Source of the DNA: Microbulbifer celer
Lineage (GTDB): Bacteria > Pseudomonadota > Gammaproteobacteria > Pseudomonadales > Cellvibrionaceae
Length of the DNA stretch: 64,000 nt
Assembly: GCF_020991125.1 (NCBI RefSeq)
Contig: NZ_CP087715.1
Location: 1,887,501-1,951,500, forward strand
Direction of reading: 5' to 3'
Numbering within the stretch: position 1 is the first letter of the stretch; each line of letters opens with the position of its first letter. A program made the translations under genes and the position numbers. Shown piece by piece: positions 1 through 64,000 of this stretch. A model generated the notes under the pieces. That model ran no database searches. It saw only the letters and a program-made list of their open reading frames with translations, and had not been told where the DNA came from.

Positions 1-436
1 CCGGATCGTCCCTGAGTTCCGCCATCGGAATCAGATTAACCGCTGACGATCTCTGGGCTCCTGCCGCAGTGAGCGGGGATTGCCCGGGTATTAACAACCC
101 CCGCCAGGCGGACTGCAGCGCAACCACCCAGCTGTCAGGATTGTCAGCCAGGTTGCACAGTTCCGTGACCTCAGCACTGACTTTGTTGGCGGCCTCGGCG
201 TAACGCCCCAGGTCCCGCGCAGTTTCCGGCTCTACACCCAATTGAAGCTGATGGGACTGCTCCGCGAGAAAAGCCCTGAATGCCCGCCACAACTGCAGTA
301 CGGCCCCCTCTATGAGCGCCTGGCGCTCAAGCATATTGCCTGCGCCCGAGGCTTCCTGCAGTGTTGAGGCAGAAGCCAGCAACAGCTGGCTTTTGCGCAC
401 CGCGGAAGCCACTGTGCCGGTATAGGGGTTACTCAT
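1..436 (-). CDS. DUF6586-like protein, 3' end beyond the window edge
   Basis: The minus-strand frame opens with ATG at 436 and stays open to base 1, giving about 145 residues that begin [20 protein letters not shown]. The ATG shares one base with the topA stop (TGATG), so the two genes are probably translationally coupled. From memory, pseudomonads carry a small conserved protein of unknown role (DUF6586) beside topA, and the length and helical, Ala/Leu-rich character fit that family. No catalytic motif, signal peptide or membrane segment is visible in the part present. The family name is recalled, not searched; the open frame and coupling are seen directly. Confidence 0.65.
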   Translation of the reverse strand, partial: MSNPYTGTVASAVRKSQLLLASASTLQEASGAGNMLERQALIEGAVLQLWRAFRAFLAEQSHQLQLGVEPETARDLGRYAEAANKVSAEVTELCNLADNPDSWVVALQSAWRGLLIPGQSPLTAAGAQRSSAVNLIPMAELRDDP

Positions 437-3216
437 CAGGATTTCCGGGTAGTGGTGCTCTTGTTGGCCGGTGCTTTTTTAGCGGCCGCTTTCTTCTTGG
501 CGGGTGCCTTTTTAGCAGCGGCCTTCTTTTTCGCTGCGGGCGCTTTTTTCGCTGCGGGCTTTTTCTTGGCCGCAGGCGCCTTCTTAGCCGCGGGCGCTTC
601 TACCTGCCACTTGCCATCGCGATAGAACGCTTTCCAGCCCGTGGCTTTACCGTCCTCCTCGGACTGCACGTACTGCTCTTGCGTCTTGCGACTGAAGCGA
701 ACAACGGTGTCCCGACCTTCGTTATCCTCTGCGGGGGCAGAGAAGAGAAAGCTGTATTTCGGGTCGATTTCGTTCTTGTGCGGCAGCAGCTCTTTAATGC
801 GCGGCGCACGAGTCTCGCGGTTTTTCGGGAATTGACTCGCCGCCAGGAACAGCCCGGACGCACCATCGCGAAGAATGTAGGTGTCATCCACTTTCTCGCA
901 AGGCAGCTCCGGCATGGGCACCGGGTCCATTTTGGGCGGCGCAGGCTGGCCGCTCTTAAGCAGCTTGCGCGTGTTTTTACACTCTTCGTTGGTGCAGCCA
1001 AAGTACTTGCCAAAGCGGCCGGACTTCAGCTGCATATCGTGGCCGCACTTGTCGCACTCGATCACCGGACCATCATAGCCCTTGATCTTGAAGGTGCCCT
1101 TCTCTACCTCGAACCCGGTGCAATCCGGGTTGTTACCGCAGATATGCAGCTTGCGCTGCTCATCTACCAGGTAACTGTCCATCGCGGTGCCGCATTTCGG
1201 GCAGCGGTGCTTTTCCCTCAACTGCCGGGTTTCGGCATCTTCGTCTTTGTCCGCATCGATCGCCTCTTCCCCCGACACCAGGTTCATGGTGTTGGTACAA
1301 CGCTCCTTGGGCGGCAGGGCGTAACCAGAGCAGCCGAGGAATACCCCGGTGGAACCGGTTCGGATCTGCATATGCCGACCGCATTTTGCGCACTCGATAT
1401 CGGTATCCGTAGGGGAATTGCGCCGCATGCCGTTGTCGGCATCCTGCGCGACTTCCAATCGCGAGGAAAAGTCAGCGAAAAATTCGTTGAGCAGATCTTT
1501 CCAACCACGGTCGCCTTCCGCAACTTGGTCGAGGGACTCTTCGAGGTTCGCGGTAAAGCCGTAATCCATCAGGTTTTTGAAGCTCTCGCTGAGCCTGTCG
1601 GTGACGATATCGCCCATCTTCTCCGCGTAGAAACGACGATTCTCCAGGCGTACGTACCCGCGGTCCTGAATTGTGGAGATAATCGATGCATAAGTGGAGG
1701 GTCGGCCAATCCCGCGCTTCTCCAATTCTTTTACCAATGCCGCCTCACTGAAACGCGCCGGCGGTTTGGTGAAATGCTGTTTCGGATCCAGCTTTTTCAG
1801 ATTCAGCTTTTCGCCGACCTTGATGTCGGGCAACACCAGGTCTTCATCTTTTTTACCGGGAGGCGGCGCGACTTTAAGGAAGCCGTCGAAGCGGATCACG
1901 CGCCCGCGGGTACGCAGCTCGAAGTCTCCCGCCGAGACAACCACTGAAGTGGACGTGTACTGGGCCGGCGTCATCTGACAGGCCACAAACTGTTGCCAGA
2001 TCAGGGTGTACAGACGCTCGGCATCGCGCTCCATACCGGACAGCGTATTCGGTTTGACCCGTACATCCGAAGGACGAATCGCTTCGTGCGCCTCCTGCGC
2101 GCCCTCTTTGCTGCTGTAGCGGTTGGGATCTTCGGGCAGGTATTTATCGCCGTAGTTCTCACCGATGAACGCTCGCACGGCGCTGACAGCTTCTGCGCTC
2201 AGATTGGTGGAGTCGGTACGCATGTAGGTGATATACCCGGCTTCATACAGCCGCTGGGCCATCATCATGGTTTTCTTGACACTGAAGCCGAGGCGGTTAC
2301 TCGCTGCCTGCTGCAGCGTGGAAGTAATAAACGGCGCGCCGGGCTTTGAACTCGTGGGCTTGTCATCCCGCGAGGTCACTTCAAAGTTGCTGGACTGCAG
2401 TGCCTGGAGCGCGGCCATCGCGTCAGTTTCATTGGTGGGGCGGAAGGCCTCGCCACTGTGCTTCTTGACTTCCAGCCGCAGCGGGTCGGACTTTGCCGTT
2501 TCTGTGTCGGCAAACAATGTCCAGTACTCTTCGGGAATGAAGGCCCGGATTTCCCGCTCGCGCTCCACCACGAGGCGCACGGCTACAGACTGTACCCGTC
2601 CCGCTGACAGGCCGCGCGCTACCTTTTCCCACAGCAATGGGGAAACCATGTAACCCACAATACGGTCTAGAAAACGTCGCGCCTGTTGCGCATTCACTCG
2701 ATTGATATCCAGTGGGCCCGGATCTTTGAAGGCCTCCTGGATCGCAGATTTGGTGATTTCGTTGAACACCACGCGACGGTAACGCTGATCGTCACCGCCA
2801 ATGGCCTCACGCAGGTGCCAGGCAATCGCCTCCCCTTCGCGGTCCAAGTCCGTCGCGAGATAGATGTGGTCAGCATTGGCGGCGAGCTTACGCAGCTCGT
2901 CTACCACTTTTTCTTTGCCCGGCAGAATTTCGTAGTGCGCTTTCCAGTCGTGATCCGGGTCAATCCCCATGCGCTTGATCAACTGCTCGCGGTTTTTCTT
3001 GCGCTTGTAGATGACCTTCTGTTCCGGAGACAGCTTGCGGGTTTCCGCGGCGCGACGGGCGCGCTCCTTTGGATCAACCGGCTTTTTATTGGATCCCGCA
3101 GTCGGTAAATCGCGAATATGACCGACACTGGACTTCACCACGAAGTCCTTTCCGAGGTACTTGTTGATTGTTTTTGCTTTGGCCGGCGATTCGACAATGA
3201 CCAGTGATTTACCCAT
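436..3216 (-). CDS. topA: DNA topoisomerase I with a Lys/Ala-rich C-terminal tail
   Basis: Type IA topoisomerase (926 residues) that relaxes negative supercoils by nicking one strand through a tyrosine. The TOPRIM domain starts at the N terminus with Glu9 in VIVESPAK and the acidic DLDREGE triad (Asp123, Asp125, Glu127). The catalytic tyrosine is Tyr331 in YITYMRTDS, followed by Arg333. The C-terminal part has several four-cysteine zinc-ribbon modules (CAKCGRH, CPKCGTA, CDKCGHD). The last ~50 residues are a basic tail built from AAKKAP/KKKAAAK units, which is unusual for a gammaproteobacterial TopA and resembles histone H1 tails. An insertion rich in Arg/Lys follows residue 45. The start ATG at 3216 is preceded by a good sigma-70 promoter. 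The stop overlaps the next gene by one base. Confidence 0.97.
445..600 (-). repeat. Degenerate Lys/Ala/Pro codon repeats in the topA tail
   Basis: The 3' end of topA consists of imperfect in-frame repeats of codons for KKAPAAKKK and KKAAAKKAP. On the plus strand this appears as recurring gcttttttagc/gcggccttctt blocks. Such tracts expand and contract by recombination, so length may differ between strains. Confidence 0.75.
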
Positions 3217-3294
3217 AAGCCTTTGATTTTCAATAAAAAATTTACTGCCAACACTCTACCGGAACCAGCCGGCTTGTACAGCGCGTTGCGCGAA

Positions 3295-3323
3295 TATATA
3301 TGCTCCGCCCCCTCTGCGGTCAA
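3295..3323 (-). promoter_or_regulatory. Sigma-70 promoter for topA
   Basis: Read on the minus strand, TTGACC (3318-3323) is followed by a 17-bp spacer and TATATA (3295-3300), an almost consensus pair. It lies about 80 bp upstream of the topA ATG, leaving a 5' leader of roughly 70 nt. Confidence 0.65.
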
Positions 3324-3425
3324 GCATTAAGCGGCGGTCGAGTCTCGACTATAGCTCCTGTGACCGGTGCGTGGCCCCGGGGTTCAAGCAGAATTCCGGG
3401 GGGCAAACGGCCCCAGAAAAGCAGC

Positions 3426-3443
3426 CCAGATCCCGGGATCTGG
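3426..3443. repeat. 18-bp perfect palindrome upstream of the topA promoter
   Basis: CCAGATCCCGGGATCTGG is a perfect palindrome with no loop, in the 293-bp gene-free stretch between topA and the membrane-anchored unknown. It sits about 100 bp upstream of the predicted -35 of topA. It could be an operator for a dimeric regulator. There is no T-run beside it, so it does not look like a terminator. Apart from this and the promoter, the stretch 3217-3509 shows nothing recognisable. Confidence 0.45.
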
Positions 3444-3509
3444 CAGAACATCGGCAAATCTGGAGGCAAATTACCGAAAGCAAGTCGGCAGCCGCGGTGC
3501 ACCGCACCA

Positions 3510-4049
3510 TCATTTTTTCTCTCCATCTTCGCTGCGTGAATCATTCCGCTGCGGCTCGCGAATGGCTTCTTCTATTATTGGGCGCAATTCCGATAGCGCG
3601 TGCTGAATAGCCTTGAATCCCGGTTCGCCACTGGTTTCTTTCCACTGCACCCCGAGCCCGCCATCACTACACAGCACTGCCGTTGCGTCCGCAGGCAGCT
3701 TCTCCAGCAGATCCCGCAGCGCTGATTCCGCCGCCGGCGGCGCATGGCGGCCATTGCGCCAGTCCCAGACACCGGCGAAGTGCATCTCATGGGACATACG
3801 CTGTAACTCCAGCCCCCAGCCGGTATGCAGTTTGCGCGGATTACGCCAGCCGGCAATGTAGACCGCGGCAGTACCGGTACCCTCGGCAGCCGGGAGCGCC
3901 TGCATTTGCACCTTGAGACCGGCACTGGTCGCATTTTGTCGAAGGCTCGCCAGGCGCCGATCCCGGCTGCTGGGTTTAAGCCACATCACCGGCCCGATCA
4001 CCAGCGCGACGGCGAGTACAATCACAACAAGAGGAAGCCAGCTGGCCAT
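3510..4049 (-). CDS. Conserved membrane-anchored protein of unknown function
   Basis: I choose the ATG at 4049 (MASWLPLVVIVL), which has AGGGA about eight bases upstream; the frame could be extended to 4112, but that adds 21 residues with no start signal of its own. The product has about 179 residues: one hydrophobic segment at residues 4-25, then a soluble part with conserved-looking aromatic patches (YIAGWRNPRKLHTGWGLE, GVWDWRNGRH) and an Asp/Glu-rich tail. This suggests a single-pass inner-membrane protein facing the cytoplasm. It lies upstream of topA on the same strand and diverges from the UspA gene. I do not recognise a function. Confidence 0.75.
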   Translation of the reverse strand: MASWLPLVVIVLAVALVIGPVMWLKPSSRDRRLASLRQNATSAGLKVQMQALPAAEGTGTAAVYIAGWRNPRKLHTGWGLELQRMSHEMHFAGVWDWRNGRHAPPAAESALRDLLEKLPADATAVLCSDGGLGVQWKETSGEPGFKAIQHALSELRPIIEEAIREPQRNDSRSEDGEKK

Positions 4050-4215
4050 GAAAAATTCCCTATCCAGTAATCCGGAAGACAAATACGCGTCAATAAGCCG
4101 CCCATTTTTCATCGCGCCAGGGCGGTTGTGTCAAGTCTGTTTTTTTAAAGTAGACTCAGTAATGGCCAGTGGACACTATTGAATCGGCAACTAATACCGG
4201 AACAGCGAGGGGTTT

Positions 4216-4659
4216 ATGGCAGGTTACAAACACATCCTGGTAGGACTGGATCTTTCCGAGGAATCTTCTCAGGTACTGGACCGTGCAGCGCAACTCGCCA
4301 GTGACAGCGGCGCAAGTATGAGCCTGGCCCACATCATTGAGCCGCTCACATTCGCCTATGGCGGCGATATCCCCATGGACCTCTCAGAGGTACAGGAGCA
4401 ACTGCAGAATCAGGCAAAAGAGCAGTTACGCAAGGCGGCGCAAAACCTGAACATCCCTGCGGAACAGCAGCACGTTCTACTGGGACAGCCGGCCACCGAA
4501 ATCCACCGCCTGGCAGAAGAGTCTGCCTGCGACCTGATTGTCATTGGCAGCCACGGGCGGCACGGCCTCGCACTATTGCTGGGCTCGACGGCCAACGGCG
4601 TTTTGCACGGCGCGGGCTGTGACGTGCTGGCGGTACGGGTACATCACCCGGAAGAGTAA
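4216..4659 (+). CDS. Universal stress protein, UspA family
   Basis: A 147-residue single-domain UspA protein, the usual length. The N terminus (YKHILVGLDLSEES) matches the first beta strand and Asp of the family. The ATP-binding loop GSHGRHG...GST lies at residues 111-125; this arrangement is typical of nucleotide-binding Usp proteins, which act in the cytoplasm in stress survival. The start ATG at 4216 has GAGGGG just upstream. The gene diverges from the membrane-anchored unknown and converges on uup, with a short hairpin between the two stop codons. The exact Usp subtype cannot be told from sequence alone. Confidence 0.9.
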   Translation: MAGYKHILVGLDLSEESSQVLDRAAQLASDSGASMSLAHIIEPLTFAYGGDIPMDLSEVQEQLQNQAKEQLRKAAQNLNIPAEQQHVLLGQPATEIHRLAEESACDLIVIGSHGRHGLALLLGSTANGVLHGAGCDVLAVRVHHPEE

Positions 4660-4683
4660 CCGCCAGCACCACACCCCGGCGGT
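4659..4683. terminator. Hairpin between convergent usp and uup
   Basis: ACCGCC (4659-4664) and GGCGGT (4678-4683) form a 6-bp stem with a 13-base loop between the two convergent stop codons. No clear T-run follows on either strand, so the terminator call is weak. Confidence 0.3.
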
Positions 4684-6566
4684 CACATTTCGTCCAGCTC
4701 TGCCCAGCGCTCGAACGCCGCCTCCAGCTGCTGCTGGAGGTCCGCCAGGTACTGCAGACGGGCTTGCACCACTTCGCTGTCCTGCTGGTAAAAATCTGGC
4801 GCCGCCACTTCCTGCTCCATTTCACCGATGGACTGCTCCAAGGTCTCAATTTTCCCGGGCAGCGCATCCAGTTCCCGCTGCAACTTGTAACTGAGCTTTT
4901 TAGCTTTCTGCGGCGCAGGCTTCTGCTCAGTACCGACGCTGCTTTCGCTGGACGATGAACCTACCGACTTCTCCGGCTTGCGCGCCTGCAGCTGCTCTTC
5001 GGCACTGAGGAATCGCCCGCCTTGGCGCACGAAGTCCTCGTAACCACCGACGTATTCCCGCACGACGCCTTCTCCCTCAAACGCGAGACAGCTATCCACT
5101 ACATTGTCGAGGAACGCCCGATCGTGGCTCACCAGCAGTACTGTGCCCGGGAAGTCCAGCAACAGCTGTTCAAGTAGTTCCAGGGTTTCCACGTCCAGGT
5201 CGTTGGTGGGCTCATCAAGCACCAGAATATTCGCGGGCTGACTGAACAACTTGGCCAACAGTGCGCGATTGCGCTCGCCGCCACTGAGGGCACTGACCTT
5301 GGTGCGGGCTTTGACACCGGTAAACAGGAAATCCGTCAAATACGACATGACGTGCCGGGTACTGCCGCCGATCTCGATACTTTCACGACCCTCGGCAATA
5401 TTATCCAGTACCGTCATATCCGGGTTGAGGGTATCCCGGCGCTGGTCGAAATACGCAACCTGCTGCTTTGTGCCCAATCGCACATTGCCGCTGGTCGGCT
5501 CCAGATCGCCGAGCAGCACCCGGATCAGGGTACTCTTTCCCGCGCCATTCGGGCCGATCAGGCCAACCCGATCTCCGCGCATCAGAGTGAAGTCGAGGTC
5601 ACGAAACAGAGGCTGTTCGCCGGGGAATGCAAAACTGATGTTGGTCAATTCTGCCACCAGCTTGCCAGACTTCTCTCCGGAGTCGAGGGACATACGTGCA
5701 ACGCCCTGCCGCTGGCGTCGCCCGGAACGCTCTTTGCGCAGTGACTTCAGCGCTCGCACTCGCCCCTCATTGCGGGTCCGACGGGCCTTGATACCCTGGC
5801 GAATCCAGGCTTCTTCCTGGGCGAGTTTTTTGTCGAATAACGCGTCGTTGCGCGCCTCTTCCTCCAGGAGCTTTTCTTTTTCCTCCTGGTAGCGATTGAA
5901 CTGGCAGTTGAAGGTTCTGAGAATCCCGCGGTCGAGATCCCATACCGTGGTGGCAAGGCGCTGTGCCAGCGCCCGATCATGGCTGACAAACAACAGAGCG
6001 CCGCGGTAGCTGCTGAGAAAGTTCTCCAGCCACTCCACCGCCGCAATATCCAGGTGGTTGGTGGGCTCATCCAGAATGAGAAGATCCGGCTCAATCACCA
6101 GCGCGCGCGCCAGCGCCGCTCTGCGCTGCCAGCCGCCAGACAGTGAAGCGACCTTGTCATCCGCAGACAGATTCAGTCGATCGAGCACGCTGTCTATGCG
6201 CGCCAATAGCTCCCACCCGTGAGCATTTTCGATTTTCGCCTGCAGGTCCGGGTCCAGGTTTTGCCGGTATTGTGCCAGCCAGACGCCCACGTCCCCCAGC
6301 CCCGCGGCCACGTACTGGTATACCGAGTCGGTACAGTCCTCTGGCAGGGCCTGCTCCAAAGTGGCCAGCACAACACCACTCTGGCGAATGACCTCGCCTT
6401 CGTCCGGATCGCCACCACCGGCGATCAGGCGCAACAGACTGGATTTGCCCTCCCCGTTTCGCCCCACCAGACAAATCCGGTCTCCGCGTTCGATTTTCGC
6501 ACAGATCTGGTCTGCCAGAATCTGCACACCATAGCGTAAAGAAACGCCATCCAACTGAAGCAACAT
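4683..6566 (-). CDS. uup: ABC-F family ATPase Uup
   Basis: A cytoplasmic ABC-F protein (about 627 residues) with two ABC domains and no membrane segments. The first has Walker A GRNGEGKSS, signature LSGGW and Walker B LLILDEPTNHLD; the second has GPNGAGKST, LSGGE and ILVLDEPTNDLD. The linker between them is Arg/Lys-rich. The C terminus (from about residue 560) is a charged coiled coil as in Uup, which binds branched DNA and affects ribosome function and transposon excision. The start is ATG at 6566; a TTG three codons earlier is less likely. No strong ribosome binding site is visible. It is divergent from slt. Confidence 0.93.
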   Translation of the reverse strand: MLLQLDGVSLRYGVQILADQICAKIERGDRICLVGRNGEGKSSLLRLIAGGGDPDEGEVIRQSGVVLATLEQALPEDCTDSVYQYVAAGLGDVGVWLAQYRQNLDPDLQAKIENAHGWELLARIDSVLDRLNLSADDKVASLSGGWQRRAALARALVIEPDLLILDEPTNHLDIAAVEWLENFLSSYRGALLFVSHDRALAQRLATTVWDLDRGILRTFNCQFNRYQEEKEKLLEEEARNDALFDKKLAQEEAWIRQGIKARRTRNEGRVRALKSLRKERSGRRQRQGVARMSLDSGEKSGKLVAELTNISFAFPGEQPLFRDLDFTLMRGDRVGLIGPNGAGKSTLIRVLLGDLEPTSGNVRLGTKQQVAYFDQRRDTLNPDMTVLDNIAEGRESIEIGGSTRHVMSYLTDFLFTGVKARTKVSALSGGERNRALLAKLFSQPANILVLDEPTNDLDVETLELLEQLLLDFPGTVLLVSHDRAFLDNVVDSCLAFEGEGVVREYVGGYEDFVRQGGRFLSAEEQLQARKPEKSVGSSSSESSVGTEQKPAPQKAKKLSYKLQRELDALPGKIETLEQSIGEMEQEVAAPDFYQQDSEVVQARLQYLADLQQQLEAAFERWAELDEM

Positions 6567-6699
6567 AAATAACAACTACAATGGTTTCGGGAACCTCAGA
6601 ACACTTCCGCAATAACTCGCGTGACCTGAAGGTTGCAGCGGCAACACCGCCTGATCGGCCTTCAAGTCGGGCCCAACGGGCTCATAGAGGTTCACCTGG

Positions 6700-8844
6700 G
6701 TGAAAAAAGACATTTTACGCTTTATTCTGCCCGGTACGAATAAGCGAACTCTCAATCGGGTTTACAGTATGTCGATTGGCAGCAAGGGACTCGCCATTTT
6801 CCTCGCCACCACACTGGGGACACTCTCCTGGAACACGGTCTCCCAGGCAGCGCCACTGCTCGCTGACGCCCGTGGGATGGGCACCGGACCCAAGTCGGCG
6901 GCGCGCGCCGTGAAGGCGCAGGAAAGCCAGACAGTCAAGGAAGCAGAAAAAATCGTCGCCCAGCGTGAAAAACTCCAGCAGGCGCGCATGGCCATTGCCA
7001 CCAATGATCGTTCGGAACTGCAAAAGCTGGAGCGCGAACTCAAAGATTATCCACTATTACCCTACATCGAGTACTGGGACATTACCAAAAGGCTCTCTCG
7101 CCTGCCCTTCAACGAAATCGATGGCTTTCTGGATAAGTATCACGGCACTGCGATCGGCGACTGGATGCGGGTGCGCTTGCTCCGCGAACTCGGTAGCCGC
7201 AAGCGCTTCCGCGATTACCTGAAGTATTTCGACCCCGAAACCATTACCCGCACCCAGCTGCGCTGCTACTACGTGGACGCCTTATCTCGCCATGGCGACA
7301 AAAAGGAAGCCTATCCGCTGATTGAGAAGCTGTGGACCGTGGGCGCCTCGCAGCCCAAAGAATGCGACCCGGCATTCGCCCGCTGGATGGCCGACGGCGG
7401 GCTCACACCGGAGATCGCCTGGCGACGGCATTTTCTCTCCGTAAGTGCCGGCAACCTGGATCTCGCCGGATATATCGCGCGCAAGATGAGCAAACCCGCC
7501 GCCAGGCGGGCCGCTTTGATGCGCTCGGTCTATCGAGACCCGGATCAGATACTGGACTATAACCGCTTTGTAAAAAAGGATCCCGAGTACCGGGATATCG
7601 TCGGTATCGGCCTGTACCGGCTCGCCAGTCAGGATCCGGACAAGGCCGCTGCAGCCTGGCAACGCTACAGCGCGAGCTTCCTCTACGACGACGAAGAGCG
7701 GGAGGACTTTCTCCGTCACCTGGCGCTCAGATTTGCCTGGAAGGATGACAAGAAAGGCCTGCAAGCGTTGATGAAACAGAATGAGGGCTTTTTTGACCTG
7801 CGCACATCAGAGTGGCTGATCCGCCAGTCTCTGCGGGAGATGGACTGGGCCCAGGTGGAGTTCTGGATCGACCAGTTGCCGGAAGACGAGCGCAATCTCG
7901 ATCGCTGGCTGTATTGGAAAGCCCGGGCTATTCAAGAGCAGATCGCTGCCAGTGGCAAAAAGGATTCTGCGCGTACCGAGCTCGCCACCCGCCTGCTCCA
8001 GAAAGCGGCCGCCGAGCGCAGTTACTACGGTTTCCTGGCATCAGATACCATTGGCAAAGATTACAGCTTTGTCGATCGGCCGGCGCCGGTCACACCAGAA
8101 CAGGTGAATGAGGTCGCCGCTCGGGCGGACATGCAACGCACCCGGGAGCTGCAGGCCATCGGCGAGTTTTACCACGCACGGCGCGAATGGAACTACGCCA
8201 CCGACAGTATGACACCGCGCGAACTGATGGCCGCGGGCAAAGTTGCCAGCGCGTGGGGTTGGCACCACAAATCTATCCAGTCAATTCTGGCGGCGGATTA
8301 CCTCGACGATCTGGAGCTGCGCTTCCCGCTGGCATTTCCGGATATCGTGGAAGAGATGGCTGACAAGGTGGGTAAAAACAAGGCACTGGATCCCTACCTG
8401 ATTTTTGCCGTAGCGCGCCAGGAGAGCCACTTCAGTCACGATGCCAAATCCGGCGCCGGGGCCATGGGGCTGATGCAACTACTGCCATCAACGGCCCGGG
8501 CCACGGCGCGCAAAGCCGGGGTGCCCTATCGCCGCAGCTGGGACCTGCTGAAACCGAGCACCAATATCAACCTCGGCGCCTTCTATCTGAACTCCCTGCT
8601 GGACCGCTTTGACGACAACCGGTTTCTCGCTGCCGCGGCCTATAACGCCGGTCCTACCCGGGTTTCGCGCTGGCTGAAAGATACCGGTAGCAAGTTGCCC
8701 TTTGACGTGTGGATCGAAACCATCCCGTACAGTGAAACCCGCAAATATGTACAGAACGTGCTGTATTACTCGGTAGTCTACGCCTATCGCACCGGCAATA
8801 AAGCCACACTGCTGCGGGACAACGAAGCCAGGAAAAAACTTTGA
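6700..8844 (+). CDS. slt: Soluble lytic murein transglycosylase
   Basis: A periplasmic Slt70-type enzyme (714 residues) that cleaves peptidoglycan to 1,6-anhydromuropeptides. A long alpha-superhelical part rich in short helix pairs (residues ~70-540) precedes a lysozyme-like SLT domain. The catalytic Glu575 lies in VARQESHF, followed by SGAGAMGLMQLLPSTA and the AAAYNAGP motif. The hydrophobic stretch after residue 30 (GLAIFLATTLGTL) ending in VSQA is a signal peptide. The listed GTG at 6700 has AGAGG nine bases upstream but makes the signal n-region long; ATG at 6769 (MSIGSKG) is the alternative. It diverges from uup. Confidence 0.93.
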   Translation: MKKDILRFILPGTNKRTLNRVYSMSIGSKGLAIFLATTLGTLSWNTVSQAAPLLADARGMGTGPKSAARAVKAQESQTVKEAEKIVAQREKLQQARMAIATNDRSELQKLERELKDYPLLPYIEYWDITKRLSRLPFNEIDGFLDKYHGTAIGDWMRVRLLRELGSRKRFRDYLKYFDPETITRTQLRCYYVDALSRHGDKKEAYPLIEKLWTVGASQPKECDPAFARWMADGGLTPEIAWRRHFLSVSAGNLDLAGYIARKMSKPAARRAALMRSVYRDPDQILDYNRFVKKDPEYRDIVGIGLYRLASQDPDKAAAAWQRYSASFLYDDEEREDFLRHLALRFAWKDDKKGLQALMKQNEGFFDLRTSEWLIRQSLREMDWAQVEFWIDQLPEDERNLDRWLYWKARAIQEQIAASGKKDSARTELATRLLQKAAAERSYYGFLASDTIGKDYSFVDRPAPVTPEQVNEVAARADMQRTRELQAIGEFYHARREWNYATDSMTPRELMAAGKVASAWGWHHKSIQSILAADYLDDLELRFPLAFPDIVEEMADKVGKNKALDPYLIFAVARQESHFSHDAKSGAGAMGLMQLLPSTARATARKAGVPYRRSWDLLKPSTNINLGAFYLNSLLDRFDDNRFLAAAAYNAGPTRVSRWLKDTGSKLPFDVWIETIPYSETRKYVQNVLYYSVVYAYRTGNKATLLRDNEARKKL

Positions 8845-8904
8845 CCGTTTTTGAGGGGGACGTCCCGCCCGATGGGTTCGGGCCGGTGACTGATGTTTTC
8901 AGAA

Positions 8905-8938
8905 GGGCGGTTTGAGAGGGGCGGTTGAGAGGGGCGTT
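8905..8938. repeat. Imperfect tandem repeat, GGGGCGGTTGAGA unit
   Basis: About two and a half copies of a 13-base unit lie in the convergent gap between slt and the glutaredoxin-like gene and run into the stop codon of the latter. A repeat at a 3' end can lengthen or shorten the last codons. Confidence 0.5.
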
Positions 8939-9170
8939 AAAGCCGCTCGCGCAACCAGGCTTCCAGCTCTGAACTGGTAAACGGCCAGCACAACACATCA
9001 CCGGTATTGCCCAGCCCTACCACCGGAATGCTCCACCCAAACAGTGTCGACAGTTGCTCGTCTTCTGCAATGTCCACTGGCTGCAACTGCAGCCCGAATG
9101 TTTCCAACACTGGCCAGATCGCAGGCTTGGCCTTTTCGCACAGACTGCAGCCCAGCGTGGTATAGAACAT
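8937..9170 (-). CDS. Glutaredoxin-like protein (DUF836 type)
   Basis: A 77-residue thioredoxin-fold protein starting MFYTTLGCSLCEKAKP. The CSLC motif is the redox-active CxxC, and the cis-proline region is in WSIPVVG. This matches the small DUF836/glutaredoxin-like family, whose substrate is generally unknown. The start is uncertain: ATG at 9170 fits family N termini but has a distant GGGG, while a TTG at 9224 directly after the stop of the FHA gene has GGGAG nine bases upstream and would add 18 residues. The gene lies downstream of the FHA gene on the same strand and is probably co-transcribed. Confidence 0.8.
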   Translation of the reverse strand: MFYTTLGCSLCEKAKPAIWPVLETFGLQLQPVDIAEDEQLSTLFGWSIPVVGLGNTGDVLCWPFTSSELEAWLRERL

Positions 9171-9225
9171 CAGTGCGCTGGATGTTGCCCCCTCGAGCTT
9201 TCTGGCTTGCTTCTGTGTACTCAAG

Positions 9226-10110
9226 TCAAAGAGCTCCCTGGCTGCGAGCGACCAGGAAGCCCGCGATAGCGATCGCGGCAAGCACCGGGAGCCACAGCCA
9301 TTTTCCGACACCACCTCCCTGCGCCGGCATAGGATAACCGGCACTGGTCGCACCGCCGGCAGTGCGGTTTGGCATTCCGCTATCGCGCAGCTGCGCCAGC
9401 GCACCGGAAGACGACCCTGCGCCGCTGTGTACCGCGGTTGCAGACGCCGCTTCCGGCGTCGGTGAGACGGCCTGCCGTACCGTCGTTTTATTCAAGTCAT
9501 CTGCGGGCCCCACCACGCTGAAGCTCAGACTATCGAACCGGAGCTCATCGCCGCGTCGCACCCGGGACTCGGTAATACGCTGATTGTTGAGAAAGGTGCC
9601 ATTGGCGGACCCCAGGTCCAGGACAAACAACAGCCCTTCGCGCACTTCCAGGCGCGCGTGGCGACGAGACAGGTGCGACATGGCAAATGTCAGGTCGCAT
9701 TCATCCGAGCGCCCTACCACACTGGTTTCCCGTACGGGGTAAACCCTGCCGACAATGGCGGGGTGATTCGCACGCAGAGCCCAGGAGACATTGGCGCCGG
9801 CGCCCGCCGCTTTGATCCGAGTGATCTTGGGGTCGATCACTGCCAGATTGCGCTCCCCCAGCTGAACCCGATCATTGCGGCCCAACTTACAGTGCCCATC
9901 CACCAGTTTACCGTTGACCGCCACATGACCCGCACCCGCGAGATTGTGCAGTTCAAGCTCTTCGCCGTTCACCAGAATTTCTATATGCAGCTTGGCGACC
10001 GAACTGTCTGCCAGAGTCATGTCGCACTGGCTGCTGCGCCCGACCGTGACCTTGGGGGAAACCAGCCATACGCTTTGGCTGGCGTCTTTTACATCGCAAA
10101 GTTTGAGCAT
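9226..10110 (-). CDS. Double-FHA-domain membrane protein
   Basis: About 294 residues with two forkhead-associated domains that bind phosphothreonine peptides. The first includes VTVGRSSQCDMTLADSSVAK; the second has VVGRSDECDLTF, the SxxH-like SHLSRRHARLEV and GSANGTFLNNQRI, so its binding residues look intact. A Ser/Pro/Gly-rich linker follows, then one C-terminal membrane helix (WLWLPVLAAIAIAGFLV). Both FHA domains would face the cytoplasm. ATG at 10110 has AAGGA ten bases upstream; an in-frame GTG at 10140 is less likely. It diverges from the PP2C-kinase pair, so it may read the phosphorylation state set by that pair (inference). Confidence 0.88.
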   Translation of the reverse strand: MLKLCDVKDASQSVWLVSPKVTVGRSSQCDMTLADSSVAKLHIEILVNGEELELHNLAGAGHVAVNGKLVDGHCKLGRNDRVQLGERNLAVIDPKITRIKAAGAGANVSWALRANHPAIVGRVYPVRETSVVGRSDECDLTFAMSHLSRRHARLEVREGLLFVLDLGSANGTFLNNQRITESRVRRGDELRFDSLSFSVVGPADDLNKTTVRQAVSPTPEAASATAVHSGAGSSSGALAQLRDSGMPNRTAGGATSAGYPMPAQGGGVGKWLWLPVLAAIAIAGFLVARSQGAL

Positions 10111-10198
10111 TGCCTGGGTATCCTTGAATAGTCGCGACACGGTGGGAGCATACGACTGCGCTCTCTTTCCTCAGCCGCAAGGCACAATCTCAACTAGT

Positions 10199-10233
10199 CG
10201 CCGCTCCCAGACAACTATCAATAGGGAGCGGCG
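10199..10233. promoter_or_regulatory. 10-bp inverted repeat between FHA and PP2C genes
   Basis: CGCCGCTCCC (10199-10208) and GGGAGCGGCG (10224-10233) are perfect arms around a 15-base AT-rich loop. The element lies in the divergent gap 10111-10408, about 90 bp from the FHA start and 175 bp from the PP2C start. It could be an operator or an RNA hairpin in the FHA leader; no T-run follows. The rest of the gap shows no further clear signal. Confidence 0.4.
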
Positions 10234-10408
10234 GTTCACGTTTCATATTCAAAATCGATGGATGGAGTCTATCACGACCTATTTCGTTGGCCTGTGAAAC
10301 CGTTTGCAGCTTACAATGGCCACAGGCTCTATTATCGGTGCATACCGGACCCGGATGTCCACTATGCGCTATCGACAATAAATACGAGTAACAGGCAGTT
10401 ACAATCCA

Positions 10409-11431
10409 GTGAATGAAGCCAGAGTACGGGAACGCCCCAGCGGCGTGAGCCACCCCGCCACAGGCGCAATGCCACGCAGCGCCGGGGCCACACATACCGG
10501 GTACCGTCGCGACCAGAACGAGGATGCGTTCTGGGGAGACGAAGAGCGCGGAGTTTGGGTGGTTGCAGATGGGCTCGGCGGTCACCAGGCGGGCGAAATC
10601 GCCAGCCAGACCGTTGTCGAAGAAATCCAGCGATCCTCCGCCACCGACCGACACTACGAACAGGCCCTGCGCCGCGCCCACGCTCTGCTGGCCGGGGAAG
10701 AGAGCTCTACGGCCATGGGGACTACCGCTGTGGTCATCGCCGAAGACGGCGACTACTTCCACATATACTGGGTCGGCGACAGCCGCGCCTATCTGTGGAC
10801 CCCCGCTGAAAACGCCACATCCCAGGCGCCGGAAACTGCCACAGCCAATGCCGACACCGTCCTGCGAGCGGACCAATCCCGTGCCGACGCGCCCGGCGGA
10901 CAGCTACAACAGCTCACCATCGACCACTCCTACGTTCAGATGTTGGTGGATTCTGGCGCAATCAATGCCGATGAAGCCGCCAACCATCCCAATCGCCACG
11001 TCATTACCCGCTGTATTGGTGGATCCACCAACCCCCAGCTGGAAATTGATCGCGCCTCGTTTTCATGGAAACCCGGCCAGAAGTTACTACTGTGCAGCGA
11101 CGGCCTGAGCAACGAAGTCGACGAAGACCTCATCAAGGGCATACTGGCCGGCAATGCAGACAACCAGCGGGCAGTAGACCTGCTTATCGCTGCCGCCCTG
11201 GACGGCGGCGGTCGCGACAATGTTACGGTTCAACTGATCAGTGCCCCGGAACCGTTAAAACCGGACAGTCAAAATCAGATGCACCTCACGGATGAAACGT
11301 TAGCTGAATCCCGGCAATTTCCCACCATAGACGGCAAACTCTCAGGTCGAACCGCTACAATAGCGCTTGTCTGCCTCGCAGGGTTGGCGGCGGCTGCAGT
11401 CGCCGCATGGCAGTGGATAAGCGGTAACTGA
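10409..11431 (+). CDS. PP2C-type Ser/Thr phosphatase with C-terminal membrane anchor
   Basis: A 340-residue PPM/PP2C metal-dependent phosphatase. The metal and phosphate motifs are visible: GYRRDQNEDAF, VVADGLGGHQAGE, TAVVI...GDSRAYLW, LLLCSDGLSN and GGRDNVTV. An insert after the WVGDSRAYLW strand carries a low-complexity Ala/Thr stretch. The C terminus has one membrane helix (IALVCLAGLAAAAVAAW), so the enzyme is anchored facing the cytoplasm. GTG at 10409 is the listed start; ATG at 10469 (MPRSAGATHTG) is a possible alternative. It lies 25 bp upstream of the kinase gene, which is its likely partner: PP2C enzymes of this kind usually reverse an adjacent PknB-type kinase. Confidence 0.9.
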   Translation: MNEARVRERPSGVSHPATGAMPRSAGATHTGYRRDQNEDAFWGDEERGVWVVADGLGGHQAGEIASQTVVEEIQRSSATDRHYEQALRRAHALLAGEESSTAMGTTAVVIAEDGDYFHIYWVGDSRAYLWTPAENATSQAPETATANADTVLRADQSRADAPGGQLQQLTIDHSYVQMLVDSGAINADEAANHPNRHVITRCIGGSTNPQLEIDRASFSWKPGQKLLLCSDGLSNEVDEDLIKGILAGNADNQRAVDLLIAAALDGGGRDNVTVQLISAPEPLKPDSQNQMHLTDETLAESRQFPTIDGKLSGRTATIALVCLAGLAAAAVAAWQWISGN

Positions 11432-11456
11432 ACGGGCCTGACAAGGGAAAAACTGA

Positions 11457-13871
11457 ATGGAAGTTGTCAGCAGCGGTGCCGCCTCGCTGGAAATTCCGGG
11501 CTACCAGATCCTGAAGAAAATCAATCAGGGTGGGATGTCCACCGTGTACCTTGCCACCCAGCGCAGTATGGGCCGGCAGGTAGCACTGAAAGTCATGTCG
11601 CCGGTATTGAACGCCGATCCGATCTTCAGCGAACGCTTTCAGCGCGAGGCCAATATCGTTGGCCAGCTCTCTCACCCCAATATTGTCGCCATACACGATA
11701 TCGGCCGCTATCGCAGCCTGAACTATATCGCCATGGACTACCTGCCCGGTGGTTCCGTGGCAGATGCCCTCACCCGCGGTGCGATTGAACCGTTGGAAGC
11801 CCTGCACATTACCCGCCAGATTGCCATGGCGCTGGATCACGCCAGCAACAAGGGCTACGTACACCGCGATCTCAAACCGGAAAACATTCTGTTCCGCGAA
11901 GACGGATCCGCAGTTCTGACCGACTTTGGCGTGGCGCGAGCAGTGGCCCGCACTACCCGCATGACGAATACCGGCATGGTAGTGGGCACGCCCCACTACA
12001 TGAGCCCGGAGCAGGCCCGCGGTGCCGCCGTGGATGGCCGCGCCGACCTCTACAGCCTGGGCGTGGTGTTTTATGAAATGCTCACCAGTGCCGTGCCCTA
12101 CCAGGCGGAAGAAGCGGTGGCGATTGCGATCAAGCACCTCACCGATCCGATCCCGCACCTGCCGGCCCGCCACTCCCTCTATCAGGGTTTGATGGACCGT
12201 TTTCTGGCCAAAGACCCGGATCAGAGATTCCAGCGCGGCCTGGATGTCGTGGATGCCATTGACCAGTTGTTGGCCGCTATCGAAGGCAAATCCCCCACGC
12301 CCGCCACCAAGCTGAACAACACCTCGGTGCGGGTTTCAAGCCTGTTGCGCGCGCTGCTGATGACGCTGTACGGCACGATTCAGGACAAGGTGACAACTTC
12401 CTGGGCCAAGTGGCGTGACAAGCCAATCGCCGAGTCTTCGGGGCGGGCAGAGCAGCAGACCATCATGCGCTTCCAGCAGATCATGCAGCAGGCGCAGCCG
12501 GTCAAAAAGCGCTCGTGGATGATGGCCGGGATGCTCTGCGCGAGCCTCACCCTGGCCTGGGTGCTGTTTACCCTGTTTACTGAGAAATTTCAGTGGCAGA
12601 GCGAATCCACACTGGTAAATGATGCAGTGGGCATCACGTCGCAGATCCTACTGTCGGACAAGGTAACGCAAGAACCGCAGTTACCCGGCCCCGTACAGGC
12701 CGATCAGGACACCCTCAACCCTGAGACGCAACCCACTTTGCGCAAAGTAGAACGTGCGGCACGATCTTCTGAAGCAACCCAGGAGCCGGCCTCATCACCA
12801 GTAATCGGGGTGACAGCAATCGCCGAACCGGCCGCTGACGCCTCCCCCGATTCTGCCTCGCTTGAACAAAACAGCGGGAATACAGATAAGCGCACGGCGG
12901 GTTCGCCCAAAGCTGAAGCGCCGGAAACCTACGCTCTGACAGTTTCTGCGCAACCGGACAATGCCCGCATTCGCATCATGAACATCGTGCCGCGCTATGA
13001 GCCCGGGATCGCACTTGAACCCGGCCGTTACGATGTGGAAATCAGCAAGCCGGGGTTTACCAGCGTGCGACGCTGGGTAGAAATTGAAAGTGCGGATATC
13101 AACCTCGCCGTACAACTGGAGCGCAAGTACCCCCCAGGCAAAACTTTCACTTCGCCACTGAATATCGGCGGGCGCGGCCCGGAAATGGTGGTATTGGATC
13201 CGGGCAGCTTCACCATGGGCAACAAGCGCCGTCCGTTTACCAGTCCGGAGCACGAGATTTCCATCCCCTACGGGTTTGCAATATCTGTCCACGAAGTGAC
13301 CTTCGCGCAGTACGATCTCTTTGCCCGGGATACCGGGCGGGTATTGCCCAATGACGCCGGCTGGGGCCGGGGCGAGCGTCCGGTGGTTAACGTCAGCTGG
13401 GAAGATGCGCAGGCGTTCTCTCGCTGGTTACGGGAGCAGACCGGGCAAAAGTACCGCCTGGCTAGTGAGGCAGAATGGGAATACGCGGCGAGAGCTGGCA
13501 GTGATAGGCCATTCTGGTGGGGCGACACCAGCGCGCGCGGCAAAGCGAATTGTCGCCGCGGGTGCGCGAGTGAATTCAACAGCCTGTTTTCCGTGTCCTC
13601 GGCCCCGGTGGGCAATTATAAAGCCAATGATTTTGGCCTGTTCGACACCGCGGGCAATGTGGCGGAATGGGTACAGGACTGCTTCCTTGGCGATTACAGC
13701 AAGCACCGCGGCGATGCCAGCCCTGTACAGATCAAAAATTGCGAATTGCGCGCGGTACGCGGTGGCTCCATGCGCGAGCCGTTGCGCAACATCAGTTCAG
13801 ACTACCGTACCGGCCTGAACCAGCGCGCCGCGTCCAAAGAGGTGGGTTTCCGGCTGGTCATGGAGCTGTAA
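11457..13871 (+). CDS. Ser/Thr kinase-PEGA-FGE fusion, single-pass membrane protein
   Basis: An 804-residue fusion. The N-terminal PknB-like kinase has the glycine loop INQGGMSTVY, Lys45 in ALKVM, HRDLKPEN (catalytic Asp138), DFG (Asp156) and the APE-like SPEQ motif, so it should be active. One membrane helix (MLCASLTLAWVLFTLF) lies near residues 355-375. A Ser/Ala/Glu-rich linker, a PEGA-like domain (ALEPGRYDVEISKPGF) and a C-terminal formylglycine-generating/SUMF1-type domain (~560-803) follow outside. The latter has family marks (FTMGN, NVSWEDAQAFSRWL, RLASEAEWEYAARAG, GNVAEWVQD, VRGGS). Whether it is a catalyst or only a binding fold is unclear. ATG at 11457 follows AAGGGAAAA. Confidence 0.92.
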   Translation: MEVVSSGAASLEIPGYQILKKINQGGMSTVYLATQRSMGRQVALKVMSPVLNADPIFSERFQREANIVGQLSHPNIVAIHDIGRYRSLNYIAMDYLPGGSVADALTRGAIEPLEALHITRQIAMALDHASNKGYVHRDLKPENILFREDGSAVLTDFGVARAVARTTRMTNTGMVVGTPHYMSPEQARGAAVDGRADLYSLGVVFYEMLTSAVPYQAEEAVAIAIKHLTDPIPHLPARHSLYQGLMDRFLAKDPDQRFQRGLDVVDAIDQLLAAIEGKSPTPATKLNNTSVRVSSLLRALLMTLYGTIQDKVTTSWAKWRDKPIAESSGRAEQQTIMRFQQIMQQAQPVKKRSWMMAGMLCASLTLAWVLFTLFTEKFQWQSESTLVNDAVGITSQILLSDKVTQEPQLPGPVQADQDTLNPETQPTLRKVERAARSSEATQEPASSPVIGVTAIAEPAADASPDSASLEQNSGNTDKRTAGSPKAEAPETYALTVSAQPDNARIRIMNIVPRYEPGIALEPGRYDVEISKPGFTSVRRWVEIESADINLAVQLERKYPPGKTFTSPLNIGGRGPEMVVLDPGSFTMGNKRRPFTSPEHEISIPYGFAISVHEVTFAQYDLFARDTGRVLPNDAGWGRGERPVVNVSWEDAQAFSRWLREQTGQKYRLASEAEWEYAARAGSDRPFWWGDTSARGKANCRRGCASEFNSLFSVSSAPVGNYKANDFGLFDTAGNVAEWVQDCFLGDYSKHRGDASPVQIKNCELRAVRGGSMREPLRNISSDYRTGLNQRAASKEVGFRLVMEL

Positions 13872-13905
13872 CCAGGGCCAAGGGTTTAACAACCCGGCTC
13901 AAGGC

Positions 13906-16119
13906 TCAGCGCGCCCGAATTTCCCACACATTGTGGATTTTGGGATTGCGCTGAAAGTCCTTGTCCAGCAACTTTGCCGACAGATTCTCTACCGCGTATT
14001 CCGCACTCACCTCACCATCCATTTTGAAACTGCGCAGATTGTTGGAAAATAGCAACACGCCGTCGGACTTCAGCAACGCCATACACTGGCGAATGAGATC
14101 GGCGTGATCCCGCTGGATATCCAGCACCGAGCGCATTTTTGCCGAGTTGGAAAAAGTGGGCGGGTCCAGAAAAATCACATCATACTGGCCGCGACGGTTC
14201 TGCTGGGCCGCTTCCAGCCATTGCAGGCAATCCGCTTCGATCAGCTGATGGCGGTAGGGGTCCAAGCCGTTGTGACGGAAATTACGCTGCGCCCAGGCCT
14301 GGTAGGCCTTTGATAGATCGACGCTGGTACTTTCAGTACACCCCCCCGCTTTCCCACCGCCTATTGCCGCCTGCACCGTTGCGGTGGCGGTATAGCAGAA
14401 CAGGTTCAGTAATTTCTTGCCGCCGGATAGCGAACGCAGATACTTCCGTACCGGGCGGTGATCCAGAAACAGTCCGGTATCGAGATAGTCCCACAGGTTG
14501 ATCTCTACCTCGGCATCATATTCCCGCGCCCAGAACACCGGTGCCTCTCCTGCCGCTTTAGCAACCCGGTTTTTCTGATACTGGCTGCCGCTCTCTTTAT
14601 GGCTGTGGCGACGGCGCTCTTTGATGCTGATATTGCGCGGCGGCAACTCCAGCACCTCACGCACTGCCCGCACCAGATCTCCCAGGCGCGCCCGCGCCTT
14701 GTCCTCGGGAATTTTCGCCGGCGCACGGTATTCCTGAACATGCGCGAATGTCTGCCCTTCCACCGATCGATAAATATCAATCGCAGCGGAATATTCCGGC
14801 AGATCGGCATCGTACAGGCGATAGCAGTCAATCCCTTCCTTCTTCGCCCACTTGCCGATATTGCGCAGATTCTTGCGTAGGCGATTCACCACCATCTGCA
14901 CTTCGTCTGACAACTGTTTTACCGGTTCGCCAGACTTTGTGCCTTGCTTGGCAGCATGAATGTCAAATAGAAGCAGCTGGCTGGGAATGCTGCCGTTGTA
15001 CAGCTGATACTGTTTGTGGGAGCGCAGGCCGGTTGAAAAACACAGCTCCGGATTGCCAGTAAAAATGCCTGCTCTCCAGCCAGCAAATTCTTTTTTCAGC
15101 TGTTGCCCCAGCTCCGCATAGGTATCCCGCAATGCCTCCTGCTCACCCAGCCGCTCGCCGTAGGGCGGGTTGGTCAGTACGAGTCCGGGTTTTACCGGTC
15201 GGTGGCTGGGCACCTTAAAGGAGGCAACCGGTCGGTGGCTGACGCGGACGATCCGCTCCAGCCCGGCACGGGCAATATTGGCTTCTGCCGCAAACAGCAC
15301 CTTGGCGTCGGCATCGTAGCCACGAATTTCCGGGAATGTCTGTTCCATACCGGCGGCACGCCGCTCCAGCGCCTCTTCCCGCAGTGCCATCCAGATATCG
15401 TTCTGGTGATTGAGCCAGTGCTCGAATCCGAAGCTGCCCCGCATCACCCCGGGGGCAATATCCCCAAACATCAGTGCCGCTTCCACCAGGAAAGTGCCGG
15501 AGCCACACATCGGATCCAGTAAAGCCCCGCCTTCCGCGGCAATTTCCGGCCAACCGGCGCGAATCAATAGCGCAGCGGCCAGGTTCTCCTTCAATGGCGC
15601 AGCGCCAATATGGGTGCGATAGCCGCGGCGGTGCAGGCTGTCACCACTGAGATCGATGGCAATATCCAGCCGGTCGCGATGCAGGCGCAGAGTGGCGGTA
15701 AGATCGGGATCGCGCTTGTCTACATCCGGCCGCGCGCCGGTAGTCTTGCGCAGGCGATCGACGATCGCATCTTTTGCTTTCTGAGCACCGAACTGGCTGT
15801 TGCGGATTTCACGGTTGGTGCCGGAGAACTGTATCCACAGCACGCCACTGGGACTGATATGTTCTTCCCACGGCAATGCATTGACCGCCTGGTACATATC
15901 TTCGGCATCGACGATGCGGGTTTGCGCCAGGTTCAGCAGGATCCGGTTCGCCAGCCGACTCCACAGGCAGGCCCGATAGCCGCTCTCCAGATTGCCCTTG
16001 AAGCGGACAGCCCCAGGCTGCTCTCGCTCAACGGCCGCGCCCAAGCCCCGCAGTTCGTCGGCGAGCAGGTTTTCCAGCCCTTTGGGGCAGGTCGCGGTAA
16101 AGTCGTGCTGATCGGTCAA
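13906..16119 (-). CDS. rlmL: Bifunctional 23S rRNA methyltransferase RlmKL
   Basis: A 737-residue fusion that methylates 23S rRNA G2445 (RlmL part) and G2069 (RlmK part). The N-terminal THUMP region begins TDQHDFTATCPKGLE. The first methyltransferase has LLDPMCGSGTFLVEAA and the NPPYGERL catalytic motif; the second, C-terminal Rossmann domain has LLNLFCYTATATVQAA and FLDPPTFSNS. The frame opens at 16263, but homology with E. coli RlmL puts the start near the TTG at 16119, which has GAGAG seven bases upstream; no ATG exists there. The gene is divergent from rmf, the same arrangement as I recall in Pseudomonas. Confidence 0.93.
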   Translation of the reverse strand: MTDQHDFTATCPKGLENLLADELRGLGAAVEREQPGAVRFKGNLESGYRACLWSRLANRILLNLAQTRIVDAEDMYQAVNALPWEEHISPSGVLWIQFSGTNREIRNSQFGAQKAKDAIVDRLRKTTGARPDVDKRDPDLTATLRLHRDRLDIAIDLSGDSLHRRGYRTHIGAAPLKENLAAALLIRAGWPEIAAEGGALLDPMCGSGTFLVEAALMFGDIAPGVMRGSFGFEHWLNHQNDIWMALREEALERRAAGMEQTFPEIRGYDADAKVLFAAEANIARAGLERIVRVSHRPVASFKVPSHRPVKPGLVLTNPPYGERLGEQEALRDTYAELGQQLKKEFAGWRAGIFTGNPELCFSTGLRSHKQYQLYNGSIPSQLLLFDIHAAKQGTKSGEPVKQLSDEVQMVVNRLRKNLRNIGKWAKKEGIDCYRLYDADLPEYSAAIDIYRSVEGQTFAHVQEYRAPAKIPEDKARARLGDLVRAVREVLELPPRNISIKERRRHSHKESGSQYQKNRVAKAAGEAPVFWAREYDAEVEINLWDYLDTGLFLDHRPVRKYLRSLSGGKKLLNLFCYTATATVQAAIGGGKAGGCTESTSVDLSKAYQAWAQRNFRHNGLDPYRHQLIEADCLQWLEAAQQNRRGQYDVIFLDPPTFSNSAKMRSVLDIQRDHADLIRQCMALLKSDGVLLFSNNLRSFKMDGEVSAEYAVENLSAKLLDKDFQRNPKIHNVWEIRAR

Positions 16120-16326
16120 AATCGTACTCTCACGGTTGTACAGATAGTTGTGAAATCGGTTGCTGAAGCCGGGAACCGACGTGTCTGCAAACGGGCTGCA
16201 GGCCCTGCCGTTCTGGCCACCCACACACGGACAAACTGGCCATGGGTGACGGTGGGGGCGCAAGGATACAGCAAAGCGCCACCGGATTCTCCAATACCCG
16301 CCCCTGGTGTCAAATCGTTGCTCTTA

Positions 16327-16356
16327 TTCATTGAATTCAGGTTCATTGAATTCAGG
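16327..16356. repeat. Two tandem copies of a 15-bp repeat
   Basis: TTCATTGAATTCAGG occurs twice head to tail without interruption, upstream of both rlmKL and rmf. It may be a recent duplication or a paired regulator site; each copy contains the palindrome TGAATTCA. The gene-free region 16120-16491 also holds the inverted repeat at 16450-16476. Confidence 0.6.
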
Positions 16357-16449
16357 CCCTATAAATACAACACCTATAGAACACCTTTTTCAGAACAAAA
16401 CGATCATTCGCTCGTCCCTCTGTTTCTGGTGTACTGATCCCCTTCCCGA

Positions 16450-16476
16450 TGAACAGCAATGACAATAAGCTGTTCA
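16450..16476 (+). promoter_or_regulatory. 8-bp inverted repeat in the rmf upstream region
   Basis: TGAACAGC (16450-16457) and GCTGTTCA (16469-16476) are perfect arms around an 11-base loop. The element ends 5 bases before a GGGGGGAG tract and 44 bases before the rmf start, so it could be an operator or a leader hairpin controlling rmf. No convincing sigma-70 promoter was found upstream. Confidence 0.4.
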
Positions 16477-16491
16477 ATGAGGGGGGAGTTA

Positions 16492-16512
16492 ATGAACGAA
16501 AACGAGAGGTAA
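16492..16512 (+). CDS. Possible 6-codon leader peptide upstream of rmf
   Basis: ATG AAC GAA AAC GAG AGG TAA encodes MNENER and is preceded by a strong Shine-Dalgarno-like run (GAGGGGGGAG). The ribosome binding site of rmf (GAGAGG) lies inside its last codons, and the rmf ATG follows the stop by seven bases. The arrangement suggests translational coupling or a leader peptide, but an ORF this short can arise by chance. Confidence 0.3.
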   Translation: MNENER

Positions 16513-16519
16513 ACCGTTC

Positions 16520-16723
16520 ATGAGACGTCAAAAGCGTAATCAGTCCGATAGAGCTTTCCACAAAGGTTATGTTGCCGCGGTTGAAGGGCGCAATCACGAC
16601 AGCTGCCCGCACGAAAATGGGGCCCGACATCAGGAGTGGGTCAATGGGTGGCGACAGGGTCGGCAGGATTACTGGAGTGGTTTTGGACCGCGGGCTCAGG
16701 CGCAACGCATAGAAAATATGTGA
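16520..16723 (+). CDS. rmf: Ribosome modulation factor
   Basis: A 67-residue basic protein matching RMF, which dimerises 70S ribosomes into inactive 100S particles in stationary phase. The family core is visible: MRRQKRNQ, AFHKGYVAAVEGR, CPH, EWVNGWRQGRQD. The C terminus extends about ten residues beyond the 55-residue E. coli protein. GAGAGG lies ten bases before the ATG. The gene sits between rlmKL (divergent) and pyrD (convergent). Confidence 0.95.
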   Translation: MRRQKRNQSDRAFHKGYVAAVEGRNHDSCPHENGARHQEWVNGWRQGRQDYWSGFGPRAQAQRIENM

Positions 16724-16742
16724 TTATAAAATCTGAGTAAAA

Positions 16743-16770
16743 CCCCCGGGCGTCGCAGTGGCCCCCGGGA
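16743..16770 (-). terminator. Weak terminator-like hairpin between rmf and pyrD
   Basis: Two CCCGGG blocks (16745-16750 and 16764-16769) can pair around a 13-base loop. Read on the minus strand the stem is followed by TTTT, which fits termination of pyrD. The stem is only 6 bp. Confidence 0.35.
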
Positions 16771-16783
16771 GTTCCATGGCAAT

Positions 16784-17824
16784 TTACGAGCTGACTGTCC
16801 GCCCCTTGCGCAGGGCTGAAATAGCAGCTGCGGCCTCACTGATTACCGCTGGGCCGCGATAGATAAAGCCGGAATAAATCTGCACCGCCGTTGCACCGGC
16901 ACGGATTTTCTCCGCCGCACTCTCGCCGTCGAAGATACCACCGACACCGATAATTGGAATCGCTCCGTCGAGTTCGCCAGCGAGCTTGCGAATGACTTCC
17001 GTGGAGCGCGCCTGTAACGGGCGACCGCTGAGACCGCCCTCCTCCTCGCCATGGGTAAAGCCCTTGACCGAAGACTTGTCGATGGTGGTATTGGTTGCAA
17101 TGACACCGTCAATTTCGTGATCTTTCAGCACCTTTGCCACATGCGCAATGGATTCATCATCCATGTCTGGTGCGATCTTCACCGCCACGGGTACGTAGCG
17201 ATCATGCTGGCTGGCCAGTGCCTGCTGCTTTTCCTTCACCGCAGAAAGCAGATGGCTCAGACTGTCACCAAACTGCAGATCCCGCAACCCCTTGGTGTTT
17301 GGCGATGACACGTTCGCCGTGATGTAGTCTGCGTAGGGGTAGACCTTTTCCATACACAGGCAGTAATCATCCGCCGCCTTTTCTACCGGGGTATCAAAGT
17401 TTTTGCCCACATTGATCCCCAGTACGCCGGCATAGCGACGGCGCTTCACCCGCTCGATCAGGTAGTCCACGCCCTCGTTATTAAACCCCATGCGATTGAT
17501 AATCGCCTCCGCATCGGGAAGGCGAAACAGTCGCGGCGACGGGTTCCCTGGCTGTGGGCGCGGGGTAACCGTACCGACCTCCACAAAACCGAATCCGAGT
17601 GCGCCCAGTCCATTGTAGGCTTGGGCATTCTTGTCCAGGCCGGCCGCCAACCCCACCGGGTTAGGCAGTGTCAGCCCCATCAATTCCACGGGATCATCCG
17701 GAATGCCCCGGGCAAGCAGGGAGGTAATACCGAGGCGCTCCGCCGCGCCAATCGCATCCAGTGACAGGTGATGTGACCGCTCTGGGTCCAACGCAAACAG
17801 GGCTTTGCGCAGATAATCGTACAT
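16784..17824 (-). CDS. pyrD: Dihydroorotate dehydrogenase (quinone), class 2
   Basis: The fourth step of pyrimidine synthesis: FMN-dependent oxidation of dihydroorotate to orotate with quinone as acceptor, at the inner membrane. The 346-residue length and the N-terminal amphipathic segment ([20 protein letters not shown]) are typical of class 2. The catalytic serine lies in NVSSPNT (about Ser174), and FMN-binding motifs include [16 protein letters not shown] and the C-terminal [10 protein letters not shown]. The start ATG at 17824 is the family start. It is upstream of the convergent end of rmf and downstream of gdhB on the same strand, 87 bp after its stop. Confidence 0.96.
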
Positions 17825-17911
17825 GGCCTTCCTTCAACTCTTTTGGTTTAACTGTCGCGATTCATTCTGACAACTTCACGCGACAGTCATCTCGACAATT
17901 GAGTCGTATCC

Positions 17912-20900
17912 TCAATCCGTCAAGGTTTCCTGGTCCGCCGTGGCATTCGCCAGATACATCAGCTCTCTCAGGGCCACCGTCAACATGGCGAAATCCCCTT
18001 GCGGTGCGGATTTGAGCTCCTTGAGGAGGCTATCCCAACGCTGAATCGGCTGCGCCATGATACCGCTCCAGTGGGTCACTGCGCCATCCACATCCAGGCC
18101 ATCTTCACCGGCCAGGCGGAGAATGTGGATTGCGAGCTTGCTCAGCTGACTGTCCAGATCATCCATGCTGGATTCCCGCGCTTGTGCCTGCCAAAAGGTT
18201 TCCACCGGCAGTTCGATAATCTGATTGCCAAACCAGTAGAGCCCCAGCTTGTCCGCCAGCGCGAAGTACATCTCTGCCACTTCTTCCACCGGGCGGTCCG
18301 CAATACGGGCGGACTGGGAAATACCGAGCGCGGAGAACAAGTAAGTGGGCGACGCGGCCAGCAATGCCAGTTGTTCCGGGACCTGGTGTTCGAGCAACAG
18401 ATCATGCCGCTTTTTCCACTCCCGCAACGGTTCGCCACTCAGCACTTCCGGCAACGCGCGGATGACCCGCTGTACCGGGTCCTGGAACAGGTCCCGCTCC
18501 TGGGCCGGGTCGAGATCCACACGGCGATTGCGTACAAACCAGCGGGTAGCCCGCCGTACCCGACCGATCATCGAGTTCATCAGCTGCAGTTGCAGCTCTG
18601 CAGGTACCTGATAGTCCAGCGCCGCAACACCCTGCTGGAACTCTGGCATCAAGTAGACATCCCGGGCACTCATGTAGGCCGCGGCAATGGTATTGATATC
18701 CGCTCCTGTCGCGCTGCTGATACGGTGGTAAAAGGTGATTCCCATACTGTTGACCATTTCATTGGCCACCTGGGTGGACACAATTTCACGACGCAGCTGG
18801 TGGTCATACACCAGTGCGCGGTACCGGGACACCAGTGACGGTGGAAACGCGGACTCCACTGCTTCCTGCACCCGCGCGTTGTCGATGATATCGGCGCTGA
18901 GCAATTCTTCCTTCAACTTCACCTTGACGTAAGAGATCAGTACCGAGAGCTCGGGACGGGTAAGGAACAACGCCTTGTTCTGGCGCTCATTGAGGAGCTC
19001 GTTATCCGGGATAAACTCCAGCGCCCTCTTCAGACGCCCTTCGCTCTCCAGCGCGTTGATCAACCGACGATATTCATCGAAACGTTCGCCAACCTGGTAG
19101 GCTGCCACGCTGAGAGCGCGCGTCTGGTTGTAGTTGTTGTCCAGCACCAGCTCGGCAACAGACTCTGTCATTTCCTCAAGCAGTTGATTGCGCTGCTTGT
19201 CGGTGAGGTCGCCGTTGGCCACCACCTTATCGAGCAGGATCTTGATGTTGACCTCGTGATCCGAGCAATCCACGCCGCCGGCATTGTCAATAAAGTCAGT
19301 ATTGCAGCGTCCACCATTCAGGGAGAACTCGATCCGACCTCGCTGGGTCATCCCCAGGTTTCCGCCCTCGCCGAATACCCGGCAGCGCAACTCGTTGCCA
19401 TTAACCCTCAGGTTATCGTTGGATTTATCCCCCACCTGCGCCTGGCTCTCGCTAGTGGCCTTCACGTAAGTGCCGATGCCGCCGTTCCAGATCAGATCCA
19501 CCGGTGCACGCAACATGGCACTGATCAATTCATTGGGAGTCAGCTGATCTTCCTCTATCGCAAACGCCTGTTTCATTTCCGGGGAAATTTTCACCGACTT
19601 GGCGCGACGCTCGAAAATACCGCCACCTTTCGAAATCAGGCTGAGATTGTAATCAGTCCAACTGGATCGCGGCAGTTCAAACAGGCGTTTGCGCTCGTGG
19701 AAACTGCTGGAGGCATCCGGCGTCGGATCCACAAAGATATGCATATGGTTGAAGGCGCCCTTCAGGCAAATGTGCTCCGACAGCAGCATGCCGTTGCCGA
19801 ACACATCACCCGCCATGTCGCCAATGCCGATCACGGAGAAGTTTTCTTGCTGGACATTGACGCCCATCTCACGGAAGTGGCGCTGCACGGAAACCCAGGC
19901 GCCGCGCGCGGTAATACCCATCTTTTTGTGGTCATAACCGTTACTTCCGCCAGAGGCAAAGGCATCCCCCAGCCAGAAGTCGTACTCGGCGGCAATGCTA
20001 TTGGCAATGTCAGAGAAGGTAGCGGTTCCCTTGTCCGCGGCCACCACTAGGTAGGGGTCGTCTTCGTCGCGACGGATAACCCGCGGCGGCGGCACAACCT
20101 CACCATCTTTCAGGTTGTCAGTAATATCCAGCAGGCCGCGGATAAAGGTTTTGTAGCAGCGGATACCGGCCTCGATCATCGCTTCACGACTGTTGTCCAC
20201 CGGCGGCCGGCGCACCACAAAGCCGCCCTTGGCACCACTGGGTACGATCACCGCATTCTTCACGTTCTGCGCCTTGACCAAGCCCAGCACCTCGGTACGG
20301 AAGTCCTCCAGCCGGTCGGACCAACGCAGACCACCACGGGCCACTTTACCGCCACGCAGATGCACACCTTCCACCTGTGGCGAATAGACAAAAATCTCGA
20401 ATTCCGGACGCGGCTCGGGGATATTCGGAATATCGCGCGGGCTGAATTTGATGGAGATATAGTCTTTGGGCTGGTCGTCTTCCCCCATCTGGAAGAAATT
20501 GGTACGCAGGGTTCCCCGGATCAGATCCAGGTAGCGACGCAGCACCTGATCTTCATTGAGGTTGTCGACGCCGTCCAGACCATCGTGGATTTTCTTGATC
20601 AGACGCTCAATCCGCCCCTGCTCCTGCCGATCCGGAGAGTTGATCCGCGGATCGAACATGGCCCGGAACAGCGCTACCAGGTTGCGGGTGATTTCCACAT
20701 GGTTGGCGAGGGTCGCCGCGATATACGACTGGCTGGCACTGAACTTGGTCTGCTTCAGATAGCGGGCGTAGGCGCGCAGCATGGAGACTTCCCGCCAGTT
20801 CAGGCGTGCCGCCAGCACCATACGGTTAAAAGAATCGCTCTCTGCTACCCCATCCCAGATTGCCGCAAAGGCGTCCTGGAACAGGGCCCGTGACGCTTGG

Positions 20901-22795
20901 GCGTCGACACGGGTGGGCAGGCCGAACTCCAGGTGGAATTCATGCATCCACACATCCTGCTGGCCTTTGGGGCGAATGGTATATGGGAACTCCCCCATTA
21001 CCCGCAGGCCGAGATTTTCCAGTACCGGGATCACATCAGACAGGGTCAACCCCTTACCCCAGTTGAAAACCTTGAAGCGGAGACTGCCCGGCTCTGCGCC
21101 TATCGGCTGGTAGAAGCTCATGGCCACCCGGTTGTCGGCGCTCAGTTCCCGAATCGAGACAACATCCTGCACCGCGATCCGGGGTTCGAAATCCTCCCGA
21201 TAGCCGGCCGGAAATGCCTGACCAAATACGTTGACTAGGTTGCTACCTTCCTCTTCACCGTGCGTGTCAATCAGGGACTTTTTGAACACATCTTCCCAGC
21301 TGCGGGTAATATCCACGATTTGCGCCTCCAGTCGCGCTACATCAAACTCCACCGGCTCGTTCGGGTCGACACGGAATACAAAGTGCACCCGGGCGAGGAT
21401 GGATTCAGAAAAGTAAGTGGTGAAATCAGAGTCCAGAGCATGGATTGCACGGGTGATGTGATCGCAGATCATTTCCCGCACATTACTGTTGAATTGCTCC
21501 CGCGGTACAAACACAGTGGCAGTAACGAACTTTCCAAATGGATCACGGCGCATGAACAGGCGCAAGTGGGCGCGCTCGTTCAGGGCCAGAACCCCGAGGG
21601 TGGTATCAAACAGCTCTCGGGTACTGCTCTGGAACAACTCATCCCGGGGGAAAGTATCCAGAATCCGCTGCAACGCCTTGCCATCGTGGCTGGTGGGAGA
21701 AAGGCCACTCTGCTCCATCACTGAGGCCAGTTTGCGGCGGATGATGGGAATCTTGGACGGACTCTCGGTGTACACCGGTGAGGTGTACAACCCCATAAAC
21801 GCGGACTCACCGATAACCTCTCCGTCAGCGTCGTAGCGTTTGACACTCACGTAGTCGGAATAGGCGGCGCGATGGACCCGGGACTTCACTGAGGACTTGG
21901 CAAACGTGAGGTAGTTCGGCCCTTGGTAGAAGCGCTGCTTGCCCTCGTTGAAGTCATACTCAGGCGTGGGTTCGGCCGGCTGGGAAAGGCCTTTGAAGAT
22001 GCCCAGACGACGGTTTTCCACTTCACACAGGACTTTCTTGTCCCCCTGTTCGCAGAATTCGTACTCGCGGTAGCCGAGGAAGGTAAAGTTACCGTCGCGC
22101 ATCCACTGCAGGAAAGCGCTGGCCTCTTGCAGGTTGGCGTCGCTCTGGGAAATCCCCGCGTGCAGCTGATCTTCCATCGCCGCGCAGGTATCCAGCATCG
22201 GCACATAGTCATCCACCGCCAGCTCCACATCCCCTAATACCTCTTTCAGGGAGCGGGTCAGATCCGAGGCGTGGGCGCTGGAGGTGTCGAGATTGATCTC
22301 CACGTAGATGAGCGCTTCGCTGCTGCTGCGAGGGTCGTCTTCGCGTCGCACATCGTCCTTGTGCGGCGGCAACAACTCTTGCAGACGCCCGCCTTCGCCC
22401 CGTTGCAAGTCCACGATGGTACTTTTGATGGAGTGGATCACGGTGTCGCGACGATTGATTTCCATCCGCACGGAATCCACCAGAAACGGCATATCCCGCT
22501 GCAGTACACACACCACCGTGTGGGAGCACTCCCAACCGTGATCCTCAAGGCGCGGATTGAAGACCCGCACCTTGGGCGTGCCGGCATCCCGCTGCTGGAT
22601 AAAATCCCACAGTGTATAAATGCAGCCGTAGATATCCGCGAGGCGACGCCCCATCAGATCTTCCAGAGGATACTGGTGCAGGAACTGCCTGGCCAGCGAT
22701 ACCACTGGTGCCGCTTTATCTCCAAGGCGCTCGCGGATCAATCCACTGACCTGATCCAGTAACTCTTCCCGGCTATCGGTCATTACCGTTGCCAT
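17912..22795 (-). CDS. gdhB: NAD-specific glutamate dehydrogenase, 180-kDa class
   Basis: A large cytoplasmic catabolic enzyme (about 1627 residues) that oxidises glutamate to 2-oxoglutarate with NAD. The length and architecture match the L-GDH180 class of Pseudomonas and Streptomyces: long N-terminal ACT-like regulatory regions, then a catalytic core with GGLRWSDR, VPSGAKGGFVVR, and the nucleotide-binding part around GDMAGDVFGNGML and GGIGTYVKA. The C-terminal region is helical. The ATG at 22795 (MATVMTDSREELL) is chosen; GTG at 22801 is nearer to the GGGAGG ribosome binding site (six bases) and would add two residues. It diverges from the moxR operon. Confidence 0.95.
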   Translation of the reverse strand: MATVMTDSREELLDQVSGLIRERLGDKAAPVVSLARQFLHQYPLEDLMGRRLADIYGCIYTLWDFIQQRDAGTPKVRVFNPRLEDHGWECSHTVVCVLQRDMPFLVDSVRMEINRRDTVIHSIKSTIVDLQRGEGGRLQELLPPHKDDVRREDDPRSSSEALIYVEINLDTSSAHASDLTRSLKEVLGDVELAVDDYVPMLDTCAAMEDQLHAGISQSDANLQEASAFLQWMRDGNFTFLGYREYEFCEQGDKKVLCEVENRRLGIFKGLSQPAEPTPEYDFNEGKQRFYQGPNYLTFAKSSVKSRVHRAAYSDYVSVKRYDADGEVIGESAFMGLYTSPVYTESPSKIPIIRRKLASVMEQSGLSPTSHDGKALQRILDTFPRDELFQSSTRELFDTTLGVLALNERAHLRLFMRRDPFGKFVTATVFVPREQFNSNVREMICDHITRAIHALDSDFTTYFSESILARVHFVFRVDPNEPVEFDVARLEAQIVDITRSWEDVFKKSLIDTHGEEEGSNLVNVFGQAFPAGYREDFEPRIAVQDVVSIRELSADNRVAMSFYQPIGAEPGSLRFKVFNWGKGLTLSDVIPVLENLGLRVMGEFPYTIRPKGQQDVWMHEFHLEFGLPTRVDAQASRALFQDAFAAIWDGVAESDSFNRMVLAARLNWREVSMLRAYARYLKQTKFSASQSYIAATLANHVEITRNLVALFRAMFDPRINSPDRQEQGRIERLIKKIHDGLDGVDNLNEDQVLRRYLDLIRGTLRTNFFQMGEDDQPKDYISIKFSPRDIPNIPEPRPEFEIFVYSPQVEGVHLRGGKVARGGLRWSDRLEDFRTEVLGLVKAQNVKNAVIVPSGAKGGFVVRRPPVDNSREAMIEAGIRCYKTFIRGLLDITDNLKDGEVVPPPRVIRRDEDDPYLVVAADKGTATFSDIANSIAAEYDFWLGDAFASGGSNGYDHKKMGITARGAWVSVQRHFREMGVNVQQENFSVIGIGDMAGDVFGNGMLLSEHICLKGAFNHMHIFVDPTPDASSSFHERKRLFELPRSSWTDYNLSLISKGGGIFERRAKSVKISPEMKQAFAIEEDQLTPNELISAMLRAPVDLIWNGGIGTYVKATSESQAQVGDKSNDNLRVNGNELRCRVFGEGGNLGMTQRGRIEFSLNGGRCNTDFIDNAGGVDCSDHEVNIKILLDKVVANGDLTDKQRNQLLEEMTESVAELVLDNNYNQTRALSVAAYQVGERFDEYRRLINALESEGRLKRALEFIPDNELLNERQNKALFLTRPELSVLISYVKVKLKEELLSADIIDNARVQEAVESAFPPSLVSRYRALVYDHQLRREIVSTQVANEMVNSMGITFYHRISSATGADINTIAAAYMSARDVYLMPEFQQGVAALDYQVPAELQLQLMNSMIGRVRRATRWFVRNRRVDLDPAQERDLFQDPVQRVIRALPEVLSGEPLREWKKRHDLLLEHQVPEQLALLAASPTYLFSALGISQSARIADRPVEEVAEMYFALADKLGLYWFGNQIIELPVETFWQAQARESSMDDLDSQLSKLAIHILRLAGEDGLDVDGAVTHWSGIMAQPIQRWDSLLKELKSAPQGDFAMLTVALRELMYLANATADQETLTD

Positions 22796-23082
22796 ACTCA
22801 CGCACAACCTCCCACTCACCAAACTCCTGTCCTACGCGATACTGTTCCTATCGCGAAAAATCGGTTCGCTGCCCAACCATCGGCTAAGCTGCGGTATTTA
22901 CGCTCTCAATCTTTCTCATTAGGGCCCGGAAAAAAGAAACAAGCGCCGCTTGTCGCTTTTTCGAGGCTGTCTACCGGAATAGGTAGAACAAAACGCCGCG
23001 ATTACTGTCTAGGTCACCCCGATGGTTGCCATGCGGCCTATTGCCGCTAAAATCAACCGGCCCGCGCAACTGCCTCGGGTCA

Positions 23083-23108
23083 CTATCTATATTAAAGAGG
23101 ATAGATAG
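23083..23108 (+). promoter_or_regulatory. Inverted repeat upstream of moxR
   Basis: CTATCTAT (23083-23090) and ATAGATAG (23101-23108) are perfect 8-bp arms around ATTAAAGAGG, about 75 bp before the chosen moxR start in the 388-bp divergent gap from gdhB. A related half-site GATAGACAG follows at 23121. This layout suits a dimeric regulator of the Bat operon. No clear -35/-10 pair was found in the rest of the gap. Confidence 0.4.
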
Positions 23109-23183
23109 CGTCCTCATTAAGATAGACAGCACTTGGATCCGGGCAGCGTATTGAAACAGGAAATTGGCAAAAGAAGTGACGAT

Positions 23184-24143
23184 ATGGACACACGCCAGCA
23201 GATAAAAATTCTGAGCGATTGGCTGGAGCAGCAGATTATTGGCCAAGCAACTCTGGTCAATCGTATTCTCATAGGATTGCTCGCCGATGGACACCTTCTG
23301 GTAGAAGGCGCGCCGGGCCTCGCCAAGACCAAAGCGATCAAAACCCTGGCGGATGCCATCGAAGGGGATTTCCATCGGGTCCAGTTCACTCCGGACCTGT
23401 TGCCGGCGGATATTACCGGCACCGATATCTACCGCCCGGAGAGCGGCGAGTTTCATTTCCAGCCCGGCCCGGTGTTCCACAACCTGATTCTGGCAGACGA
23501 GATCAACCGCGCGCCGGCCAAAGTGCAGTCTGCATTGCTGGAAGCGATGGCGGAGCGCCAGATCAGCGTGGGGCGCAAAACCTACTCGCTGCCCGACCTG
23601 TTCCTGGTGATGGCAACCCAGAACCCGATCGAGCAGGAAGGCACCTACCCCCTGCCGGAAGCCCAGCTGGACCGCTTCCTGATGCAGGTGAACCTTTCCT
23701 ACCCGGATGCAGCTGCAGAGACTCAGATCCTGAAACTGGCCCGCGCCGAGGCCAGCCTGGGCGAGAGCCGCCCGGAAAATATCATCAGCCAGGAAACGCT
23801 GTTTGCCGCGCGCAAAGAGATCCTCGACCTGCAGATGGTAGAGGCCGTGGAAACCTATATCGTGCAACTGGTAATCGCCACGCGCGAACCGGGGCGCTAC
23901 GATGCCGAGCTGGCCAGCTGGCTCGATTTCGGCGCCAGCCCCCGGGCCACCATTGCGCTGGACCGATGCTCCCGTGCCTACGCCTGGCTCGCCGGGCGCG
24001 ATTACGTCACGCCCGATGACGTAATGGCGATCGCCCCGGATGTACTCCGCCACCGACTATTGCTGAGCTTCGAGGCGGAAGCCGCCGGCGCCAATGCGGA
24101 TCAGGTAATCCACCGGTTGCTGCAACAGGTCCCGGCGATTTAA
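23184..24143 (+). CDS. MoxR-family AAA+ ATPase
   Basis: A 319-residue MoxR AAA+ protein, thought to act as a chaperone for VWA-domain partners. Walker A is EGAPGLAKTKA, Walker B LILADEINRAP, sensor 1 the ATQNP motif, and the C-terminal lid contains SPRATIALDRC and the RDYVTPDDV motif. I start at ATG 23184 (MDTRQQIKI); an in-frame TTG at 23133 would add 17 residues without a good ribosome binding site. It is the first gene of a six-gene operon with DUF58, DUF4381, BatA, BatBC and BatD. Confidence 0.93.
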   Translation: MDTRQQIKILSDWLEQQIIGQATLVNRILIGLLADGHLLVEGAPGLAKTKAIKTLADAIEGDFHRVQFTPDLLPADITGTDIYRPESGEFHFQPGPVFHNLILADEINRAPAKVQSALLEAMAERQISVGRKTYSLPDLFLVMATQNPIEQEGTYPLPEAQLDRFLMQVNLSYPDAAAETQILKLARAEASLGESRPENIISQETLFAARKEILDLQMVEAVETYIVQLVIATREPGRYDAELASWLDFGASPRATIALDRCSRAYAWLAGRDYVTPDDVMAIAPDVLRHRLLLSFEAEAAGANADQVIHRLLQQVPAI

Positions 24144-24152
24144 GGGGCACCT

Positions 24153-25163
24153 GTGCACAACAACGGTAACGGTATCAATCACGACGAGCTGAATCTCCGC
24201 GGCGCCTATCCCGAGGTAGCGCCGCTGGTGCGCCTGCGACATATCGCCCGCCAGCTGCAGCTATTTCAGCCCAAAGCCAGCAAGGCCGACCAGGCGGGAC
24301 AGATGTTGACCCGCTATCGCGGCCGCGGCATGAACTTTGAGGAAGTGCGCAATTACCAGCCCGGTGACGATGTCCGCTCCATCGATTGGCGGGTAACCGC
24401 GCGCACCGGCAAGACCCACACCAAACTGTTTCAGGAAGAGCGCGAGCGTCCGGTGGTGATTCTGCTGGATCTGCGTTCGCCGATGTTTTTCGGCAGCCAG
24501 AACGCGTTCAAATCCGTTGCCGCCAGCGCCATCGCCTCTGCGTTGGCATGGTCCGGCCTCCATCACGGCGACCGTATCGGTGCGCTGCTGTTTTCCGATC
24601 AGTCCGTGGAAACCGTGCGCCCCCGCCGCAGCCATCACGCAGTACTCGCCAGTATTCACGGTATGGTTGCCGCGGCTGGCGCGCTCAACAGCCCGGTTTC
24701 CGCCTCAGGTTATCAGCCGATCAAAATCCTGCTGGAGGAAGCGCGTCGCATCGCCCGCCCCGGCAGCGCCCTGTTCCTGGTCAGCGACTGCCATGATCTG
24801 GATGCATCCAGTGAGCAGGCACTGTATCTGCTGACACGTCACGCCGACCTGCAGGTTTTGCGTATCACCGACCCGCTGGAGCGGGCACTGCCGGATCAAC
24901 CTCTGACGGTCAGCGATGGACGCCAGCGCACCTTTCTCGGCTTCGGTCGCGCCAATCGCGGGGTGCGAGACAACTTTGCCCTGCAGCAGCAGCAAGTGCG
25001 CGCCCAGACCGAGCAGCTCTGTCGCAAGCTGCGTTTGCCGCTGATCGACTTTGACAACACCCAGCCGGTGGTACCCGCACTGTTGTCGATTTACGGCGGC
25101 CGACCACAGACCGCACCTTCCATGTCCAAAACGAGTGGCTCCGAATCGAGGGCGACGTTGTGA
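24153..25163 (+). CDS. DUF58 domain protein of the MoxR/Bat operon
   Basis: A 336-residue protein beginning with GTG at 24153, with AAGGGG five bases upstream. The DUF58 signature is clear: GRGMNFEEVRNYQPGDDVRSIDWRVTARTGK, followed by a VWA-like fold (VVILLDLRSPMFFG with DxRS rather than a complete DxSxS site). No membrane segments are evident. In other bacteria DUF58 proteins always travel with MoxR and Bat proteins; the molecular role is unknown. The stop overlaps the next gene by four bases. Confidence 0.9.
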   Translation: MHNNGNGINHDELNLRGAYPEVAPLVRLRHIARQLQLFQPKASKADQAGQMLTRYRGRGMNFEEVRNYQPGDDVRSIDWRVTARTGKTHTKLFQEERERPVVILLDLRSPMFFGSQNAFKSVAASAIASALAWSGLHHGDRIGALLFSDQSVETVRPRRSHHAVLASIHGMVAAAGALNSPVSASGYQPIKILLEEARRIARPGSALFLVSDCHDLDASSEQALYLLTRHADLQVLRITDPLERALPDQPLTVSDGRQRTFLGFGRANRGVRDNFALQQQQVRAQTEQLCRKLRLPLIDFDNTQPVVPALLSIYGGRPQTAPSMSKTSGSESRATL

Positions 25164-25765
25164 GACAGCTGGCAACCCAGGCGACGCCGCAACAGAACCC
25201 ACCATCGCCGCCACTGACACCGGAGATGGAAGAGCTTCTCACGCAACTGAAGGATATTCAGGAGCCAGCGGCGGTGGGCTGGTGGCCACCGGCGCCGGGC
25301 TGGTGGCTGGCTGCGGTGATTGTGTTTTCCCTGCTGATCATTGCCGGCCTGGCCCTGCTTCACCTGCGTCGCAAGCGACAGCAACGACGCTATCGAACCG
25401 AGGGCATACATTTATTGCGCGCAGTGGATGTCAAAGATCCGCGTGCGGTAGAGGAGATCAACATACTGCTAAAACGGGTAGCCGTGGTGAGCTTCGGCCG
25501 ACGTCGCTGCGCCGCGCTGACCGGCCAGCAGTGGATCGATTTCCTGCAACGCACATCCGGCGAGGACCTGCCGGCACCCGCCCGCACCGCCCTGCTGGAA
25601 GGCCTGTACCGGTCCAATGCAACCGGTGAAGGCGTACCCACGTTGCGGGATTATGCGATTCGCTGGGTGAACCGGCATGACACCGACGCGTTCAGCGCTA
25701 TCGAAACCGTCCTGAGCACCTCGCCCGCGGCGCCGTCAAAATCCCCGGAGGCAACCGATGTTTGA
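25160..25765 (+). CDS. DUF4381 membrane protein of the Bat operon
   Basis: A 201-residue protein starting at GTG 25160, overlapping the DUF58 stop (GTGA). An N-terminal Pro-rich stretch and WWPPAPGWWL precede one membrane helix (AAVIVFSLLIIAGLALLHL, residues ~50-68), then a cytoplasmic domain with basic residues directly after the helix. This layout matches the DUF4381 family found between DUF58 and BatA genes. It overlaps batA by eight bases. The function is unknown; a role in assembling the VWA proteins is only inferred from gene order. Confidence 0.85.
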   Translation: MRQLATQATPQQNPPSPPLTPEMEELLTQLKDIQEPAAVGWWPPAPGWWLAAVIVFSLLIIAGLALLHLRRKRQQRRYRTEGIHLLRAVDVKDPRAVEEINILLKRVAVVSFGRRRCAALTGQQWIDFLQRTSGEDLPAPARTALLEGLYRSNATGEGVPTLRDYAIRWVNRHDTDAFSAIETVLSTSPAAPSKSPEATDV

Positions 25766-26834
25766 GTTTGCCCTGCCGTGGATCTTTCTACTGCTGCCAC
25801 TGCCCTGGCTCGCACGCAAACTGCTGCCCAAAAGCGAACCCCTGACCAGCGCCCTCAAAGTCCCCTATTATCAGCAATTGCCCAACAAAGGGGGCAGCTC
25901 GCCGATCAACCGGGTCAATCTGGCACTGCTGTGGCTACTCTGGATTCTGCTACTGACCGCTGCCGCCCGTCCCCAGTGGTATGGCGCCCCCATCAGCCAG
26001 ACCAGCAGTGCGCGCGATCTGTTGATTGCCGTCGATATTTCCGGCAGCATGGAAACGCCGGATATGATCCTGAATGGCAATCCGGCGATGCGCATTTCTG
26101 CGGTCAAACAAGTGGTTGGGGATTTTGTCGCACGACGCAAAGGGGATCGGCTCGGCCTGGTGCTGTTCGGTACCCGCGCCTACCTGCAAGCCCCACTGAC
26201 ATTTGACCGCGAGACCGTCCATACATTGTTGCGTGAGGCACAAATTGGCTTTGCCGGCCAGGGCACCGCAATTGGCGATGCCATTGGCCTTTCAGTAAAG
26301 CGACTCACTCAGCGGCCGGCAGATCAGCGTGTCGTCATCCTGCTCACCGATGGCGCCAACACTGCCGGTGAAGTGACACCACTGAAGGCCGCCGAACTTG
26401 CCAAACAGGCGGGCGTGACGGTGTACACCATCGGTATCGGCGCGGAGGAAATGGTACAGCCCGGCCTTCTCGGCTCCCGCTTTGGTGCACGCCGGGTAAA
26501 TCCGTCCCGGGATCTCGATGGCGAAACCCTGCAGAGCATCGCCGAAGAAACCGGCGGCCAGTACTTCCGCGCCCACAACCCGAAAGAGCTGACAGAAATT
26601 TATGCGGAGCTCGATCGACTGGAACCCGTGGAGCAGGAGGCGGAAACCTATCGCCCACTGAAATCCCTGTTCGTATGGCCGCTGGGCCTGGCGTTACTGA
26701 TTGCGCTGATCTGGGCTGTAATTCCCCTGGTCAGTGGATGGCTACCCGGCAAGCGGCAATCCGAACCGAGCGGGATCAAGCGTAACGGCCATCATGCCGG
26801 CGGGCCCCAGTTCGGTGGAGGACGTGCCGGATGA
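25758..26834 (+). CDS. batA: VWA-domain membrane protein, BatA type
   Basis: A 358-residue protein with an N-terminal membrane helix (LPWIFLLLPLPWL), a second near residues 55-72 (LALLWLLWILLLTAAA), a von Willebrand factor A domain and a C-terminal helix (FVWPLGLALLIALIWAVIPL). The metal-dependent adhesion site DISGSM is complete at about residues 92-97, with VVILLTDGAN further on. The VWA domain should face the periplasm. Bat proteins were named for Bacteroides aerotolerance, but their role in other bacteria is unsettled. Overlaps with both neighbours show tight translational coupling. Confidence 0.9.
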   Translation: MFEFALPWIFLLLPLPWLARKLLPKSEPLTSALKVPYYQQLPNKGGSSPINRVNLALLWLLWILLLTAAARPQWYGAPISQTSSARDLLIAVDISGSMETPDMILNGNPAMRISAVKQVVGDFVARRKGDRLGLVLFGTRAYLQAPLTFDRETVHTLLREAQIGFAGQGTAIGDAIGLSVKRLTQRPADQRVVILLTDGANTAGEVTPLKAAELAKQAGVTVYTIGIGAEEMVQPGLLGSRFGARRVNPSRDLDGETLQSIAEETGGQYFRAHNPKELTEIYAELDRLEPVEQEAETYRPLKSLFVWPLGLALLIALIWAVIPLVSGWLPGKRQSEPSGIKRNGHHAGGPQFGGGRAG

Positions 26835-28765
26835 GCCTTGTTACCGACTTCTTTGCCAACATGGACCAGTTTCACTTTCTGCGCCCCGCCCTGCTGCTCC
26901 TGATCCTGCCTGCAGCCCTGCTCTGCTGGGTGCTGGCACGCACAGTCCTGAGTAGCGGCCGCCTGCAGAAAGTGATCGATCCGGACCTTCTTCCGCACCT
27001 GCTATTACGTGGCGGCGAAAAGCGTCCGTGGCTGTTCGCACTGATCTTCGCGCTGCTCACCCTGATGATTATGGCCATGGCCGGCCCCAGTTGGCGGAAG
27101 CTACCCACACCGGTATATACCAATCAGGATGCACTAGTGATCCTGCTGGATCTGTCACCTTCCATGCGCGCCACGGATCTCACGCCCAACCGCCTGACTC
27201 GCGCACGCCTGAAAGTGCTGGATATCCTCAAACAACGTAAAGACGGCCTGACGGCTCTAATCGCCTATGCGGGCGAAGCCTATGTGGTAACACCACTGAC
27301 CGATGACACCGACACCATCGCCAACCTGGTACCGCCGCTTTCTCCACGGATCATGCCCGTCCCGGGCAGCAATATTGAGATGGCGGTGGAAGAAGGACTG
27401 AAATTGATCCAGGACGGCGCCAATGGTCATGGTGAATTGCTGGCGGTAACCGACGGCATTGCCAAAGAAGCCATTGGCACCATCAAAGATACCCTGCGCG
27501 GGACCGATGTCAGCCTGTCCATCCTTGCGGTCGGCAGCGGTGAAGGCAGCCCCATCCCCAAAACCAATGGCAGTGGCTTTATTACCGACGACAGTGGCTC
27601 TATTGTCATCACCAACTTCGACCGCAAAGCCCTCGACAAACTGGCTACCGGCACCGGCGGTCGCTTTGCAGAGATATCTGTAAATGACAGTGATATCGAG
27701 CGCCTGCTACCAGAGAATACAGCCCCGGAAGAAGCTGAGCTGGCAGAGCGGCAATTTGACCAGTGGCGAGAAGAAGGACCGTGGCTGGTACTGTTACTGC
27801 TGCCATTCGCCCTTCTGCTGTTTCGCCGCGGCGCCCTCGCCTGCCTGCTGCCCGTGGCGATCCTGCTGGCGCCTTCTCAGGACGTCAGTGCCCAAGAGCT
27901 GCCGGCCCCTCAGAACAACCAAGAGAGCGCCCCCCAAGAAAACTCCGGCTCAGTCTGGCAGGATCTGTGGCAAACCAAAGATCAGCAGGGGCGCTCGCTG
28001 CTGGAGCAAGGCAACCCCGAACAGGCCGCCAACACCTTCGAAAACTCCCAGTGGCGCGGTACCGCCCAGTATCGCGCGGGAAAGTACGATGCGGCCGCGA
28101 AAAATTTCGCCCAGAACCAGAGTGCGCAGGGCCTGTACAATCTGGGCAACAGCCTTACCCAACAACAGCGCTACGACGAGGCGCTCCAGGCATACGACGA
28201 GGCGCTAAAGAAAAACCCGAATTTTGCTGATGCGGCACACAATCGCGACATCGCAGAAAAGCTGAAGAAAATGCAGCAGCAAAGCCAGCAGCAATCCCAG
28301 CAGGGGCAAGATCAGCAAGAGCAAGACCAGCAGAACCAGGATCAGCAACAAAGCGATCAGCAGCAGTCTCAACAACAAGACGGGCAACAGCAGGATCAAA
28401 ATCAGTCAGGCTCCCAGGATCAACAGCAATCCCAGGGACAACCCCAGGAAACCGATCAGCAAGAGCAACAGGGCGACCAGGATCAACAGGAAGCCGGCCA
28501 GGAAGAACAGGAACAGCAAAACGCGCAGCAGGAAGAGCCCCAGACTGACGGCGAACCCACTCAGGAACAACAGGCCGCAAACGCGGAAGAGAGCCCCATT
28601 GATCCAGAGACGCAACAGGTTCTGGATCAATGGCTGCGCCAGATCCCCGACGATCCGGCTGGACTGATGCGCGAGAAATTCAAATATGAAAGCTTGCAGC
28701 GCCGCCGCGCCTACCGCGCCGGCGAATGGAAGCCCCCGGAGAATGGAGCCACTCAAAGATGGTAG
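26831..28765 (+). CDS. BatB-BatC fusion: VWA domain, TPR repeats and Gln-rich tail
   Basis: A 644-residue protein that joins what are separate genes in some bacteria. Membrane helices lie near residues 18-36 and 60-78, followed by a VWA domain whose metal site reads DLSPSM, then helices near residues 317-350 and TPR units (QSAQGLYNLGNSLTQQQRYDEALQAYDEALKKNPNFADAAHNR). Residues ~480-590 are almost only Gln, Asp, Glu and Ser. The C terminus returns to a normal composition (QVLDQWLRQIPDDPAGLMREKF), which is typical of BatB/BatC proteins. It overlaps batA by four bases and batD by seven. Confidence 0.9.
   Translation: MSLVTDFFANMDQFHFLRPALLLLILPAALLCWVLARTVLSSGRLQKVIDPDLLPHLLLRGGEKRPWLFALIFALLTLMIMAMAGPSWRKLPTPVYTNQDALVILLDLSPSMRATDLTPNRLTRARLKVLDILKQRKDGLTALIAYAGEAYVVTPLTDDTDTIANLVPPLSPRIMPVPGSNIEMAVEEGLKLIQDGANGHGELLAVTDGIAKEAIGTIKDTLRGTDVSLSILAVGSGEGSPIPKTNGSGFITDDSGSIVITNFDRKALDKLATGTGGRFAEISVNDSDIERLLPENTAPEEAELAERQFDQWREEGPWLVLLLLPFALLLFRRGALACLLPVAILLAPSQDVSAQELPAPQNNQESAPQENSGSVWQDLWQTKDQQGRSLLEQGNPEQAANTFENSQWRGTAQYRAGKYDAAAKNFAQNQSAQGLYNLGNSLTQQQRYDEALQAYDEALKKNPNFADAAHNRDIAEKLKKMQQQSQQQSQQGQDQQEQDQQNQDQQQSDQQQSQQQDGQQQDQNQSGSQDQQQSQGQPQETDQQEQQGDQDQQEAGQEEQEQQNAQQEEPQTDGEPTQEQQAANAEESPIDPETQQVLDQWLRQIPDDPAGLMREKFKYESLQRRRAYRAGEWKPPENGATQRW
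28272..28590 (+). repeat. Gln/Asp/Glu-rich low-complexity coding tract
   Basis: About 320 bp of CAG/CAA, GAT and GAA codons inside the BatBC gene encode more than 100 residues that are over half glutamine. CAG-rich runs (agcagcagtctcaacaaca type) make it a likely site of length variation. It would be an unstructured, acidic linker. Confidence 0.85.
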
Positions 28766-30507
28766 CCACAGTAATTTCCCCTGACGGCCTCCCCCTGGGA
28801 ACGCCGAGCCCCTGCTCGGCACCTCAAAATAACCGGGCAGCCCGCACTCTCGCTCAACTGATCTCAGCGCTGCTGCTGGCGGCCCTCGCCTGCCTGGCCC
28901 TCCCGGCGCTCGCCCAGGCCCAGGACCTCACCGCCAGTGTCGACCGCAACGAGCTCGCCATTAACGAGACCTTCACCCTGCGAGTCCGCTATAAAGGCCC
29001 TCAAAGTGGCGGACAGCCGGACTTCAACTTGCTGGAACAGGACTTCGAAATCCTCTCCCGGCAGCAGTCCAACCAGTACCGGGTCATCAATGGTAAAGCC
29101 GAGAGCTTTACCGAATGGGCCTTGACACTCGCGCCACTCAAGGAAGGCAAACTCTTCGTCCCTTCCCTGCACCTGCACGGCCAGGTGTCCGATGCCATCC
29201 CGATTACCGTCAACAAAGCCGGCCAATCGCCCAGCGGTAATAACAGACAGGCGTTCCTGGAAGTAGAACTGGACAAAGACAAGCTCCACGTCCAGGAGCA
29301 GTTGCTGGTAAAAGTCCGCCTGTACACCACCGTCGGCCTCCACGATATCGCCACCGATCCCCTGCAGATCCCCGGCGCCCACGTCGAAAAAGTGGATGAA
29401 CAGCGCTACGAGCGTCGCATAGACGGCGTAGGTCATGCCGTCTACGAAATCACCTACGCCGTATTCCCCGAAAGCTCCGGCGAACTCCAGATCCCGCCGA
29501 TCAACTACATCGCCGTCACCGGCCGCAGAGACCCCTTTTCCCTCTTCAACCGCAACGCCCAACGCATCCGCCTGCGCTCCGAAGCGAAAACGGTAGAAGT
29601 CGAACCCAAACCCGATAGCTACAGCGGTACCCACTGGCTGCCCGCAAGAAGCCTCGGCCTGGTTCAAAGTTGGAGCAAAGATCCGGAAGAATTCAAAGTC
29701 GGCGAGCCCATCACGCGCATCATCACCCTGCGCGCGGAAGGACTGCGGGCAGCACAACTGCCTCCGCTACCGAAGCTGAATGTAGATGGACTGAAAACCT
29801 ACCCCGATCAACCGCAACAGGAAGATCAACCCGGTGTGAACGGCATTACAGGAAGCCGTGTAGAAACCACGGCGATTGTGGCAACCAGGCCCGGGAACTA
29901 TCAGCTGCCGCCGATTACGATTACCTGGTGGGATACTAAGACCGGACGGCAGCGGGCTACACAACTACCGGCCTTCAGATTCAATGTGACGGGCTTGCCG
30001 GTAGTAGATTCTGCTGCACCCGGGAACACGCAGCCGACGCAGCCCAGCCCCAGCGCTACGGAGGTTGAGCCGGGGTTTTGGCAGAAGGTTGCTATTGCGG
30101 CGATTGCTTCGCACCTGCTCTGGATTGTGTATTTTTTCTACGCTAACAAACGCAACCGAGCTGGCGCCCCCCAGAAGTCCGGCAGAACAACCAATAAGGT
30201 AGTGGCCCCTGAAAAGTTGACCGAGCTGGTCAAGTCAGGCAGCCCACAAGAAATCCAGTCTGCACTGAGGCAATGGATAGGCGATCGCTGGCCGGAGGTC
30301 AGAACCTTGAATCTGGAAGCTGCTGCCCAACAGCTGAACATTTCTGAGTTATCGCAACTGGTGGAGATGCTGAACAGTGCAATCTACAAGGCACCACCGA
30401 AACCGCTGAACAGACAGCAGCTACAGATCCTGACCGATAGATTGACCCGAATTGAGGATGAAGCAGCTCCCAAGACCGAAGCGCTACCAGGCCTTTTTAG
30501 TGGATGA
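28759..30507 (+). CDS. batD: BatD-type oxygen-tolerance protein
   Basis: About 582 residues starting at ATG 28759, with GGAG ten bases upstream; the frame opens earlier at 28726. A signal peptide ends at LPALAQAQ, followed by DLTASVDRNELAINETFTLRV, the hallmark start of BatD proteins with repeated immunoglobulin-like beta domains in the periplasm. One membrane helix (VAIAAIASHLLWIVYFFYA) lies near residues 440-458, followed by a cytoplasmic helical domain. It is the last gene of the moxR operon. No clear terminator follows before the convergent glycosyltransferase gene. Confidence 0.88.
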   Translation: MVATVISPDGLPLGTPSPCSAPQNNRAARTLAQLISALLLAALACLALPALAQAQDLTASVDRNELAINETFTLRVRYKGPQSGGQPDFNLLEQDFEILSRQQSNQYRVINGKAESFTEWALTLAPLKEGKLFVPSLHLHGQVSDAIPITVNKAGQSPSGNNRQAFLEVELDKDKLHVQEQLLVKVRLYTTVGLHDIATDPLQIPGAHVEKVDEQRYERRIDGVGHAVYEITYAVFPESSGELQIPPINYIAVTGRRDPFSLFNRNAQRIRLRSEAKTVEVEPKPDSYSGTHWLPARSLGLVQSWSKDPEEFKVGEPITRIITLRAEGLRAAQLPPLPKLNVDGLKTYPDQPQQEDQPGVNGITGSRVETTAIVATRPGNYQLPPITITWWDTKTGRQRATQLPAFRFNVTGLPVVDSAAPGNTQPTQPSPSATEVEPGFWQKVAIAAIASHLLWIVYFFYANKRNRAGAPQKSGRTTNKVVAPEKLTELVKSGSPQEIQSALRQWIGDRWPEVRTLNLEAAAQQLNISELSQLVEMLNSAIYKAPPKPLNRQQLQILTDRLTRIEDEAAPKTEALPGLFSG

Positions 30508-30541
30508 GTGGTATCAGTAACGCAGCGTAGACGGCTTTGCG

Positions 30542-31630
30542 CTATCGCACGAGCAATGACTCCATCAGGGATAGCGTCTGCTCCGCTGCCAGATCCCAGC
30601 TAAACGACTTCCCGCGCTCCCTGGCACGGCGCTGAAGGTCAAGAACCAAGCCGCTATTATTGGTCAGCTCACCAAGCGATACGGCCATTTCTTCGATACT
30701 TTCAGGGTCTACCAGCACCCCAGCCTCGCCTGCGACCTCCTCCATTGCACCGCGATTAGATGTCATAACCGGGGTGCCCTGACTGAAGGCTTCAACAATT
30801 GGCAATCCAAATCCTTCATAAAGTGAGGGCATCAACAAAGCCCTGGCATCGCGATACAAGCCCGGCAATTCTTCGTCATCTACGTAGCCCAGCACCTCTA
30901 CGTTCTCGTCCAGCCCCTCGCGCTTGATCAAGCTCTCCAGCTCAGGGAGTCCCCAGCCCTTTCCACCACAAATTTTGAGTGGCAGCGGACGCTGCACCTG
31001 GGATCGATAGAGGCTATATGCGCGCAAAAGTCGGGAGAGATTTTTTCTGGGCTCGATAGTTCCCACAAACAGAAAGTAATCCCCAGCGCTGGTTGGGATA
31101 TCTGATGAATCGAGAAAAGGAGCCTCGTGGATCACCTTCACTTTGCTACTACAACCCGGAAATGACTGCCTGACCTCATTCGCTGTACTTTCAGAAACCG
31201 CAATAACAGCATCCGCCGCCCTCAGGGACGGTGGCATCAAAAGTCCCTCAATCCGGCGGCCAAGCCGCGACATGGTCTCGGGAAACGTTTTCCAGACAAG
31301 GTCATGAATGGTCACCACTTGGGCAGTAGATGAGCCAGTCAAGAGGGGCAGATGGTGTCGGGGCGACCAGAACAGGTCGACCCTGTCTTTTTTCGTCCAA
31401 AGGGGAAATACTGCCTGCGAATACAGCGATCCCAAACTGGACAGACGCACATTGCCACAACGCACGGTAACATTCGGTAAAACCCCGAAGTCACGGAGGA
31501 GTGGTTGATGACTGTATAGGTACCACTCGTGCTTACTCTGAACCAGACGTTCCACTATGGCCTGGGTATAACGGCCAATTCCCGTAGTAGGAATTGAAAG
31601 TGGACGAGCGTCCACTGCGATTCTGGCCAT
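30542..31630 (-). CDS. Glycosyltransferase family 4 (GT-B)
   Basis: A 362-residue GT-B glycosyltransferase. The N terminus reads IAVDARPLSIPTTGIGRYTQ, a donor-family pattern of GT4 mannosyl- and rhamnosyltransferases, and the C-terminal half has VGTIEPRKNLSRLLRAY and the E-x7-E motif PSLYEGFGLPIVEAFSQGTPV. It should transfer a sugar from a nucleotide donor in the cytoplasm. Its ATG shares one base with the stop of the upstream glycosyltransferase (TAATG), so the pair is coupled. It ends the left side of the polysaccharide island. The sugar and acceptor cannot be told. Confidence 0.88.
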   Translation of the reverse strand: MARIAVDARPLSIPTTGIGRYTQAIVERLVQSKHEWYLYSHQPLLRDFGVLPNVTVRCGNVRLSSLGSLYSQAVFPLWTKKDRVDLFWSPRHHLPLLTGSSTAQVVTIHDLVWKTFPETMSRLGRRIEGLLMPPSLRAADAVIAVSESTANEVRQSFPGCSSKVKVIHEAPFLDSSDIPTSAGDYFLFVGTIEPRKNLSRLLRAYSLYRSQVQRPLPLKICGGKGWGLPELESLIKREGLDENVEVLGYVDDEELPGLYRDARALLMPSLYEGFGLPIVEAFSQGTPVMTSNRGAMEEVAGEAGVLVDPESIEEMAVSLGELTNNSGLVLDLQRRARERGKSFSWDLAAEQTLSLMESLLVR

Positions 31631-32748
31631 TATTCAACCACACCTCTCTCCCTAAGCACTTCATGGTAGAGCTTCTGGTAAGCTGCCGCCATCCGCTCTC
31701 CGGTAAACAACGCCTCATAGCGGCGGCGCCCCGCCCGCCCCATGCGCTCAGCAGCAGCTGGCTCATACCACAAATCGTCCATTGCCTCACGAAGTGCATC
31801 AGGGTCGGCAGGAGACACTACATGACCAGTCTCACCATCCTGATTCACAAAACTCGTACCAGTGCCTATTTCACAGGAAATCAGTGGTTTCCCATACATC
31901 AACCCCTCAATCAAGGTGACGCCAAAGGCTTCTGAGCGCAAATGCGAAGGGAAGACGACAGCCCGGCACAGCTTCATAAGCGCCACTTTCTCTTCATCGC
32001 TCACAAAGCCAGCAAAAACCACATTCTCGGCCCCCAACTCTTGGGCCAAAGCCTGGAGTCGCCCGAGTTCCGGCCCCTTTCCCGCGATCACGATCCGATA
32101 CGGCCGCCCCACGGCAGCACGAATCAGGTGGTCCAGGCCCTTGTAGTAACGCAGCACGCCGACAAACAGCATGAAATCCCGACCATAGCGTTCGCTCGCG
32201 GTACCTAGCTCTGCAGCGGAGACCACTGGGTAACCCCGCTCCGAGATCCCAAGGGGAATCACCTCTACTTTTTCCCTGTGCGCGGCCAAGACGGAACTAC
32301 TTTCTACATAGTTCTCGGAGGTCGCAACAATTCGATCAGCACGAGCGAGAAAGCGGTTCATCAGGGGGCGATACAAAGCGCCGAGAAACCGTTGGCGGAC
32401 TATGTCAGAATGATAAGTGACTATAAGTGGCCTGGATCCCCCTGCCAGCAAATAGGCCAAATCGCCAAATGGCCAAGGGAAATGGAAGTGTAAAAGGGAC
32501 GCCTTCAGTCGGTATAAAGCCCGAACCAGACCAGGACCTATGCAGCAGGAAGCGACTGAAAACCAACGCCTCTCCGCTATCACTGGAACCCCCTCGGTGA
32601 GGCACTTATGAGCGGGACCATCTGCGAGCGTCAAAACCCCGCAACCATCTACATTTTGAGCAACTTCTAGGACCACCTGTTCCAGTCCCCCCTGGGACTC
32701 GGGAAAGAAGGTCCTGTAACATTGGAGTATGCGGAACTGTGGAAGCAA
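31630..32748 (-). CDS. Glycosyltransferase family 4 (GT-B)
   Basis: A 372-residue GT-B glycosyltransferase with SQGGLEQVVLEVAQNV at the N terminus, a Rossmann donor half with FVGVLRYYKGLDHLIRA, and FPSHLRSEAFGVTLIEGLMYGKPLIS. It starts at TTG 32748; no ATG is available before the conserved ILQCYRTFFPES, and an AGAGAG lies upstream. It is coupled to the next glycosyltransferase and diverges from a third one at 32.8 kb. The family resembles WbaZ/RfaG-type enzymes. Specificity is unknown. Confidence 0.87.
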   Translation of the reverse strand: MLPQFRILQCYRTFFPESQGGLEQVVLEVAQNVDGCGVLTLADGPAHKCLTEGVPVIAERRWFSVASCCIGPGLVRALYRLKASLLHFHFPWPFGDLAYLLAGGSRPLIVTYHSDIVRQRFLGALYRPLMNRFLARADRIVATSENYVESSSVLAAHREKVEVIPLGISERGYPVVSAAELGTASERYGRDFMLFVGVLRYYKGLDHLIRAAVGRPYRIVIAGKGPELGRLQALAQELGAENVVFAGFVSDEEKVALMKLCRAVVFPSHLRSEAFGVTLIEGLMYGKPLISCEIGTGTSFVNQDGETGHVVSPADPDALREAMDDLWYEPAAAERMGRAGRRRYEALFTGERMAAAYQKLYHEVLRERGVVE

Positions 32749-32847
32749 TGGAGACTCTCTTAAGAATCGGGCTAAACGCTCGATAATAACCTGTTGTTTT
32801 TTAAAGCATTACTGTATATTACCGCCCCCAACAGCCCCGGTGTCAAC

Positions 32848-34092
32848 GTGAGAGTACTACTCTGCACTATGCAGTTCGGCCCTGGATACAATCAAGGGAC
32901 CGAGAAATACATTCGCAACCTGGCTCGCGACCTGAGTGAGCAAGGCTGTGACGTTGTTGTAGCAGGCGGAAATCCTGAGCGCATAGTAACTGATCAGGCT
33001 CAGGCTCACGACGAAAACTTCCAGACCGTGACGCTCCCGACATTTGGGTGGCGCACAATTGGCGGCGACTCGATTGCCAATTATTTGAAGCTTCTCTCGG
33101 AACTGAAGCCAGATGTGTTGCACATGGCAAACCCTGCTCATATCGGCATCAATATTCTCCATGCGGCACGAGAACTCAGCATCCCCTACTTTGTGTCTGT
33201 CACGGATTTCTGGTGGCTTTGCCCCAAGCACACTCTGACCCTCAAGTCGCGCGAATTTTGCAATGGTTTTGAAGACTCTCGAAACTGCATGCGCTGTATA
33301 GCAGAAACGCACCCGAACAACCTTATCCGCGCTGCCTCACAAATCTCACCTATCCGTAACGGCGTAGCAGAGATACTGAGGCAAAAACACTCTGCATCCT
33401 CGAAGGCGGAGACTTGGGATAACCGTGAGAGAAAGCTTCGTGAAGCACTAGTCAACGCAACGTGTGTAATCTGCTTATCAAGGACCGGCCAGAAGCGACT
33501 GAGGGAATATTTTGACCTGGATAATTGCCACTATATTCCCGCCGGCCTCGCAGAAACTTGGTTTGAGAAAAAACGAGTCGTGCGAAAAGAGAACGATCGG
33601 CTTGTAGTTGGCTTTCTGGGGGCAATCGCCCCTCACAAAGGGCTCCATACACTCAGCCGCGCACTTCACGAGCTGGCTGATTCAGAAATAGAGCTTCACG
33701 TAGCAGGAAGAGTTATCGAGCAGCGCTATGCTGATAAAGCGCTAAGGCAGTACGCAAATACTCATTACTTGGGCGAACTGAACGAGCCTGAGAGCCGTGA
33801 CTTTCTCGACGGTGTCGACCTTGTCGCAATTCCAAGCAACTCGCCCGAAAACCAGCCACAAGTGCTCCTAGAGGCGGCAGCAAGAAAAAAACCAACTGTC
33901 GCATCCAATATTCCAGGGTGTGCGGAGTTACTGCCTAAGGCAGCTCTTTTCCCCATAGACGACGTTGAAGAACTAAAAATTCTATTGAGTATGGCCAAAT
34001 ACGATATGGATGTTATTGGCCTACCAGAGCCTGGCCTGTCCGCAAAAGCCGTCTCCGCACAAGTGTTAACTGAGTATCGAAAAGTATTGTAA
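32848..34092 (+). CDS. Glycosyltransferase family 4 (GT-B)
   Basis: About 414 residues starting at GTG 32848 (VRVLLCTMQFGPGYNQGTEKYI), where family N termini begin; a TTG at 32794 would add 18 unlikely residues. The donor half has VGFLGAIAPHKGLHTLSRAL and VAIPSNSPENQPQVLLEAAA, with the E of the E-x7-E motif replaced in context by Q/E residues. Cys-rich WWLCPKHTLTL...CNGF...CMRC in the N-terminal half is common in this subfamily. The gene heads a plus-strand operon with the ABC exporter and the capsule-synthesis gene. Confidence 0.85.
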   Translation: MRVLLCTMQFGPGYNQGTEKYIRNLARDLSEQGCDVVVAGGNPERIVTDQAQAHDENFQTVTLPTFGWRTIGGDSIANYLKLLSELKPDVLHMANPAHIGINILHAARELSIPYFVSVTDFWWLCPKHTLTLKSREFCNGFEDSRNCMRCIAETHPNNLIRAASQISPIRNGVAEILRQKHSASSKAETWDNRERKLREALVNATCVICLSRTGQKRLREYFDLDNCHYIPAGLAETWFEKKRVVRKENDRLVVGFLGAIAPHKGLHTLSRALHELADSEIELHVAGRVIEQRYADKALRQYANTHYLGELNEPESRDFLDGVDLVAIPSNSPENQPQVLLEAAARKKPTVASNIPGCAELLPKAALFPIDDVEELKILLSMAKYDMDVIGLPEPGLSAKAVSAQVLTEYRKVL

Positions 34093-34096
34093 GACT

Positions 34097-34873
34097 GTGA
34101 TTTTTTTAGAAAAGCACCATCGTGACATCGTCTTTTACAAGGCGCTGTGCAACCTCCGATCAGAGGCATCAAAAACTTACCTGAGTTTTCTCTGGTGGGT
34201 AATCGAGCCACTTTTTTCCATGGCAATTTACTATTTCATTTTTGGGGTAGTTTTTCAGCGCGGCACTGAGGACTTCGTTCCCTTTCTGTTAGTGGGGCTC
34301 GTAGTGTGGCAGTGGTTTGCTCAATGCGTCAGCCATTGTTCAGTGGCGATCAGTCAGGATCACGCGCTAATCAGCCAAGTGAACTTCCCGAAACTGGTAC
34401 TTCCATCAGTGAATGTCCTTATGGATACATTCAAATTCAGTATCATTTTCTGCATATTACTTATAGCTCTATGGTCGATGGGATACCCCCCTACCATGGC
34501 TTATATCTACTTACCCGTAATTCTAGGATTACAGCTGCTCTTGAATTATTCATGTGGCCTGGTTGCCAGCTCACTCATTCCATTCGTCCCCGACCTTTCC
34601 AATCTGATTCCACATCTCCTGCGCCTGGGGATGTATGGCTCTGGAATCCTTTACGCTGTTAGTTCGCTGCCCGAGAATATTCAAAGTGTGCTGGCATACA
34701 ACCCAATGGTCTGGATCATTCAGAGTTACCGCGATGTGCTGATGTACAATCAGGCTCCCGATGCCAGCAGCCTGGCCATCTACGCAGGCAGCGTCTTCTG
34801 CTTGTACGCATTGGCCCGACTTCTAATAAGCAGACTCAACCCGGTATTCGCCAGAGCGCTGATGCAACGATGA
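34097..34873 (+). CDS. ABC-2 polysaccharide exporter permease (Wzm/TagG/KpsM type)
   Basis: A 258-residue inner-membrane protein with about six hydrophobic segments (IEPLFSMAIYYFIFGVVF, FVPFLLVGLVVWQWFAQ, SIIFCILLIALWS, LPVILGLQLLLNYSCGLVAS, LLRLGMYGSGILYAVSSLP, LAIYAGSVFCLYALARLL). The N-terminal amphipathic RDIVFYKALCNLRSEASKTYLS and the motif YSFLWW-like FLWWVIEPLF are typical of O-antigen, capsule and teichoic-acid exporters. It starts at GTG 34097, four bases after the glycosyltransferase stop, and overlaps the ATPase gene by four bases. It should move the finished or undecaprenol/lipid-linked polymer across the inner membrane. Confidence 0.9.
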   Translation: MIFLEKHHRDIVFYKALCNLRSEASKTYLSFLWWVIEPLFSMAIYYFIFGVVFQRGTEDFVPFLLVGLVVWQWFAQCVSHCSVAISQDHALISQVNFPKLVLPSVNVLMDTFKFSIIFCILLIALWSMGYPPTMAYIYLPVILGLQLLLNYSCGLVASSLIPFVPDLSNLIPHLLRLGMYGSGILYAVSSLPENIQSVLAYNPMVWIIQSYRDVLMYNQAPDASSLAIYAGSVFCLYALARLLISRLNPVFARALMQR

Positions 34874-35571
34874 CTGATAGTAAGACTGTAATCAGCCTGA
34901 AAGATGTTCGAGTGACTTATCGCTCGGGGATCCCCTTTACACGGGCAATCAGCACCCATACGCCACTTAACGGCATTAGCTTTGACCTGAAGGAAGGTGA
35001 TTCTCTTGGTGTTATTGGTCGGAACGGCGCAGGAAAAAGCACGCTCTTGCGTTTACTGAACGGGATTATCAAGCCGGACGGCGGAGAAATAATCAACTAT
35101 GGATACCACACAACCCTACTCTCATTAACCGTTGGGTACGATCAAAACCTGACAGGACGTCAGAATGCCGTAATCAGCGGTATGATGATGGGCTTGGAAA
35201 AAAAGCACATTGTCAGCAAGCTGGATGAAATAAAAGAATTTTCGGAGCTGGGGAGCTTTTTCGACCAGCCTATCAAGAACTATTCCTCGGGCATGAAACA
35301 GCGACTGGGGTTTGGGGTCGCCATTCACTTGAAGTCCGACGTTCTTCTTATTGATGAGATACTTGCAGTTGGCGACACCAAGTTCAAGAAGAAGTCAGAA
35401 GCCGTTATGATTGAGAAAATTCAATCTGGCGATACAGTCGTATTGGTTTCACATTCGCCCTCTACTGTAAAACGTCTATGCAACAAAGCGGTATGGATAG
35501 AAAACGGGAAAGTGGCAAAGTACGGCGAAAGTATTGAAGTTGTAGATGCCTACGAAAAATTGCAGAGCTAA
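34870..35571 (+). CDS. ABC polysaccharide exporter ATPase (Wzt/TagH/KpsT type)
   Basis: A 233-residue ATP-binding subunit. Walker A is GRNGAGKST, the Q-loop region LSLTVGYDQNLTGRQN is the extended form typical of polysaccharide exporters, the signature is YSSGMKQRL, and Walker B is VLLIDEILAVGD, followed by the H-loop SHSPSTV. There is no C-terminal carbohydrate-binding extension as in O9a-type Wzt, so export is probably not gated by terminal-residue recognition. It overlaps the permease by four bases and the next gene by one base (TAATG). Confidence 0.93.
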   Translation: MTDSKTVISLKDVRVTYRSGIPFTRAISTHTPLNGISFDLKEGDSLGVIGRNGAGKSTLLRLLNGIIKPDGGEIINYGYHTTLLSLTVGYDQNLTGRQNAVISGMMMGLEKKHIVSKLDEIKEFSELGSFFDQPIKNYSSGMKQRLGFGVAIHLKSDVLLIDEILAVGDTKFKKKSEAVMIEKIQSGDTVVLVSHSPSTVKRLCNKAVWIENGKVAKYGESIEVVDAYEKLQS

Positions 35572-36812
35572 TGCGTATACTTATCTACGAAGCAATGCCG
35601 GATATCGTCCGAGCCGATGTGATCATCCGTATTGCCCGAGATTACGAAGCTCAAGGGCATACCGTATTTCTTTTGCTTGATGAAAATGTCCATCTCCTCA
35701 AAAGAAATGAAATCGTACAACCGCACATTGTAAACTGCCTGAACGTAATTCGGTCTAAGCTACCGAAAACCGGAATTCCTTTCTTTGCCACACCAATAAA
35801 CCGCCCACTAAGTAAGAAGTTCCTGGAATCCCCCTCAGATAAAATCCTTGAGGAGATAGCTGCGTACAAGTCCAACTTTCACGAAAAAGCGCTTAAGAAT
35901 TTTCAGCCGGACACCATTATCATCTGGAATGGGCTGATGGACTATCAGCGCAATTTCATTGGTCTCGCCAAGAACGTCAACCCAAGGCAAAAATTTTCAT
36001 TTTTAGAATCCGGCTGGTTCCCGCAGAAAAACACCTACTATTCGGATCCTGAAGGGGTAAATGCCGCAAGTTCACTATCCAGAGTATCTCCTCCTCCCCT
36101 GACCCCAGAGCAAACAGCCAAGATCAAGAAGTGGAAGGAGCAGTATCGCGACAGCTACGGAGCACCGAAAATCTGTGACAAGGGGTACTATTTCATTCCC
36201 CTGCAACTAGAAACCGATACCAACATCACCCTATTTTCCCCCTTCAAAAGTATGGAAGAGCTTTTGCTGTGGGTTCTCGAAAATACCGACTCTGAACGGA
36301 CAATTATTGTTCGACCACACCCGCTCAGCGACTGCGATCATAAAGAGTTCAGCAAGCTGAGTGATCGAATACAAGTCGATGGAAAAACCCCGCTTCAGAG
36401 TCTTCTCGCAGAATCCCACGCAGTGATTGGAATCAATAGCACCGTATTACTGGAAAGCCTGATTTTCGAAAAGCCGACCATCGCTTTGGGCCAAGGAGTT
36501 TTTCAGCATAGCAAAGCAATCTATTTGCAACCGCAGGATACCCCCATCCCTAGAAAACTGGATAGCACCTTCTCTCCAATAGAGAAGCAGGAGGCATTCC
36601 TGTACTACCTAAAGGAACGTCAGCGCCCTATTCCTACAGCCGGCGTCAGTATAAACCGCACACTACAGACAACCGGTATTGAAACCACTAAGTACAGTGA
36701 ACTAGAACAAGTTGTAAGCTCAGTAAAAATACGCGCAAGACAATATCTAAACTTATTGTCTTCCTGCTTACCGTGGCGTGGCGTGACAACTAGCCTCTCT
36801 AAAAGAGAATGA
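35571..36812 (+). CDS. Capsule polysaccharide synthesis protein, KpsS/KpsC-like
   Basis: A 413-residue protein with the marks of the Capsule_synth (PF05159) group: FLESGWFPQKNTYYSDPEGVNAASSL in the N-terminal half, then RPHPLSDCDH and VIGINSTVLLESLIFEKPTIALGQGVF. KpsS and KpsC in E. coli group 2 capsules are Kdo transferases that build the lipid-linked poly-Kdo primer. By analogy this protein may initiate or link the polymer, but divergent members of the family act differently, so the substrate is inferred. It ends the plus-strand export operon. Confidence 0.75.
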   Translation: MRILIYEAMPDIVRADVIIRIARDYEAQGHTVFLLLDENVHLLKRNEIVQPHIVNCLNVIRSKLPKTGIPFFATPINRPLSKKFLESPSDKILEEIAAYKSNFHEKALKNFQPDTIIIWNGLMDYQRNFIGLAKNVNPRQKFSFLESGWFPQKNTYYSDPEGVNAASSLSRVSPPPLTPEQTAKIKKWKEQYRDSYGAPKICDKGYYFIPLQLETDTNITLFSPFKSMEELLLWVLENTDSERTIIVRPHPLSDCDHKEFSKLSDRIQVDGKTPLQSLLAESHAVIGINSTVLLESLIFEKPTIALGQGVFQHSKAIYLQPQDTPIPRKLDSTFSPIEKQEAFLYYLKERQRPIPTAGVSINRTLQTTGIETTKYSELEQVVSSVKIRARQYLNLLSSCLPWRGVTTSLSKRE

Positions 36813-36977
36813 CTAGTGGTGCATGCGGAAAGTTCTATAACGGTTCGCTTCCCCGAAACGCCCTGCTCTGTGCTGAGAAAGCTTGAAACAGAACCACTAT
36901 TCCTGCTCCCCCCTTGGGCCTGCACACTTTGGCTATGCTCCTTTGTTACCAGACTTTCCGCATGGACCACCAGGAGA

Positions 36978-37622
36978 TCAAAGCTCAGTAGCATGCTCTT
37001 TTCGAGCACGCGTTAAACCTTCAAGACAGGCATCAATACACTCAAAATCTAGGTTTCCAATCTGCTCCAGAGGAAGCTCCCACCACCGTAACTCCAGCAA
37101 CTGAGAGATTATCTCAGCTCCGAAGCGGTAGCGGATTGTCCGCGCGGGAACGCCTCCGACAATTGCATACGCTGGAACATCCGAAGTAACGACCGCTCCC
37201 GCAGCTATCACCGCACCATCACCTACTGTGATTCCACTGCCAATTGAAGCTTTGGCGCCTATCCAAACGTCATTGCCAATTTCTGTCTTAGGGTGAAACT
37301 GCCAACGCTTTCTGCTTACCTTTGCATATGCCGGATCTTTCATAAATAATGAAGAAGCATACTGAAACGGATGTGTGCTGAGGAAGTCCACTGGGTGCTT
37401 TGCTGTTCCCACTTCCACCTGCCGTCCAATACTACAAAATCGCCCAAGAATAGCGTTAGAATAAATAACGGTTCCCACATTTATATAGGTATACCTACCG
37501 ATAGTGGTTCCACCGTACACTGTCGCGTAATCAGCGATATCTACGGGATGTTCCAATTGAGCAGACTTCGCTACCCCAGCTGTCGAAGCTACCCGACCAA
37601 AATCAGCAGCGTTATCTGACAT
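36978..37622 (-). CDS. Hexapeptide-repeat O-acetyltransferase (CatB/XAT type)
   Basis: A 214-residue left-handed beta-helix acyltransferase. Hexapeptide rungs run through [26 protein letters not shown] and [31 protein letters not shown]. The family catalytic His is probably in [15 protein letters not shown], and the C-terminal [13 protein letters not shown] closes the coil. Xenobiotic acetyltransferases share this fold, but in a polysaccharide cluster the natural reading is O-acetylation of the surface polymer using acetyl-CoA. ATG at 37622 has AGG seven bases upstream. It converges on the export operon. Confidence 0.85.
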
Positions 37623-37710
37623 ATCTCTACCTGCTTTTAAATCTCATTTATTTTGTACAGCATGACCTCTTTATCAAAAACGGGATCAGACCAGCACTTC
37701 CCAATCAGTG

Positions 37711-39189
37711 TCAAGAAACCCTTTTAAACAGCGTCTTAAAAACCACTCTAACATCAATCAGAATCTGAGCGGGTCTTTCTAGAATTTTAAATATGTTTCT
37801 CTTGACGAAATTCCTTTCGACCAAATACTTATACTCTGGATAGGTTGTTCTCACCACATTTCCTTGTGGACGAGCGCTGGCACACCCACTGAAAGCCTTA
37901 GATAGCTTCTGCGCCGAAGCAGCTGTCAACTTCTCTTCAACCAGGCAGCCGTGAATACAGTAGTTCATGAAATTTATAAATTTGTCATACTCGTTCAGAC
38001 TTAATTCAGCTGAATAATTCTCATCCAGAATATAGCTTGCAACATCTTCAGCCTGAGAGAATTCATAAGAGAAACCTTTCGAAGCGAAAAAGGCCGAACT
38101 ACTAACTATTGGCTTTTTTCCGAGAAAGGCTGCCTCTAGTGCAGATTGGGAGCATATTGAAACAAAGGCTATGCAGCCTTCTATCAACATACTTAAGTTC
38201 TCTGACTCTATTAGTTTAATTCTTTTTCTGTTTTTTTCTGAAAGCTCTCTAACAAAACCTTGAATTACTTCTTCTGTAAGAGACACCTCTCGGGATAGCT
38301 TTACCTTTTCCCACGGATGTACTTTGACAAAAACATCTAAATCCGTTTTATTTAGGAGATCTTTAATTATTGTTAGATAGATATCGGTACTTGCTACTTT
38401 CGGGTATCTACTATTCAAGAGAGAGTAATCATTTATCACCTGGCAAGCGATCAAAACATAACCGCAGCTATTCAGCTGACTAACCGCATGACTCGGCTGC
38501 TTTACATTCTTGTTACGCTGGGAAACATTAGATAGATAACCTGAGGATACTTTCCATTTGGCGGCATCAACAATATCGGCTTTTTCCCTGAAAAATTTGA
38601 CATCTGATTTGTTTGGCAACGGAGAATACCGGTTTTCGAGGTAGTAATGCGCCCCTGTAAAGAAGCTTTCCACTAACAGCGGCTCGGTCGGCAGTAGCTC
38701 ACAGCACTTGGTCAAGGCTCTTGTTGAAATACTTGCCCCAGAAAAAATAATGACGTAACGGTATTTGTCCGTCGAAGATAAATTCATCCATAAATCGATC
38801 CAATACATCGCAAGAGCGTAAGACGTAATCAGCAATGAATGATGGTTCTTGTACACAAATCTTATGAGATCTTCAACATTTAGATACTTATAACTTGACA
38901 GGCCGTCAAAGATTAATTCATCAAGAAGCTCGTATTCAACGACATTATTTACATTTATACCGTTGCATTCAAAGTCAACCATCTCATCTTCATCGAGATC
39001 TCTCAGACTGTCGATGTACGGAGCCAGCTCTTCCCGCTGAATACAATCCCTAATGCGTACATTTCTTAAGTTTTTAGATTGAGAAAATTCTTTATAGCGG
39101 ATCTGACATTTATCCAGGTATTCAAATAAGCTGGAAAAATTCTTTCTGTGAATATGAACCGGATCCGAGATTAAAATATCTGCTTTCAT
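37711..39189 (-). CDS. Capsule-synthesis-like protein, AT-rich gene
   Basis: About 492 residues starting at ATG 39189 (MKADILISDPVHIHRKNF). The N-terminal half is unfamiliar; the C-terminal half has FVKVHPWEKV and SICSQSALEAAFLGKKPIVSSSAF, the nucleotide-sugar-like region seen in capsule-synthesis and CDP-glycerol transferase proteins. It is probably a glycosyl- or phosphotransferase of the surface polymer, but the class is uncertain. The start lies inside the previous gene, an overlap of 68 bp. Codon use is clearly AT-rich compared with the flanks of the island. Confidence 0.65.
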   Translation of the reverse strand: MKADILISDPVHIHRKNFSSLFEYLDKCQIRYKEFSQSKNLRNVRIRDCIQREELAPYIDSLRDLDEDEMVDFECNGINVNNVVEYELLDELIFDGLSSYKYLNVEDLIRFVYKNHHSLLITSYALAMYWIDLWMNLSSTDKYRYVIIFSGASISTRALTKCCELLPTEPLLVESFFTGAHYYLENRYSPLPNKSDVKFFREKADIVDAAKWKVSSGYLSNVSQRNKNVKQPSHAVSQLNSCGYVLIACQVINDYSLLNSRYPKVASTDIYLTIIKDLLNKTDLDVFVKVHPWEKVKLSREVSLTEEVIQGFVRELSEKNRKRIKLIESENLSMLIEGCIAFVSICSQSALEAAFLGKKPIVSSSAFFASKGFSYEFSQAEDVASYILDENYSAELSLNEYDKFINFMNYCIHGCLVEEKLTAASAQKLSKAFSGCASARPQGNVVRTTYPEYKYLVERNFVKRNIFKILERPAQILIDVRVVFKTLFKRVS

Positions 39190-40099
39190 TTTTTTCAACA
39201 ACCGCTTGATAAACCGAGTGATAATTGCTTACAACATCCTGCCACGACAACACAGAAGTAAAGGAAAGTGATTTTTTTAAGGCGAAAAAGTCAGATATAT
39301 CCTCGGCAGCAACATCCAGATCCTGATCAATGAACAGACCGTTTTCTCCAAGGGACGGCCGAACATAGTCAACAGCCATACCAACACGGGTCGAGAAGAT
39401 AGGTGTTTGAGTGTACACAGCTTCAGGTATACAGGCGGGTCCACCTTCAAAGTTCGAAAGTATCAACAGGGCGTCAATTCTGGCATAGGCATCTGGCATA
39501 AGGCGGTAGGGTAAAAACTCATAGCAGTCGACCTCAAAGCCCATTGACTCGAGTTTTTTGGCATCAACCAAACGATCCTTCCCCACGAGAAAAAAGCGGA
39601 AACGTTCGGGAGGCAAGCGCTTCGCAATTTCATACAACCGAAACTCGCCTTTCACTCCCCGGCCATAGCGGCGGGAAAAGAACCCTAAAGTTACCTTTTC
39701 ATCCCGCAAGCGAACCCGAACCTTGTCATTGAATACCTCGGTATTAATACCATGTGGAATTACAACAGTATTGTCGATTTGGTGCCGACTACTTAGAAGC
39801 CTTTCTTGCTCGGAGTTTAAGCACACCACAGCAGCAGAGTCACGATAAGCCGCGATGAACTGCTCCAGGTTAAGCCACCCATCATGATCTTTCGGGTCGT
39901 GATGTACCGTGCAGACAGAGTTTTGCGGGATAGATTTTGAGATATGAGGGCGATGATGATGATACACATCACACCCTTCGATGGGATCAGGAGAGACGAA
40001 ATGCTCTACAGAAGGCGGCGCGTATTTCTTGAAGTATCCAATAAAGGCGTCGAATATTGAGCTTTGGACTGAATTGCCCATCACATGGTTGATCTTCAT
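39122..40099 (-). CDS. Glycosyltransferase family 4 (GT-B)
   Basis: A 325-residue GT-B enzyme: MKINHVMGNSVQSS at the start, an Asp/His-rich acceptor half (YHHHRPH), VVIPHGINTEVFN in the linker, then LGFFSRRYGRGVKGEF and LLILSNFEGGPACIPEAVYTQTPIF. The E-x7-E position is degenerate (EGGPACIPE). It acts in the cytoplasm on an unknown acceptor. It precedes the capsule-synthesis-like gene on the same strand, with which its 3' end overlaps. A 6-bp inverted repeat lies just upstream of the start. Confidence 0.85.
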   Translation of the reverse strand: MKINHVMGNSVQSSIFDAFIGYFKKYAPPSVEHFVSPDPIEGCDVYHHHRPHISKSIPQNSVCTVHHDPKDHDGWLNLEQFIAAYRDSAAVVCLNSEQERLLSSRHQIDNTVVIPHGINTEVFNDKVRVRLRDEKVTLGFFSRRYGRGVKGEFRLYEIAKRLPPERFRFFLVGKDRLVDAKKLESMGFEVDCYEFLPYRLMPDAYARIDALLILSNFEGGPACIPEAVYTQTPIFSTRVGMAVDYVRPSLGENGLFIDQDLDVAAEDISDFFALKKSLSFTSVLSWQDVVSNYHSVYQAVVEKNESRYFNLGSGSYSQKEFFQLI

Positions 40100-40113
40100 G
40101 CTTCGTCGAAAAT

Positions 40114-40130
40114 GTAATGTATGTCATTAC
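40114..40130 (-). promoter_or_regulatory. Small inverted repeat before the 40.1-kb glycosyltransferase
   Basis: GTAATG and CATTAC form a perfect 6-bp inverted repeat with a 5-base spacer, 15 bases before the ATG at 40099. It may be an operator or leader hairpin. The remaining gene-free stretch to 40509 is AT-rich; I see no reliable gene, promoter or repeat in it. Confidence 0.3.
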
Positions 40131-40509
40131 CTTATACTAACCAATCATGAAAAACTGATGACGGAACGATTACTATATCATTACTCGGCTCGTTGGACTT
40201 AGATATGAATTAAGTGAACCAAGCCGAGAATAATGTATTAGAAAATTAAATTAGTATAGCTGCCTCCTCCTGTGTGGATTACCTTCTGAAAGGTTCAGAC
40301 GACAGCTACCCTAACATATAGAGACCGCCTGAGAGCCGTGCTTGTGCTAAAGGTGGGGAAAGCTGATTGCTTACTTAACCTACCAAGAATATATTCCACC
40401 TGGGCATGGAGGCCCCCCAAAAATTTTAGGACGCTGTGGATTCAAAGTTTCTGTCAGGCTATAGTGGCAGTCTGCTCTGGGCTAAATACTTCCATCATTG
40501 TTAGCACCC

Positions 40510-41802
40510 TCAAATATGCTTTGTGATCTCGGTAAAAAGATCAGAAGGAGTAAGCGTCTTCCATTCACTCATAGAAAAGCCAACTTCAGGTGACCTACTC
40601 AAAGCAGTCTCGGTGTAACCCTCATTTGCGCCCCCCCCCTCATCATCATCAGAAAGAAATATATATGAAGAAGGTTTACCCACGACATACTCTAAATCAT
40701 GCTTTTGCACAACTAATATCGTTGCAGGAGTTTTACTAAACAAGGCCTCACTAGCAATAGCGGAGACATCGCAAATAACGGACTTGTAACGAGAAAGATT
40801 CAGTGTTGAGGCAATTTTTACATTGACACGCGAAAGATTTTTATCAAACTTAATCCTCCGTGCCGTATAATGTCTTTCAACTACCGACCCTTCTTGCAAT
40901 TCAAGACTTATATCAATACTAGGAAATTGAGATTGCAAATACTCCAAGAGGGAATCCAATTTCTCATACATAGACCGGTCTCTAATACCGGTAGATGGAT
41001 GGGGCCTAATTATCAGTGACTCAGGATTTTCAGCCTGCACAATCTCCTTCAATGCCGCCTTTGTCTTTTCGACTGGTAAGCTGGAATACTTTTCTCCATC
41101 TAACACACCTTCCCAAGTCGGAGCATAAAGTAATCCGCTGCTTAAAGCATCATTATTTTCTCCTGAATGAATTGCATATGGCATACCGATTTTTAAACAC
41201 TTATTTTTTGCATCTTGTTCGTGCAAAACTCCCGAGTTAGCAAGCTTGGCTACAGACCTCGGCCCCGCTACCAACAAATAATCATACATTCGAAATAACG
41301 GGTGTTCACAGGCCTTCTTCTCACTTTGCCCATGCCCCACAAAGACATGCGTTGCAGAGCGATTCAACATCAGAGCACAATTACTAATTGAGTTAAACAC
41401 ATAAAATATGCGACTTACATTTATTGGTGCCAGCTCACTAACAAAGTTTACTCCACAGAACGACACACCCATTTCGCGCAACTTCGACGAATAAAGACGA
41501 CGGGATCTCTTATATCGAATATATACAACAGCAACCTTTTTTACATCAAAAAACCCGCAATCAAACCAACGCTGAACTTGAAATACACTACTCTCGTCTT
41601 CATTGTCCACAAAAACGATATTTTCATACCGTTTACATAGATTTTCCAACTGAACTTTCGCGCTCACTCCGAATACGCGCCCTGTGAAATATCTCCCCTT
41701 GTCGCAAACGAGCGCAAAATCCGTTATATGCAGCCTTCTTGCTATAAACCAGGCAACCGAACCCAAATAATTGATAAGCCGTCTTGCAAAATAACCTTTC
41801 AC
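40510..41802 (-). CDS. CDP-glycerol glycerophosphotransferase-like protein
   Basis: A 430-residue protein of the Glyphos_transf type (PF04464-like). Marks are FVGHGQSEKKA (the GHG/HGT donor-site histidine), LLYAPTWEG, SLIIRPHPSTG and VICDVSAIASEALFSKTP near the C terminus. TagB/TagF relatives transfer glycerol-phosphate from CDP-glycerol onto a polymer or primer. An in-frame run of nine G sits at codon ~388; shifted frames stop within about a dozen codons and would remove the last ~40 residues. The gene follows the bifunctional TagF-like gene by 16 bp on the same strand. Confidence 0.75.
   Translation of the reverse strand: MKGYFARRLINYLGSVAWFIARRLHITDFALVCDKGRYFTGRVFGVSAKVQLENLCKRYENIVFVDNEDESSVFQVQRWFDCGFFDVKKVAVVYIRYKRSRRLYSSKLREMGVSFCGVNFVSELAPINVSRIFYVFNSISNCALMLNRSATHVFVGHGQSEKKACEHPLFRMYDYLLVAGPRSVAKLANSGVLHEQDAKNKCLKIGMPYAIHSGENNDALSSGLLYAPTWEGVLDGEKYSSLPVEKTKAALKEIVQAENPESLIIRPHPSTGIRDRSMYEKLDSLLEYLQSQFPSIDISLELQEGSVVERHYTARRIKFDKNLSRVNVKIASTLNLSRYKSVICDVSAIASEALFSKTPATILVVQKHDLEYVVGKPSSYIFLSDDDEGGGANEGYTETALSRSPEVGFSMSEWKTLTPSDLFTEITKHI
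40631..40639 (-). repeat. G9 homopolymer inside the glycerophosphotransferase gene
   Basis: Nine consecutive C on the plus strand are nine G in the coding strand (GAG GGG GGG GGC), immediately after three GAT codons. One extra G leads to CGC AAA TGA and stop; one lost G reaches TGA about eleven codons later. This is the layout of a slipped-strand contingency switch. Confidence 0.9.
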
Positions 41803-41818
41803 CTAAATAACCTATACT

Positions 41819-44020
41819 TTAAAAAATTCTCTCTATTAAGTTTCTCGAGGAATTCCCATCATCCATTGATGTGTATTTTTTTATAAGTGACTCGAGCTCT
41901 AGATTTCCGACGTTATTAGCGCTCTTAAACTGGTTGATTTTCGACTCCAGCTCCTCCTGAGTTTCACAGTAAAACTCTCCAAACTCTTCTTGCAAATTTA
42001 AATAGATCCCTCTATATTCCTGATACTCTATGAAATCGTAACAATACAAAAACACTTGCCTGCCTAAATTCATATAATCAAATACCGAAGAGGAGTAATC
42101 TGACACTAGAATATCCGAGGCAATATACAAATCTTCTACGATTGGATATTTGTCGGCAGTCAGCACTCTGTCTTTCAGGTCAGTTCGAAGCTCCTGAACT
42201 TTCTTCTTAAAATAGTGAGAGCGCACAATCAGATATGAATTCTCCCCTGCAGCACAAAGCAAACTGTCCACTTCTAAACTGGGCACGTGATTACGATCGT
42301 AGTCACGAAATGTAGGCATATACAAAATGACGAAGGCGTCCGAAGGAATACCCAAGCTCTCCCGAACTGCTATACATTCCTCAAAAGAAGAGTTTTTCAA
42401 GCGATCATTTCGCGGATAACCAATCTCTAGAAGTTGGTAATTAAACGGGAACGCTCCGCGCCATATTTCACTAGAATAGGTGTTCGACGAAATTACATAA
42501 TCCCATCTTGCGCACCTATGAGCAAACAACTTGGGGGACATATCATTTGCTTTCGATTCGCGAATGAGGTCATACCCCATTTTCTTAATAGGAGTACCGT
42601 GTTTAGTTTGTATATGTATCTGCCCCTGTCGTTTTATTAAAAAATTGGGGAAATTGGCATTATTGATGAAATACTTAGCTACCGCCATAGTGTAGTAATA
42701 CTTTAGAGAGTTCGGACTAATAACTTGATAACCCGGCACAATTTCCGCACCATTCTTCACAATCCAATATTGCTCAATATCGGGGCGCAGTTGCATTAGC
42801 TCGTCTGAAATAGCTTTTGGGTTACATGCTATTTGGCTATCCCAATAAGCAGAAAAAACGGCCACATTCGTTTTGATAGGCAACCTAATGAAAACATACT
42901 GATATAACTTTGGATAAAGAAATTTCTTGATTCGTGATTCCTGTTTTTTAACCCACGAAGTCACACGTGTCTTAGTCGACACCGCCTTCCTCACTAAAGG
43001 CCTTACTTTTTTAAACAACCAGAGAAATCCGGAGCTTCCCCGCATAAGGACTGGGTATCTCCAACGTAACCTTGGATCTCTTGAAAAGTCAAAATCACTT
43101 AAATCATATCGCAGTGCATTCGCGTGTCTAATGATTTCTTCTCTTGCCTGTAGTGCAAATGTAGTCCGTAAATGCTGAGGAAGCCTATCTACCCTCTCAA
43201 ACGACATGTTTACAATGTGTTCTACGAAGCGGAAAAAGCACTCCCTTCTACACTCCTCATTTAAAATCGAACCCTCAGACTCAACCTGTCTTGAAAATAG
43301 TTCAGCATAGCGCTCGAATATCTCAAAGTGCTTATCAGTTGAAGAGTTAAGAATTGAGCCTGGGCGCTGGTAATAATAGTAGCCACAATAGTTTTCTAAA
43401 GTAATCTTTGCTTTTAATGACAGAATAAAGTAAGTCCAAGGTATATCCTCATAATATCCCTCTCCAAACGCAATACCTTCACGGCGAATAAAATCAAGTC
43501 TATAAAGCTTATTCCATGCAACATTCAAGTTCTTGAAAATCTCAATCCGATCAGTATTTGTTAGCTGCTTATCAGAGTAACTTTCAAATAAGTCTGTTCG
43601 CCAATTCATTCGAGTATAGCCGGATGGCCAAACCCGCTTATGGTTAAAAATGACAACATCAGAACTGTGCTTTTGCGCATTGAGCAACGAGCGCTGAATA
43701 AGATCTGACTCAATCCAATCGTCACTATCAACAAACAGAATATAGCTTCCAGAAGCTGCGTCAATTCCAGTGTTTCGCGCGGCCCCCAACCCTTTATTCT
43801 GTTTGTGTGTGATAACTTTAAAAGTTACGTCGCCATTCTTCTTCGCAACTTCGTGACAAATAGCAGCGCTATTATCAGTTGAACAGTCATCAACAATAAT
43901 TATCTCTAAGTTCTTATAGCTTTGAGCAACAATCGAATTCAAACACTTTCGAACTTGCCCCTGAACATTATATACAGGAACAACAACACTCACGACAAAA
44001 TCGTTCTTTTTCATAATCAT
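41819..44020 (-). CDS. GT2 glycosyltransferase fused to CDP-glycerol glycerophosphotransferase
   Basis: A 733-residue two-domain protein. Residues ~8-250 are a GT-A family 2 domain (VSVVVPVYNVQGQV, VDDCSTDNS, the DSDDW metal-binding motif). Residues ~370-730 are a TagF/Glyphos_transf domain with IQTKHGTPIKKMGYD, YMPTFRDY and DILVSDYSSSVFDYMNLGRQVFLY. The fusion resembles polymerases of glycerol-phosphate-sugar capsules, in which one domain adds a sugar and the other glycerol phosphate (known for Actinobacillus and Neisseria capsule polymerases). ATG at 44020 or 44014 is possible. tagD lies 27 bp upstream and would supply the donor. Confidence 0.88.
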   Translation of the reverse strand: MIMKKNDFVVSVVVPVYNVQGQVRKCLNSIVAQSYKNLEIIIVDDCSTDNSAAICHEVAKKNGDVTFKVITHKQNKGLGAARNTGIDAASGSYILFVDSDDWIESDLIQRSLLNAQKHSSDVVIFNHKRVWPSGYTRMNWRTDLFESYSDKQLTNTDRIEIFKNLNVAWNKLYRLDFIRREGIAFGEGYYEDIPWTYFILSLKAKITLENYCGYYYYQRPGSILNSSTDKHFEIFERYAELFSRQVESEGSILNEECRRECFFRFVEHIVNMSFERVDRLPQHLRTTFALQAREEIIRHANALRYDLSDFDFSRDPRLRWRYPVLMRGSSGFLWLFKKVRPLVRKAVSTKTRVTSWVKKQESRIKKFLYPKLYQYVFIRLPIKTNVAVFSAYWDSQIACNPKAISDELMQLRPDIEQYWIVKNGAEIVPGYQVISPNSLKYYYTMAVAKYFINNANFPNFLIKRQGQIHIQTKHGTPIKKMGYDLIRESKANDMSPKLFAHRCARWDYVISSNTYSSEIWRGAFPFNYQLLEIGYPRNDRLKNSSFEECIAVRESLGIPSDAFVILYMPTFRDYDRNHVPSLEVDSLLCAAGENSYLIVRSHYFKKKVQELRTDLKDRVLTADKYPIVEDLYIASDILVSDYSSSVFDYMNLGRQVFLYCYDFIEYQEYRGIYLNLQEEFGEFYCETQEELESKINQFKSANNVGNLELESLIKKYTSMDDGNSSRNLIERIF

Positions 44021-44047
44021 CTATCTTAATCTACTGTAGAAGAGCAA

Positions 44048-44446
44048 TCAGTTGGCAGCGGTTGATCTAACTACATCGATTATCTCAGATGTTGAAATGC
44101 CCTCAGTTCTCGGAAAATATTGAATTTTGCAGAGATTTGAAAACTGATCAAATCGACCTCTCCAGTCATCCCCCATTACCAATATATCGGCGTTAAATTG
44201 AGTGATGTATTCACCTTTTAGCTCTAACGATTCCTCCAAGAAAACTTCATCGACACAGTGGAGTGACTCCACAATTTTCAACCGGTCATCCTGGCTATAA
44301 ATAGGGGGACGCCCCTTTTTGCTGATGTTTAGCGCGTCTGAAGATACACCTACAATTAAGTGATCTCCCAGCTCTTTTGCTCGCTCCAGAATGTTTACAT
44401 GCCCAATATGGAAAACATCAAACGTTCCAAAAGTGATGACTTTCAT
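44048..44446 (-). CDS. tagD: Glycerol-3-phosphate cytidylyltransferase
   Basis: A 132-residue cytidylyltransferase that makes CDP-glycerol from CTP and glycerol 3-phosphate. The nucleotidyltransferase motif is GTFDVFHIGHVNIL (residues ~7-20), and RTEGIST near residue 114 is the second signature. Length and motifs match TagD of Gram-positive wall teichoic acid synthesis. It lies just upstream of the TagF-like fusion and 44 bp downstream of nadK, on the same strand. It is the strongest single piece of evidence that the polymer made here contains glycerol phosphate. Confidence 0.9.
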   Translation of the reverse strand: MKVITFGTFDVFHIGHVNILERAKELGDHLIVGVSSDALNISKKGRPPIYSQDDRLKIVESLHCVDEVFLEESLELKGEYITQFNADILVMGDDWRGRFDQFSNLCKIQYFPRTEGISTSEIIDVVRSTAAN

Positions 44447-44490
44447 ATTTACCCCTGACTCAATTTAATATTTGTTTCAAAACTTAAGAC

Positions 44491-45360
44491 TTATTCCGCC
44501 CAACCAAGTTTAGATCGGCAGGTCTCATAGAAGTTGTGATCAATTGGATGTATCAGCGTGAGCCTGTGCGGCTTCTTATGTATCCGTATAACATCCCCAG
44601 GCTCAGTAACTACCTGGTCATGCCCATCACAGGTCACATAAGAATGCTCGGAGTTGTGCTCACCAATGATTATTTTGAACTCACTACTCCCCTCAACCAC
44701 AATTGGGCGGCTGCTGAGCGTATGTGGGTTAAGCGGCACCACCACTATCGCATCCAGCTTGGGATGCATAATCGGTCCACCACCCGAGAGAGCATAGGCG
44801 GTCGATCCGGTAGGAGTAGAAACAATCAAACCATCAGAACGCTGGGTATAAACAAACTGCCCATCAATGAAAAGATCAAACTCGATCATGCGGATGTATT
44901 CACCGGGGTGAATTACCACATCGTTGAGAGATGAACCTTTGCCGATGGGCTTGCCATCTCGGGTGACAGACATATCCAACAGGAAACGGCTTTCGGCCAT
45001 ATATTTGCCGGAAAGCACTTCACCTACTTTCTGTTCAATTTCATCCGGGGTGATATCCGTGAGGAAGCCCAGGCGACCGCGGTTGATCCCCAATAGGGGA
45101 ACACTGAATTTGGCCAACGCCCGTGCAGCGGCCAGCAGACTGCCGTCACCGCCCACCACGATGACCAGGTCGCAGAGCTCGCCCAGCTTGTCTTTACTGG
45201 ATACGCGAGCCTTGTGATCGGCAACATCATTGGCTGTATTTTTTTCGAGCACCACGGAGTAACCCTCACGCTCTAGGAACGCCATCAGACGCTTGAGCGA
45301 GAGGACTGCGCTATCACTTTCGGTACGGCCGATCAGGCCGATGTTCTGAAATTCCGACAC
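44491..45360 (-). CDS. nadK: NAD kinase
   Basis: A 289-residue enzyme that phosphorylates NAD to NADP with ATP. VIVVGGDGSLLAAAR holds the GGDG catalytic motif; GINRGRLGFLTD and the glycine-rich STPTGSTAYALSGGGPI region bind NAD. GTG at 45360 (VSEFQNIGLIGR) gives the usual family length (292 in E. coli); the frame opens at a TTG further upstream, at 45429. A GGGGGAG lies very close to the GTG. The gene marks the right border of the polysaccharide island and has a normal, GC-richer composition. Confidence 0.93.
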   Translation of the reverse strand: MSEFQNIGLIGRTESDSAVLSLKRLMAFLEREGYSVVLEKNTANDVADHKARVSSKDKLGELCDLVIVVGGDGSLLAAARALAKFSVPLLGINRGRLGFLTDITPDEIEQKVGEVLSGKYMAESRFLLDMSVTRDGKPIGKGSSLNDVVIHPGEYIRMIEFDLFIDGQFVYTQRSDGLIVSTPTGSTAYALSGGGPIMHPKLDAIVVVPLNPHTLSSRPIVVEGSSEFKIIIGEHNSEHSYVTCDGHDQVVTEPGDVIRIHKKPHRLTLIHPIDHNFYETCRSKLGWAE

Positions 45361-45615
45361 CGCTCCCCCATGGTGCCCGAATCTGGGCCATTGCAGTTGT
45401 ATTTGTATTTGGTTTGCTGTTGGTGGCAAAGCCGGTCATTTTTTCACCACCTCAGGCTCCTAACTCATTGATAATCAACCAGGAACCTACAAAATGACAG
45501 GCAATTATGCCTGAGCAGAAAGTGCGAGTCGAACACCGCTAGCCGCCAACCTTGACTGTATGGCCAATAGTCATATTATCCATGAAACAGTCGAGCTCGC
45601 TTCGTTTTTTGATTG

Positions 45616-46560
45616 TTATTTAACCACCCCTCTCGCTCCCTGCAACCCACCCGTATGCAGCAGAAGGACTCCCTTTTTGGCGCCCAAACCTTTTCCTGAC
45701 GTAGTCATGCGAGATTGCTCTGCCAGTGCATAAGCAATCTTCGCGGTGTACACATGCTCCAGCACAAGGCTCTCCTGGCTCTCAAGAGCACACTGGAATA
45801 CCTCCAATATAGAGCTGCTTTTTCCGTAGCCACCGTGGTGGGCTCCTTTGATCAGGCTAAAACGATCATTCTGATTATTAGTAGAGGCCCATTGATTAGC
45901 CTCTTCCCTGATCGCAGGCTCCGCCTTCAATACAGGGACACCTACCAACTTGGTAGGTTCTTTCATGCCAGAGGCGAGCGCTCCCAGTGTGAGCCCTGTC
46001 CCACAGGCAACCCAACATTCTTCAAAGTCTATCGGCTTGGTTTGCTCAATAGCCTTGCCAAGTAACTGAATACCTCTCGCCCCCTGTAAGTTCGCCCCAC
46101 CCTCCGGCACAAACCACCCCGCAACATCTCCCAATCCAATCCCTGCCAGAAAGCCGGCATCATTCCGCTTCTTATAATCAAGCCGCGAAACAAACCGCAG
46201 CTCCATCCCAAACCGCTCCGCATCCTGCAACATGGCGCTCAGCACCGGCGGGCGGTGGCCGCGGATGATACCGACGGTTTTGAAACCGAAACGCAGCCCC
46301 GCCGCGGCGGTGGCGTGTATATGATTTGACCAGGCGCCGCCGCAGGTGATGATGGTATCGAGTCCGCGGTCTCTTGCTTCCAGCAGGTTGTAGATCAGTT
46401 TGTAGGCCTTGTTGCCAGAGATCAGTGGGTCGATGAGGTCGTCACGGCGGATCCAGAGGTCGATGCCGGGGAATAGGTCGGAGTTAATCTGCTGGTAGGG
46501 GACATTGCGGGCGGCTTCGATAAAGGCTTCGAGACTCAGTTCGGTGAGGTAACGGATCAT
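45616..46560 (-). CDS. PLP enzyme: D-cysteine desulfhydrase / ACC deaminase family
   Basis: A 314-residue fold-type II PLP enzyme. The PLP lysine is Lys51 in SGNKAYKL, and TCGGAWSNHIHATAAAGLRFG is the conserved Asn/His stretch after it. A phosphate-binding glycine loop appears in ACGTGLTLGAL. The family includes 1-aminocyclopropane-1-carboxylate deaminase and D-cysteine desulfhydrase; free-living marine gammaproteobacteria more often have the latter. The motifs do not decide between them. It follows the RES/Xre pair on the same strand, 12 bp after the RES stop. Confidence 0.85.
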   Translation of the reverse strand: MIRYLTELSLEAFIEAARNVPYQQINSDLFPGIDLWIRRDDLIDPLISGNKAYKLIYNLLEARDRGLDTIITCGGAWSNHIHATAAAGLRFGFKTVGIIRGHRPPVLSAMLQDAERFGMELRFVSRLDYKKRNDAGFLAGIGLGDVAGWFVPEGGANLQGARGIQLLGKAIEQTKPIDFEECWVACGTGLTLGALASGMKEPTKLVGVPVLKAEPAIREEANQWASTNNQNDRFSLIKGAHHGGYGKSSSILEVFQCALESQESLVLEHVYTAKIAYALAEQSRMTTSGKGLGAKKGVLLLHTGGLQGARGVVK

Positions 46561-46572
46561 GTGGGTGAGAGG

Positions 46573-47355
46573 CTATGCGGGCTGAGGTAGTTTACCCGCA
46601 GCCATAAACTGAGAGCGCTCGAAGCTTTTGGTTTCCACCCGGTCCCCAGACTTCACCAGAAAGGAGACGCTGTCAGGGGTAGATTCGGCGGTCACTTCCG
46701 CTTCGATTGTCGGGGGACGGCGCAGCAGGGCCTGGGGCTCGAACAGCGCGACATTGACGCCTTCGGAGCTGTCGATGGGCAGGCTGGCAATACCCGCACT
46801 CAGTGCTCTGGCCGAGGGGGCTTCCACGCCTTGAATACTGCACTCACGCATTTGCGCTCCCAAGTGCTGACAGAATCGATACTCGGATGTATGCGTCAGT
46901 TCCGGCCAGTGTTCTTTCCATGCTTCAGCCTGCAGGCGAACGCCAGGGTCTGCACAATATTTCGCCGAAAAGATCTGGTGATAGCTGGTCACCGCTTTTT
47001 CGGGCGCCTGCTCCATATCATTCAGAAACAGCAGGCGATAATAGGCGGCTTCGGAGAGAACCGTGGAAACGTTTTTGCTGCCGTAGAAAATGCCACTCTC
47101 GGCAGTGCCGCCAAAGCGGGACCCCCAGGGCAATGGCGGATAGCGGAACGGGGTTGCCAGCAGGTAGTGCAGGTGCTCGCTGCCCGGCAGGCGAGCGGGC
47201 TTACTTTGCTCAAGGAGGTTTTCCAGGATCTCCTGCTTGTGCAGGCTATCTACCAGACTTCTGGTGGCGACTTCTTCCTGGGACTCGATGATGCGATACA
47301 GGCGGCCGATCAAGCGGGTTGCCGACAGGCGGATTGTATCGCGCAGATCGATCAC
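46573..47355 (-). CDS. RES-domain toxin (NAD+ phosphorylase family)
   Basis: A 260-residue protein with a central RES domain: LYRIIESQ near the N terminus, RYPPLPWGSRFGGTAESGIFYGS, then the Glu-containing TVLSEAAYYR. RES toxins degrade NAD+ and stop growth unless held by a cognate Xre/MbcA-type antitoxin. The GTG start overlaps the antitoxin stop by four bases (GTGA), the classic toxin-antitoxin layout with the antitoxin first. The protein is longer than the RES core alone (about 150 residues), with an N-terminal helical extension. Confidence 0.85.
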   Translation of the reverse strand: MIDLRDTIRLSATRLIGRLYRIIESQEEVATRSLVDSLHKQEILENLLEQSKPARLPGSEHLHYLLATPFRYPPLPWGSRFGGTAESGIFYGSKNVSTVLSEAAYYRLLFLNDMEQAPEKAVTSYHQIFSAKYCADPGVRLQAEAWKEHWPELTHTSEYRFCQHLGAQMRECSIQGVEAPSARALSAGIASLPIDSSEGVNVALFEPQALLRRPPTIEAEVTAESTPDSVSFLVKSGDRVETKSFERSQFMAAGKLPQPA

Positions 47356-47714
47356 ACCTTACCTCGCATGGCGTCCAGGTAAGTGACGATACGTACCAGG
47401 CCATCAATGCGATGGGCCAACTCTTTTGGCACGCCGTTCAGTGCGCGATTGGCGGTTGCAAACCAGGTCCTGGCGCCCTCTTCTCCGCCCATAAGAACAA
47501 AAGCCGCGCGGTAGGCCCGTACCAGCAAAAGAGCAAGCTGGCCTTCAGCACTTTGCGGGGCGAGACCGTTGCGGCGACGCAGGGTGCGATCATCCAAGTG
47601 GATGATTTCGCTGAGCTCTTTCTTCTTGAGGCCCAGATGATGGGCGGTATTGAGGGTTGCCTCAAGCAGGACCTGATCTTCAGTGGCCTGAGGGGTATGG
47701 GCTGGATTTGCCAT
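47352..47714 (-). CDS. Xre/MbcA/ParS-type antitoxin (DUF2384)
   Basis: A 120-residue antitoxin starting at ATG 47714 (MANPAHTPQATE), with CGGAGG five bases upstream; the frame continues to 47786 without support. The middle has a helix-turn-helix-like stretch (LGLKKKELSEIIHLDDRTLRRR), and the C-terminal DUF2384 part has ANRALNGVPKELAHRIDGLVRIVTYLDAMRG, which in relatives plugs the RES active site. Such antitoxins usually repress their own operon. It directly precedes and overlaps the RES gene. Confidence 0.85.
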   Translation of the reverse strand: MANPAHTPQATEDQVLLEATLNTAHHLGLKKKELSEIIHLDDRTLRRRNGLAPQSAEGQLALLLVRAYRAAFVLMGGEEGARTWFATANRALNGVPKELAHRIDGLVRIVTYLDAMRGKV

Positions 47715-47814
47715 GTTGCCTCCGGGTGAGTTATCGGGGACATATGACCCAAATATATTCCACAATCGGACAAATAGCAATATCAAGCCGAGCTTGAGCC
47801 CGACAGACTGCCAG

Positions 47815-47851
47815 ACACAAAAAAGGCCCTGCTCTTTCGAACAGGGCCTTT
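47815..47851 (-). terminator. Rho-independent terminator after the tRNA-Val/Asp pair
   Basis: On the minus strand AAAGGCCCTG pairs with CAGGGCCTTT (10-bp stem, 10-base loop) and is followed by a T6 run. It lies eight bases after the tRNA-Asp 3' end. Confidence 0.85.
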
Positions 47852-47858
47852 CATTGTA

Positions 47859-47935
47859 TGGCGGACCGGACGGGACTCGAACCCGCGACCTCCGGCGTGA
47901 CAGGCCGGCATTCTAACCAACTGAACTACCGGTCC
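47859..47935 (-). tRNA. tRNA-Asp (GTC)
   Basis: A 77-nt cloverleaf including an encoded CCA. The acceptor stem is GGACCGG/CCGGTCC, the D-loop TAGTTCAGTTGGTTAGA, the anticodon loop CTGTCAC and the T arm GGGTTCGAGTCCC. It is the second gene of a tRNA-Val to tRNA-Asp transcript. Confidence 0.97.
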
Positions 47936-47983
47936 GCGGTAGTGCATCTCTCGCTTGTGCTCTTACCAGGTAAGAGTGAGAGA

Positions 47984-48059
47984 TGGTGGGTGGTACAGGG
48001 GTCGAACCTGTGACCTACGGCTTGTAAGGCCGTCGCTCTCCCAACTGAGCTAACCACCC
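47984..48059 (-). tRNA. tRNA-Val (TAC)
   Basis: A 76-nt tRNA including CCA. The acceptor stem is GGGTGGT/ACCACCC, the anticodon loop CTTACAA and the T arm AGGTTCGACCCCT. It is the first gene of the pair, 48 bp from tRNA-Asp, with a promoter about 50 bp upstream. Confidence 0.97.
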
Positions 48060-48109
48060 GATTTGCTTGGAGTTTTTGGCGTTTGCCGTTCCCCCCTGAA
48101 GCGAGGCGC

Positions 48110-48137
48110 ATGATACCCGAGTGCGATTTAGTGTCAA
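48110..48137 (-). promoter_or_regulatory. Sigma-70 promoter of the tRNA-Val/Asp transcript
   Basis: On the minus strand a consensus TTGACA (48132-48137), a 16-bp spacer and TATCAT (48110-48115) are followed by GCGCC, the GC-rich discriminator typical of stringently controlled stable-RNA promoters. Confidence 0.7.
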
Positions 48138-48181
48138 CAAAAAATACGCCAAAAATTTAATTTTCTGTCATCTTTATTTTG

Positions 48182-50578
48182 CTACTCGGTTTCTGCACCA
48201 TCTGCGGACACGGAAACCGGTGTTGGACTTACCTCTTCCTCATCCGGTTCACTCGAATCATCGGCGATGATGTCCGTAGAAGAAAGCCGATAATCTGACG
48301 GCACCTGATGGCCGGCAATAGTTACCGGGCCACCGTGAGGCAACAGCTGGTCTTTCGGTCGCCCGACACCCGGAACGTTGTAATTACAAACACCATCCGG
48401 GAAAACACGCCGCATATCCTCGATGCGATCAACTACTTCACCGGTACGGATGCCGTAAGTGTTTTTGGCAATTGCACGTTCCAATGGCTGCAACGCGCAC
48501 TTGAACACATCACCAGTTATCGGCGCGCCAGCCATCTGTCGCGAAGTGCTGTAAATGGGATACAGGTCCATGCAGGCCCCATTCGGCTTGTGATTCCAAC
48601 TACCATCCCAAACGCTGTCGCCTGCCGCCAGAACATTTCCCTCCTTATCGAAACAGCGATCCGTAGCCTCGATAGGCTTGTTAGCTGCAACGCCTTTTTC
48701 CGGGTGCTCGATAATGTTCAGCATCCAGTGATCGATAATGTCCAGCGCTTCATCGACCGGGTCAAACTTTTTATGACTCATCCAGATCAGCTGATTATCC
48801 GAATGTCCACGGGCCCGGCGGATACGCTCCCTGCTGGAGAAGGACGCCAGGCTGTGGTGCATATCCAGCTCTTTCTCCAGGTAATGACGCAAGTCAACGA
48901 TGGGGATTTCCACATCCCCCAGAAACACATGACCGGAGCGATAGATCCCTTTGATGGCATCTACACTGGCAACACTTCTCGGAGCGGGACTGTCCAGACT
49001 GCCGAGGTTCATGTTGTGCTCACTCCACACAGACAACTCCATCGGGAACACATCGCCATTCATAAACCAGAGCTTCTCCCCGCCCTGATCTTGCGGCTCT
49101 TTCCAGCCGCCGATGGTGGCATTGATACGCAGAAAGTCATCTACTGAGATCTTTCCCTGTTGCAGAGCTTTCAAACCATACTGGACGCCCTGATTATCCC
49201 AGGCCCTGTTGGCATAGCCGTTAACGTCCGTCCCGTAAAAGTCTTTCAGGTCTTCCCAGTGCGTCCAGTGGGTATTTCTTGCGATAGGTTCAGCGAAGCT
49301 TTTATCGAAATGGATAAAATTGGGGTTATTCACCAGCGGCACCAGCCCACGCCACCCCTGCACACATTCCGACGCGCCTTCAGCCAGTCCCCTATACCTG
49401 CCATCAAAAAGCGCCGCGATAGATTCCAGTGTTTGGAAACGGTGCTCAAACTCTTTATTGCTCGCCAACCCCAGAATCTCGGAACGCTCCGTAACATCCC
49501 GCCAGCGCTCGTCCTCAGCCGCGATGACATCGAAGTAATACTCCAGCGGCTCACAGTCAAACACATAGATCGTTTGGCTAACCATGTCCGGGTAGGAGTA
49601 CAAAGGTAAAGCAGCATCGATCACACCCGGCGCATTTTGCGCGATCAGGTATTGCTGAATCGCCCCTCCAGATCCGCCAACGCCGACTGTATAAAGCGGC
49701 TCATCGTACAGGGCCGAAAACTGCTTTTTGAGGCGTCTTGCGGTGTCTTCCGCAAGCCAGATATTGTAGTGATTGCTGGTCTGGTTAGCCGAGGAATAAA
49801 CCACGGCGTAGCCTCTGGCCAGCTGGTCTTCGCGTCGCTCTACTATGTCACTGCGACTGATATTCCCCTGGCGCCGGCCGATGCCTACACCGCCACGGAA
49901 CTGATAAATCAAGCGACGATTCCAATTGCTACCGTTGGGCTTTTCAGCCGTTTCGTTATCACCCCTCAGTACCGCAATGGCGTAAAAGAAACGATTGATA
50001 GTGCCGGTTTCCAGGCGCACAACAAAATCGGTGCTCCTGCCATTGACCGTCACCTGATCAATATCACCCTGCGCCTCTTCTAAGGGATGAAAAAGGCCGT
50101 CGCGCGTACTGCGATAAAAATAGGCCACTGCAGTTTTATGACTACAGTCGCGACTGTAACCAATGACCTCATCGGTTTCATTCCCCTCATCATCTATCGC
50201 AAAAATGGGCACCCCCTCTTTGCCCTGGTTGTCCACCAGCGGCTGAAGACCGGTTACCTTGTTTTCCCCACAGAGAAATGGATAGGTAGACGGACCGGAA
50301 AACAGGGTTTCTACCGGGCCGGATTCGCCTACGGTGATTGGAAAGGGAAAGTACTCTGCGGGGCGCCCGGCTTTGCGGGGATGAACACCGCTATAGGCAG
50401 GCGCGGGCTTATGGTCGAGCGCCCCCTGAGGCACACCGACCACCGGCGCTTTTGGCGCGCCGGGAATTCTCGGGAGTTTCTCATAGGCATACCAGCCCCC
50501 CAGAACCAGTAGTACCGCAAAAGAAATGGCTACGCCCTTCCATATACGAGTCGAGAGTTTTCCCTCTCTCCAGGCCAT
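48182..50578 (-). CDS. DUF6351-like membrane-anchored protein, possible alpha/beta hydrolase
   Basis: A 798-residue protein starting at ATG 50578 (MAWREGK), with GGAGG five bases upstream. A membrane anchor or uncleaved signal lies at residues ~14-34 (GVAISFAVLLVLGGWYAY), so the bulk is periplasmic. The segment FVVRLETGTINRFFYAIAVL matches what I recall of the DUF6351 family. VGGSGGAIQQYLIAQN resembles a GxSGG nucleophile elbow, with a possible Asp and His further on, suggesting a hydrolase of the large esterase/tannase kind; this is inference. The acidic C-terminal tail (PDEEEVSPTP) is odd. It stands alone. Confidence 0.75.
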   Translation of the reverse strand: MAWREGKLSTRIWKGVAISFAVLLVLGGWYAYEKLPRIPGAPKAPVVGVPQGALDHKPAPAYSGVHPRKAGRPAEYFPFPITVGESGPVETLFSGPSTYPFLCGENKVTGLQPLVDNQGKEGVPIFAIDDEGNETDEVIGYSRDCSHKTAVAYFYRSTRDGLFHPLEEAQGDIDQVTVNGRSTDFVVRLETGTINRFFYAIAVLRGDNETAEKPNGSNWNRRLIYQFRGGVGIGRRQGNISRSDIVERREDQLARGYAVVYSSANQTSNHYNIWLAEDTARRLKKQFSALYDEPLYTVGVGGSGGAIQQYLIAQNAPGVIDAALPLYSYPDMVSQTIYVFDCEPLEYYFDVIAAEDERWRDVTERSEILGLASNKEFEHRFQTLESIAALFDGRYRGLAEGASECVQGWRGLVPLVNNPNFIHFDKSFAEPIARNTHWTHWEDLKDFYGTDVNGYANRAWDNQGVQYGLKALQQGKISVDDFLRINATIGGWKEPQDQGGEKLWFMNGDVFPMELSVWSEHNMNLGSLDSPAPRSVASVDAIKGIYRSGHVFLGDVEIPIVDLRHYLEKELDMHHSLASFSSRERIRRARGHSDNQLIWMSHKKFDPVDEALDIIDHWMLNIIEHPEKGVAANKPIEATDRCFDKEGNVLAAGDSVWDGSWNHKPNGACMDLYPIYSTSRQMAGAPITGDVFKCALQPLERAIAKNTYGIRTGEVVDRIEDMRRVFPDGVCNYNVPGVGRPKDQLLPHGGPVTIAGHQVPSDYRLSSTDIIADDSSEPDEEEVSPTPVSVSADGAETE

Positions 50579-50818
50579 ACACGCCTCCATACGCTGTATT
50601 CTTGTGCCAAACCCACTATTCGGATAAGCACAGCATCAGTATATGTGGCGTCTGGAAAAGCGCGGCCAAGATGGCGGGGGAGTAGACTTGATATGAGAAA
50701 CCATCGGTCGCACGAAACGCGGAAGCCGGAGCGATGAAACGATGTGAAAAGCGGTCGGGGGGGTGCAAATGAGGTGCGCCAAGGGCAAAACCAGGGAAAC
50801 CCTGCCCTCAACGGATCA

Positions 50819-50844
50819 ACTGGCAGCATTTTATTGCTGCCAGT
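50819..50844 (-). terminator. 10-bp hairpin downstream of cysC
   Basis: ACTGGCAGCA and TGCTGCCAGT pair perfectly around TTTTAT, 24 bases after the cysC stop. No T-run follows on the minus strand, so it may act in RNA stability rather than termination. A 10-bp tandem repeat (ACAGGCGTTA twice, 50851-50870) covers the cysC stop codon. The rest of 50579-50867 shows nothing recognisable. Confidence 0.45.
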
Positions 50845-50867
50845 CAAAACACAGGCGTTAACAGGCG

Positions 50868-51491
50868 TTAAACGATGATACCGCGCTCCTGCAGAGATTT
50901 GATGACCGCCTCTACTTCGTCTTCCAGAGTCATCTGATCTGTCCGCAGGTGCAGCTCCGGCTCTTTCGGCGCTTCGTAGGGGTCGTCGATACCAGTAAAG
51001 CCGCGAATTTCACCAGCGCGGGCTTTTTTGTACAGACCTTTCGGGTCGCGCTCTTCAGCCGCTTCCAGGGAGCAATCAACGAACACCTCCATGAACGCCA
51101 GATCACCCTCTTCATGCATCTTGCGCACCATGGCGCGATCTTCAAAGTAAGGGGAGATGAAGCTGCTCAATACCACCACACCGGTATCCGCAAACAGCTT
51201 GGAAATCTCGCCCACACGACGGATATTTTCCTGGCGATCTTCAGCGGAAAAGCCGAGGTTGGAGTTGATGCCGTGACGGATATTGTCGCCATCCAGGCGG
51301 TAGGTCAGCACACCGCGCGCCATCAGCGCCTTCTCCACGGCAACCGCAACGGTACTTTTACCAGAACCTGAAAGACCGGTGAACCAGAGGGTCACGCCTT
51401 TGTGCCCCAGCATCGCAGCACGGTCACCGCGCGTCACATCGCCATCATGCCAGGTAATATTGGTTGCTTTGCGCTCTACCACTTCAGTCAC
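50868..51491 (-). CDS. cysC: Adenylylsulfate kinase
   Basis: A 207-residue APS kinase that makes PAPS from adenylylsulfate and ATP. The P-loop is GLSGSGKST (residues 39-47, Lys45), followed by [19 protein letters not shown], the APS-binding [13 protein letters not shown] and [25 protein letters not shown]. These are all family signatures, and the length is standard. No cysDN or cysH lies beside it in this window, which is less common than the cysDNC order. The ATG at 51491 has AGGGG about eight bases upstream. Confidence 0.96.
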
Positions 51492-51623
51492 TTTATTCCC
51501 CTAAAACGTTAAACACTGTGAATTTGCGGTCATATCCCTGCCGCAAATGAAAAGTCAGGGCGCATTATCCAAGATCGCCCCACTACCCGTAAAGGCGCCA
51601 GATAGAACAATAAAGTTCCAGAA

Positions 51624-51652
51624 CCAAAAAACCCGGCATAAAGCCGGGTTTC
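51624..51652 (-). terminator. Rho-independent terminator of the tRNA-Pro/Arg/His operon
   Basis: On the minus strand AAACCCGGC and GCCGGGTTT pair around a 5-base loop and are followed by TTTTTT. It lies about 25 bases after the tRNA-His 3' end. Confidence 0.85.
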
Positions 51653-51674
51653 GGGGACCATCGAGGGTCAGATA

Positions 51675-51751
51675 TGGGGTGGCCGACGGGGATCGAACCC
51701 GCGACCTCAGGAGCCACAATCCTGTGCTCTACCAACTGAGCTACGGCCACC
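51675..51751 (-). tRNA. tRNA-His (GTG)
   Basis: A 77-nt tRNA including CCA, with the extra 5' G (position -1) typical of tRNA-His. The acceptor stem begins GGTGGCC, the anticodon loop is ATTGTGGC and the T arm GGGTTCGATCCCC. It is the last gene of the Pro-Arg-His transcript. Confidence 0.97.
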
Positions 51752-51820
51752 ATTGATAAAGTTTCAATTGATGCCTTGTGGCGACATCAATCTACTCGCC
51801 AGACATAACGTCCGACATGC

Positions 51821-51844
51821 TCGAAATCGCTTTCGCGGTTTCGA
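51821..51844 (-). ncRNA. Hairpin in the tRNA-Arg/tRNA-His spacer
   Basis: Within the long 182-bp spacer, a near-perfect 10-bp stem (TCGAAA-CGC paired with GCG-TTTCGA, one mismatch) is capped by a GAAA tetraloop on the transcribed strand. It is preceded by GCCCACTGGCAAAACTGG, which loosely recalls the 5' part of a leucine tRNA. It could be a processing signal, a small RNA or a tRNA relic; none is established. Confidence 0.35.
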
Positions 51845-51933
51845 CACCCACCAGTTTTGCCAGTGGGCCTGAGTAGTCTTGCGACTATAAGCTCGACCTG
51901 GAACATCCAAGTCTTCAGCGCCCATCAGAATAA

Positions 51934-52010
51934 TGGCACGCCCGGCAGGACTCGAACCTGCGGCCATCCGCTTAGAAGGCGGATGCTCTATCCAGCTGAG
52001 CTACGGGCGC
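51934..52010 (-). tRNA. tRNA-Arg (TCT)
   Basis: A 77-nt tRNA including CCA. The acceptor stem is GCGCCCG, with the anticodon loop CTTCTAA and T arm AGGTTCGAGTCCT. It is the middle gene of the Pro-Arg-His transcript. Confidence 0.97.
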
Positions 52011-52026
52011 AAAAAACCCGGAAATC

Positions 52027-52103
52027 TGGTCGGGGCAGAGGGATTCGAACCCCCGACATCCTGCTCCCAAAGCAGGCGCGCTACCAGACTGCGCTATGCC
52101 CCG
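52027..52103 (-). tRNA. tRNA-Pro (TGG)
   Basis: A 77-nt tRNA including CCA. The acceptor stem is CGGGGCA/TGCCCCG, with the anticodon loop TTTGGGA and T arm GGGTTCGAATCCC. It is the first gene of the operon, 16 bp before tRNA-Arg. Confidence 0.97.
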
Positions 52104-52141
52104 TTTCTCTTCAAAGGGTCACCCCCCGTCAGAGAGCGCGC

Positions 52142-52170
52142 ATATTACTGCCGTCTTTCGAGGGAGTCAA
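52142..52170 (-). promoter_or_regulatory. Sigma-70 promoter of the tRNA-Pro/Arg/His operon
   Basis: On the minus strand TTGACT (52165-52170), a 17-bp spacer and TAATAT (52142-52147) are followed by GCGCGCTC, a GC-rich discriminator. The leader to tRNA-Pro is about 30 nt. The rest of the 331-bp gap up to folD holds no clear gene or signal; a 67-codon frame there (52230-52433) is not convincing. Confidence 0.75.
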
Positions 52171-52434
52171 CGCCGCTAAGCTATTCTTTTTTAAAGTAGT
52201 TTAGCCTTTGAGCACACAGCTCCCGAAAAATGGGACAGGACATGCTCAAACCACGCAGAAAACGCGAGCTAGTGGTGGCCAGAAGGGGAAATTATTCGCC
52301 GCCTGTGCGAAAATGCCGCCCCATTACCGAGGTCGCCCCTCTTCTGCGACCAGCGATTCAACCCTGTAAATCGAGCTTGCCGGGAAGCAAACGCCTCCCG
52401 CGCCAAGCTCAATGTTCAAACCGAGAAGCTTGAT

Positions 52435-53280
52435 ATGTCTGCACTGGTTCTGGATGGCAAGGCCCTGGCCCAGAAAACTGAACAAGAACTGTCTGCGCGG
52501 GTAAGCGCCCTCAAGGAGAAGAGCGGTGGTCAGACACCGATTCTCGCCACAATCCTGGTGGGTGACGACCCCGCCTCTGCCACCTACGTAAAGATGAAGG
52601 GCAATGCCTGCCGCCGCGTTGGCATGGACTCAATGCAGGTAGAACTCCCCTCCTCCACCACTACCGAACAGTTGCTGGCGAAGATTGACGAGCTCAACGC
52701 CAACGCGAATGTGCACGGCATCCTGCTGCAACACCCGGTACCGGAACAGATCGACGAGCGCGCCTGCTTTGACGCCATTGACCTGGATAAAGACGTCGAT
52801 GGTGTGACCTGTCTCGGCTTTGGCCGCATGGCCATGGGAGAAGAAGCCTACGGCTGCGCCACCCCTAAAGGTATCATGCGCCTGCTTGAAGCCTACAACA
52901 TAGACCTCTCCGGCAAACACGCGGTAGTTGTAGGCCGCAGCCCAATCCTCGGCAAGCCGATGGCAGCCATGCTGTTGAATGCCAATGCCACCGTGACTAT
53001 CTGTCACTCCCGCACCGAGGACCTGGCCGGACATATCGGTCGCGCAGATATCGTGGTCGGTGCCGTGGGTCGCCCGGAATTCATCAAAGCGGACTGGATC
53101 AAAGATGGTGCGGTAGTCGTGGATGCCGGTTATCACCCCGGTGGCGTTGGCGACATCGAGCTCGAGCCGCTGAAGGATCGCGTCGCCGCGTACACGCCGG
53201 TTCCCGGGGGTGTAGGCCCCATGACCATCAATACCCTGATCTATCAATCAGTCGATTCCGGCGAGCGCAAGATTGGCTAA
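52435..53280 (+). CDS. folD: Methylenetetrahydrofolate dehydrogenase/cyclohydrolase
   Basis: A bifunctional one-carbon enzyme (281 residues) that interconverts methylene-, methenyl- and formyl-THF with NADP. The family signatures are intact: [13 protein letters not shown] with Tyr51 and Lys55, [32 protein letters not shown] in the Rossmann half and the C-terminal [11 protein letters not shown]. The length is standard. The ATG at 52435 follows AGAAGC. The 3' end overlaps the next gene if that gene uses its TTG start. Confidence 0.97.
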
Positions 53281-54007
53281 TTCGAAATCACCTTCCAAGT
53301 CATTGCGGCTGGACAAGGCTATCGCCCAGGTGACTGACCTCTCACGAACGGATGTGAAAAGAGCGGCTCGCGAGGGCCGCATCTCCGTCAACAACGAGGT
53401 GGTCACCGATACGGCGAAAAAAGTGCTCGAATCCGACACCCTTTATCTGGATGACGAGCCTCTGCTGGAGCCCGGCCCGCGCTACTTCGCACTGAACAAG
53501 CCGTTGGGCTATGTCTGCGCCACTAAAGATGGCGAACATCCCACGGTCCTGGATCTGCTGGAAGAGCCGAACAAACACAAGCTGCATATTGCCGGGCGAC
53601 TGGATATCGACACCACTGGCCTGGTATTGATTACCGACGACGGCCAGTGGTCGCACCGCGTTACTTCCCCCCGTCATCAGTGTGACAAAACTTACTACGC
53701 ACTGCTGGCGGAACCGATCGAAGACAACGCGGTAGCGAAGTTCGCCAAGGGGATCTGGCTCAATAACGAGAAAACCCGTACCAAGCCGGCAAAGCTGGAA
53801 ATCCTGTTTCGCAATGAGGTGCGCGTCACCATCAGTGAAGGCCGCTACCATCAGGTAAAACGCATGTTTGCCGCCCTCGGCAACCGTGTGCTGGAACTTC
53901 ATCGCGAACGAGTTGGCGATATTGTGCTGGAAGAGGACCTGCAGGAAGGTGAGTACCGCGTGCTGACCGATGATGAGATTCGTTCTATTTCACCCGATGC
54001 GGCTTGA
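53273..54007 (+). CDS. RsuA-type rRNA pseudouridine synthase
   Basis: A 244-residue pseudouridine synthase: an N-terminal S4 domain ([30 protein letters not shown]), then the catalytic Asp111 in [13 protein letters not shown], and [18 protein letters not shown]. It most resembles RsuA, which modifies U516 of 16S rRNA. No ATG is available: TTG at 53273 overlaps folD by eight bases, and TTG at 53303 would start exactly at the E. coli-like MRLDK. Neither has a strong ribosome binding site. Confidence 0.88.
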
Positions 54008-54080
54008 AACGATCGTCAACCGATCCTGGAGCCGCACCCATCAAACCCAGCTTTAAAGCCCCAATACGGCCGCTTGCTTG

Positions 54081-55103
54081 ATGACCACACTCCTCGCGCA
54101 GCTGATCGGCGATTCGGACTCAGATACCCTCTGGATTGCCGACGAAAACAGTAAACCGCTACTGCAGACGGGTGTCACCTTTCCCGGTCTGTTGTTGACC
54201 AATCGCTGGGATATCGCGCATCACGCGACCAGCCTCGGCGTTCGCGCGGTCTTCAATGATTTCGACCTGGCAGAGCCGGGGATAATATATTCCCGCATTG
54301 TTTACCCGGTCTCGAAAGAAAAGGCCGCGGTGCACCACGTCATCAACCAGGCGCCATCGGTATTGGTGTCAGGTGGATCACTTTGCCTGCTGGGGGAGAA
54401 AAGCAGCGGCATCAAGACCTATGCGCAAAAGGCTGCGCAACGCTTTGCCACCACAAAGCGCTTTCGCAAGCACGGCAGCGAGTACCTGTGCACCACCGCC
54501 CTCGGCACGTCACACCCGGATACACCGACGCTGGATGACAGCGACTATCAAAATCTGCAACAGCCCGCCGCACTGCACGGTCTGTTTTCAAAGCCAGGCC
54601 TGTTTGGCTGGAACAAGGTTGATACCGGCAGCGCTTTGCTCGCCTCTTTACTTGCAGAAGAAGCACTGGAGCCGGGGATGCGGGCCGTGGATCTGGGAAG
54701 TGGCTACGGCTACCTGAGCGCTCAGCTGGCCAAGGCGGGAGGCTTCCAGATTACGGCGACTGATAATAACGCCGCCGCACTGCGAGCCTGCCGAAAAAAC
54801 TTCCAGGACCACAACATCGCACCACCGGAGCAGGTGATAGCTGGCGATGCGGGCTCTGAACTGAATAGTGGCAGTGCCGATCTGATTATTTGCAACCCAC
54901 CGTTCCACCAGGGGTTTCAGGTGGAGGGCGATCTTACCGATCGATTTCTGCAACAGGCAGCAAGAATCCTCGCGGCCAACGGAAAGGCGCTGTTTGTAGT
55001 GAACGAGTTTATTCCACTAGGAAAAAAAGCCCAGCCATACTTCAAGCGCGCAACGGTACTTCTCAGGGAAAAGGGGTTCTGCGTTTATCGGCTGGAAAAA
55101 TAG
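54081..55103 (+). CDS. rsmC: 16S rRNA G1207 methyltransferase, RsmC-like
   Basis: A 340-residue protein with the two-module RsmC layout: a degenerate N-terminal domain, then a functional class I methyltransferase. GLFSKPGLFGWNKVDTGSALL is the RsmC hallmark, AVDLGSGYGYLSAQLAK binds S-adenosylmethionine, and CNPPFHQG (from about residue 271) is the catalytic NPPF motif for the exocyclic guanine amine. It acts on the small subunit. ATG at 54081 is used; a TTG lies directly before it. It converges on the 55.1-kb gene. Confidence 0.88.
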   Translation: MTTLLAQLIGDSDSDTLWIADENSKPLLQTGVTFPGLLLTNRWDIAHHATSLGVRAVFNDFDLAEPGIIYSRIVYPVSKEKAAVHHVINQAPSVLVSGGSLCLLGEKSSGIKTYAQKAAQRFATTKRFRKHGSEYLCTTALGTSHPDTPTLDDSDYQNLQQPAALHGLFSKPGLFGWNKVDTGSALLASLLAEEALEPGMRAVDLGSGYGYLSAQLAKAGGFQITATDNNAAALRACRKNFQDHNIAPPEQVIAGDAGSELNSGSADLIICNPPFHQGFQVEGDLTDRFLQQAARILAANGKALFVVNEFIPLGKKAQPYFKRATVLLREKGFCVYRLEK

Positions 55104-55133
55104 CGGGCAGCAAGAGACCGGGCTGCACGCCGG

Positions 55134-55589
55134 TCAGTAATCCCGTAAGTTGAAGAGATTCATCGACAGGGTATGCTCTTCCAGCTGCTCAAGCTCCAGC
55201 AATCGTTCAAATGCATTCTTGGCAGACGGTGTATCGGCTCCCTGCAACAGATCCTGATATTGATCTGCCAGATACATTTCGATATCCATCGCCAGCTGAC
55301 CGATGGCTTCCACATCCCCGATATCAATATTGCGCAGACGCTGGAGAAACTCCTGCTCGCGCCCTGGCGGCGCAAACTGCACCCAGGTATGTAGCGCACC
55401 TTCGCTAATATCGTCCTGAAAGTTCTCCAGGGTGTGGATCATGGAAACTTCTCGCCGCTTCAATTGATCCAGCAGCAGGACTGCGCGCGCGTTACCGGAC
55501 AGCTGCTCATACATTTCATATTGCTGGCACAGCTTCTGATGAAATTCCCTCCCCTCGTGAATCACATCTTCCAAGGTTTTATAGCGCAT
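55134..55589 (-). CDS. Possible ferritin-like helical-bundle protein
   Basis: A 151-residue protein starting at ATG 55589 (MRYKTLEDVIHEGREFH), with GGGAAGAG five bases upstream; the frame extends to 55631 without support. It is nearly all helical, with Glu/His pairs spaced as in ferritin-like folds (EGREFHQKL, RREVSMIHTLENF, LEQLEEHTLSMN). This suggests a four-helix bundle that could bind metals, but the ExxH set is not complete enough to be sure. I do not recognise the family. Confidence 0.65.
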   Translation of the reverse strand: MRYKTLEDVIHEGREFHQKLCQQYEMYEQLSGNARAVLLLDQLKRREVSMIHTLENFQDDISEGALHTWVQFAPPGREQEFLQRLRNIDIGDVEAIGQLAMDIEMYLADQYQDLLQGADTPSAKNAFERLLELEQLEEHTLSMNLFNLRDY

Positions 55590-55677
55590 CAACTCTTCCC
55601 GGGAAAAACCGCCTAAACTCAGTATAGGCACAAGGACTAATAACCCGCCAATCGAATTTTCTTTGCGGGAAAACCGA

Positions 55678-56439
55678 CTATCGCAACGGTCTCAAGCGGG
55701 AGTCGAGCCGTCTCTGCGGATTGCGGGGATTAAGTTCGGGGGGAGCCTGTTGCAACAGTGTCTTGCGGCCAAGGGGCTGAGCACTGAACACGCCAATACA
55801 GTTTTCATACTCGGGGTGCTCAGCAGTCCAACTATTACCGAGCTGAGCACGAATTACAGGTTTGCGCCAGCCGCTGGCCAGCAGTTCTTTGCGGCTGCCG
55901 AAGTTGCTCACCACCAGGCCGTGCCGGTGTGTCAGTGCCAATAGGCTGCTGCACCAGCCCTCATCCGCCTCAATGGCCCGGCTCGCTTCACCATCCACAT
56001 GACCGAACAGATCATCAATGACTAGATCGAAGCCGCCACCCCCCCGACCGGGCAGTTGCGCAGCCGTCAGGTACTCGGCAACAAACTCACGCGCATCGGC
56101 ATGTATCAACTCCGCGCGAGTCACGCCGAAAAAACGGCGGGCAACGGTGAGATGGTGGCGATCAATGTCTACGCCCACGATCGATTTAGGCGCAACATAG
56201 CGTTGCAACAGCCGAATCAAAGCGCCACCACCAACACCAAGGAGCAGCACCCGACGAATTGCCGCAGCCGGAACAAAGAACACCGGCAACAGCAACAATT
56301 CCCATAAGGAGCCTTTCAATGGGTCTCGGTCGTTCCATTGGGAATGAAAAACACCGTTACTGTAGAGACGCACACTGGCGCCGTGGGTGCGCACTTCGTA
56401 GCGATTGCCGGCGGCCTCCTTGTGCCAGATCAGTGCCAT
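55678..56439 (-). CDS. Spermidine synthase-like methyltransferase-fold protein
   Basis: A 253-residue Rossmann-fold protein of the spermidine-synthase group. VLLLGVGGGALIRLL is the nucleotide-binding glycine motif, SIVGVDIDRHHLTVA the acidic end of beta 2, IHADAREFV the adenine region and FDLVIDDLFGH the catalytic-acid region (Asp of the D-D-x motif). The short N terminus and no clear putrescine-binding Tyr/Glu make true polyamine synthesis doubtful; many relatives are uncharacterised. It lies seven bases downstream of the msrC stop on the same strand. Confidence 0.8.
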   Translation of the reverse strand: MALIWHKEAAGNRYEVRTHGASVRLYSNGVFHSQWNDRDPLKGSLWELLLLPVFFVPAAAIRRVLLLGVGGGALIRLLQRYVAPKSIVGVDIDRHHLTVARRFFGVTRAELIHADAREFVAEYLTAAQLPGRGGGGFDLVIDDLFGHVDGEASRAIEADEGWCSSLLALTHRHGLVVSNFGSRKELLASGWRKPVIRAQLGNSWTAEHPEYENCIGVFSAQPLGRKTLLQQAPPELNPRNPQRRLDSRLRPLR

Positions 56440-56446
56440 TGGGCGT

Positions 56447-56911
56447 TCAGCTCACCGGCAGATCGGAATGCTCCAGCAGCACCCGCGCGTAAGCTTCGAT
56501 ACCCTTAAGATCCTCGTCGCCAAACCGGGCCACCGTGGGGCTGTCAATATCCAGCACACCCAGGCATTGCTCGCCATTATACAGGGGCACCACCACTTCT
56601 GACGCAGATACCGCATCACAGGCGATATGCCCCGGGAACGCATGTACATCCTCCACCAGCTGTGACTGCCCCGTCGCAACCGCGGTACCACAGACACCCG
56701 CCCCCACATCGATATGGGTACAAGCCGGCTTGCCCTGAAACGGCCCCAGCTTGAGCGCATCTCCATGCAGAAAGTAGAACCCGGCCCAATTGATATCCGG
56801 CATTTCCATAAACAGCAGCGCACTGGCGTTGGCGGTATTTGCCAGCCAGTCGCGTTCACCGGACAGCAACGCGGCCAGCTGGTCACACAGAGTCTGATAG
56901 AAAGGTGTCAT
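56447..56911 (-). CDS. msrC: Free methionine-(R)-sulfoxide reductase
   Basis: A 154-residue GAF-domain enzyme that reduces free methionine-(R)-sulfoxide. Cys64, Cys74 and Cys98 (ACTHIDVGAGVCG...HIAC) have exactly the spacing of Cys84, 94 and 118 of the E. coli enzyme, with Cys98 the catalytic position. Tryptophan and acidic substrate residues (NWAGFYF, SEVVVPL) are present. ATG at 56911 has AGGA seven bases upstream. A terminator for the preceding gene lies just before it. Confidence 0.93.
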   Translation of the reverse strand: MTPFYQTLCDQLAALLSGERDWLANTANASALLFMEMPDINWAGFYFLHGDALKLGPFQGKPACTHIDVGAGVCGTAVATGQSQLVEDVHAFPGHIACDAVSASEVVVPLYNGEQCLGVLDIDSPTVARFGDEDLKGIEAYARVLLEHSDLPVS

Positions 56912-56923
56912 GGGTGAATTCCT

Positions 56924-56950
56924 GAAAAAACAAAACCCGCGAAAGCGGGT
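56924..56950 (-). terminator. Rho-independent terminator upstream of msrC
   Basis: On the minus strand ACCCGC-TTTC-GCGGGT is followed by TTTTGTTTTTT. It ends transcription of the 57.0-kb gene and perhaps of the condensin operon. Confidence 0.8.
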
Positions 56951-57037
56951 ATGAGTACAACTGCATTATGGTACAGCGCAATGGTTGCTGAACACATCCC
57001 GTCACAGGCAACATCTGACAACGGCAATCAGGGAAAC

Positions 57038-57487
57038 TTACAGGTATGGATCGGCAACGGATTCCCGCCCCTGTGCCTCAAACTCCTCCGCATCCACCGT
57101 TGGTTTGCTCCAGTCGGAATCGTCTTCCTCATCGTCGCGACTGCGTATTGCGGGCCCAACGCTGGTAACATCACTCGCCCTCAATCCATTGATCAACTTT
57201 CGCGGCGCTTTCTCACTGCCCCCTGACGCACGATCGGAACGTGCAATCTCTCGCTGAAGTACCCGACTGGCAACGGCATTGAGGTTGGGGCGGCGGCGTT
57301 CAGCCAGCCTGACGGCTTCCAGCTCACCACTAAGACGATTAATCTCCGCCTGCATATCCCCCATTTGGGCCTGCAGGTCGGTAAGCTGCGACAGCACACC
57401 TTTAACTTTTCGGCTCTCTTTTTCATAGAGCACCGCGGCGGTCCCGAAAGCCAGCACAATCACCACCAGTAATGAAAAATTTCGCAT
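57038..57487 (-). CDS. Single-pass membrane protein with coiled coil, unknown
   Basis: A 149-residue protein. Residues ~5-20 (SLLVVIVLAFGTAAVLY) form one membrane helix or signal anchor, residues 25-63 are a predicted coiled coil (VKGVLSQLTDLQAQMGDMQAEINRLSGELEAV), and the rest is polar and acidic (DDEEDDSDW). Starting ATG 57487 is preceded by AGGCTT. It follows mksB on the same strand after about 160 bp, so it may or may not be part of the condensin transcript. I do not recognise the family. Confidence 0.7.
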   Translation of the reverse strand: MRNFSLLVVIVLAFGTAAVLYEKESRKVKGVLSQLTDLQAQMGDMQAEINRLSGELEAVRLAERRRPNLNAVASRVLQREIARSDRASGGSEKAPRKLINGLRASDVTSVGPAIRSRDDEEDDSDWSKPTVDAEEFEAQGRESVADPYL

Positions 57488-57648
57488 TCAAGCCTCCCCT
57501 GCTTAATTGCTCGTATACCGGAATTCTTATTGATCTGGAGCCAGAACCCCAAGATCCGCGAAATACTAGCGGAATCCGGTATATCTTCCGCGAACTGGTG
57601 CTTAAAAAGCAAGATCAATTCGCGACCACACCGCCCGCCCCATCCTAT

Positions 57649-60600
57649 TCAGCTCTCTACCAGGTCGAGAAACTCCAGACTCGCCTGCTGGCGGATGGTG
57701 CGACGGTGATTGGCCCACAGTGCGGCAATTTTCTCCCGGTTGCAGACTTTGCGGTCAACAAACACCCGGGTATGCAACTCACCTACCGGTTTCGGGCTCG
57801 GACATTTGCTGAACACGAACTGGTTGGAAATCAGGTCCATAAACGGCCCTGACTTGCTGCTGGGCATAATGAACAGCAGCTGCAGCCCGAGCGTTTCCGT
57901 CAGGTAACGAATCACTTCCCGCGAGCGGGATTCATCCATCTTCGAGAACGCCTCGTCCACCAGCACCATTTTCAGGTGACTATGACCATCGTTAAAGCGG
58001 AAGGCCGATGTCACCGCCGCGGAGCGGATGATATAGGCCGGCGTTTCCAGCTGCCCGCCGGAACCGGTGCCGTACTGGCTGAGTGCGATGGGTTCTTTGC
58101 CTGCAGGCTCCTTGTAAATTTCGTAGTTGCGATAGTTGCGGTAATCACTGATGCGATCCAACTCCCGGCGAGCCACCTGCTCATCTTCACTCAACAGCAT
58201 ATTCAGCAGCTTGTCGCGCACCTGCTGGTGCTTGGGAGAAAGATCCGCGTCGAACAAGCTCTGCTCCTCCCCCAGGTTCGGCAGCTCAATCACAGCCTTG
58301 AAGAAACTCCAGTACTCTTTAAACTCCGGTACCCAGCGATAATCGAAGCGAAAACGCTCACGATCGGCACCGAAGCGATGATGCTCCAACTCCAGGTTGA
58401 GATCGTCCAGCACCCGCTTACCATCATTGATGGACTGATAAATTGCATGACACAGATGGGTGACAAAGGTGGTATTGAAGGACTTCTTCAGCCCCTGCAG
58501 CTGTTCGTGACGATCCACCAGTAGATTGTTTTTCAAGCGGTTACGCAGTGTCGTCACCTGCTCCACCAACTCGCATACCTGCTTGAACTGCGGCTCCCGG
58601 TGCCCGCCGGCAAAGTCCGGGTCGAACGATAAAGTATCCCCGGTGCTGCAACTGCTGTTGTAGTCCATCACTGCCTTCAGCAACTGGTGGCTGTATTTCT
58701 GCAGCAGCCCCTGCCACTCGACAACATCTTGCGAGAAGTCGAAGCTTTCGCCCGCTTGCGCCGCCTGGTCGTCTGCGCGCTCCAAGGTGGATTCGGCATC
58801 AAAATCCGGGTTGATCTGTGCAATGCGCTGCACTGCAGCTTCACTGTCAGACAGCGCCTCGTCCAACTGATCCAGTTGCGCCGACAGTGCTTTCAACTGT
58901 TTCTCGATAGTATCGAGGCCAGACTCCAGCTTGCCCGCCTGTTTTTGCAGGTTGGCGCCCTGCTGGCGCTCGGCTTCCAGCTTTTCATACAGGGCGTTCG
59001 CCTGCTGTTCCAGCTCTATGCCGTCATCGAGATCCAGATTCGCCAGCGCCTGCTCGGCATTGCGCCAGTGTCGCTGGGCGTCCAGGGCCGCATCGACATG
59101 TTCGAGGAGCTTCAGCGGTGTCAGGCTGCGCACCGCTTGCGCCAGCGCACGCAGTTGCTGCTGGTGCTCGTGCATCTGCCCGGCCTCGGCGAGCAACTGA
59201 TCCATAGTGCGCTGCTGGGCGGCAAGTGCTCGGGCGCGGGCACCCTGTCCAAAAACCAGCTCTCCGTCATCGATGTCGCTGCGCCACATGCTGTAGTTGC
59301 CACTGGCCAGCCCTTCGGACGTCAGACCACGGCGGGTTCCGCGCAACTCCTGCGCGTCCCGCACCTGTAATACTGTGCCGTACGACGCCCGCAGGTAGTG
59401 CTCCGCGGTCTTGTGGCTGAACGCCATCAAATCAATAATCGATTTCTGCGGCGTATCCATACGCTCCGCATCGCGACGCGCCTTTTCGCCCTGAATCACA
59501 CGCGCGCGATTGCCACGCCCGGACATCCCGCGCACGATCCGGATGGCCTCGGCCTCGTAATCCGGATCCACGATAATCGAAAATCGTGCACCACCGAGAT
59601 AGCCTTCCACCGCCATCTGCCAGCGATCGTCCACAACTTCCACAAAATCACAAAGCACCTGTGGTTCTGCCTGCGGGCACTGCTCACGAATAGCCGCCAA
59701 TGCCAGGTCCACATACTGTGGGTAACGCACACGATTGGACTGCAGGTGATGAATCCGGGATTCCTGCGCATGCAGCTGCTTCTGTAGTTGCTGCACCTTC
59801 AGGTCGCCGCGGGAAACCTGCTCATTTAACAAATCCCGCAAAGTCGCGGTGCCGGGCTCGGCATCCGCCAGTTGCTGCGCCAGGCGATTCTGCACCGCTT
59901 CCGCTGCAGCGACCTGTTCACGCAGGGACTCCTGTGCAGACAGATCAATCCAGTCTTTGCCCAATAGGCCCTGCAGCTCTGGCAGGTCATCGCTGCGGCC
60001 GACCGCCTTGATGGACTTCAACAATCCGCCGTCACTGAACGCCGGAACTTCCAACGCGATCGAGGTACTGTTCAGTAAGGAAAGCAGTTCTCCGGCAGCG
60101 GTGCGATTATCTGCGAAGGCCTGTTGCTGCACCGCAAGCGGAGATGCCAGTGAAGAAAGAGTTCTGTTGGCGTCGGCGATCTTTTGATCCAGCTCATCCT
60201 TGCTGCGCAGAGCGGAAATTCCCTGGCGCTGCGCCTGAATCGCAACCAACTCTTCACTCAGCTGGCGAACCCGCCCCTCTGACTGCTGGATTTCCTGCGC
60301 GGTGCGCTCCAGATCCGCGCGATTGTCTTTCTGCCGGCTTTTGCCTTCCACATAGGTTTTCTGAACCCGCAGTTGCTGATGCTTGGCCTGCAGGTACTCC
60401 TGCACCCGCAACTGTAACCACTGCTCACGGTAGAGATCTGCAGATTCTGCAATGCGCTGCAAGGCATCGACCCGGTCGACGATTTCCCGGGCCTCCTGCT
60501 CCATACCATGTATGGTTTTCATCAGTTCAGACACCGAGCGGATGGCATCTCCCAGATCGCGCTTCTCCAGTACTTCCTGAGCGACAAAGTCATTGATACT

Positions 60601-61275
60601 TTTTACCGGCTTGTACGCCATAAAGTTGGCAAACGTGCGCGCCGCGTGCATGGCCTCACGATCCGGCACAGCATCCTTGCGACCGCGCAATGCGCCGTAC
60701 AAACGGCGCAGATAGGCCTTCTTCTTATCGTACTGCTCAACCTTCTCGAACTGCTTGCTCGCCACGCTGTAGAACTTGTCCAGCGGCAGTAGATGTTTAC
60801 CGTCTTTGTACTCTTTGATGAAATCGCCGATGGCCAGCTGTGCACCCGGGAGCAGGAAAAACTTCAGACTATCCTGGCGCGCCTGAGCGGGTTTACTGCT
60901 GGTATCCAAGTGGGCACGGATCGCCATGATCGCCGTGAAAGGATCGCCGTCTTCGCCATCTGTAGGATAAAAATTGCCGGCAATATAGCAATCGGTGGGC
61001 TGCAAGCGGGCATAGCTGCCATCGTCACAGCCGAGTACGTACGACGCGAGAGTGCGCACCTGCTTGCCTCCCCGCCCGCGCTGGGTAGTTTCGTCCTGCC
61101 CGGGGTTGAAGGTAAACAGTGTGTCGTGCGCAGCGGTCATCAGGGTCTGAATCGCGTCCGCCGCGGTGGTCTTGCCGGAGCCGTTGCCACCGGAAAACAG
61201 GTTGATCGGCCCGAAGTCATACTCGAGCTGGGGAATATTGCCCCAGTTGATCAGGATGAGTTTTTTCAGAAACAT
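57649..61275 (-). CDS. mksB: Condensin SMC-like ATPase MksB
   Basis: A 1208-residue SMC-like ATPase. The N-terminal head has Walker A GGNGSGKTT (Lys35) right after LILINWGNIPQLEYDFGPINLFS; the C-terminal head has the signature SQYGTGSGGQLETP and Walker B LKMVLVDEAFSKMDESRSREV. Between them are two long coiled coils around a hinge-like region near residues 505-640. This is the head-coil-hinge layout of MksB/JetC, which with MksF and MksE loads onto DNA. The length is greater than I recall for P. aeruginosa MksB. It starts at ATG 61275, 124 bp after the mksE stop and behind an 82-bp palindrome. Confidence 0.88.
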   Translation of the reverse strand: MFLKKLILINWGNIPQLEYDFGPINLFSGGNGSGKTTAADAIQTLMTAAHDTLFTFNPGQDETTQRGRGGKQVRTLASYVLGCDDGSYARLQPTDCYIAGNFYPTDGEDGDPFTAIMAIRAHLDTSSKPAQARQDSLKFFLLPGAQLAIGDFIKEYKDGKHLLPLDKFYSVASKQFEKVEQYDKKKAYLRRLYGALRGRKDAVPDREAMHAARTFANFMAYKPVKSINDFVAQEVLEKRDLGDAIRSVSELMKTIHGMEQEAREIVDRVDALQRIAESADLYREQWLQLRVQEYLQAKHQQLRVQKTYVEGKSRQKDNRADLERTAQEIQQSEGRVRQLSEELVAIQAQRQGISALRSKDELDQKIADANRTLSSLASPLAVQQQAFADNRTAAGELLSLLNSTSIALEVPAFSDGGLLKSIKAVGRSDDLPELQGLLGKDWIDLSAQESLREQVAAAEAVQNRLAQQLADAEPGTATLRDLLNEQVSRGDLKVQQLQKQLHAQESRIHHLQSNRVRYPQYVDLALAAIREQCPQAEPQVLCDFVEVVDDRWQMAVEGYLGGARFSIIVDPDYEAEAIRIVRGMSGRGNRARVIQGEKARRDAERMDTPQKSIIDLMAFSHKTAEHYLRASYGTVLQVRDAQELRGTRRGLTSEGLASGNYSMWRSDIDDGELVFGQGARARALAAQQRTMDQLLAEAGQMHEHQQQLRALAQAVRSLTPLKLLEHVDAALDAQRHWRNAEQALANLDLDDGIELEQQANALYEKLEAERQQGANLQKQAGKLESGLDTIEKQLKALSAQLDQLDEALSDSEAAVQRIAQINPDFDAESTLERADDQAAQAGESFDFSQDVVEWQGLLQKYSHQLLKAVMDYNSSCSTGDTLSFDPDFAGGHREPQFKQVCELVEQVTTLRNRLKNNLLVDRHEQLQGLKKSFNTTFVTHLCHAIYQSINDGKRVLDDLNLELEHHRFGADRERFRFDYRWVPEFKEYWSFFKAVIELPNLGEEQSLFDADLSPKHQQVRDKLLNMLLSEDEQVARRELDRISDYRNYRNYEIYKEPAGKEPIALSQYGTGSGGQLETPAYIIRSAAVTSAFRFNDGHSHLKMVLVDEAFSKMDESRSREVIRYLTETLGLQLLFIMPSSKSGPFMDLISNQFVFSKCPSPKPVGELHTRVFVDRKVCNREKIAALWANHRRTIRQQASLEFLDLVES

Positions 61276-61315
61276 ACGTTTCGAATGCCCGATATTTACC
61301 TGGTGATGTTTTCAA

Positions 61316-61397
61316 GGTGGATGCGCTTATCCACCCTGCAGTCTGAAAAAAATATAAATTTTCAGTAGGGGGATAAGATAAGCGCAGCGCATCCACC
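61316..61397. repeat. 82-bp REP-like compound palindrome between mksE and mksB
   Basis: GGTGGATGCGC (61316-61326) and GCGCATCCACC (61387-61397) are perfect 11-bp outer arms. Inside, CTTATCC (61326-61332) matches GGATAAG (61371-61377), and CTGAAAA (61343-61349) matches TTTTCAG (61359-61365). Each outer end is also a short hairpin on its own. GGTGGATAAGCGCAGCGC-type palindromes are known, from memory, as dispersed REP repeats in proteobacteria. It ends three bases before the mksE stop codon. Confidence 0.8.
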
Positions 61398-61399
61398 AT

Positions 61400-62158
61400 C
61401 TAATCTGATTCCGCAAACAGACTGTGGTCTTCGCTGCTCGGGGTAATTCGCTCTTCTGGTTCGGCTTTTTCAGCCTGGATGTCGGCTGGAGCGTCGACTG
61501 GCGACACATTATCGCCCTCACCTGACTCCAGCAACTGTTGTAAAGCGGATTCGCTGACAAACTGGGCAATCGTGGGACGGACTCGCAGCAGCGTCTCCGC
61601 AGCAGCTTCACTGTCTTCACCGTTAAACTGAATCAAGCGCAACTGACGGAGTTTCTTCAGCAACTGTTTGCGCTCTGCCAACTTGTCTGGCAAAGACATC
61701 TTGAGCAGGTTACGCAACCCGAGTTCCAATGCTTCCAAGGTCAGCGCCACGCAACCATGATCGTCTACCTGCCCTTCTCGCAGAGACTTGTCATACTCCA
61801 CGCGTAGCACGAGGATCGCAGCCACTTCCTGCTGGGTGAGGCGCGCGCGGAAACCGCCGTGGTGCGGCTCTTCCTGGTCTGCCATACCCGGCACTTCAGC
61901 ACCCGGTGGGTAAACGCGGATAAACTGGAAGCGGGTGTCGTGTTGTAAACGCAGCCCCAATGGCGCGATCCATTCGCGGATCAGTGATTCACAACGCTGA
62001 AAGCGGTCGTACAGCAGGGTTTCCACGTTGCTTTCATCACGACAGATAACCCCGTAATCCAGCAGCCGCACCAACAGCTCGGAGAACTCGCTACGGCTCA
62101 GCTTGCATTGCTTGAGCGCTTCTTCCAGCGCGTTGTCGATCAACCCCGTTTCAATCAC
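61400..62158 (-). CDS. mksE: Condensin subunit MksE (DUF4194 type)
   Basis: A 252-residue winged-helix-like protein. It begins GTG ATT GAA at 62158, overlapping the mksF stop by eight bases. The core has LLVRLLDYGVICRDE, FQFIRVYPPGAEVPG and RLTQQEVAAILVLRVEYDK, which fit the MksE/JetB (DUF4194) family; an acidic, low-complexity C-terminal tail follows (EKAEPEERITPSSEDHS). MksE binds the kleisin MksF and regulates the complex. It is the middle gene of the mksF-mksE-mksB operon. Confidence 0.85.
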   Translation of the reverse strand: MIETGLIDNALEEALKQCKLSRSEFSELLVRLLDYGVICRDESNVETLLYDRFQRCESLIREWIAPLGLRLQHDTRFQFIRVYPPGAEVPGMADQEEPHHGGFRARLTQQEVAAILVLRVEYDKSLREGQVDDHGCVALTLEALELGLRNLLKMSLPDKLAERKQLLKKLRQLRLIQFNGEDSEAAAETLLRVRPTIAQFVSESALQQLLESGEGDNVSPVDAPADIQAEKAEPEERITPSSEDHSLFAESD

Positions 62159-63605
62159 GTTTTTTCAGCTCGAGAGTAAATTCATCAAATTGTTGGAAAT
62201 AATCGTTGCTGGCCATTTCGCCAGTAAACGTTACTTCCATAAATGGCTCACTGCCATCCTGGGAAACCGCGGCCGCTTCCAATGCATGGCTCATGGCAAG
62301 CAGATCGCGGGCATCCCGCAAAGGCAGATCCCGGCTGCTGACGCGCTCGCCGCTGCCCAGGGTTTCAGAGAGGTACTGCCGCAAATCACTGCTGTTGAAA
62401 TTGAATGCCTGATCCAGCAGTTGCTGCAACAGAATGTCGCGATGGTTGTCATCACTCATCGGCACATCGTCTTCCACAAAGGTGTTCACCGGCTGGCGAC
62501 GGCTGCGCTGCCAGAGCTGGGTCTGCTTCGGGTCAAACAAGCGCAGCTGGAACGCGGCCATGTCGGCACCGAGCTGCTCCAACAGATCAGACTTGTTATC
62601 CGCCTGCCCGAGGGAGTGACACAGATCGGTAAACGCGCCCCCGGTGTTACTTTGCAGATAGCTGAGCTGGCGGATGATGATCTCGGCGCGCTTGGTAAAG
62701 CCCTGCAATGCCTGACGCAGTGCCGGGAGTTTGACTTCACAGGCGCGGCGCATACGGTCCTCGATGGTATCCAGCATCAGCCACAGGATGGACTGACCTT
62801 CCGTCATCAATTCTGGCAATTGCTGGCGCAGCCGACGCTCCCAGTCGGCTTTTTTGTCATTGTCCTTGCGGCGGATCTGCGCGATTACCTTGCCGATGGA
62901 ATCCCGGTGCTTCTCCACACTGTCCGCAGACAGCCGGATTGCCAGGTCCGGCTGAAAGCGGCTTTCCATAAAGGCGAAAAATTCGTCCGTCGCCTGCTGC
63001 ACCAGAATCTGCGCTTCTACTTCACGCACCAGCTCGCGCTTGCGCTCTTCGAGTTCCGCGACCATATCGGTGAAGTCAGCAACGATACGTTCGGAGTATT
63101 CCCACGCATCAATCAGGTCATAGACCTCGCCGCGGCTGGCAAAAGCTTCCAGAGAATTGAGGGTATTGCGGGTATTGCGGTGGCGGGTGCGTACACGGGT
63201 GCTGTTCAATTCCACCAGCGGCTGGGTAAACAGGCGGCCGCGGCGGCTGAACGGAAAGGAAACCGTGAGCGAAGCGCTGTCGACCAGTTTTTCCAGCCAG
63301 CCGTATTCCACCAGGCTGTTGAGCACCCAGACCGCCTGCTCGCGGGGGCCACGAAAGCGCTTCTCAGATTCAGGGGTATCGCCCGGCTCGCCACCGCTAT
63401 CCAGCTGCGGCGCACGGGTCAGGGCCTCGGCAAAGATTTCCAGAATCTGCTCGCGGCCCAATGACTCACCGTAATCCGCCTTGGCAGTATACAGACGCTC
63501 GTAGAGCAGGCGCAGGCATTCCACAACCTGCTCGCGGTATTTACCGGTGAGCGGGCGGAAAAAATGCTGATAGGAATCTGCAAAAAACAACGGGCAGGCT
63601 TCCAC
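62151..63605 (-). CDS. mksF: Condensin kleisin-type subunit MksF
   Basis: A 484-residue protein at the head of the condensin operon. The N terminus (FFRPLTGKYREQVVECLRLLYERLY) is a helix-rich domain, followed by winged-helix stretches and long helices (VEAQILVQQATDEFFAFMESRF). This matches the MksF/JetA kleisin group by layout and gene order; the exact DUF could not be checked. GTG at 63605 is the first start, 12 bases after the DUF3012 stop; TTG starts a few codons later are possible. Its stop overlaps mksE. Confidence 0.8.
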   Translation of the reverse strand: MEACPLFFADSYQHFFRPLTGKYREQVVECLRLLYERLYTAKADYGESLGREQILEIFAEALTRAPQLDSGGEPGDTPESEKRFRGPREQAVWVLNSLVEYGWLEKLVDSASLTVSFPFSRRGRLFTQPLVELNSTRVRTRHRNTRNTLNSLEAFASRGEVYDLIDAWEYSERIVADFTDMVAELEERKRELVREVEAQILVQQATDEFFAFMESRFQPDLAIRLSADSVEKHRDSIGKVIAQIRRKDNDKKADWERRLRQQLPELMTEGQSILWLMLDTIEDRMRRACEVKLPALRQALQGFTKRAEIIIRQLSYLQSNTGGAFTDLCHSLGQADNKSDLLEQLGADMAAFQLRLFDPKQTQLWQRSRRQPVNTFVEDDVPMSDDNHRDILLQQLLDQAFNFNSSDLRQYLSETLGSGERVSSRDLPLRDARDLLAMSHALEAAAVSQDGSEPFMEVTFTGEMASNDYFQQFDEFTLELKKRD

Positions 63606-63617
63606 GTAACGAACGAC

Positions 63618-63806
63618 TTACTGCTCTTCCGGCTTCTGGTTCAATACGCAGTATTTGGTGTAATCACCCGCGTCGTCGAAGCTCCACTTACCTTTCGGGG
63701 TTTCATCCATTTTCTTACACCAGGCCTCAGAACCCACCTTGGGCTCACAGGCGGTGAGCGTCAGAACGGCGATGGAAGCGGTGATCAGGGTCAAAGTCTT
63801 TCTCAT
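63618..63806 (-). CDS. DUF3012-type lipoprotein
   Basis: A 62-residue small lipoprotein starting at ATG 63806. The signal MRKTLTLITASIAVLTLTAC ends in the lipobox LTAC, with the acylated Cys at residue 20. The mature part (VGSEAWCKKMDETPKGKW...KYC) has the conserved Trp/Cys pattern of DUF3012. Its function is unknown. It lies between cysS and mksF on the same strand. Confidence 0.85.
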   Translation of the reverse strand: MRKTLTLITASIAVLTLTACEPKVGSEAWCKKMDETPKGKWSFDDAGDYTKYCVLNQKPEEQ

Positions 63807-63895
63807 AATCTTGTCTTCGTCGATTAAATGGTTATGACATGGAAGAAGCACCGGCACCGGTAACCTCTTCAAATTCCCGTTCAATTTACCGGGAT

Positions 63896-64000
63896 CTATT
63901 CCCGGCGCCATTTAGTGCCTTCGCGGCTGTCTTCCAGCACGACACCCTTGGCCTTCAGCTCCTCGCGAATTTCATCCGCGCGGGCAAAATTCTTGTCTTT
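63896..64000 (-). CDS. cysS: Cysteinyl-tRNA synthetase, C-terminal end only
   Basis: The minus-strand frame is open from the window edge to a TAG at 63896, giving 34 residues that end [18 protein letters not shown]. The pattern [12 protein letters not shown]...[15 protein letters not shown] is the typical CysS C terminus. Only the last residues are present, so the rest of the gene is inferred. Confidence 0.8.

Follow-up and report, generated by a model that had tools for sequence, protein, structure and literature searches.

The window analysed here is a 64,000-nucleotide stretch of DNA, positions 1,887,501–1,951,500 of a single-contig 4.35-Mb Microbulbifer genome (Microbulbifer celer). It holds a gene cluster that, from the families of its products, is predicted to serve a surface polymer, and that includes an ABC transporter, glycosyltransferases, a CDP-glycerol synthesis gene and a two-domain polymerase (Table 1). 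Within it lies a gene with nine consecutive G (G9) in its coding frame, late in its length, hereafter the tract gene. Its earlier description as a surface-polymer gene agrees with this setting, and the cluster content, judged by family, points to a surface function facing host or phage, as at contingency loci. The neighbouring protein, with its GT2 + Glyphos_transf layout, matches the GT-A/TagF-like polymerases of group 2 capsules in Gram-negative bacteria (PMC5974469). Its Glyphos_transf family, PF04464, also includes CpsA and TagB, which are priming transferases (PMC11666461). Downstream of the tract gene, about 410 bp (window 40100–40510, 42% GC) separate it from the following glycosyltransferase gene of the cluster; this gap is without a clear gene, and a search there for a promoter or terminator found neither.

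Table 1. Features of the tract gene and its cluster (window coordinates).
Feature	Position	Strand	Basis
Putative glycosyl- or glycerophosphotransferase of 430 aa, GT-B/TagF-like, with the G9	40510..41802	-	ORF; homologs; AlphaFold2; Foldseek
G9 homopolymer (C9 on + strand), codons 388–391	40631..40639	-	Sequence and frame computation
3' tail removed by a frameshift: loop of low model confidence followed by predicted helices 412–416 and 419–429	40510..40630	-	AlphaFold2; match to homolog L087
Two-domain protein, GT2 + Glyphos_transf, with the architecture of GT-A/TagF-like capsule polymerases	41819..44020	-	Pfam PF00535, PF04464
Glycerol-3-phosphate cytidylyltransferase-like protein (CDP-glycerol supply)	44048..44446	-	TIGR01518, E 2e-38, below equivalog cut-off
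GT4 glycosyltransferase	39122-40099	-	Pfam
Capsule_synth protein	37711-39201	-	Pfam
ABC-2 permease, ABC ATPase, Capsule_synth/KpsS-like protein	34097..36812	+	Pfam, NCBIfam

A putative TagF-like transferase without close relatives

The tract gene starts with GTG and has a GC content of 41%. Its product has no Pfam or NCBIfam match, PF04464 being absent at an E value of 0.1. A solved structure was sought by sequence profile and none was found. The AlphaFold2 model (pLDDT 80, pTM 0.80) was compared with known structures using Foldseek, which ranked PseG first and also returned TagF, TarL, CapG and UDP-GlcNAc 2-epimerases, all with modest TM-scores; the TagF match has an E value of 3.9e-6, yet a TM-score of only 0.35–0.39. 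Because 7 of the 19 aligned members of its family match PF04464, we place the protein as a remote relative of the glycerophosphotransferases. It may resemble the CDP-glycerol glycerophosphotransferases TagF, TagB and CpsA (PF04464; PMC11666461, PMC5974469) in a GT-B-like fold; TagF and TarL are among its best structural matches, and its gene lies beside a GT2–Glyphos_transf polymerase gene and a CDP-glycerol synthesis gene. Unlike them, it lacks a PF04464 hit of its own, and its similarity to TagF stays within the low TM range given above. On sequence and model together, it is thus predicted to be a TagF-like GT-B transferase, remotely related to TagF and CpsA, with a putative substrate. The term 'glycerophosphotransferase-like' used in the original prediction best fits the adjacent two-domain protein (Glyphos_transf, E 1.9e-98).

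Homologs identified by an alignment scan come from Pasteurellaceae, Ignatzschineria, Acinetobacter, Halomonas and actinobacteria, and all are distant (about 23–38% identity). A DNA search of the 47 other genus genomes gave zero matches, and a scan of genome contigs with the single protein matched nothing. One homolog, from Haemophilus influenzae HI-5290 (L088, 3965–4795), ends early at 277 aa with a tail unlike that of its relatives, and looks like a broken copy.

Frameshift products and the C-terminal tail

The plus strand at window positions 40631–40639 reads CCCCCCCCC, which is G9 on the coding (minus) strand of the ORF running from 41802 to 40510. The run begins with the last base of codon 388, in GAG GGG GGG GGC (Glu-Gly-Gly-Gly, or E-G-G-G, residues 388–391), about 90% of the way along the gene. 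By frame computation, the nine-G allele encodes the full-length 430-aa frame, one additional G gives a 393-aa product ending in EGGGRK, and the loss of one G gives a 400-aa product ending in EGGAQMRVTPRLL. Both shifted frames stop within 2–10 codons of the run. An in-frame G9, a stop three codons on after one added G and a stop about eleven codons later after one removed had all been proposed from the sequence, and all agree with the computed frames. The locus therefore has the basic form of a contingency locus, a homopolymer in the coding frame at which a change of one unit truncates the protein.

In the AlphaFold2 model, residues 387–404, which hold the Gly stretch encoded by the G9, form an unstructured loop (pLDDT <50), whereas residues 411–430 are modelled with confidence (pLDDT 89–94) as two helices. 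The segment EWKTLTPSDLFTEITKHI, within the 40 residues that follow the tract, lines up with the terminal DWKKLTQENIFKEVVKLI of L087, a homolog from Campylobacteraceae, and this match is significant in the G9 frame only (shuffle p 0.0005, against about 0.8 in the other two frames). A second homolog (L080) shows a weak tail match (p 0.014), and six others that were compared have no significant tail similarity. The case for conservation of the tail thus comes mostly from one homolog, together with the predicted fold. From the G9-frame match and the helices, it follows that nine is the coding length and that slippage would take away a structured part of the C terminus. This part is probably functional, and a frameshift at the G9 would probably inactivate the enzyme.

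Frequency and conservation of G9 runs

The presence of a long G run does not by itself mark a surface gene as switching; background counts, synonymous shuffles and orthologs have to be checked first. When the window is shuffled with its dinucleotides kept, 0.74 G9 runs are expected, and at least one occurs in 44 of 100 shuffles. The whole genome has 15 tracts of G≥9, corresponding to 26 overlapping 9-mer matches, against 9–19 expected from Markov models of order 2–6; the excess is due to longer, mostly noncoding tracts. The models and the ORF shuffles were drawn from an 864-kb sample of the genome with 570 ORFs. In these ORFs, G/C runs of at least 7 number 28, compared with about 65 expected from synonymous shuffling within genes, and runs of at least 9 number 2, compared with 4.1. 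The shortfall in runs of at least 7 means that the Microbulbifer celer genome avoids long G/C runs inside genes. For the tract gene, at 41% GC, the probability of a G9 is about 0–0.07 by Markov simulation (0–0.03 if the tract is shortened in training), and 0.07 by synonymous shuffling of the gene alone. The run is thus mildly unusual locally, yet not once the genome-wide look is allowed for.

G9 runs are present in 47 of the 48 genus genomes, most of which have similar counts. Three genomes, G023, G041 and G013, stand apart with 667, 314 and 95 overlapping G9 matches, respectively, against fewer than 80 in all others. Some of the G tracts in G041 lie less than 70 bases from contig ends, which suggests that these are assembly artefacts; others are internal.

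None of 26 loci homologous to the tract gene, all from distant relatives, has a G/C run longer than 6, and no close ortholog was found among the 48 genus genomes. Comparing run length in relatives, as had been proposed earlier, thus gave no sign that the tract is kept among the distant homologs. A family search identified four further kinds of gene with a G9 or C9 in this genome, encoding a CheA-type protein (CheW + HATPase_c), an NADH-quinone oxidoreductase/antiporter, an O-antigen ligase (Wzy_C) and an FG-GAP protein. In cheA, the G9 is broken in all 7 of the closest CheA relatives, mostly by synonymous change, and the protein motif (DDGGGL/DDGAGL) is kept; on sequence comparison, this is the pattern expected of drift. 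The O-antigen ligase gene (L187, G000:C1:824395-825186, same genome) has its G9 at an EWGG motif. The same codons carry it in one of the four relatives read (L191, G041:C16:47772-48554, 50% identity), from another Microbulbifer genome, G041, that is rich in G runs overall. The ligase gene adds a further surface-gene candidate for a mutable site and is the one counter-example to the drift picture.

Frames for MutS (886 aa) and MutL (654 aa) are present in the genome. MutS and MutL usually keep slip rates at G9 runs low.

Incidental run or switch

We consider it likely that the G9 is an incidental run and a modest frameshift hot spot, with no selected switch. It would have arisen through ordinary codon choice at the E-G-G-G stretch, and would encode part of a Gly-rich unstructured loop leading from the last core strand to the C-terminal helix of the TagF-like transferase. 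As with runs of 9 bases in general, indels probably make the site a modest hot spot; a slip would cut about 30–37 residues and probably disable the enzyme, and the slip rate would be low, judging from the presence of MutS and MutL. The near-background count of G9 runs, their depletion in ORFs, the lack of conservation, the broken cheA run, the loop of pLDDT <50 and the mismatch-repair genes favour this account. Against it stand the local probability of about 0–0.07, the 26 matches where 9–19 are expected, and the recurrence of the O-antigen ligase G9 in G041.

A genuine contingency locus, as originally predicted, appears unlikely. Slipped-strand mispairing at the G9 would then alternate between a full-length form (nine) and truncated forms (eight or ten), giving a mixed surface polymer, for example against phages. 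The surface-polymer setting and the probably functional tail would suit this role, and there are precedents. In Vibrio cholerae O1, tracts of A9 in manA and A8 in wbeL give phage-selected O-antigen variants. These have been isolated, are phage-resistant and have also turned up among natural isolates, and all 37 strains keep the wbeL tract (PMC3441752). As there, the Microbulbifer tract is a run of 8–9 bases inside a surface-polymer biosynthesis gene in which a one-base slip truncates the enzyme; it differs in consisting of G instead of A, in lying at 90% of the gene and in being known from one genome sequence alone. Campylobacter has abundant poly-G/C tracts, its main form of simple repeat (PMC6321876, PMC8355987), and the run studied here, a poly-G in a surface-polysaccharide gene, exceeds the cut-off of at least 7 G/C used in surveys of that genus (PMC6321876). 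Unlike in Campylobacter, however, long G/C runs are depleted in the ORFs of the present genome, and MutS and MutL are present. A parallel in position is Helicobacter canadensis, for which phase variation has been proposed at poly-G tracts near the 3' end, where a slip alters the C terminus only; loss of a C-terminal helix has been proposed for rfbB. The H. canadensis tracts have at least ten G and varied among the reads (PMC2823697), whereas the Microbulbifer run is a G9 in an assembled sequence.

Further evidence also weighs against a switch at this site: the run is near or slightly above background in frequency, such runs are fewer in ORFs than after shuffling, it is absent from all homologs seen, it lies late in the gene, and mismatch repair is present. 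A literature search found no report of phase variation in Microbulbifer. Were the G9 to switch, it would bring homopolymer phase variation to a free-living marine genus in which the search found none, and would connect heterogeneity of the surface polymer with phage pressure. A variant of this idea, in which the short G9 runs in Microbulbifer surface-polymer genes (the tract transferase and the O-antigen ligase) are low-rate contingency loci limited by mismatch repair, probably for phage escape, strikes us as quite improbable. Because 8–9-base O-antigen tracts in V. cholerae can still yield phage-selected variants (PMC3441752), the site may well, by analogy, act as a mutational hot spot when under phage pressure.

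An error of sequencing or assembly in the homopolymer, with a true length other than nine and a truncated gene, or a gene already in decay, is very improbable. G9 runs are error-prone on some sequencing platforms, and the tract gene lacks close homologs and precedes the 410-bp stretch without a clear gene; but the frame after the tract matches L087 where the other two frames do not, and the sequence that follows folds into a confident helix in the AlphaFold2 model. Transcriptional or ribosomal slippage, which long homopolymers can induce in general and which would yield a fixed minority of truncated protein from unchanged DNA, is extremely improbable here, with both shifted frames ending too soon to give a useful second product and the G9 not conserved.

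Beyond the run in the tract gene and the families named above, the G9/C9 tracts of the genome lie between genes, at the starts of genes or within ORFs that are unclear. A C9 tract at G000:C1:2107969-2107977 lies in what looks by eye like a gene for an MscS-like channel, with a frame that seems broken downstream. Two G10 tracts, at G000:C1:1430193-1430202 and 1818775-1818784, directly adjoin start codons or lie a short way upstream of them (ORFs in L011 and L016); a change in length there could alter translation or transcription.
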